Source of the DNA: a virus
Virus record (IMG/VR): IMGVR_UViG_3300040810_000721
Span: 1 to 29,872 of that record
Reading direction: 5' to 3' (one strand)
Length of the DNA: 29,872 bases
Position 1 is the stretch's first letter, and every line of letters starts with the position of its first letter. The notes under the pieces were generated by a model. That model searched no databases. It was not told the origin of the DNA and saw nothing but the letters and a program-made list of their open reading frames with translations. The position numbers were made by a program, and so were the translations under genes. Positions 1 to 29,872 of the stretch are shown one piece after another.

Positions 1-1
1 G

Positions 2-238
2 TATCAACTAGCTACCACTGCTGAAAATCAAACCGAGGTTGATGCCGCTGAAGCGCAGAACGCAGCCGCTAATGCAGTCAAAGCATTACTTGATGAACTA
101 ACAGCAGCAGAGAGAGTTGCACTTGATGATCAACGTGTGACTGACGGCCTTGCATTGCTGGTCAGCATGGAACTCCTAGGGCCTGAACGACCTGCTGAAA
201 TTACGGCATACGACCGTCCTTTTCCTGAGGTGAGCTGA
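2..238 (+). CDS. Hypothetical helical protein, 3' part only
   Basis: The reading frame is open from the first bases of the window and stops with TGA at 236-238, giving the last 78 residues of a longer protein. The visible part is alanine/glutamate rich and probably alpha-helical (for example AAEAQNAAANAVKALLDEL), followed by a proline-containing tail ending RPFPEVS. I recognise no domain. Its stop overlaps the ATG of the next gene by one base (TGATG), so the two are translationally coupled. Its position just ahead of the tail terminator suggests a virion or head-tail region protein, but that is inference from context only. Confidence 0.6.
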   Translation, partial: YQLATTAENQTEVDAAEAQNAAANAVKALLDELTAAERVALDDQRVTDGLALLVSMELLGPERPAEITAYDRPFPEVS

Positions 239-1119
239 TGACACTTGTTTTGGAATCAGGCATTACTCTGCAATCCCCTAGCAACAGTATTTGGAAAATC
301 ACTAGCGATCAGGTCAACCCACCTGGGGATGCTGCAATCACTTATGACATCACAAATGCTGGTGGTGTTTTTAATTTAAGGTCTACTGGTGCTGTTGATT
401 ACGAGATTGAATGGGGCGACGGTAATGTTGAAATCAGCACGCTTAACACGCTGCCACATACTTATGCAGCTGGTGATTATACGCTTGGTGTTTATAGTGA
501 TGGTGTTTATAGGCCATACTTTAATAACGTAACTGCTGATGCAAGTCAGATCACGTCTGTTGTTATTGGTCCAGGGGCTAATTTAGGGACAGACATAACA
601 AACGCTTGGTACGGTGCAAATAACATGACCGACTTTAACGCTGCTTTTGGCGTTACTGCTGGTGTGACTAACTTTATCAATACTTGGCGCAGCTGCGCCG
701 GCCTTACAAGCTTCCCCTTGATTAACACTTCAAGCGGGACTAATTTTAGCTTTGCTTGGCAAACCTGCACAGGGCTTACCAGCTTCCCGGTGCTCAACAC
801 TTCAAGCGGGACTAACTTTTTCGCTACTTGGTACGGCTGCAACAGCCTTGCTGATTTCCCCGCCAACATGTTTGACACAACGGGAACACTTGTGGCTAAT
901 GCGTTTGCTTTTGCTTGGCAACTCTGTGCACTCACCGCGCAATCAATTGAGAACATTCTTGTCTCACTAGATACTAACGGTGCTACTGGTATCACACTGG
1001 ACATCAATGGTGGCACTAACGCTAATACCTCCACATGGTCAGCTGCTGCTAATGCAGCTTGGCTGAGTCTTGATGCCAAGGGCTGGGACATCACTCAGAA
1101 TGGACCTGACCCTACTTAA
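238..1119 (+). CDS. PKD-like plus BspA/DUF285-type leucine-rich repeat protein
   Basis: 293 residues. Residues 57-85 carry a PKD/Ig-like signature (EIEWGDGNV, then HTYAAGDYTLGV). From about residue 124 the protein consists of repeats built on W-x2-C/A-x2-L-T-S-F-P, with tryptophans at 124, 150, 174, 198 and 227. The central units are exactly 24 residues and share LTSFP and NTSSGTN. This pattern matches the BspA-like/DUF285 surface repeat family, whose members are mostly cell-surface or adhesion proteins. It lies between a truncated gene and the tail terminator, separated from the latter by no bases, so it is probably a virion surface or decoration protein. The ATG overlaps the previous stop. 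The domain call is from motif recognition; the role is inferred. Confidence 0.75.
   Translation: MTLVLESGITLQSPSNSIWKITSDQVNPPGDAAITYDITNAGGVFNLRSTGAVDYEIEWGDGNVEISTLNTLPHTYAAGDYTLGVYSDGVYRPYFNNVTADASQITSVVIGPGANLGTDITNAWYGANNMTDFNAAFGVTAGVTNFINTWRSCAGLTSFPLINTSSGTNFSFAWQTCTGLTSFPVLNTSSGTNFFATWYGCNSLADFPANMFDTTGTLVANAFAFAWQLCALTAQSIENILVSLDTNGATGITLDINGGTNANTSTWSAAANAAWLSLDAKGWDITQNGPDPT
685..828 (+). repeat. Two 72-bp in-frame tandem repeat units in the LRR gene
   Basis: Two consecutive 72-nt units encode the 24-residue repeats starting at Trp150 and Trp174. A 20-nt core beginning aacacttcaagcgggac is identical at 724-743 and 796-815, while the flanking bases have diverged. This indicates fairly recent internal duplication within an older repeat array. 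Confidence 0.75.
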
Positions 1120-1548
1120 ATGACTACTAGGCGCGAACAAATCCTGGCGCAGATTGCCACGACACTGGCCAGCACCGCTGGCGTTAATGGGAGGGTGTAC
1201 AGGTCAAGAGTGACAGCGGCTGCAAGGGCTGAGACTCCGATGATCGTGATTGAGCCAGTGAATGATGTTGCGCAGCAGCAGACTTCCTTGCCAAAGCTTG
1301 ACTGGACAATGCGGGTGAGAGTCGTTGTGATTACTAGGTCAACAACTCCCTATACAGATGCAGATTCGGTAATCGAATCGATGCACTCCAAACTTATGGC
1401 TGATTTGACTCTGGGTGGATTGGCGATTGATATTCAGCCTGTTTTGACAAGCTTTGAGTTTCTTGATGCAGACCAACCTGCTGGCGTGTTTTCTAACGAG
1501 TACGACGTTAAATACAGAACATCAGTAGCAGACCTTACTTCCTACTAA
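1120..1548 (+). CDS. Tail terminator-like protein (gpU type)
   Basis: 142 residues, typical of small tail terminator/neck proteins. It has an N-terminal helix (REQILAQIATTL), a MIVIEPVNDV strand, a central VRVVVITRS strand followed by AD..IE..HSKLMAD, then GGLAIDIQP and a final strand VFSNEYDVKYRTS. This strand-helix layout and the closing YRTS..D motif fit the phage tail terminator family that caps the tube and joins it to the head. The start codon follows directly after the previous stop. The position just before the tail tube gene supports the call. I infer the family from pattern and order, not from a search. Confidence 0.65.
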   Translation: MTTRREQILAQIATTLASTAGVNGRVYRSRVTAAARAETPMIVIEPVNDVAQQQTSLPKLDWTMRVRVVVITRSTTPYTDADSVIESMHSKLMADLTLGGLAIDIQPVLTSFEFLDADQPAGVFSNEYDVKYRTSVADLTSY

Positions 1549-1573
1549 GGTTTAAGCAGTTGCAAGGATTACG

Positions 1574-1810
1574 ATGAAAGACGAGTACAGCGGTCAAGGT
1601 GGGTCGTATCTTTTCGATCCAGAAACCGGAAAACGCACTCTGATCAAGCGAACACTTCCCGCCGACACCCCACAAGAAAATGGCACCACTTCTTCTACGG
1701 AAACGACTGATTCTGATCGAAACAGAGTCGAGCTACGGAGTCGATCCGACTCCAACAGGAACCGACGCGGTTTTGGTGAGGGATCTGAACATCACCCCGC
1801 AGCAAAGTGA
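1574..1810 (+). CDS. Small conserved-looking phage protein overlapping the tail tube gene
   Basis: 78 residues. The first 40 or so (YSGQGGSYLFDPETGKRTL) resemble a short protein often found in phage tail clusters whose function is not known to me. Starting at residue 36 the frame overlaps the tail tube gene by 131 nt. There the sequence becomes Ser/Arg/Asn rich, as expected for the out-of-frame reading of another gene. The ATG has a plausible Shine-Dalgarno (aagga, 1564-1568). The N-terminal half is convincing; the C-terminal half may carry no selected function. No frameshift is needed, because the tube protein has its own plausible start at 1680. Confidence 0.6.
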   Translation: MKDEYSGQGGSYLFDPETGKRTLIKRTLPADTPQENGTTSSTETTDSDRNRVELRSRSDSNRNRRGFGEGSEHHPAAK

Positions 1811-2618
1811 AGTTGTTGGACGTGATTTAATCCGTCCTTACTTAGGCGCTTCTGAACAGTTGCTGGCTAACACTCGCGTTGAATGTACTTTCAGCGTTGA
1901 GTTAGCGGGGTCTGGCACTGCTGGCACCGCGCCTCAGTACGGTAAGGCTCTTCAGGCTTGTGGCCTTAGCGAAACTGTTGCTGCTGGCGTTAGTGTCACT
2001 TACGCACCAGTAAGTGCAGCTTTTAGTTCAGTCACCATTCACTACAACATTGATGGTGTTCGCCACAAAGTGACTGGCGCTAGAGGAACCTTTACCTTGA
2101 ACGGAAGCGTAGGTGAAATCCCCACGATTGACTTTACGTTTACTGGGATCTATAACGCTCCTGATGACTCAGCACTGCCTAGCGTCACCTACGCAGACCA
2201 AGCAACACCGCTGATCTTCAAGAACGGCAACACAGACACCTTCTCCTTGCTTTCTTACTCTGGCTGCCTGCAGTCAATTAGTTTTGACATCGGCAACTCT
2301 GTTGTTTACCGCGAGCTGATTGGATGCAACAAGGAAGTGATCATTACTGATCGCCAAGCCAGCGGAAGCGTGAGTATGGAGATGATTTCGATTGCCACGA
2401 AGGATTATTTCACTGCTGCGCTGACTGACAGTGCGCTGGGCAACCTCACGTTCCAGCACGGCACAACCGCAGGGAACATTGTTGATTTTGCTAGTACCCG
2501 GATCGACATTGGGGACGTAAGCTATGCCGACCAAGACGGCATTGCGATGCTAAACATTCCATACACTGCGATTCCGTCAACGGCAGGGAACGATGAGTTG
2601 ACGCTGGTGTATAGTTGA
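1680..2618 (+). CDS. Major tail (tube) protein
   Basis: 312 residues. The N-terminus (IETESSYGVDPTPTGTDAVL, then DLNITPQQ) is characteristic of phage tail tube subunits that begin with a strand and a Y-G-x-D/T-P-x-P-T-G loop. The C-terminal half has tube-like alternating strands (SFDIGNSVVYRELIG, GSVSMEMISIATKDYF, GIAMLNIPYTA). Hexamers of this protein would stack into the tail tube. The ATG at 1680 fits the expected N-terminus even though it lies inside the upstream reading frame and has no clear Shine-Dalgarno. It is followed by a strong intrinsic terminator, common after a highly expressed tube gene, and then by the chaperones and tape measure. Confidence 0.85.
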   Translation: MAPLLLRKRLILIETESSYGVDPTPTGTDAVLVRDLNITPQQSEVVGRDLIRPYLGASEQLLANTRVECTFSVELAGSGTAGTAPQYGKALQACGLSETVAAGVSVTYAPVSAAFSSVTIHYNIDGVRHKVTGARGTFTLNGSVGEIPTIDFTFTGIYNAPDDSALPSVTYADQATPLIFKNGNTDTFSLLSYSGCLQSISFDIGNSVVYRELIGCNKEVIITDRQASGSVSMEMISIATKDYFTAALTDSALGNLTFQHGTTAGNIVDFASTRIDIGDVSYADQDGIAMLNIPYTAIPSTAGNDELTLVYS

Positions 2619-2630
2619 TCCGAGGGAGCC

Positions 2631-2659
2631 AAGGCCGTGTTGGAGAGCACGGCTTTTTT
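2631..2659 (+). terminator. Intrinsic terminator after the tail tube gene
   Basis: A GCCGTG/CACGGC stem (2634-2639 with 2648-2653) encloses an 8-nt loop and is followed by six T residues (2654-2659). The A/G bases at 2631-2633 can extend the stem into the T tract. It lies 12 nt after the tube stop and 34 nt before the chaperone gene, so it would lower expression of the chaperone/tape measure genes relative to the tube. Confidence 0.85.
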
Positions 2660-2693
2660 ATTGCTGTAAGCTAATTGCAGTTAAATTTGCTCA

Positions 2694-3020
2694 ATGGCAT
2701 TCGTCCGCAAAAAGGTCAAGACTTTCAAGTGGCCTGTAACAGTAGAAGAACCTGCTGATGGCGGGGTATTTGATGAATCCAGCTTTGACGCAGTATTCAA
2801 AAGAGTTCCACGGTCTGAGTTCCAGAAGCTTGCAGACAAAGGCGACCTTGAGCTGCTAAAAGCTGTCATGACTGGATGGGAAGGTATCGAGGACGAAGAT
2901 GGGAAGCCGTTGCCGTTTTCCCAGACAGCAATGAAAGAATTTGCTGATGATCCGTATTGGATTCGTGGCGTCCTGAAGGCATATACGGAAACTTTTGAAG
3001 GCGCAAAACTGGGAAACTAA
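2694..3020 (+). CDS. Tail assembly chaperone, short form (gpG-like)
   Basis: 108 residues. It is acidic and helical with the conserved-looking segment MTGWEGIEDEDGKPLPFS followed by WIRGVLKAY. By analogy with lambda gpG it coats the tape measure protein during tail assembly and is absent from the mature virion. It ends KLGN then TAA (3018-3020), immediately after an in-phase G GGA AAC heptamer. The next frame lacks a good start codon and continues as the T-like domain, exactly as in lambda G/GT. It is preceded by the terminator at 2631-2659 and followed by the tape measure gene. Confidence 0.85.
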   Translation: MAFVRKKVKTFKWPVTVEEPADGGVFDESSFDAVFKRVPRSEFQKLADKGDLELLKAVMTGWEGIEDEDGKPLPFSQTAMKEFADDPYWIRGVLKAYTETFEGAKLGN

Positions 3021-3364
3021 AAGATGCCGTCAAGTATTGGGCGAATGGCGGCAAAAAAATAGAAGACAAAAGTGAAGATGACGCAGCGGCATTTGGTTTG
3101 AAGCCGTTGCGTCAGACGGCTCCTAAAGAGGAGCATTTTGAGGTGTGGGAAGAAAATTGGGAAGCGTTGATGATGTTCTTGCGGATGCAAACGCAATGGA
3201 CCGTCACGATGGGAGGTTACGTTGGTTTGAAATATGAGGTTTTGCTAGGTGCGTCGGGACTGATGTCCCTTTATGATGTAGAGAATCCCCGTGAGATGCT
3301 GGAGAGCCTTCAAGTAATGGAAGCTGCTGCACTCTCTGAGCTGAACAAGAAAGATGCCAAGTAA
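2694..3364 (+). CDS. Tail assembly chaperone, frameshifted long form (gpG-T like)
   Basis: Slippage at 3011-3017 would join the 108-residue chaperone to a further 115 codons (3017-3361), giving about 223 residues. The T part contains WEENWEALMMF, TQWTVTMGGYVGLKYE and a leucine/glutamate-rich end. This is the pattern of the DUF1799-type T domains that follow gpG in siphoviruses. The long form is thought to recruit the tape measure protein to the tube subunit. Within the T frame the only early start is a TTG at 3098, well inside the region that looks conserved, so fusion is the better explanation. It overlaps the tape measure start by 11 nt. Confidence 0.85.
3011..3017 (+). promoter_or_regulatory. 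-1 ribosomal frameshift site G GGA AAC
   Basis: The heptamer GGGAAAC sits in phase (g|gga|aac) directly before the TAA at 3018-3020. It differs from the lambda G/GT site (G GGA AAG) only in the last base. A -1 slip enters the frame cta aaa gat, which stays open to TAA at 3362-3364. Stops in the -1 frame at 2945-2950 and 2996-2998 restrict the switch to positions 2999-3017. Confidence 0.85.
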
Positions 3365-6300
3365 GAAAGTCTCACCAGTTGATATTGTACTTAGCATTAA
3401 AGGCAGCGAAAAGCTGCAAAAATTAAACAGCTCGTTTCGCGATCTATCAAAGCAACTCAACAAGCTTTCAGCCGGAGACCTTCAAAAAGCAACTGATGAT
3501 GTACGAAAGTTTGCTGCAGAGTCTGGCAATAGCGAAGCGACGATAAGGGCTCAGATTAAAGCGTTTGAAGGCTTGCGTTCTCAAGCCGCTATGGGCGGCA
3601 AGGTTTACCGCGAGCTTGGTGCAAGTATTATAGATTTAGGACTAACCCTTAAGGGGTCTAGTGCGCAGATAGAAGAGCAAAGATCCGCGTTACTGGAAAT
3701 AGGGTCCGCCGCTTCTTCCAGTTCGGCGCAAATAAAAAAAGCAATTGACGGTCTTAAGCAATTAAGGAATCAAGCGTCTCAGGACTCTCAAGCATTCTTT
3801 GGACTTTCAAAAGAAATTGATGAGTTGACAAAAAAAGTCAACTCACTTGACGCTGCACTAGAACAAAACGCAAGCCGAAACAGGGCTAGGGCTGCTTCTG
3901 TCACAGGAGTTTTGGCGAAGTATGAAGCCATTGCGAGAAAACAAGCCCAAGCGGCAAAAGAAAGAGAGGAAATTGTTAGAGGTGAAGTCATAGCTCTTAG
4001 CGAAAAAGGTAGGGCTACCGAAGAGCTTGCGAAGAAAGAAAATCAATTAACTGCAGCGATAGCGAGAAGGAAGCAGCTAGGCGTTCAAGAGACTGCTCGC
4101 GAGGCTAGAAGATCAGTAAGAGCTGGTGCTCAAGTTTATACAGGCAAAACAGAGCTTGGCCCTATAGATGCACTTGACCGGCGATTAGGCGATCTACCAG
4201 CCACCACTGCTGCTTTTTCTCAAAGGCTCACTGAACTGCAAGATCGGTTGATAAATACTGTCAGATCAAGCGATCAATATGTTGCTGTTGCGTTGCGTAT
4301 TGCACAGGTGCAGCGAGAGGCAACAGCGACAGCTCAGGGATTAGGCGCTGCGCTGGTAAAAGATTTAGCTAGCGGCAATACGGTTAGAAATCAAAAGAAT
4401 CTGCGTGAAGCTATTGGCCAGCTTCAAGCTGAGATGAATGAGCTGAATACAGAGACAGCTGAAGGTTCATCTAAGTATGCAGAAAACGCAAGACAGGTTA
4501 ATAATTTACAGAAAGAATTGAACGAGATCGCTGGCAGTTACCGCAATGTGACTGACATGGCGAGGCAGGCTTCTACTGCCCAAGGCGTTTATGCGAACAC
4601 TTCTGTCGCTAGCAACTATCTTCGTCGAGGTATTGTCAGGCAGCAAGAGGCTGCTAGGGCTGAGCTTGGTGCAGCCGTTAGGGCAGGCGTGGCTTCAACG
4701 CAGCTAGCGTTGCCTGCTGCAGGTCAGACCACAGCTCCGGGTACTGGGCTGGCCAGAAGCGGAATGGCTCGCGGAGTCTTCGATTTAACAGGCAATGTCA
4801 CTAGAGGACGACCAGTCCCCGCTGACTTCCCCGGCTTAAAAGAAGACGCAGCTGCGTTACCAACAGCTGCGACTGGCGTAAATGCCGCTTTAGGGATGAG
4901 CGAGCCAATAAAGAAGCAAGCGAATGCGCTAAGAGAAGCTGCCACTGCCTACAAGCCATACAACGCAGAGATAAGAAAGGCTAAAGCCGCAAACAATGGA
5001 AGTATTTCTGGCATAAATAACCTTAAAGCTGCTCTGGAAAGGAAGCGCAACGAGCTGCCTACAACCACGGCTGCATTTAAGCGTTTAACCCAGCAAATTG
5101 AAAACCTTGACAGGCAGTCGGAAAAAGCTAGTAAAGGCATGAGCCGCCGCAGGTTCTCCCCCGGCAAGGCCGCCCAGGTTGCTGGCGCGACGCTCTCGGG
5201 CGGTATCTTTGGCGGCCCTGAAGGATTTCTCGGTGGTGCGCTTGGTGGTGCGCTTGGTGGTGTTGGCGGGTCTTTTGCTGGTGCTGCACTTGGCGCTCAG
5301 GTAGGTCAGCTCAGACAGCAGCTTGGTGGGTTTGCTGAGTATGCGGCGAGCATTGAGAAACTCAAAATCGCGTTGAATGGTATTGCAGGTGACGCAAGTA
5401 ATTACAACCGAGCACTGCAAGCCGCTGCTGATGTCACAAAAGAATTAAACATTCCACAAGAAGTTGCTATCAAAGGAATCACTCGACTTACAGCCGCAGT
5501 AAAAGGTGCTGGCGGTGGCATTGCTGATGCAGAACTTGCGTTCAAGAACATCAACTCTGCAATTATCGCTACGGGCGGCGGAGCAGAGCAGGTTGAAGGA
5601 GCCGTAACTGCGCTCGTTCAGATTTTCTCGAAGGGCAAAGTCAGCGCAGAAGAGATCAATCAAATTGCAGAAAGACTGCCTGGCACATTTAACAAAATTG
5701 CTGAAGCGTCAGGCAGGACCGGCCCAGAACTAACAAAAGCTTTACAGCAGGGTGAGGTCGGCCTGAATGATCTAATGAAGTTCTTGGTTCAACTGGGTGG
5801 TGAATACGGCGAATTGGCTGAAAAGATTGCCGGGTCTTCCGAGTCAGCTGGAGCAAGGTTGACGGTTGCATATAACAAGATGCGGATTGAAATAGGCAAA
5901 GCTCTTCAGCCAATCGGGGCTGAGTTTCAGGAAGCGTTTTTGGAATTTATTACCGATATTGGCCCAAGCTTGGTGGTTATGGCGAAGGCTGTTGGAGAAG
6001 GGATGCGTTTTATTATTCAAAACAGAGGCGCGATATTGACTATTGCATCTTTCGCGGCAAAGCTTGTTGCCGTGAATTTTGCACTAAAAGCGTTTGTTGC
6101 TTTAAATGGGCCACTAAAACTTATGTTCGCATTAATAAGAACTGGGTTCAGACAAACCACTCAGCAGGCGTCTCTTGCTGCGACAAAGCTGGCCAGGTTT
6201 GGAGCGACAGTGAAAACTTTAGCTGCGTCCTTAGTGGCGCCAATCGTAATAACCTTTGCCATCGTTGGCGCAGAGCTGGTTATATCTTACTTCAATAGAA

Positions 6301-8147
6301 TTAAGCAAGCAAAAGCTGACCTTGACGCTTCTGGCACAAAACCTCAAGGTGAAGTTTTCTTCAGGTCAATCGGTGGAACGGCTGCAACGAAAGAAACGCT
6401 GAGATCAAACTTTAAGGATATTGTCAAGAATCTTGATATTGTCGAAGCTAGGCTCGCGAAAACAAAGAAAAGTATTAAAGAGTTTAAGGCATCGCAATCA
6501 GATGGTGGCGAGCGGGCCATGGGGGGAAGTGCGCCTCCTCTCGCTGGTGTAGCAGTCCCAGAAGACTTGACATCAAGGCTAAAAGCAGACGAGGCAGAGA
6601 TAGCAAGACTTCGACTGAACTATAAAACTTTAATTGAGAAGTACCCTAGTGCTCCAGAAGCCGCTAAAGGTCTAACCGACTACGGTTCTCTCACCGGCAC
6701 TGATACCGGCGGCGGCGGCGGCGGCGGCGGCAAGTTCAGAGAGTCGCAACTGCCACGGCTTCAGGACAAGTACGACTCGCTGATTCGATCCGGCCCACTG
6801 GCGGACATTCAAAGATTTCAGATCGCAAATTCACTCGCCCTAGTTCGGGCGCAAAAAGATAACAATACAGAGCTAGTTTACACGATAAAAAATAACGCTA
6901 TAAATCTTGACTTCGGGGAGAAAGAGCTTGGAGTAAGAAACAAATACCTGGATGCTATGAATGCTGCGAACAAAACGGAGGATATTGCAGAACGTCAATT
7001 ACAAGAAAAAATTGCAGGATTGGAACGAGACCTTGATCTTGAAAAGCTAAGTGTTTCGGCAAATGGTGAGCTACTAGCCCTTAAGCAAGACCAAGCTATT
7101 GCATCGGAAATAATCGCCAAAGCCTCTGAAGACGAATTGTTCAACCTGCGCGATCAGCTTGGCTTGGTGACAAAAAAGCAGAAAATTGACAGATTCAGGC
7201 AGTCAAGGATAGACGCAGGAGATCCAAATGCTGAACAGCAAACCGATCTGTTCCGCCAAACAATAGACCCAACGTTGACGGAAGGGTTGAGCCAAAACAT
7301 TCGTGGTTTGAAAAAAGAGCTGGAAGATCTAGTAAATCCAATCAACCAAATCACTGGCGCAGCAAACGCTATTGGCAGTGCATTCTCACAGTCGTTCACA
7401 AATGCAATTACTGGTGCCACAAGTGCGAAGCAGGCATTAGCTGATTTCTTTAAGAGTGTTGGCAGTTATTTCTTGGACATGGCGGGGCAGATTATTGCGA
7501 AGATGGTGACAATGGCAGTTTTAAATACTGTTGTTAACTTGCTGCCTGGTGGCGGATTCAATCTTGGGAGCACACCGCTAGGCGCGGGTGGTGGCGAAGT
7601 TGGTGGGATCGGGACTTTAGGGCCAAACTTCGGCATTGCTCAACGCGCCGCAGGCGGTCCAGTGAACGCGAATACGCCTTACATCGTTGGCGAGCGTGGG
7701 CCTGAGCTTATGGTCCCTTCAGGCAACGGAACCATTATTCCAAACGATGTCTTTTCGGCAAGTCGTGCTGCTATCTCTGGCGGTGGTCCGTTAGGTGCCG
7801 CTGGAAACTCTGGTGATCTTGGTAAAGATGGAATGGTCGAGAGCCGCAATTACATCAGCAACAACTACTCAACTCAGCAAGCCATTGCTCAAAGTCAAGC
7901 AGCTGTATCGTCAAGTTCAATGTCAATGGAGCGCGTGATTGAGCGCAAGGCCGCAGAGCGTCAAGCAACTGAAATGTCAGAACCGATCAGAGTTAAGCTG
8001 GACACCACCGTAATCAACAACGTGGAATATCTCACCGTTGAGCAAGGTCTTGCGCTTTCTGAGTCCGCTTCTCGCAAGGCTCGTAGCCAAGTGTTTTCTG
8101 ACCTAAGGCAGCGACCTGCGTCAAGGTCAAAAGTGGGGCTTGGTTGA
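3354..8147 (+). CDS. Tape measure protein
   Basis: 1597 residues, the longest gene here and placed after the chaperones. Residues 1-300 are charged coiled coil. A glycine/alanine-rich hydrophobic stretch (about 602-660) leads into a tape measure domain (about 662-870; IEKLKIALNGIAGD, then INQIAERLPGTF and MKFLVQLGGEYG) like TIGR02675. Hydrophobic segments at about 892-928 and 956-980 could insert in the host membrane at ejection. An eight-glycine run (1119-1126) is coded by eight GGC units (6708-6731). More coiled coil follows, then a Gly-rich region with YIVGERGPELMVPSG, common near tape measure C-termini. At about 0.15 nm per residue, a general rule for these proteins, the tail would be near 240 nm. 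The stop overlaps the next ATG. Confidence 0.95.
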   Translation: MPSKKVSPVDIVLSIKGSEKLQKLNSSFRDLSKQLNKLSAGDLQKATDDVRKFAAESGNSEATIRAQIKAFEGLRSQAAMGGKVYRELGASIIDLGLTLKGSSAQIEEQRSALLEIGSAASSSSAQIKKAIDGLKQLRNQASQDSQAFFGLSKEIDELTKKVNSLDAALEQNASRNRARAASVTGVLAKYEAIARKQAQAAKEREEIVRGEVIALSEKGRATEELAKKENQLTAAIARRKQLGVQETAREARRSVRAGAQVYTGKTELGPIDALDRRLGDLPATTAAFSQRLTELQDRLINTVRSSDQYVAVALRIAQVQREATATAQGLGAALVKDLASGNTVRNQKNLREAIGQLQAEMNELNTETAEGSSKYAENARQVNNLQKELNEIAGSYRNVTDMARQASTAQGVYANTSVASNYLRRGIVRQQEAARAELGAAVRAGVASTQLALPAAGQTTAPGTGLARSGMARGVFDLTGNVTRGRPVPADFPGLKEDAAALPTAATGVNAALGMSEPIKKQANALREAATAYKPYNAEIRKAKAANNGSISGINNLKAALERKRNELPTTTAAFKRLTQQIENLDRQSEKASKGMSRRRFSPGKAAQVAGATLSGGIFGGPEGFLGGALGGALGGVGGSFAGAALGAQVGQLRQQLGGFAEYAASIEKLKIALNGIAGDASNYNRALQAAADVTKELNIPQEVAIKGITRLTAAVKGAGGGIADAELAFKNINSAIIATGGGAEQVEGAVTALVQIFSKGKVSAEEINQIAERLPGTFNKIAEASGRTGPELTKALQQGEVGLNDLMKFLVQLGGEYGELAEKIAGSSESAGARLTVAYNKMRIEIGKALQPIGAEFQEAFLEFITDIGPSLVVMAKAVGEGMRFIIQNRGAILTIASFAAKLVAVNFALKAFVALNGPLKLMFALIRTGFRQTTQQASLAATKLARFGATVKTLAASLVAPIVITFAIVGAELVISYFNRIKQAKADLDASGTKPQGEVFFRSIGGTAATKETLRSNFKDIVKNLDIVEARLAKTKKSIKEFKASQSDGGERAMGGSAPPLAGVAVPEDLTSRLKADEAEIARLRLNYKTLIEKYPSAPEAAKGLTDYGSLTGTDTGGGGGGGGKFRESQLPRLQDKYDSLIRSGPLADIQRFQIANSLALVRAQKDNNTELVYTIKNNAINLDFGEKELGVRNKYLDAMNAANKTEDIAERQLQEKIAGLERDLDLEKLSVSANGELLALKQDQAIASEIIAKASEDELFNLRDQLGLVTKKQKIDRFRQSRIDAGDPNAEQQTDLFRQTIDPTLTEGLSQNIRGLKKELEDLVNPINQITGAANAIGSAFSQSFTNAITGATSAKQALADFFKSVGSYFLDMAGQIIAKMVTMAVLNTVVNLLPGGGFNLGSTPLGAGGGEVGGIGTLGPNFGIAQRAAGGPVNANTPYIVGERGPELMVPSGNGTIIPNDVFSASRAAISGGGPLGAAGNSGDLGKDGMVESRNYISNNYSTQQAIAQSQAAVSSSSMSMERVIERKAAERQATEMSEPIRVKLDTTVINNVEYLTVEQGLALSESASRKARSQVFSDLRQRPASRSKVGLG

Positions 8148-8614
8148 TGCTTGCGATTGGTACTTATCTTAAGCTTGTTGACTTTGAAGGCTCAGACACT
8201 GGCTATGCCTTCCAGAACTTTTTCCAAGGCGAGTCGCGCACGTATTTAGGCACAAGTTATGTATTTGCAGGTTTTGGCTTTAGTGGCGGGACCCTGGACC
8301 TACAGGCTGCCAATATTTCAGCGGCAGTTGTTTTTGCTGTAAATCAACTGGATTTAAGTATTTTTCAAACAGCATCAGATCAACGTTGGCTTGCGGAGAT
8401 ACGCACGGTATGGCTTGACCCAGATACGTTGGTTGAGACAAACCGTTACAGCGAAGAGCTGTATGCAGTGCTTGGATTTGAGCATGATACGAGTAGGCTA
8501 CAGGTAAGACTGGGTAACCCTTTGGACGCGATTGAAGCAAACATCCCAAGGCGTGTCCTTACCCAAGTAAGCGTCGGGGAACTTCCTTCTACCGGAAACA
8601 TTTCATTGAGATAA
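8147..8614 (+). CDS. Minor tail protein, DUF1833/gpL-like
   Basis: 155 residues from ATG 8147. A TTG three bases earlier is in frame, but the ATG forms the typical TGATG overlap with the tape measure stop. The protein is beta rich and ends with a segment (NIPRRVLTQVSVGELPSTGN) that matches my memory of DUF1833-type minor tail proteins found between tape measure and tip proteins. It probably belongs to the distal tail, as part of the hub or its connection to the tube. Family assignment is by pattern and gene order. The stop TAA overlaps the next ATG by one base. Confidence 0.6.
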   Translation: MLAIGTYLKLVDFEGSDTGYAFQNFFQGESRTYLGTSYVFAGFGFSGGTLDLQAANISAAVVFAVNQLDLSIFQTASDQRWLAEIRTVWLDPDTLVETNRYSEELYAVLGFEHDTSRLQVRLGNPLDAIEANIPRRVLTQVSVGELPSTGNISLR

Positions 8615-11600
8615 TGCTAAGTCCCAACAAAAATCGAATCATGCTTCTCCCCCAGGATCGGGAGATTATTGACATCACTGGGATGTCTGAAGAGCAGTAT
8701 GTCTTTTTCTGCCGACAGGCGATTTTACACAGCAAGCTAAGACCTGGAGAGCCTGTTGCTTTAGAACCATTCACCATTATTCTGATCAACCTGGCGATTG
8801 GTCTTGTTCTTTCTGCTGCGTCGGCATTACTAGCACCCAAGCCCCAAGTAAGAAAAGCTCCTGACGTTAGAACAAGGAATGTAGACGGGCAGACTATTGT
8901 CAGGGGGGATCAGTTTACAGCCAAAAGTGGTTTTGACACTATTCAAAACGTTGTCGAGATCGGCAGCACTATACCTATTGTTTACGCCAATCGCCAGTTA
9001 ATTGACGGTAAATATTACGGTGGAATTAGAATTAATACAAACTTACTTTGGAGTCAAATTTACAGTATCGGTGGCGGGCAACTGCTGAAAGCTATTTTTT
9101 TAGTGGGCGAATCTAGCAGCATTGATGACAGGCTTGCTGGAATGATTCTTGACAACGAGCAGTTTGCTATTGGTAACAATCTTTTAAATGGTTACGATTT
9201 AAGTCTTTCGACAACAGGAAGGCTGTCTATCTATTACAACAACATTGGCGGGCGGATTACTTCAGGTGACTATATTGCTGGCGCTTCTCCTTTTTCTGAT
9301 ATAGCAAATTCGGAAAATGAAGGCGCAGATGACGTATTCCAAGTGAAAAACGTAAACGGGGGGTATCAGCCTTCTTTTTGTTTTGCATCAAAACCTTCTA
9401 CTCAAACCTCAATAGGAGTGTATGGATTCATTGGCAACAACCTAGGTTACAGGGTTAATCCTACATTTAGGCCAGGTAGGCAGTTTGTTGTAAGAACAGA
9501 CAATGAAGTTAATTGCAAGTCTGATTGGCAGGAACTTGCAAATCGTGACAAACAAAACACAATTTTTCCCGGCAAGTCTTGTCTTTACGCAAGAAATGGA
9601 TCAGAAATATCTGGCAACAGCGTTCAAGTGGCTGAAAAAGATCAGCTGAGCTATAGGCTTTTAAGTACATGTGCCCTAAGCGATTATCCAAACGGTTTCA
9701 CGCGGGGTGGAAACTTAGGTCAAGCGACTGTTGGAGACGTTGCCGGGGCGGTAGCAGGTCGCCAAAAACAATACGACGAATTGATAACTATTGGTCAACT
9801 CTACAAGATAGGCAGCGCATTAGCTATTTGTTCTAGTCGGGATACGCAGCCATTCTTATCCGATGCCGATCAAACTCCAACTGGTGGAGGTCGGGATATG
9901 ACCGCAACATTTACGGTGGTTCGCTCAGGCGCAGTTGATTTTGTCTCTCTGAGCGATGCAGATAATTCCTCCTCTCGAATAGCAAGTAGCACGGCTCATA
10001 TAATGCGCTGTGCTATAGCCAATATCGTGACCGAGCGCGGTTCCAGGATGATAGAAATTGGCCTTAGAAGTCGCTTGCAGTTAAGCGTTTCAGGTATCTG
10101 CAATTTCAGAGACACTAAGCCTTATTCTCAAATAGATGCAGAGGCTTGTGACAACTTCCTTGGCGACGATGCCGATGGCGCTAATCCTGTTAATTTTAAT
10201 AGCGGCACCTACACCGGCCCGGAGCTGAGATATAGTTTTTTCCGTATCTCCTACCGAGTAGCCTCAAGCAACGCATTCTTCACAGAAATAAAAACTATTT
10301 TTGGAACCAGAAGTTCCACAGGTGTTGATGTCTACAATTACATAAAATTAGATTTTACTTTTGAAAATCGTTACGAAATAAAGATCGAGCCCTTGACCTC
10401 TTGGGAAATAAGGACCGGCGCGGCTAGTGGGGATCTAGCCGTTTTGGATTACGCGGTTCAAAATACTCAAATTATCAACGAAGGTGGAGTTCGGATCGAA
10501 TTCTCTGGAGAAATCATTCCGCGAAGTGTCGGCAGCTTTGGAGTATCAGTTTTTTATCCAAAAGACGGCAACGAACTGGCGAGTAACAGAGAAGACAGCC
10601 CTTACTATGTTGATTCTTACGCGAAAATTGCTGAGGCTTTTATTTACAACGAGGTTACAAGTAGTGCCACTCAGCCTGAGCATGAAATTGTTTACGTGAA
10701 CAACGTTTCAACTAGCTCTACAGTCCCAAAGTATTTTGCTTCAGCAATTGTAGGTCTAAACATCAAAAGCAGCGAGGAGGTAAAAAACCTTCAGCAATTT
10801 AGCGTTTACGTTAACAAAGGCGTTACCTCCACAAGCATGTTCCCTAACGTGCTATACGATCTCTTTACGAACGATAGATACGGGGTTGGTAAAATAATGA
10901 GTTCTGCTCAGATTGACAAAGCAAGTTTTGATTCGGCGGCAGATTGGAACTATTCAAGAAAGTATTTTTTTGATGGCGCTATTACCGAAAAGCAGAATCT
11001 CAGGACTTGGGGCGCTCAAAGAGCTGCTGATTTTCTTCTAGACCTTGTTATAAGAAATGGCAAATTTGCTTTGCAGCCTGTAGCCAACTTTGAAGGGTCA
11101 GAAAAAATAACGCAACTTTTCACCTCAGGCAATATTATCGAAGGTTCGTTTGAGTTAAATTATTTTGACGCTGCGGATCGCATCCCGCCAAGGGTTTCCG
11201 TCAAGTGGCGCCAAGAGCGAACCGATCTTGGAGACTCGTCCAAGGGCTTATTCCCTGTCGTAAGAGAAGTCATAGTCAGAGAAGCTGGCGTTGAAAATTT
11301 TGCTCCTATAGAGTCAATTGATATTAGCGATTTTGCCACAAGCGAAAGGCACGCAGTTGATAGAGGCAAATGGGAATGTAAGTTCCGCAGGCTTGTGACC
11401 CATTCGATCAAATTTAAGACTACCCCTAGCCAAGCAAGTCTTGATATTGGAGGAGTCTTCAAGCTAGGGCTTGAAACTACAACCTTCAATCAACCGCAGA
11501 ATGGAGCAATTGCCGCTGACGGCACGATTACTTCTTGGCCACCTTTGGCTGACGGTAATTACTCTGTATTGCTTTGGGATGGTGCGTCAACAAGCATTAC

Positions 11601-11835
11601 CGAAACAACCATGTCGGTTCAAGGCGGTGCAACGAATTTCCCTAATTCAGTGTTTTGCATAAACAGTGGAAGCACGAATGTGCAGACATACAAAACTCAA
11701 TCTCTTTCGTTCGATGAAGACGGTAACATTGAGGTTGAAGCTATTCACTTTCCAACCAACAGCAACGACGAAAGCCTAATCGTCGATGGCTTTGACAATG
11801 ACAGCAACTGGATCTTGGAGGGTCTGATCAACTAA
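8614..11835 (+). CDS. TipJ-like central tail hub / tip attachment protein
   Basis: 1073 residues. A short N-terminal region (SEEQYVFFCRQ) is followed by a hydrophobic segment at about 53-75 (FTIILINLAIGLVLSAASAL). Next comes VEIGSTIPIVYANRQ, like the start of phage hub proteins. The C-terminal half has FASAIVGLNIKS, VLYDLFTNDRYGVG and WGAQRAADFLLDLVIRNG. These are hallmarks of gpJ/TipJ hubs, where a tail-associated domain closes the tube tip and later domains contact the receptor. At 1073 residues it is similar to lambda J (1132). The gene order tape measure, L-like, J-like supports the call. Overlaps of 1 nt at both ends imply coupling. The predicted membrane-like segment near the N-terminus is unusual and is reported separately. 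Confidence 0.8.
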   Translation: MLSPNKNRIMLLPQDREIIDITGMSEEQYVFFCRQAILHSKLRPGEPVALEPFTIILINLAIGLVLSAASALLAPKPQVRKAPDVRTRNVDGQTIVRGDQFTAKSGFDTIQNVVEIGSTIPIVYANRQLIDGKYYGGIRINTNLLWSQIYSIGGGQLLKAIFLVGESSSIDDRLAGMILDNEQFAIGNNLLNGYDLSLSTTGRLSIYYNNIGGRITSGDYIAGASPFSDIANSENEGADDVFQVKNVNGGYQPSFCFASKPSTQTSIGVYGFIGNNLGYRVNPTFRPGRQFVVRTDNEVNCKSDWQELANRDKQNTIFPGKSCLYARNGSEISGNSVQVAEKDQLSYRLLSTCALSDYPNGFTRGGNLGQATVGDVAGAVAGRQKQYDELITIGQLYKIGSALAICSSRDTQPFLSDADQTPTGGGRDMTATFTVVRSGAVDFVSLSDADNSSSRIASSTAHIMRCAIANIVTERGSRMIEIGLRSRLQLSVSGICNFRDTKPYSQIDAEACDNFLGDDADGANPVNFNSGTYTGPELRYSFFRISYRVASSNAFFTEIKTIFGTRSSTGVDVYNYIKLDFTFENRYEIKIEPLTSWEIRTGAASGDLAVLDYAVQNTQIINEGGVRIEFSGEIIPRSVGSFGVSVFYPKDGNELASNREDSPYYVDSYAKIAEAFIYNEVTSSATQPEHEIVYVNNVSTSSTVPKYFASAIVGLNIKSSEEVKNLQQFSVYVNKGVTSTSMFPNVLYDLFTNDRYGVGKIMSSAQIDKASFDSAADWNYSRKYFFDGAITEKQNLRTWGAQRAADFLLDLVIRNGKFALQPVANFEGSEKITQLFTSGNIIEGSFELNYFDAADRIPPRVSVKWRQERTDLGDSSKGLFPVVREVIVREAGVENFAPIESIDISDFATSERHAVDRGKWECKFRRLVTHSIKFKTTPSQASLDIGGVFKLGLETTTFNQPQNGAIAADGTITSWPPLADGNYSVLLWDGASTSITETTMSVQGGATNFPNSVFCINSGSTNVQTYKTQSLSFDEDGNIEVEAIHFPTNSNDESLIVDGFDNDSNWILEGLIN

Positions 11836-12215
11836 TGGCAGTCTTCTTTCCATCACTTACGCCGACTCGGCGTACTTACACGGTTGGCGATTACCCAACC
11901 AAGCGTTTTAACAGTATAAGCGGGGCTGGAACGACCAGGCTTTATGGCAGCAAAGCCTTTGATGCTGTCTTGGACTTGGAATTCTCAACTAACGATGCAG
12001 AGCTAACAACGATTTTGGTTTGTTTTAACTCTGCATACGGTTCAGGCACTGCTTTAAGCCTTCCGTCTTCAATCTTCGATGGAATGAATGCTGCCTTACA
12101 GGGTCAAATCCCAAGCCATGTGACTTGGCGTTGGCAAGAAACTCCTCAAGTCCAATCAGTTTTCAATGATCGATCAACAGTTACTGTCAAATTAATCGGC
12201 ACATTGGATGGTTGA
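11835..12215 (+). CDS. Putative minor tail protein
   Basis: 126 residues, beta rich. Motifs include TRRTYTVGDYPTKRF, SGAGTTRLYGSKAF, a central acidic LDLEFSTNDAEL and a C-terminal VTWRWQETPQVQSV followed by RSTVTVKLIG. I believe similar short proteins recur after the hub gene in cyanophage and other marine siphovirus tail clusters, but I do not know a named family. The ATG overlaps the hub stop by one base, so it is made with the hub. It is most likely a tail-tip or fibre-attachment component. The function is inferred from position only. Confidence 0.7.
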   Translation: MAVFFPSLTPTRRTYTVGDYPTKRFNSISGAGTTRLYGSKAFDAVLDLEFSTNDAELTTILVCFNSAYGSGTALSLPSSIFDGMNAALQGQIPSHVTWRWQETPQVQSVFNDRSTVTVKLIGTLDG

Positions 12216-12251
12216 CTTCAGTGAGTAGAATAGATCAAAAGGCTTATAGGC

Positions 12252-12650
12252 ATGGCTGTTCGCACTGGCAGTAATGGGCAATTGCGATGGAGGGGGGCTG
12301 TAGTCGCTCGCGTGCGCTCTTGGTCAGCAAATATTGCAAAAGACTCGTTGGAGACTACGAACATTGGGGCCTTTGACCGTTCCTACGTTTCGGGTTTGAG
12401 GGGTGTAACGGGAACAGCGGACATTATGTACGACCCAGGCGAGGCAAGCGCGACAGCGCTTTTCAACGATGTTTTGAATAATTCTTCAGAACCTTTGAGT
12501 AACATTGAGCTTGTTTTGGATTCTGCTGGCGGCAGCCAGTTAAGCGGTTCTGCAGTTTTGACAAGTATTTCTGCCAGCGTTTCCGTTGGCGCGGTCACCT
12601 CTTGCAGCGTTGGTTTCCAGATTTCTGGACCTTTAACTGGAGGATTCTAA
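12252..12650 (+). CDS. Tail tube-fold structural protein (small)
   Basis: 132 residues. The start (GSNGQLRWRGAVVARVRSW) followed by KDSLETTNIGAFDRSYVSGL and GTADIMYDP resembles the beta-sandwich of phage tail tube proteins. The D-x-L-E-T-T element and the loop before the Y-V-x-G-L-R segment are the clearest features. It lies downstream of the hub, not with the main tube, so it may form part of the tip or a fibre collar. The next gene carries a related-looking C-terminal domain. A 36-nt gap upstream contains no strong promoter. Confidence 0.7.
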   Translation: MAVRTGSNGQLRWRGAVVARVRSWSANIAKDSLETTNIGAFDRSYVSGLRGVTGTADIMYDPGEASATALFNDVLNNSSEPLSNIELVLDSAGGSQLSGSAVLTSISASVSVGAVTSCSVGFQISGPLTGGF

Positions 12651-12654
12651 TGCT

Positions 12655-13737
12655 ATGGCGGTACTTGGAATTGATGGAATTGTTCGACTAAGAAGAGAAG
12701 CGCCGCTGCCTATTGTTGTAAGCTCTTCAGTCCTCAGGGCCGATATTAACGCTCTTGTTTTAAATAATCAAGATTTCTGGTCAGGGGATGAGGTCTATCT
12801 TTTCTCGCAAGAAGGGCTTCCTTTGTCAGGCCAGTGCTCAAACGGCTCTGCAATGTATGCAGGAGGATTTCTTGAAACAGGCCCTAATCGTTCTCACATA
12901 TCAGGCAATGATGATTTCTTCTACAAAAGAGGCGTAGGAGAAGATTCGGATAATTTTTACTGTGGAATTGGAGTCAAAAGTGCGGAATATTTTATTTACA
13001 GGGATTCCCTGAACAGGCTTAGCTTCTATACCGATTACTGTTCGGCGGTCAACGGTGGCACTGCTAATAAAGTGGACTTGGCTCAGTACGATTTCAACTT
13101 TTTGTTAATTGCCGCTGCAGGTACTGAGGAATACAACAATGCTCTAACCGAATGCGTCTCAGGCGTCGGAGATTACAGATTCAGCGACGTTAGAGATGAA
13201 GTAACGCTTGAAAGTATTTGTGACTTCCCCCCTGCTTACTTAAGTCCCGTTGCAGGTACTGCTGAGTATGATGACGCGGACCTTGCTCCAAGGAGTGCGG
13301 TAAACGGTTTTCCTTGGGTTCTTCAGTGCGAGCTTGCTGAATGGTCTTTGGAGCTAGACGGTTCTGCTGTTGATACAACCCAGGTGGGGGAGAAGTTTGG
13401 CGAAAATGTAAAAAGTATTATTACAGGTGGTGGAAAGTTTGATTTCCAAGTTGGAGAGGTAGGGCATTCGCCCGCTAGCGGCGACAGGGCTGTTGACGCA
13501 AGCTACTTGCTTCAGCTTCTGCAGTTGACGGAGCGTGGCGCGAAGGCTGAAGCGGAATTTTGGTTAATGCAGCGAAAAGTTAGCGATGCGTGCAGTGTTT
13601 TGGCTAGAGGTGGGCTTTATTACGCTACAAATATTTTGATAACGAACATTGCGGTGAACGTCAGGGCTGCGGATGTCATCGTCGGTTCTGCTAACTTCGC
13701 GACATCTGGCGAGATTGCATTAAAAGTAGGAGTATAA
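12655..13737 (+). CDS. Structural protein with C-terminal tail tube-like domain
   Basis: 360 residues. The N-terminal 200 are not recognised (DFWSGDEVYLFSQEGLPL, aromatic and acidic). From about residue 225 a tube-like domain is visible: CELAEWSLELDGSAVDTTQV, then GEKFGENVKSIITGGGKF, AEAEFWLM and a closing YYATNILITNIAVNVRAADV. The pattern of D-x-T-Q/T, long central glycine turn and final paired strands parallels the preceding 132-residue gene, suggesting an old duplication. The ATG at 12655 is 5 nt after the previous stop. It is probably a tail-tip virion protein; the exact place is unknown. Confidence 0.7.
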   Translation: MAVLGIDGIVRLRREAPLPIVVSSSVLRADINALVLNNQDFWSGDEVYLFSQEGLPLSGQCSNGSAMYAGGFLETGPNRSHISGNDDFFYKRGVGEDSDNFYCGIGVKSAEYFIYRDSLNRLSFYTDYCSAVNGGTANKVDLAQYDFNFLLIAAAGTEEYNNALTECVSGVGDYRFSDVRDEVTLESICDFPPAYLSPVAGTAEYDDADLAPRSAVNGFPWVLQCELAEWSLELDGSAVDTTQVGEKFGENVKSIITGGGKFDFQVGEVGHSPASGDRAVDASYLLQLLQLTERGAKAEAEFWLMQRKVSDACSVLARGGLYYATNILITNIAVNVRAADVIVGSANFATSGEIALKVGV

Positions 13738-13769
13738 TGACTAAAGTGGGACAAAGAGCATTCGGTTAA
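13737..13769 (+). other. Ten-codon leader ORF ending directly before and in frame with the next gene
   Basis: ATG at 13737 overlaps the previous TAA and encodes MTKVGQRAFG, then TAA at 13767-13769. The ATG of the 1206-residue protein follows immediately in the same frame. It could simply couple translation across the 32-nt gap, or be the remnant of a longer N-terminus interrupted by a stop. Nothing shows that the peptide itself is functional. Confidence 0.35.
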
Positions 13770-16700
13770 ATGGCAATCGTTACACCGGGTCAGCCTGGAG
13801 CTATTGACAATATTGACATTAGTCAAAACACGTTCCGTACTCAGGCTGGTGAAGTCACCAGCGCGGTGTTGCGTCTTGCTGGCGGAGAAGTGGACTCAAC
13901 GTCTACGACAACGCTTTACGTTAACCAAGAAATTGGTTCTGACAAATTTGTTGCGGGTATCGCAGACAATACGGTAACTCCTCCCCTAAGCAATCAACAG
14001 CTTACTTGCGGCTACTCGGAGTCAGCCCCCTTCAAGACCCTCAATAGGGGGCTAATCGAAGCAGCTCGCTTGTCTGTTCAAAGCGGAGTTGGAAATGATT
14101 TGTATGACCGTGTTGTAATCAGAGTCGCGGCCAGCGAATACGTTATTGATAACACTCCGAGCACAGGTCTAGCTGTAAGCCAGTGGCCAAACAGTTACGA
14201 GCCAACAGATGAAGACCTTAGGGCTTTTAACTCTGACGATATGGGAGTTATTCTCCCCAGGGGTGTTTCGATTATTGGCGCAGATCTGCGCAAAAGCGTT
14301 ATACGTCCCAGGTCTGTGCCAAGTGCAGGCGGCAATCCAGTAACCGACAGAGGCAGTTTATTCAAGACCACTGGAGGTTCGTTCTTTTTTAATTTTACCT
14401 TTAAAGATTCTCTCAGTTATACTTCGTCTCATCACTTACTTCAAGCGTTTTCTTTTTGCTCTCAGTCAGATTTAGTCGCATATTATCAAAAAGTTGCAAC
14501 AGCATTTGGAATTCCTTCTTCTGACGTTGAAGTTATAAATCCAGGCGAAACACAAATTACCACCGAATACCCTGACAATCAGGTTTCAGCTGCGACAGAT
14601 TCTGTCAATGGCAGTTCTGGGTACGTCTTTAATTGCAGCTTGCGCTCCAATTACGGCATGTGCGGCATGTATCTCGACGGAAGCGATGGTGTCTCAGGCC
14701 TGCGCTCAATGGTCGTAGCCCAGTTCACAATTGTTGCGCTTCAGCGTGACATGAACGCTTGGCAGGTTTATACAGGAGGGTCTTGGCAGACTTGTAGTGG
14801 ATACAGTGAGTACATAAACGCAGATAGTAATGATGTAAGATCGCGAATCTCTGGAAACTTTTCTGCTTCTACTGGAAGCTATGAAGTTGATTATAGAAGT
14901 TTTGGCTTTAAGGTTACAAATAACGCTTTAACGCAAGAGGTCAGCTGTTTTGTTATCGGCTCAAGCGTGCATCACTGGACTTCTTCAGGCGGAGAATGCA
15001 CTATTACCAATAGTAATAGCAATTTTGGTAACACAGCTTTACTTAGCAGTGGTTTTAGAGGTATTGGAACAACAGGTGGTGCGTTCGCTCAAGACAAGGG
15101 ATTCCAAGCACTTCGTGTCCGTAGACCTCTAAAAGTAAAAACAGATGGAAGCAACATCCGCAGAATCGGAATTGGTAACGTATCCAGCTTGGGATACGAC
15201 AGTGCAACAGGCGCTATTAATTTACAAGTTGCTTTTGACCCAGAGACAGCTTTCGCTAACAACGGGTATAGCTTAAAAGAAGGAGACTATATTTGGATTG
15301 AAAATAGCAGTCGTTCCGAGGGGCCTGGGGCTTCATCAAACCAAGCAATTGATGTACGTGCAAAGCTGGCCTCTGTGCCTTTTGATTCGGCAACCCCTAC
15401 TCAGATAATCGTTGTTGATGGAGGTATTGACGACCCTACCGTAAACAATATCTCAACCATTTCAAACCAAACTTTAGAAGGTAACCGTGTTTACATCAGA
15501 AGGCTTTCTGACACTAGGAAGCCCGAAGAACGTGAATATTCATTGATTGTTTCTGGTAGCTCAACAACTCGCAGACCTGTAGGAAATTACATTTTACGCT
15601 TAGGAAACCGTAGTACCCTCAACCAACAACTAGACCCTGCAAACAATTCAAATGAGGTCTTTATTGTTTCGACTTCAAAAGACTCAGACAGCTCTTTTGG
15701 CAGCGATGTTTATAAAATTGTTATCCGCCCTGGAGATAGCGCATCTTCTTTCAATTCTTCTACTTTTTACAGAGTAGGAACTCCTGTTTCAAGAAATAAT
15801 AGAGTGTTCCGAAGCAAAAGAAACAAAAGATTTAGCACGTTCTCCACTGAAAGCTTTGAGGCAAGCTTGCCAATGCTTCCTGATGAAAGAGGTGTTGAAC
15901 TTTTGAGAACATCCTCGGGACCGTTGTTAGTTTTAGATAGCGACTTGTCAAACAGTCCTACAAGCACTGACCTTGGAATAAATCAATCAACAAACACCTT
16001 GATTCTTGATCAAGTAAGGAGCAGCACCGATTTCCAAGGCGTAAGTTCTTTTATGAGAGCCATTGGGTACACAGCTCAAAATGTTGGAATACAAGAGAAC
16101 GGAACACTTTCTGGGACTATTCTTGAACAACAAGATACAGAGGCATCAAGAGATTGGAACCCTGCTGATCCCCTCAGCCCTGTCCCTTCTGGGAAAATCG
16201 ACTCTAGGACAAACTGGCCACTAGAGTTTAACCGACCAAGCCTTATTAGAGCTTTTGCGCACGCCTATGAGTTTGTTGGATACGGAAATTACACAAAAGC
16301 GTTGCCAAAATATCAAGCAACACCATTGTCTCAGCAAAATAAAATTGATTATTTTGCGGTGAATTTATTAGGCGGTCGCTGCTATAACACTGGATTCAAC
16401 GAAGATGGCCTTTTAGTCCAAGGCAACGTAATTACGGACCTTGGCACCAACCAAACTGTAAATAGTGAAATTGCTGGTTTGGGCGCTTTAGCCGGAGATC
16501 CTGATTTCCCGGCAACTCCTACTGATTTTGAAACTTTAAGCGTTACACAACTTTTACAGTCTTCTCAGCGTACAGAGTTGACTAACGAGGTGCTAATTAA
16601 TGGAACGGTTGAAGGTTCCGTCACATTTGCAGATGGCGTATTACCTGAAGCGACAGAAACGCAAAGAGGTATTGTTAAGCTTGCAACTGACTCAGATGCT

Positions 16701-17390
16701 GCAGGAATTAGCAGCCCATCAAGTGCAAACGATGTTGACGCTTTAACAGCAAAAAATCTCGGCTCTGTGCGTGGGGTGGCAGATGGTCTTTGCGATCTGG
16801 ATTCGACCGCCAAAATCCCAGTGGCGAGGATACCCGACCTAGATGATTCTGGTCTGATTCAAAACGCTTCTACTACGGTCAAAGGTATTGTTGAGCTTGC
16901 TACTGGTGCCGAAACGCTTGCGCTAAGTGATGCAACCAGAACTGTAACTCCATCGTCACTAAGCAGCGCAAGAGGTGTCGCGAACGGTTTTGCAAGCCTG
17001 GATGCAACAGGTCTTGTGCCAGTAGCGCAGATTCCTCCAGTAAATCCAAGCGATGTTATCAAGCTAACGCCTGCACTGTGGGTAAACGGTTCAGCGACTA
17101 ATTTTGACAATTCAACAAACTTTACTTTTGTGCAAAACGCAAACACGGCTGCGATTGCTTTAGGAACACCGCTGAATGCTGTACCTGGTACTTCTGGATT
17201 TATTTTAGTTACCAGAGCGGCTGGAGTAAATACTCCATTCACTTCAATTAATGGGAGCAACTGGTCTGGAGTAGTTAATACATTTGTAAGCCCAATAACT
17301 AATTCAGAAGGATTATCGGGGAACGTGTTGATTGGATATTATGTTGCGACTTCAACTAACATAGTTTTCACCGCCTCTATGGTTGCTTAA
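13770..17390 (+). CDS. VrlC-like virion structural protein with tail-fibre repeats
   Basis: 1206 residues. The N-terminal part (TTTLYVNQEIGSDKFVAG, APFKTLNRGLIEAARL, YDRVVIRVAASEYVIDNTP) resembles VrlC, a large structural protein of T4-like cyanophages. The P-F-K-T-L-x-R-x-L-I-E-A-A-R segment also resembles the start of right-handed parallel beta-helix proteins. The C-terminus has two tail-fibre repeats about 73 residues apart (TETQRGIVKLATDSD near 962, TTVKGIVELATGAE near 1034), each followed by a LD-x-T-x-x-(I/V)-PVA-x-IP element. The middle is Ser/Asn/Gly rich and beta-structured. It is probably a baseplate or fibre protein facing the host. The VrlC link is from memory and would imply exchange between siphovirus and myovirus structural modules. 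Confidence 0.7.
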   Translation: MAIVTPGQPGAIDNIDISQNTFRTQAGEVTSAVLRLAGGEVDSTSTTTLYVNQEIGSDKFVAGIADNTVTPPLSNQQLTCGYSESAPFKTLNRGLIEAARLSVQSGVGNDLYDRVVIRVAASEYVIDNTPSTGLAVSQWPNSYEPTDEDLRAFNSDDMGVILPRGVSIIGADLRKSVIRPRSVPSAGGNPVTDRGSLFKTTGGSFFFNFTFKDSLSYTSSHHLLQAFSFCSQSDLVAYYQKVATAFGIPSSDVEVINPGETQITTEYPDNQVSAATDSVNGSSGYVFNCSLRSNYGMCGMYLDGSDGVSGLRSMVVAQFTIVALQRDMNAWQVYTGGSWQTCSGYSEYINADSNDVRSRISGNFSASTGSYEVDYRSFGFKVTNNALTQEVSCFVIGSSVHHWTSSGGECTITNSNSNFGNTALLSSGFRGIGTTGGAFAQDKGFQALRVRRPLKVKTDGSNIRRIGIGNVSSLGYDSATGAINLQVAFDPETAFANNGYSLKEGDYIWIENSSRSEGPGASSNQAIDVRAKLASVPFDSATPTQIIVVDGGIDDPTVNNISTISNQTLEGNRVYIRRLSDTRKPEEREYSLIVSGSSTTRRPVGNYILRLGNRSTLNQQLDPANNSNEVFIVSTSKDSDSSFGSDVYKIVIRPGDSASSFNSSTFYRVGTPVSRNNRVFRSKRNKRFSTFSTESFEASLPMLPDERGVELLRTSSGPLLVLDSDLSNSPTSTDLGINQSTNTLILDQVRSSTDFQGVSSFMRAIGYTAQNVGIQENGTLSGTILEQQDTEASRDWNPADPLSPVPSGKIDSRTNWPLEFNRPSLIRAFAHAYEFVGYGNYTKALPKYQATPLSQQNKIDYFAVNLLGGRCYNTGFNEDGLLVQGNVITDLGTNQTVNSEIAGLGALAGDPDFPATPTDFETLSVTQLLQSSQRTELTNEVLINGTVEGSVTFADGVLPEATETQRGIVKLATDSDAAGISSPSSANDVDALTAKNLGSVRGVADGLCDLDSTAKIPVARIPDLDDSGLIQNASTTVKGIVELATGAETLALSDATRTVTPSSLSSARGVANGFASLDATGLVPVAQIPPVNPSDVIKLTPALWVNGSATNFDNSTNFTFVQNANTAAIALGTPLNAVPGTSGFILVTRAAGVNTPFTSINGSNWSGVVNTFVSPITNSEGLSGNVLIGYYVATSTNIVFTASMVA

Positions 17391-17392
17391 TT

Positions 17393-18325
17393 ATGGTCAC
17401 TGCAGTACCCGCTTTTTTTGACAGCAAGGCTCAAACCCGCAAGCCTTCTGCTGTAGATTTGACTATTCTTTTTGACGGCTCAGGCTCTAACGGTCCGTTT
17501 ATTAATGCTTTTAGAGATAAAGCAAACATTATCGCAATTGAAAACTCTCTGGTGACAGAGGGCGTTGGTGCTGGAACTGCTTTGAATAGATATAGGATTG
17601 GCTTATTCCAAGCCGCTCTTGCCGCAGACTCTAACCCTCAGAAATTGTTTATCAATAGCAGCGAAATTCAGGACGCAGCATGGGGCCAAGAGTTAACTGA
17701 TATTCAATACGGGGCAAACGGAGAAGACGAAACAGGAGCCATTTTCGCTGCTTCGAGTCCAATTTCCGGTGTAAATGCACCGCAGGACAACCTTAGACCT
17801 ATAGGTAACAATATTGGTCGAATTACGATTTCACAATCAACAGAAGAGAGTGAAGGACTGTTCAATGGTGCTCGGCTAGATAACTTGATGAGGACTAATG
17901 AAAAACAAAGATTGGTCTTTATTGACGGTGGTAGAGATGACGAAGAGCCAAGTTGCAGCGTTTTGCCGGGATTGATTGGTATAGGCACTGTTCCTAGCGG
18001 GTCTAGGGTTTACGGGTTTGTTTTTACAGGAGGAACTGAAGCAACGGTTATTTTTTCACCTAACATAGTAGGAACCGGAACGCAGTTAAGTGACTTGACT
18101 ATCGTAAAAAATATTAGTCAGACAACTCTTTCATGCGAAGGATTTGTTGCAGGCAGAAGCGGTGGCTCTAATAGAGACCAAGATACAACTACGAACGTTG
18201 GACATTACGCAAATCTTACAGGTGGTGCAGTGCTTGCTTTGAGTGCTTGTACTCCGAACTTTCCGTTGACGTTTGCGGTGCTAGGCAAAATACTAGGAGA
18301 GCTATTGTATGATGCGTCGCTGTAA
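17393..18325 (+). CDS. von Willebrand factor A (vWA) domain protein
   Basis: 310 residues. VDLTILFDGSGSNG gives a MIDAS DxSxS motif at residues 28-32. A glycine/threonine loop (GEDETGAI, Thr114) and a strand with an acidic end (RLVFIDGGRDDEEP, Asp179) occupy the positions of the other two metal-site loops of vWA folds. Such domains bind protein or glycan partners through a divalent cation. It starts 2 nt after the VrlC-like stop and is followed by the tail fibre, so it is most likely a virion adhesin or fibre partner. No signal peptide is seen. The domain call is well supported by motif order; the binding role is inferred. Confidence 0.75.
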   Translation: MVTAVPAFFDSKAQTRKPSAVDLTILFDGSGSNGPFINAFRDKANIIAIENSLVTEGVGAGTALNRYRIGLFQAALAADSNPQKLFINSSEIQDAAWGQELTDIQYGANGEDETGAIFAASSPISGVNAPQDNLRPIGNNIGRITISQSTEESEGLFNGARLDNLMRTNEKQRLVFIDGGRDDEEPSCSVLPGLIGIGTVPSGSRVYGFVFTGGTEATVIFSPNIVGTGTQLSDLTIVKNISQTTLSCEGFVAGRSGGSNRDQDTTTNVGHYANLTGGAVLALSACTPNFPLTFAVLGKILGELLYDASL

Positions 18326-18375
18326 CAGCTAGAATCAGCATAATGGTCAATACCAGAATCTTCGCTCTATAGCAA

Positions 18376-20634
18376 ATGGCACTCGATATTGTCCACAAGA
18401 AGAGTGGTGTATCTCAAAGGCTTCCGGTCGCTAGCGATCTAGGACTAGGCGAAATTGCTGTCAATTACAACGCTGACGGCCCATTTCTGACATGCAAAGA
18501 CACTGCCGGAAATGTCCGAAAAATTAACAATATTTGGGTTAGCGCCACTGCGCCAACTGGGGCAAGCCCTGGAGATCCTTGGCTTGACATAAGCGTAACC
18601 CCGGCAAGGCTTTTCATATATCAAGATTCTTCGACGCAATTCACTCCTGCAATAACAGTAAACACAGCGACTTCTAGCGCAAGTGGCACTGTTCAGCTTG
18701 CTAGCGCAACTGACATTACTAATGGATCGCCTGGGCGTGTAGTAGATGCTTCTCAGCTGCAGTCTGAAATCAGCAGCTTTCTTATTGGCGTTAACGCAAC
18801 ATCTCCGTTGGCGGTTGGCGGAAGCTCAACCCAGCCAAACATTTCAATTACTCCTGGCACGGCAGGTCAAATATTTAGAACCAACGCGCAGGGCAATGCG
18901 GTTGAATTTACAAGCGATTTAAGCGTTCCTGGAAATTTGGATGTCATAGGCGATGTTTCCGTAGGTCCTGGAGCGCCTTCTTCTCCTAGCCTAACCATTC
19001 ATTCAAACGGCGAGATTACTGCTGGAGCATACAACAATATTAATGTAGGTCGTGGCGGTAATTCTGTTGTAAGCAATACGAGTGTAGGAGTAGAAAACTT
19101 AGACAGCAATACTACTGGGACGTCGAACTCTTCCTTCGGAAGACAATCCCTTCAAAGCAATACCGAGGGAGCAGATAACACTTCGGTCGGAAGATCAGCT
19201 CTTAAGAGCAATTTGACTGGTTCTCGAAATACTTCCGTGGGCAACGCGTCTCTTGTTGATTGCATAACAGGGTTTGATAACGCAGTGGTCGGCTCGTTTG
19301 CAGCAGCTGATCTTATTGGAGGGAGCAAAAACACCGTAGTGGGGTCTTCAGCTTTAAGGTTTTCCACAACAGGAGAATTTAATGTCGCTTTGGGGCACAG
19401 AGCTGCATACTACTTCAGCGGAAACAATAACACGGTTCTTGGAGCCTATCTAGGTAATTCAAGCGAAACAGCAATAAGTGATACCGTAGTTATTTCAGCA
19501 GGCCGAACAGAGAAGCTTAGGATTAATTCAACTGGATCTCTACTTTTTGGTGGTTCGTTACCTGCTAGCCCCAATATTCAGTTTGATAGCAGCGGAGATG
19601 GAAGCTTTGCTGGTTCGGTCACGATTACAGGGGATTTGACTGTCAATGGAACGACAACAACACTGGACACTCAGAATCTTCGGGTCGAAGATAAGAACAT
19701 TGAGCTTGGCGTAGTAGCAAGCCCAACAAACACAACCGCAGACCTTGGAGGAATAACACTTAAGGGAGCCACGGACAAAACCTTTAGGTGGTTACAGAGT
19801 GGAGAAAATTGGACATCATCTGAACATTTAGATCTTGCAATTGACAAGGAATATCGAATCGCCGGGACAAAGGTTCTAGACGCTACGAGCTTGGGTGCAG
19901 GCATTGTCGGATCAAGCCTGACAAGTGTCGGCACGATTGCTACAGGTTCTTGGCAAGGGACTGAGGTCGGAGTTGCGTATGGAGGAACCGGACAGACGAC
20001 TTATGCAGATGGCGAGCTTCTTGTAGGCACCAGCAGTGGGTCATTAGCAAAAGCCACTATTACTGGTGGAACAGGGCTGACAACTGTTAACGCTAGCGGA
20101 TCCATTACGCTCAACTTAGACAACACCGCCGTAACACCAGGAAGCTATACAAACGCAGCAATCACAGTAGACCAGCAAGGAAGGATTACGGCTGCTAGCA
20201 ATGGAAGCGCAGGATCGTATCTAACTGCTTCAGATATTGGCGTAACTGTCGAAGCGTTTGACGCTGCAACAGTCAAGGAAGACGAAAATCAAACATTTAC
20301 TAAAGCTCAGCGTGGAAGTATCACAGCATTAACCGATGCAGTCAACATAGCGATCAATTTTAATGAAAACAACTTTTACAGCGTAACGCTCGCCGGAAAC
20401 AGAACACTTGACAATCCAACAAACTTGACTGCCGGACAATCCGGTTGTATTTTCATTACTCAGGATGGCACGGGAAGCAGAACACTTGCATTCGGAAGCA
20501 ATTACGATTTCGCTGGAGGTATCACTCCAGCCCTGTCGGCTAGCCCTGGTGCTGTTGATGTCTTGAGTTACGTTGTCCGCTTGGACGGAGCAATCCCGTC
20601 AATTATTTGCTCACTCGCAACCAATTTTTCTTGA
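18376..20634 (+). CDS. Tail fibre with Mtd N-terminal-like domain and YadA-like head repeats
   Basis: 752 residues. Residues 1-50 (HKKSGVSQRLPVASDLGLGE, IAVNYNADGPFLT, AGNVRKI) match the Mtd N-terminal type found at the start of many phage fibres. One tail-fibre repeat follows (ASGTVQLASATDI, about residue 95). Residues 232-360 hold about six copies of a 20-24-residue motif (G-S/D-x-N-T-S/A-V-G-x-x-A/S-L), like the left-handed parallel beta-roll heads of trimeric adhesins such as YadA. Next comes a segment common in cyanophage fibres (LDTQNLRVEDKNIELGVV; VGVAYGGTGQTTY). The C-terminus is a beta-rich region that could trimerise or bind receptor. No C-type lectin variable region or nearby reverse transcriptase is seen. 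Confidence 0.85.
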   Translation: MALDIVHKKSGVSQRLPVASDLGLGEIAVNYNADGPFLTCKDTAGNVRKINNIWVSATAPTGASPGDPWLDISVTPARLFIYQDSSTQFTPAITVNTATSSASGTVQLASATDITNGSPGRVVDASQLQSEISSFLIGVNATSPLAVGGSSTQPNISITPGTAGQIFRTNAQGNAVEFTSDLSVPGNLDVIGDVSVGPGAPSSPSLTIHSNGEITAGAYNNINVGRGGNSVVSNTSVGVENLDSNTTGTSNSSFGRQSLQSNTEGADNTSVGRSALKSNLTGSRNTSVGNASLVDCITGFDNAVVGSFAAADLIGGSKNTVVGSSALRFSTTGEFNVALGHRAAYYFSGNNNTVLGAYLGNSSETAISDTVVISAGRTEKLRINSTGSLLFGGSLPASPNIQFDSSGDGSFAGSVTITGDLTVNGTTTTLDTQNLRVEDKNIELGVVASPTNTTADLGGITLKGATDKTFRWLQSGENWTSSEHLDLAIDKEYRIAGTKVLDATSLGAGIVGSSLTSVGTIATGSWQGTEVGVAYGGTGQTTYADGELLVGTSSGSLAKATITGGTGLTTVNASGSITLNLDNTAVTPGSYTNAAITVDQQGRITAASNGSAGSYLTASDIGVTVEAFDAATVKEDENQTFTKAQRGSITALTDAVNIAINFNENNFYSVTLAGNRTLDNPTNLTAGQSGCIFITQDGTGSRTLAFGSNYDFAGGITPALSASPGAVDVLSYVVRLDGAIPSIICSLATNFS

Positions 20635-20643
20635 GGTAGAACG

Positions 20644-21321
20644 ATGATTCCAGGCAGCATCTTTCCATTATTTGTGACAGAAGGCGCAGGCGAATGGCTG
20701 ATAGTTGACACTTGGGATGTTAATACTGAAGGAAACAACATGTCTTTCCCAAACATACAATCTGGGGACATGTTCTTCTTAGTGGCGTCTTCAGATAACT
20801 TAACACCTGACGCTCAGCCTGGAAGCGGTTTGAGTGTTATAGAACGAAATCTCACTAATAACGTAGGTTACGGCATTTTCGCAGCACCTGCTGATGGGTC
20901 AATAAACTCCTTCCCTATGACAGCTGTTCTTCAGAACTTCAATCAAGCCATAGCTTTTACCGTTAGAGCAGATAATAGTTTTACAAATACAAATGGAGTC
21001 ACGTATAAAGGAGATAGTCTTAGAGTTACAGGAATACTCGATCCTCCAAGTCATGACAATCTTTCCTCAAACTATTCCGCAAATTCATTAACCCTTCAGC
21101 TCGTCTTTTGGGGTGATGACAGTATACCTAAAAATCTATGGGTTCCTCCTTCAGGGGCAGCCTTAATAGAGTCCGCAACAAGCGGGAGTAATACAGGGTC
21201 ATTGGCGGCTTCCTTCCAAATGATTGGAGCAGCGGGCAGTTATTCGTGGGGTGCATGGGGATCACTAACTCCAAACAATGACAATTGGGTAACGATACTG
21301 GTTGAGATCACTAAGCCATGA
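20644..21321 (+). CDS. Beta-rich putative virion/fibre-tip protein
   Basis: 225 residues, not assigned to a family. It is strand rich, with IQSGDMFFLVASSD near the N-terminus, NQAIAFTVRADNSF in the middle and GAAGSYSWGAWG near the end. The layout (a G-D-M/L strand, a variable loop, an A-I-A-F/Y strand, then a Trp-rich close) is common in small phage fibre-tip or spike domains. It has a good Shine-Dalgarno (GAGG at 20633-20636, 7 nt before the ATG) and follows the fibre gene by 9 nt, so the two are probably made together. Receptor binding is a guess from position. Confidence 0.65.
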   Translation: MIPGSIFPLFVTEGAGEWLIVDTWDVNTEGNNMSFPNIQSGDMFFLVASSDNLTPDAQPGSGLSVIERNLTNNVGYGIFAAPADGSINSFPMTAVLQNFNQAIAFTVRADNSFTNTNGVTYKGDSLRVTGILDPPSHDNLSSNYSANSLTLQLVFWGDDSIPKNLWVPPSGAALIESATSGSNTGSLAASFQMIGAAGSYSWGAWGSLTPNNDNWVTILVEITKP

Positions 21322-21325
21322 AACC

Positions 21326-21454
21326 ATGGATCAACATACTCTAGAAAACTGGCAACGGATCGAGAAGGCTCTACGCGAAACAGGCAAAAAAGACTGCATG
21401 TTTTACAAACGTGCAGTTGCAATATTAAGTGGCAAGCCAGACCCACTAAAATAA
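21326..21454 (+). CDS. Small protein, 42 residues
   Basis: ATG 21326 to TAA 21452-21454. The peptide reads HTLENWQRIEKALRETGKKD then CMFYKRAVAILSGKPDPLK. It looks like a folded helical mini-protein, not random sequence, and I have an impression of similar peptides in cyanophage lysis/tail regions. No function is known to me. It begins 4 nt after the preceding stop, and an out-of-frame ATG at 21318 would make only 8 residues. It is followed by the membrane protein with a Shine-Dalgarno in the gap. Confidence 0.6.
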   Translation: MDQHTLENWQRIEKALRETGKKDCMFYKRAVAILSGKPDPLK

Positions 21455-21475
21455 CAGGGAAGGAGCGCCTAAGCC

Positions 21476-21751
21476 GTGATTGAGATTTACGCAGCAATCC
21501 TAGGGGCTTCTCTCGGCATAGCTGGGATGAGTGTCTCTGGGTTTACTAGGCGAACCAGCGAAAGCCGTGAAGCGGTTATTCGCCTCACCGCTGGCGTTGA
21601 ATCCATTGCGACTAAGCTTGAAGACTTGCATCAGGACATGAAGGCAGAAAAGGTTCAAGCTACTGCTGATCGCCGTGAAATTTACGAACGGCTGAATGAT
21701 CATGGCAACCGACTAACTGTTTTAGAAACCACTAAGGCTAGAATCGACTAA
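21476..21751 (+). CDS. Small membrane-anchored coiled-coil protein (possible lysis protein)
   Basis: 91 residues from GTG 21476, with the GGAAGGAG-like Shine-Dalgarno at 21458-21464 supporting that start. Residues 3-22 (EIYAAILGASLGIAGMSVSG) form one hydrophobic membrane segment. The rest is a charged coiled coil (SIATKLEDLHQDMKAE, then IYERLNDHGNRLTVLETTKA). One N-terminal membrane segment with a long cytoplasmic or periplasmic coil is seen in holin-accessory and spanin-like proteins. Its location just ahead of the holin-like gene and endolysin fits a lysis role. An XhlA-type protein would have the opposite order (coil then membrane segment), so that family is unlikely. Confidence 0.65.
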   Translation: MIEIYAAILGASLGIAGMSVSGFTRRTSESREAVIRLTAGVESIATKLEDLHQDMKAEKVQATADRREIYERLNDHGNRLTVLETTKARID

Positions 21752-21768
21752 GAATCAACGGCATTCAA

Positions 21769-21918
21769 ATGGGCATCGAAGAAGTTTTGGCGCATCCAGC
21801 CTTTTGGATCGTGGTAGCAGCAGCTAGTGAGCTGATCGGGATGAGTAAGCTCAAAGACAACTCGCTTGTACAGCTCTTGTTTACTGTCTTGCGCTCTTTA
21901 AAAACAAAAAAGGACTGA
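21769..21918 (+). CDS. Small holin-like protein, 49 residues (in-frame product)
   Basis: ATG 21769 to TGA 21916-21918. A short hydrophobic helix (HPAFWIVVAAASELIGM) is followed by an amphipathic, basic end (KLKDNSLVQLLFTVLR, then SLKTKKD). Small proteins of this look (FW..AAASE.IG.SKLK.NS) occur next to endolysins in marine phages, as far as I recall, and may be holins or holin partners. The last codons contain an in-phase A AAA AAG heptamer, and the adjoining -1 frame stays open for 74 codons, so a longer product is likely (see the separate entry). Confidence 0.6.
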   Translation: MGIEEVLAHPAFWIVVAAASELIGMSKLKDNSLVQLLFTVLRSLKTKKD

Positions 21919-22136
21919 TCCCTGCGGATGGGAGGTGGCTTTTTAGATTTTCGACGCGATCACCTCTTGAAGGATTGAAGCGCGAAATTCAACGTCGCAA
22001 ATTCGAGGCAACACTAAAGCCTCGAATCGACGCTGAGGTCGAACGCTGGCATAAGTCGCAGCCACCAGCAATGCCACCGCCTGAGCGGATAGACGACTTA
22101 CACATAAAATCACCGTGGAGCAATGACGAACAGTAA
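21769..22136 (+). CDS. Predicted frameshift fusion of the holin-like protein, about 122 residues
   Basis: After a -1 slip at 21906-21912 translation would continue with GLIPADGRWLFRF, then PLEGLKREIQRRKFEATLK and PRIDAEVERWH. It ends in a proline-rich, acidic tail at TAA 22134-22136, which overlaps the endolysin start by 14 nt. This frame is open from 21849 and contains no ATG, GTG or TTG before TTG 21975, well after the conserved-looking part. Independent initiation would therefore lose its first 20 or so residues. The sequence looks coding: charged, aromatic residues well spaced, no low complexity. I recognise no family. An alternative is a one-base sequencing error in the A6 run that splits one gene. 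Confidence 0.5.
21906..21912 (+). promoter_or_regulatory. Candidate -1 frameshift site A AAA AAG
   Basis: The heptamer AAAAAAG is in phase (a|aaa|aag) four codons before the end of the 49-codon gene; it is the same heptamer as the E. coli dnaX site. A second in-phase heptamer, T TTA AAA, lies at 21897-21903. A small stem (ATCC 21918-21921 with GGAT 21926-21929, tetraloop) starts 5 nt downstream. No strong stimulatory pseudoknot is visible by eye. Confidence 0.55.
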
Positions 22137-23196
22137 GGCAATCTCACTTGAACAGCTCTTTAGGTACTACAAAGGCTTGCCACATCAAGCCGCAAGTATT
22201 TCGCTCCTGGAAGAAGATCTAGCAAGTAATGGTTACGACGCAGCGATGCGACGTGACCGTGAATGGTTTGCGACTTGGAGTCAATCAGGTAAGCAATCTG
22301 ATCACAAGCAAGCATTAGACCTGATTAAAAAGTTTGAAGGATGGCACGCCGAGGCATACCTGTGCCCCGCAGGGTTCTGGACGATTGGGTGGGGTAATCT
22401 GTCTCATCCAGACGGTCGCCCTGTAAGAGAAGGCGACTGGATCAGAAGGAAAGAAGGCGATGCTTTACTGGAAGGCACAGTAGACAAAATTGACGAAAAG
22501 CTTTCGCAGACCGTTCCTTATTGGGCGGATATGGCGGAGAATCAGCAGGCAGCTTTAATCAGTTTCGCTTACAACCTTGGTTCTGGATTCTATGGCTCTA
22601 AAGGTTTTGAGACAATCAGCCAAAAGCTTCGTGCGAAAGACTGGAAAGCTGTTCCTGACGCGATGCTGCTCTATCGAAACCCTGGGAGCAGCTTTGAAGC
22701 CGGTCTAAAGCGTCGAAGGCAAGCCGAGGGAAACCTCTGGAAAGGTGGCGATCAGTCACCGCCTACTGAGACTGCAAAACTGCGCCCTGGGTCTCCATTC
22801 ACCAGTCGGCTGACCCCACACATCACGCTCGGTGAGTTTGCTCTAAATCAAGAAGAGCGGCGCTTTAACGAGCAGTACCAGCTAGACACTGCAGCTACTC
22901 TCGCGGCATTTCTAGAGCGTGTTCGTGGCAGGTTTGGTAGCAAGCCAGTCGTAATCACATCTGGCTACAGACCACCAGCTATAAACAGATCGGTTGGCGG
23001 TGCTAGCGGGTCAGAGCACCTATACCCGGCACCGGGAGTTGGTGCTGTGGATTTTTATGTGCAAGGCGCTGACATTTATGCGGTACAAGAATGGTGTGAC
23101 CAAAACTGGCCGCATAGCTTAGGATATGGAGCCAATAAAGGATTCGTTCATCTCGGTATGCGAGAAGGCGGTCCAAGAATACGCTGGGATTACTAG
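22123..23196 (+). CDS. Endolysin: GH24 lysozyme fused to M15 peptidase
   Basis: 357 residues, cell-wall hydrolase. Residues 1-60 form an N-terminal helical region (QLFRYYKGLPHQAASISLLE), possibly a binding or regulatory part. Residues 65-207 are a GH24 lysozyme with Glu72, Cys81 and Thr87 in the E-x8-C-x5-T arrangement (the C/D variant) and AALISFAYNLGSG. Residues 230-357 resemble zinc peptidases of the M15 group: TSGYRPPAINRSVGGASGSE ending in H299, then D310 (GAVDFYV) and H343 (GFVHLGMR). The protein would cut both glycan strands and peptide stems. No signal peptide is seen, so export needs the holin. It is followed 2 nt later by the dCTP deaminase gene. Confidence 0.9.
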   Translation: MTNSKAISLEQLFRYYKGLPHQAASISLLEEDLASNGYDAAMRRDREWFATWSQSGKQSDHKQALDLIKKFEGWHAEAYLCPAGFWTIGWGNLSHPDGRPVREGDWIRRKEGDALLEGTVDKIDEKLSQTVPYWADMAENQQAALISFAYNLGSGFYGSKGFETISQKLRAKDWKAVPDAMLLYRNPGSSFEAGLKRRRQAEGNLWKGGDQSPPTETAKLRPGSPFTSRLTPHITLGEFALNQEERRFNEQYQLDTAATLAAFLERVRGRFGSKPVVITSGYRPPAINRSVGGASGSEHLYPAPGVGAVDFYVQGADIYAVQEWCDQNWPHSLGYGANKGFVHLGMREGGPRIRWDY

Positions 23197-23198
23197 AA

Positions 23199-23714
23199 AT
23201 GGTGCTTTCTGATCGAGAAATTACTCTGCTGTGCTCCGGCGGAGCAATGGAAGACTGGTCTGAAGATCTAATCAACCCGGCCTCGCTTGATGTGAGACTG
23301 GGCAGTGGGCTGATGATTGAAGTCGCTGGGCAAAAAGACCTGCTACATGTTGACATCTCGAACAGAACTGAAAAGAACCCTTATCGATTAACCCCCGGAG
23401 AGTTCTGTCTTGCCGAGACGCATGAAACGTTTAAAAAAATACCTGATCACATTTGCGCTCAGTTTGCGTTGAAATCAAGCAGAGCTAGGGAGGGCTACGA
23501 AAATCTTCTTGCCGGTTGGATAGATCCAGGTTTCTGTAACAGCAAATTAACCCTCGAATTAGTAAACGCAAGACGCCATTACGACCTACCACTATACCCT
23601 GGCCTGAAAATAGGGCAGATAATCTTTATGAGGATGAGCGAAGTCCCTATGAACAGTTACTCGAAGACGGGTCGCTATAACGGCGATTCGACGGTTCAAG
23701 GCAGCAAAGGTTAA
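23199..23714 (+). CDS. dcd: dCTP deaminase / dUTPase superfamily protein
   Basis: 171 residues. LINPASLDVRLGSG, then ALKSSRAREGY (residues 90-100), GWIDPGF (106-112), LTLELVN (117-123, with the likely catalytic Glu120) and LPLYPGLKIGQIIF follow the order of dCTP deaminases. The end, YSKTGRYNGDSTVQ, matches the C-terminal nucleotide-binding strand. It would convert dCTP to dUTP, and if bifunctional to dUMP, feeding thymidylate synthesis. A thyX gene lies on the opposite strand at 25446-26171. Length is close to the roughly 190 residues of bacterial enzymes, slightly short. It sits in the late operon behind the endolysin, an unusual place for a nucleotide gene. Confidence 0.85.
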   Translation: MVLSDREITLLCSGGAMEDWSEDLINPASLDVRLGSGLMIEVAGQKDLLHVDISNRTEKNPYRLTPGEFCLAETHETFKKIPDHICAQFALKSSRAREGYENLLAGWIDPGFCNSKLTLELVNARRHYDLPLYPGLKIGQIIFMRMSEVPMNSYSKTGRYNGDSTVQGSKG

Positions 23715-23800
23715 AGCAGACTCCTTGGCTAGCATTAGTAAGCCTGATACCGGCAGTAGTGGTAGCTGAGTTTAGGCAGTGTCGGAGAAGCAGTCTATGT

Positions 23801-23821
23801 CGAGAGTATTTGCATACCTCG
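23801..23821 (+). other. Stem-loop in the dcd-HNH gap
   Basis: CGAG(a)GTAT at 23801-23809 can pair with ATACCTCG at 23814-23821 around a TTGC loop, an 8-bp stem with one bulged A. No T tract follows on either strand, so it is not an obvious intrinsic terminator. It lies in the 158-nt interval 23715-23872, which otherwise holds no convincing gene. Confidence 0.4.
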
Positions 23822-23872
23822 GAGATGACGCACGGAAAAAACGGATGGTTTTGTGATCCTCGAAGGTGCCCC

Positions 23873-24391
23873 ATGAGAGCATCCGAAAATAGTGCTTCTT
23901 ATCAAGTCGAAAAACGCTACCTAACAACTGCGACAATTATGTTTCTGACCTCAGCAAAGGAAGATCAGGAACCTGAAGAGTTTAGTGAGATATTTGCATC
24001 ACGATTAGAGGAGCTAACAGAGGAAATAGTAAGTTTTGAAATGGAAGTAGTGCCTCTAAGCGGCGGATTTATTGGCCATGAAATAATAGGATCAGAGCTT
24101 GTACCAAAGAAAACAAGCAAGCACAGGTTCAGGCGTCAAATATTTGATGAATGGGACAATAGATGTGCTTACTGCGGCCAACCCGGAGACACCTTGGATC
24201 ACATCCTTGCTAGATCGAAAGGTGGCAGTATGAGCGTTGTAAACAATCTTTTGTGTTGCTGTAGGTTTTGCAACGGATCAAAAAGTGACAAGGCAGTATG
24301 GGAGTGGTTTAGGGCACAGCCTTTCTGGAGCCAAGAGCGTGAAGATCTGATCAATTATTGGATGGAGCATGGAACTTTGGATCAGCCATAG
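23873..24391 (+). CDS. HNH endonuclease
   Basis: 172 residues from ATG 23873, which has a good Shine-Dalgarno (GAAGG, 23862-23866). An in-frame GTG at 23759 would add 38 residues of less protein-like sequence. The N-terminal half has a beta-strand then helix (YLTTATIMFLTSA; EEFSEIFASRLEEL). The C-terminal half is a classic HNH: CAYCG (98-102), TLDHILARSKGG with His110, NNLLCCCRFCNGSK with the second zinc pair at 130-133 and the terminal Asn134. It ends WEWFRAQPFW. Phage HNH enzymes of this type nick DNA; some act with the terminase, others are free-standing homing enzymes. Its 3' end overlaps a - strand gene by 41 nt. Confidence 0.8.
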   Translation: MRASENSASYQVEKRYLTTATIMFLTSAKEDQEPEEFSEIFASRLEELTEEIVSFEMEVVPLSGGFIGHEIIGSELVPKKTSKHRFRRQIFDEWDNRCAYCGQPGDTLDHILARSKGGSMSVVNNLLCCCRFCNGSKSDKAVWEWFRAQPFWSQEREDLINYWMEHGTLDQP

Positions 24392-24629
24392 GAAGCATCA
24401 TGTGATACAGATAAGTCTTTGCACGCCAAAAATCATCTGAATATCTGCAAATAGCTCCACCAGGACTGCAAGCCCTGTAGTAAACGCCTTGGGTGTCGTC
24501 ATTCAATATCTCAATGTAAAAACCATTGCCGAAATCTATCGCCCAGCTAGGGACATCAGTCGTTGATCCAAAAGGCCGAGCATTGGCTGGCAAATCTTCC
24601 GCCACTTGATTTCCCCTCGGCAAAACCAA
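24351..24629 (-). CDS. Hypothetical protein, start uncertain
   Basis: Up to 92 residues. The middle looks coding (SWAIDFGNGFYIEILNDDTQ, then GVYYRACSPGG and YSDDFWRAKTYLYHMM), with a strand-rich start and a helical end. No ATG start is available in the plausible region; TTG 24629 or GTG 24605 are candidates. With TTG it overlaps the upstream gene by 74 nt. Its 3' end overlaps the convergent HNH gene by 41 nt. It is the last gene of the - strand array. I recognise no family. Confidence 0.5.
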   Translation of the reverse strand: MVLPRGNQVAEDLPANARPFGSTTDVPSWAIDFGNGFYIEILNDDTQGVYYRACSPGGAICRYSDDFWRAKTYLYHMMLPMADPKFHAPSNN

Positions 24630-24864
24630 GACTGCATTCTGATTTTACTAACTTCCAATGCAGGCACTGCCAGCAATACGGCTTCGGACTAGCAACTGCA
24701 CGCAAATCAGCATAAAGTTGCTCGCCCTGCAATATTGCGCTTTCGATATTAGTTGCATTTAAAGCAATCTCAAAAGTGTCGGATTTAGTGGTAATGGTTG
24801 CAATCCATTCTCCGCTTTTGTCGGAAATGTTTAATTTGCCAGAGTGAGAGCGATGACTTGTCAT
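24556..24864 (-). CDS. Hypothetical protein with a C-terminal four-cysteine site
   Basis: 102 residues. The N-terminal half is an Ig-like or beta domain (GKLNISDKSGEWIATIT; FEIALNATNIESAILQGEQL). The C-terminal part has Cys64, Cys67, Cys77 and Cys95 (CWQCLHW, SECSLGF, ASQCSAF), able to bind one zinc or iron ion. It looks like a small phage regulatory or DNA-binding protein, but no family is recognised. Its ATG overlaps the upstream stop in ATGA (24861-24864), so translation is coupled. Confidence 0.7.
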   Translation of the reverse strand: MTSHRSHSGKLNISDKSGEWIATITTKSDTFEIALNATNIESAILQGEQLYADLRAVASPKPYCWQCLHWKLVKSECSLGFAEGKSSGGRFASQCSAFWIND

Positions 24865-25034
24865 TTGAGGCGATCAATAAAGAAAGCTTTTAGCTCTTGC
24901 GCTGACGCACGTGCGTCTGACTCAGTTTGCTCTGGATTGCCCCAATAGACAACTTTCCCATCAAAATACCAAGGCTTGAAGTATGAATCCACTCCGTGTG
25001 CAATTAGTTTTATGCCTATTTCTGAAGTGTTCAC
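24861..25034 (-). CDS. Small hypothetical protein, 57 residues
   Basis: It starts at GTG 25034, bounded upstream in frame by TGA, and ends in an ATGA overlap with the next gene. The sequence (GIKLIAHGVDSYFKPWYFDG, KVVYWGNPEQTE, then an ALA/GLU-rich helix ending AFFIDRLK) looks like a compact alpha/beta mini-protein. I know no family. Both the coupling to the next gene and the composition support it as real. The 118 nt between it and the upstream gene hold only a possible 20-codon ORF. Confidence 0.6.
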   Translation of the reverse strand: MNTSEIGIKLIAHGVDSYFKPWYFDGKVVYWGNPEQTESDARASAQELKAFFIDRLK

Positions 25035-25152
25035 GGTCAGTGTTAAAGTTTTTGTTCAACTTGATTCCGAGGAGTCATCTTGTCCTGATGCGCATGGGGA
25101 GCGCATCAACCAAGCCATGCAGGCGCGAGAGCCGGTGGCATCCCCTCCTAAT

Positions 25153-25449
25153 TCAGTCGTGATTCAAAATCAGGTCTTCCTCCAAGGACTTCAGTTCCGT
25201 GGCAGCGCATACTCTCATTTGGTCGTGCTCTGATGATGAGTTGAAGCCATCCCAGCGCACAGCAAGGTATTTGCGCTGATGGCCGTCTTTTCTGGTCTTG
25301 GTCCTAAGCTCTGTTACCGTACCAACCCGCGACGAATAGCGGCGCTGATTCTCTGGCTTGACAGCAATACCAAGGTGAATGCGAGGCTTTTCAGCAACTC
25401 TATCGCCAACGGCAAACTTGAATGGTGTGCGGCGTGATTCTTTTGTCAT
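25153..25449 (-). CDS. Hypothetical protein with SH3/KOW-like segment
   Basis: 98 residues, basic. FAVGDRVAEKPRIH, then RVGTVTELRTKTRKDGHQ and KYLAVRWDGFNSS form the strand pattern of a small SH3-like barrel (KOW type), often used for nucleic-acid or protein contact. A charged helix follows (TELKSLEEDLIL). I believe similar proteins are common in cyanophages, next to nucleotide metabolism genes, but the role is unknown. The ATG overlaps the thyX stop in ATGA. A + strand frame (24976-25233) overlaps its 3' end but is less convincing. Confidence 0.75.
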   Translation of the reverse strand: MTKESRRTPFKFAVGDRVAEKPRIHLGIAVKPENQRRYSSRVGTVTELRTKTRKDGHQRKYLAVRWDGFNSSSEHDQMRVCAATELKSLEEDLILNHD

Positions 25450-26171
25450 GGTGCTAAACGGGCCTTGCCCCAGCGATTTTTTGTGTACCAGTTATGGACT
25501 GAGGGAGTCCACAGCTCGAAGTGAGGAATCATCATCTGGCACATCTGATGAATTTCTATCTGTGCATCGGCCTTGCCCCGCAGGTCAAGGAAGTGCATGA
25601 GAGAGCGCAGGTTGAACGTAACAACAAAATGCTGCCGGTAGTCGAACGGCAGCACTCCTCTTGCATGTTCTTCTGATATACCAGCATCAAGAGCCTCTTT
25701 GTAGCGTCGAGCCGAGTCCTCGCAGTGTTGAAGATCTTTTGCCCTTAAACGCTCGTCGTAGGTGTACTTCTTGCCTTGGCGGTTGGTGTAATCACCAACA
25801 GGCCGCAGATAAAAAGCTTCCTCTACATCAACAACACCTTCAGCAACCGCAGCAATTCGTTTACCGGTGTAGCGCATCGACTGGACATCCCAACTAGTGC
25901 CAACCCTATGCGTCCGGGCTTGTTGAATCACCGAGTGAGGGAAATAGCCCACAGCAAATGTAATACTGGCGTGCTCCAGTGGCCCGTAATGGCCGCGACC
26001 TCCCAGGAGTAGGTGCTTAACGATGCGATCACCAGCGTCTGGTTCGCTAAGCGGTTCGTCGTAAAACACCCAGCCTTCTGAGTAATCCTGGTGCATTGCC
26101 TGCCAACACAGCGTGGCAGGATCAATGGTCTGGGTTAAAACGCCAACCTGGAAATATGGATCAATTTGCAT
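25446..26171 (-). CDS. thyX: Flavin-dependent thymidylate synthase
   Basis: 241 residues. The enzyme makes dTMP from dUMP with methylene-tetrahydrofolate and FAD/NADPH. The signature RTHRVGTSWDVQSMRY (86-101) is the ThyX motif in the RHR-x7/8-S form, with Thr in place of the first Arg and eight residues before Ser98. FNLRSLMHFLDLRG holds the conserved Arg198 (by alignment with the T. maritima enzyme's Arg174), and AQIEIHQMCQMMIPHFELWT closes the fold. Length is normal for the family. It begins inside an 11-nt overlap with the gene upstream and ends in an ATGA with the next. Together with the dcd-like gene on the other strand it completes a dCTP-to-dTMP route. Confidence 0.95.
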   Translation of the reverse strand: MQIDPYFQVGVLTQTIDPATLCWQAMHQDYSEGWVFYDEPLSEPDAGDRIVKHLLLGGRGHYGPLEHASITFAVGYFPHSVIQQARTHRVGTSWDVQSMRYTGKRIAAVAEGVVDVEEAFYLRPVGDYTNRQGKKYTYDERLRAKDLQHCEDSARRYKEALDAGISEEHARGVLPFDYRQHFVVTFNLRSLMHFLDLRGKADAQIEIHQMCQMMIPHFELWTPSVHNWYTKNRWGKARLAP

Positions 26172-26328
26172 CGTTAAACTCCTGTACTAATTTTTTCAGT
26201 TCTTCGTCGTCCATTGAATCTACAGCTGACAGAAATCCAGCCGTAACGGCTGTGACAAGACGTTCAGGGCTGAATAAAGCAAGCAAAACAAATTGAAAGC
26301 GAGTGTAAATGCCAAATTTAACTTTCAT
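26161..26328 (-). CDS. Small hypothetical protein, 55 residues
   Basis: ATG 26328 to TGA 26161-26163. A hydrophobic helix (YTRFQFVLLALFSPERLV) is followed by TAVTAGFLSAVDSMDDEEL and a charged end. It may be membrane associated or simply a helical hairpin. It overlaps the upstream gene in ATGA (26325-26328) and the thyX start by 11 nt, so it is locked into the operon. No family is recognised. Confidence 0.65.
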   Translation of the reverse strand: MKVKFGIYTRFQFVLLALFSPERLVTAVTAGFLSAVDSMDDEELKKLVQEFNDAN

Positions 26329-26489
26329 TGGTCATGCATCTCCAGTACATGTTGAATGCCGCGAATGTAGCCATCCCAGTAGCGGGAATCGCCTTGACGG
26401 CATTGAAGGCTTTTTTCGTAATTGTTGTAGCCGTCAATCAAAAGACGTTTGACTGACTCAATACTGACTTCAAGTGGCTTTTCATTCAT
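26325..26489 (-). CDS. Small hypothetical protein, 54 residues
   Basis: ATG 26489 to TGA 26325-26327. The sequence reads as a helical mini-protein: ESVKRLLIDGYNNYEKSLQC, then RQGDSRYWDGYIRGIQHVLE. The Y-W-D-G-Y-I-R-G segment looks conserved. It overlaps the genes on both sides (8 nt upstream, 4 nt downstream). I recall peptides of this style in cyanophages without a known role. Confidence 0.65.
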   Translation of the reverse strand: MNEKPLEVSIESVKRLLIDGYNNYEKSLQCRQGDSRYWDGYIRGIQHVLEMHDQ

Positions 26490-26871
26490 TGGATTCCGAG
26501 CGAGCGATTACCGAGGCTTCGTCTTGAATTTTTTTCAGTGAAACAGGCCCAAGTTCTTCTAAAAGAATGCGAAGAAAATGATCTTGGTACAGTTCGTCAT
26601 AGCTTTTCGGGAGCGGTTTGTTCATCGCTTCAATCTTGGCAGCAAATTGCGTCGAGATCCTTAGCTTTTTTTTGGCCCGATAGTACCATTCAGTGTCGGG
26701 CGCATAGCCATGCTTCTCTTCAAAGCTTGAAACCTCCGCCAAAGAGGCCGTGATCTCATTAATACAGTCAATAAGCTCATGGTAAAGCTTGCGAAGCTCA
26801 TTCGTTCCGAGATGTGGAAGCTCTGTGGCGAGAATCGATCTGTCTAGCGAAATGCTGTTGTAAATTGCCAT
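26482..26871 (-). CDS. Hypothetical helical protein
   Basis: 129 residues, mostly alpha-helical and charged: LGTNELRKLYHELIDCINEI, SLAEVSSFEEKHG, then RAKKKLRISTQFAAKIEAMN and a C-terminal helix (LLEELGPVSLKKIQDEA). The spacing of hydrophobic residues suggests a coiled coil or helical bundle. Its ATG lies 10 nt after a strong stem-loop (26882-26902). No family is recognised; it sits between the SSB-like and thyX genes. Confidence 0.75.
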   Translation of the reverse strand: MAIYNSISLDRSILATELPHLGTNELRKLYHELIDCINEITASLAEVSSFEEKHGYAPDTEWYYRAKKKLRISTQFAAKIEAMNKPLPKSYDELYQDHFLRILLEELGPVSLKKIQDEASVIARSESNE

Positions 26872-26881
26872 TTTAGAATAA

Positions 26882-26902
26882 GGGGCAGAGTGAATCTGCC
26901 CC
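26882..26902 (-). terminator. Stem-loop between the SSB-like gene and the next gene, possible weak terminator
   Basis: A perfect 7-bp GGGGCAG/CTGCCCC stem (26882-26888 with 26896-26902) encloses a 7-nt loop. Read on the - strand it is followed by TTATTCT, an imperfect T tract, then the ATG at 26871. It could cause partial termination (higher SSB-like protein than downstream genes) or control initiation of the following gene. On the + strand no T tract follows. Confidence 0.6.
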
Positions 26903-26911
26903 GATAAGGGT

Positions 26912-27280
26912 TCAGAAGAAGTCGTCTACAACGTTGCCGTCAGTGGCCTTGGCCACAGACTGGGCAGCGTCATTGACAGCGCCTTCAGTGTTCTTTTCGT
27001 ACTTGTAGTGAGGCTTGAAGCTCAGACTGATGTAAGTCTTGCCGCTTGTTGATTGCTTCTTCCAGCCGCTAATAGCGAGTGGAATTTCATTGCGCTCACC
27101 AAGAGGCTTGCCTTGCATGATGTACTCCGCCAAAGCGTAAGCTTGATCAGCAGGAATATTAACTACCCCGTCAACGGTAGGGTAATTTTTAGAGGGATCG
27201 TACCTGTCCTTCATTCGAGCTTTCATGTCCTCAGCGGTCTGAGGGAACAAGGCCCCGTTAACTGAAAATGAATCGGTCAT
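26912..27280 (-). CDS. Putative single-stranded DNA-binding-like protein
   Basis: 122 residues. NIPADQAYALAEYIM, then IPLAISGWKKQSTSGKTYIS with LSFKPHYKY, suggest a small OB-like or DUF736-like beta domain. The C-terminus is an unstructured linker ending NVVDDFF, an acidic-aromatic tip like those of phage and bacterial SSBs, which recruit replication and repair partners. It lies in the recombination gene cluster, overlapping the upstream gene by an ATGA. A strong stem-loop follows. The SSB call is inferred from tail, size and neighbours, not from a recognised family. Confidence 0.5.
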   Translation of the reverse strand: MTDSFSVNGALFPQTAEDMKARMKDRYDPSKNYPTVDGVVNIPADQAYALAEYIMQGKPLGERNEIPLAISGWKKQSTSGKTYISLSFKPHYKYEKNTEGAVNDAAQSVAKATDGNVVDDFF

Positions 27281-27552
27281 GATTTTGTTTTGCAGATGAT
27301 GTAGCAGCCTTTTTTGGCTGACTCGGACTGAACTGAATACTTGTACTGATCAGATTCCTTAGTCATGCGACCGGTGATCTGGGCGATGGTGCTGGCCTTG
27401 AAGCCTTCATTGCTTTCCTTGTTGTAGTAAGAAACAAAAAGGCTAGTATCAGGAGTCAAGGAGGAAATCTTCTCCCGTAGCGGGGTTGTTTTACTGTGTC
27501 GGCTTGTGCGTGCTGGAATATCAGCAGCATTGACAACCTCAATAGAAGACAT
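27277..27552 (-). CDS. Hypothetical protein in the recombination cluster
   Basis: 91 residues. A basic N-terminus (ADIPARTSRHSKTTPLREKI) is followed by SSLTPDTSLFVSYYNKES, TIAQITGRMTKES and YSVQSESAKKGCYIICKTKS. The pattern of short strands and a polar surface suggests a nucleic-acid-binding accessory, possibly for the neighbouring SSB-like protein with which it is translationally coupled (ATGA at 27277-27280). No family is recognised. A 27-nt gap separates it from the gene upstream. Confidence 0.65.
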   Translation of the reverse strand: MSSIEVVNAADIPARTSRHSKTTPLREKISSLTPDTSLFVSYYNKESNEGFKASTIAQITGRMTKESDQYKYSVQSESAKKGCYIICKTKS

Positions 27553-27579
27553 AAAAGGTCTTAGCTTGCGAGAAATACT

Positions 27580-28137
27580 TTAACTCAAGCTTGCGATTTT
27601 AGCAATAAGCTGATTGTGCTCGTCCTCCGAAAGATCGTTGGAAGCCCTTAGTTCAGAGATGCGCTGACGAATCGATTCAAGCTGCGATGGGTCAGCCTCA
27701 TCAATCTTTTTCATTGCAGGCTTGAACACACCTGTAGGGTGCAGCTTTTGCACAATTTTGCGGCGTTTAGGCGGTGTCCACTCACAGCTGATCTGTTCGT
27801 CAATCTCAGGGCTTCCGTAGATGCGAATACAGGGTTCATCCTTGCGAAGAGGGTGGGGCATGACCTGATTGGTCGCGTAAAAAGTCACACGCCGTCCAGG
27901 CCACAACGCCACATCGTTACCCAAAAGCTTGATCAATGGAATGGCATTGATTTTGGCCAAAGTCAGTTCAGGGTTAATTTCCTGAAACGACATGATCGTT
28001 TGGAGCTTGGGCTCCTGATCATCAAAGGCCACCTCAGCTGTACGAACGCCTTTGACCGTCAGAGTCATGCGCCCGGAAGCCGGGAACATGAAAGCTTTTA
28101 GCCAAGGCTCATTCATTAGATCACCTACAAATTCCAT
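27580..28137 (-). CDS. Phage replication/recombination-associated protein of unknown function
   Basis: 185 residues from ATG 28137, which has a strong Shine-Dalgarno (GGAGG) 7 nt upstream. A second ATG at 28116 is also preceded by an AGGTG. The N-terminal domain (WLKAFMFPASGRMTLTVKG, LQTIMSFQEINPELTLAKIN, LIKLLGNDVALWPGRRVTFY, EPCIRIYGSP) matches a widespread phage family found near replication and recombination genes, whose biochemical role is not known to me. The C-terminus is a short helical domain (QLESIRQRISELRAS; DEHNQLIAKIASL) probably added for oligomerisation. TGATG overlap with the exonuclease gene upstream implies joint expression. Confidence 0.75.
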   Translation of the reverse strand: MEFVGDLMNEPWLKAFMFPASGRMTLTVKGVRTAEVAFDDQEPKLQTIMSFQEINPELTLAKINAIPLIKLLGNDVALWPGRRVTFYATNQVMPHPLRKDEPCIRIYGSPEIDEQISCEWTPPKRRKIVQKLHPTGVFKPAMKKIDEADPSQLESIRQRISELRASNDLSEDEHNQLIAKIASLS

Positions 28138-28967
28138 CAAACTCCCTCCAATAAATCAGCAACGTCAGTGTCATTGGCTGGATCGTCAACTTGGAACCAT
28201 CGTGGAGCTTCCATCGTGTTAATGCCCCACGATGGCCACTCGTTAGTTCCGCGACAAGCCTTGATGCCTGCAATCGCATCGTCACGACGCTGACGGCCAA
28301 CCTCCAACAGCTCATCGCTGATGATATTCACCGAGTAATTGAACGGATAAGCCCACTCGTAAGCCAGCAACACGATCTGCTTTGGATAAGCGCCGTGGCG
28401 GTCGAGGAACCCCTCAGCATAGTGTGCGCATTGAATGTCATAGCCCAACGCAAATGACTGCCTTGCGAAATCGCGTGGGTTTGCACTGCGAGCTTTTTTT
28501 AGATCCACAAGCACGCCGTCTTCTGGTTGCTCTAAATCAGGCAGGTAACGGCACTCAACATCGTTATCAGCGTCATGCCAGAAATGAGGCACCTGACCCG
28601 AACCCTGCAAAAACTCAGAGGCAACTGGATCGTTTTTGAGCTTGCTCACGATCAATTGCGCAGTGTGGTGCCACTCCTCAGTAATTAAGTCCGCGCACTT
28701 GGAGCGGGCAAGTTCTTGAGCCTCGGCCCAGATTTCTTTGCCTGCTTTTGTGCGACGGTCTGCTCTTGGGGCAACGACGTATTTACGGCTAAATTTTTCG
28801 GGCTCTGTGATCAAACAGTCAACCAATGAGCCCTGGCGCATTGCGTCAGATGGCACCATCGGCATACGGTCTGGATCTTCATAAGCAGCCCAATAGTCAA
28901 TTGCTGTGCCGCAAGCGTATTTCTTTAGCTTGCTAGCTGATAAGGCGGGATGATCGTGATAATTCAT
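28137..28967 (-). CDS. PD-(D/E)XK exonuclease of the RecE / exonuclease VIII type
   Basis: 276 residues. LSASKLKKYACG at the N-terminus, MRQGSLVDCLITEPEKF, then CRYLPDL (Asp144), GVLVDLKKARSA (Asp155, Lys157) and YDIQCAHYAEGF (Gln179, Tyr183) match the PDDEXK_1/DUF3799 nuclease family that includes the catalytic domain of RecE. It would resect 5' strands at double-strand ends for recombination or genome replication. The usual His in the G-x-x-H motif is Asp here (G46-S-L-V-D50), a possible variant. It overlaps both neighbours by ATGA/TGATG. A partner single-strand annealing protein (RecT or Erf) is not seen in the window. Confidence 0.85.
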   Translation of the reverse strand: MNYHDHPALSASKLKKYACGTAIDYWAAYEDPDRMPMVPSDAMRQGSLVDCLITEPEKFSRKYVVAPRADRRTKAGKEIWAEAQELARSKCADLITEEWHHTAQLIVSKLKNDPVASEFLQGSGQVPHFWHDADNDVECRYLPDLEQPEDGVLVDLKKARSANPRDFARQSFALGYDIQCAHYAEGFLDRHGAYPKQIVLLAYEWAYPFNYSVNIISDELLEVGRQRRDDAIAGIKACRGTNEWPSWGINTMEAPRWFQVDDPANDTDVADLLEGV

Positions 28968-29179
28968 TGGTTTGGTAGTTCAAGTTCCATTTCAATCCAG
29001 TAATGGCGCATTTCGCCATCACCAACCAGTAGCCGTGCATCTTCAATTAGATCTTCATCAGTACCGCCGGGGTAGCCGATCACGCACCAAGTGCCATCTT
29101 CAGCGGAAGCGGCCAAGGCTCGTGCCTTGACCGGTCCGAACCGCTTGGGCTCCCATACAGGCACAGCTTTGCTTGTCAT
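28964..29179 (-). CDS. Hypothetical protein, 71 residues
   Basis: The sequence (VWEPKRFGPVKARALAASAE, WCVIGYPGGTDEDL, MRHYWIEMELEL) is a compact alpha/beta mini-protein with conserved-looking Trp, Gly and Pro positions. It is coupled to the exonuclease by an ATGA overlap (28964-28967). A 47-nt gap separates it from the DnaQ-like gene. No family is recognised. Confidence 0.6.
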   Translation of the reverse strand: MTSKAVPVWEPKRFGPVKARALAASAEDGTWCVIGYPGGTDEDLIEDARLLVGDGEMRHYWIEMELELPNQ

Positions 29180-29226
29180 TCAAAAACGCAATGATGTTTG
29201 CAAGGCAAATAGTACCACTGTTTCGA

Positions 29227-29872
29227 CTACTCCGCAATGGAAACGGAGAAGCCCAGTGCCGCAGCTTCATGTTCTGTCATCTTCTTCGCCCACATCTTCG
29301 GAACCAGATCATTCCAAGTAAAACCAGCGTCTTTGCAGTGCTGACGCTGTTCGTACCCCAAATTACTGACGTAGACATGCCTTGGCAGCAAGGCATTATC
29401 AATCAGCTGCTCTAGCTGGGGCTCGCGCTTCATGACCTCTGCCAAGTAGATGCAATCAGTCAGCGCACGGTGAGCGTTCCAAACCGGCACCCCGTAGTCG
29501 ACGGAAAGCGACATTACGGACGGACGGCTGCGCCTACTGCTCAGCGGCCACTGAATATCGTCCATCGTGCAGATCCAGGTCAAAGGCATCGAAGGTAGTG
29601 AGCCCCTCCCTCCAAACCATTGCTGGTCAAAGGCCGCATTGTGAGCTACCGCGTAATCTGCTTCCGCAACCATCGCCCAGAATGATGCCGCCATTGGAGA
29701 CGTGAGATCCGGCGCTCTCATGGTCAGTGACGGTTGGATGCGATTTACAAACTCAGCCTCGTTTGTCAATGTCGGCAACAAAAATGACACCTGGCAGATA
29801 ACAGATCGCAACTCAACATCAAACAGCACAGCTCCCAGCTCAATCACCGTACTGTCGGCTGGAGTCAACCCA
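29227..29872 (-). CDS. DnaQ-like 3'-5' exonuclease, N-terminus cut by the window end
   Basis: At least 215 codons including the partial start. The frame is open to the window edge and begins GLTPADSTVIELGAV. This is the part just after the first DEDD motif (D-x-E-T-T-G), which would lie outside, so an internal TTG at 29868 is not the true start. Motif II (VAHNAAFDQQWF) and motif III with His and Asp (NAHRALTDCIYLAEV) mark a DEDDh exonuclease of the DnaQ/RNase T group. A C-terminal region (VSNLGYEQRQHCKDAGFTWN) is a short extra domain seen in related phage exonucleases. It may proofread a phage polymerase or trim recombination intermediates. Confidence 0.8.
   Translation of the reverse strand, partial: GLTPADSTVIELGAVLFDVELRSVICQVSFLLPTLTNEAEFVNRIQPSLTMRAPDLTSPMAASFWAMVAEADYAVAHNAAFDQQWFGGRGSLPSMPLTWICTMDDIQWPLSSRRSRPSVMSLSVDYGVPVWNAHRALTDCIYLAEVMKREPQLEQLIDNALLPRHVYVSNLGYEQRQHCKDAGFTWNDLVPKMWAKKMTEHEAAALGFSVSIAE

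Follow-up and report, generated by a model that had tools for sequence, protein, structure and literature searches.

The locus analysed here raises the question of how an open frame without an early start codon, situated between a gene for a small predicted membrane protein and the endolysin gene, may be translated, and whether a programmed -1 ribosomal frameshift makes two proteins from one start. The window (the whole stretch of DNA that was analysed) is the entire virus record of 29,872 bases, and the features located in it below are all on its plus strand.

The gene, its slippery site and the -1 frame

The 0-frame gene runs from an ATG to a TGA at 21769-21918, belongs to phrog_22542 (unknown function) and has 49 codons, as given in the preliminary description. 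Its 3′ end reads TCT TTA AAA ACA AAA AAG GAC TGA, in which two slippery heptamers had been proposed, T TTA AAA at 21897-21903 and A AAA AAG at 21906-21912, the latter 3 nt before the stop. Both are present and in phase, and only A AAA AAG stood as a conserved site; T TTA AAA is confined to the window and its near-identical relatives, was rejected as the slip site on this ground and is probably incidental. The -1 frame is open from 21849 to 22133, ends with a TAA at 22134-22136 and has no ATG, GTG or TTG before 21975, all of which agrees with the first reading of the sequence. The extension itself comprises 74 codons and the TAA (21912-22136) with the motif DLHIKSPW at its C terminus, so that a -1 slip at A AAA AAG would give 48 + 74 = 122 residues, the size expected earlier. 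The TAA falls within the start of the endolysin ORF at 22123-23196 (phrog_28234, E 1.2e-141), whose beginning overlaps the end of the extension.

A two-helix membrane hairpin is predicted for the 49-residue product by AlphaFold (pLDDT 86, 0-frame part modelled), and a single moderately hydrophobic stretch of 19 residues is given by hydropathy; the basic residues after this stretch suggest, by inference, that the C terminus is cytoplasmic. The extension was modelled as one long helix (residues 18-48) with a disordered tail (pLDDT 76), and the 122-residue form is thus predicted to carry the membrane part of the short form, an added helix and the conserved C-terminal motif. No function was obtained from Pfam, PHROG and PDB searches with both parts, which returned unknown families or chance-level matches only; for the 49-residue product there was no match to holin families, with PHROGs giving only families of unknown function and Pfam nothing credible.

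Slippery site and extension among the homologues

The homologue set consisted of 188 distinct gene versions collected by scans of viral contigs and phage records. The heptamer, placed 0 or 3 nt before the 0-frame stop, together with a -1 frame that stays open for 40 codons or more was found in 112 of the 188, as A AAA AAG in 104 and as G GGA AAG in 8. The extension is absent in 75, and those 75 are also without the heptamer at that place. The remaining homologue (L063, 5120-5150) has an intact heptamer with a -1 TAG just after it, within the extension, where its relative L079 has CAG; it is the only viral-contig homologue of this kind, and true loss and sequence error cannot be distinguished in it. 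This comparison of sequences shows that the signal is conserved along with both frames, and that signal and extension are missing as a pair. An in-phase heptamer kept with both frames intact was what the preliminary description had named as support for frameshifting, and a single continuous frame carrying the extension, which would have spoken for a base error, was found in no homologue examined. A sequencing error is ruled out, since the pattern recurs in over 100 sequences, seven of them from cultured isolates, and since the GGGAAAG sites have no long run of A.

The cultured phages having both heptamer and extension are KBS-S-2A, S-CBS1, S-CBS3, S-EIVl (with G GGA AAG), S-B28, WH11-B and 7B11-B. 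The same arrangement with A AAA AAG is present in three contigs (L328, L329 and L333) binned as Hyphomonadaceae, TMED88 and Planctomycetota genomes, which are probably phage contigs within bacterial bins. Among the relatives with neither heptamer nor extension, the P60-type and S-SRP01-type genes have a different in-frame tail, and the Oinezvirus-type genes, which also have no extension, end in KPKK with the KK codons AAG AAA or AAG AAG; the L240-type genes belong here too and continue directly into the endolysin. The extensions vary widely in sequence and length and share a common order of variable start, helix, Pro-rich stretch and '.I.[AS]PW'-like tail. In the records of S-B28 (L085:3001-3147) and S-EIVl (L086:3004-3144) the 0-frame gene is missing from the annotation; the extension either has no annotation as well or appears as a gene of its own that begins at an internal start. 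More generally, the reference annotations of S-CBS1, S-CBS3, KBS-S-2A, S-EIVl and S-B28 split off or omit the presumed second protein.

In every A-type sequence the base preceding AAA AAG is A. Eight different amino acids are encoded at this codon, and in the loci concerned only 17-60% of their codons have A as the third base. When each of 54 fusion sequences was labelled by its preceding residue and heptamer type, their tree required at least 22 label changes, and the G GGA AAG state by itself needed 3. Third positions show no entropy in the two lysine codons or in the codon preceding them, against 1.3-1.9 bits for the 11 codons upstream of the heptamer. These tallies were made only on sequences chosen for having the heptamer; the unselected contrast is the presence and absence of heptamer and extension among the 188 homologues. 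By these counts the pattern of heptamer and extension is far beyond chance. Read in the -1 frame, the extension has an omega of 0.29-0.30 beginning with its first codon, against 1.5 and 2.0 in the other two frames; by this measure, purifying selection acts on its -1 frame protein sequence. The 0-frame omega of 0.54 is unreliable, the rows being of unequal length and unaligned. As described for the window, the extension lacks a usable start of its own in most relatives; the open -1 frame upstream of the site contains no start codon in 104 of 108.

Proposed frameshift, possible role in lysis and other explanations

From these data we hold with high confidence that a conserved programmed -1 ribosomal frameshift makes the fusion protein; no protein or reporter data exist, and slippage in vivo is inferred. 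Most ribosomes would stop at the TGA at 21916-21918 and give the 49-residue membrane hairpin, and a fraction would move back by one base at A AAA AAG as the tRNA-Lys(UUU) molecules of the P and A sites re-pair from AAA-AAG to AAA-AAA. The slipped ribosomes would then translate 74 further codons into the 122-residue protein, whose C-terminal module (the long helix and the conserved '.I.[AS]PW' tail) is probably cytoplasmic. As both products come from one start, the slip rate would set the ratio of short to long form. A AAA AAG, G GGA AAG and C CCA AAG were the most efficient heptamers with stimulators in E. coli, and the shiftiness of tRNA-Lys(UUU) on AAG has been pointed to (PMC4066793). In a Cyanobium draft genome one tRNA-Lys gene was found, with UUU, and no tRNA-Lys with CUU was present among the 36 tRNA matches in all. 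No consensus downstream RNA structure was obtained by RNAalifold from 29 sequences (zero pairs), and a sliding MFE z of about -0.9 at +20 is weak and non-specific, with similar values elsewhere. Some proven bacterial cases have no established stimulator (PMC4066793). Since none was found here, the efficiency of slippage may be low and cannot be predicted.

The neighbourhood of the gene gives the only indication of its function. An endolysin homologue starts beside the end of the extension in 75 of the 97 loci with enough sequence. A gene for a protein of the kind encoded at 21476-21751, with membrane and coiled-coil parts, precedes the presumed frameshift gene in 94 of 107 loci; in the window it has 91 codons and a GTG start, belongs to phrog_26178, and its product has an N-terminal hydrophobic stretch and a probable coiled coil. 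This neighbour may itself be the actual holin or the partner of it. In podoviruses the frameshift gene stands directly before the small terminase gene, a position which in T7 is occupied by the holin gene 17.5. We consider a role in lysis reasonably probable; the inference is only positional, as no library names the family as holin and as the annotated lysozyme of S-EIVl is not directly downstream. That the long form is a regulator of lysis can be offered tentatively, by inference; it would join the short form in the membrane and tune the release of endolysin as an antiholin or a cofactor of the holin. It is likewise possible, with no greater assurance, that several cyanophage groups (S-CBS1-like siphoviruses, S-B28-like podoviruses and S-EIVl) use the slip to fix the ratio of two membrane proteins of the lysis region, a short one that makes or aids the lesion in the membrane and a frameshifted one, bearing a cytoplasmic tail, that controls when the lesion forms. 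If true, this would be a lysis timer encoded by frameshift, with a tail module that other cyanophages carry as a gene of its own.

The frameshift may instead be real with products that are small membrane proteins of late infection, of unknown role and outside lysis. We regard this as unlikely and keep it under consideration: it agrees with the lack of a holin match, with the annotated lysozyme of S-EIVl being on the opposite strand at a distance of about 1.7 kb, and with the similar tail motif of the T4-GC 410 proteins that cyanomyophages encode near gp3 and uvsY, but it does not account for the frequent adjacency to endolysin or for the T7-like position in podoviruses.

It is improbable that frameshifting mainly delivers ribosomes to the endolysin start by translational coupling, with no functional protein made. 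In most loci the end of the extension does coincide with the endolysin start or lie only a few bases from it, and the extensionless L240-type genes lead straight into the endolysin, as such coupling would have it; however, selection acts on the extension at the protein level and its C-terminal motif is kept, the podoviruses and S-EIVl have the extension with no endolysin homologue directly after it, and the endolysin ATG of the window is preceded by a GGAG of its own.

It is also conceivable that the two parts are two cistrons, the extension being translated alone by reinitiation or from an internal NTG with the heptamer only incidental, and in some relatives the halves appear to be apart. A separate gene is annotated at this place in S-CBS1 and S-CBS3. 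In Cyanobium sp. N5-Cardenillas (L331, 4970-5300), at what is a probable prophage copy, the -1 frame extension is present without a canonical heptamer, its homologue starts with a GTG that overlaps the stop of the 0 frame, and a lysozyme-like frame comes next; from this arrangement the extension there is probably a coupled second cistron. In S-CRES1 (L338:2107-2596) relatives of both halves are the separate adjacent genes gp105 and gp104. The product of gp105, directly before gp104, matches the 49-residue protein (probability 93%, E 3.3e-7), a GC-rich hairpin with a T run resembling an intrinsic terminator lies between the two genes, and gp104 is probably a cistron of its own. As a whole we find the two-cistron explanation very unlikely. 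The first NTG is scattered from extension codon 1 to beyond codon 50, seven sequences have no NTG in the first 60 extension codons, an ATG within the first 30 codons occurs in just 28 of 108 and an SD-like sequence in few. Codons 1-12, which precede any start, show conservation at the protein level (omega 0.30), and the retention of the heptamer would stay unexplained.

Similar tail motifs were also seen in other stand-alone proteins besides S-CRES1 gp104, i.e. S-CAM7 C490910_214, located near a lysin gene, and a protein of Marine virus AG-345-A17, as well as in the T4-GC 410 proteins of unknown function (L334, L335 and L337). The motif takes the form GxFGDEGWSI or GETxLGGxMRLRxPW in these three, in the S-CAM7 protein (L336) and in L339. 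Single matches between the extension tail and the stand-alone proteins are weak (E from about 0.01 upwards), and the profile comparison gave 72% probability and E 3.5e-5 over 38 columns. It is suggested by these matches and by that of gp105, and not proven, that the two halves are separate neighbours in some cyanophages and joined by frameshifting in others.

Transcriptional slippage on the A6 run, giving the second frame without any ribosomal slip, is hardly credible even with runs of at least six A at most sites, since no run in the G GGA AAG form exceeds three bases, the retained base pattern is that of a two-tRNA slip, and six A are short for polymerase slippage.

Comparison with known frameshift and lysis systems

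As a process -1 frameshifting is known, and what appears new is that it serves this gene family, in the lysis region of cyanophages. The preliminary description knew of no such frameshift in lysis genes of this group of phages, and our search of the literature, mostly outside subscription journals, likewise found no published description of one in the cyanophage lysis region. In tailed phages programmed frameshifting is documented mostly in the tail assembly chaperones and other structural genes, and a deeply conserved case in a membrane protein gene of the cyanophage lysis region would be another use of recoding, possibly in the timing of lysis, in phages whose holins are poorly defined.

The tail assembly chaperones G/GT of lambda and 17.5/17.5* of SPP1 resemble the cyanophage case as proposed here: the ribosome slips by -1 at a canonical heptamer shortly before the short gene ends, and a second form extended at the C terminus results. 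The lambda chaperone frameshift also uses GGGAAAG, and that of SPP1 17.5/17.5* has been described (PMC6316719). The cyanophage gene differs from the chaperones in its place beside the endolysin or small terminase gene and in its predicted membrane product, and no sequence relation was seen; chaperone genes stand among the tail genes, before the tape measure, whereas this gene precedes the endolysin. The window has overlapping ORFs with a chaperone-like layout elsewhere (2685-3020 and 2999-3364), with the canonical -1 site G GGA AAC in phase at 3011-3017, directly before a TAA, and a 1600-codon open frame in a tape-measure-like position just downstream.

With dnaX of E. coli and the IS elements the gene shares the A AAA AAG heptamer and, as proposed, the slippage of tRNA-Lys(UUU) on AAG (PMC4066793); dnaX differs by its internal SD and stem-loop (PMC5600365), whereas no stimulator was found here. 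The closest published account concerns frameshifts proposed beside holins and endolysins in Streptomyces phages of cluster BI; these are GeneMarkS predictions in actinophages, and the passage on them describes neither a conserved heptamer nor a relation to this family (PMC9671017).

A functional likeness is seen with lambda S105/S107 and with the SPP1 pairs 24.1/24.1* and 26/26*, the latter two described in PMC6316719, in which two forms of a small membrane protein of the lysis region come from one gene. The holin and antiholin of such dual-start genes differ at the N terminus through the use of two starts, whereas in the two cyanophage forms frameshifting would make the C termini different.
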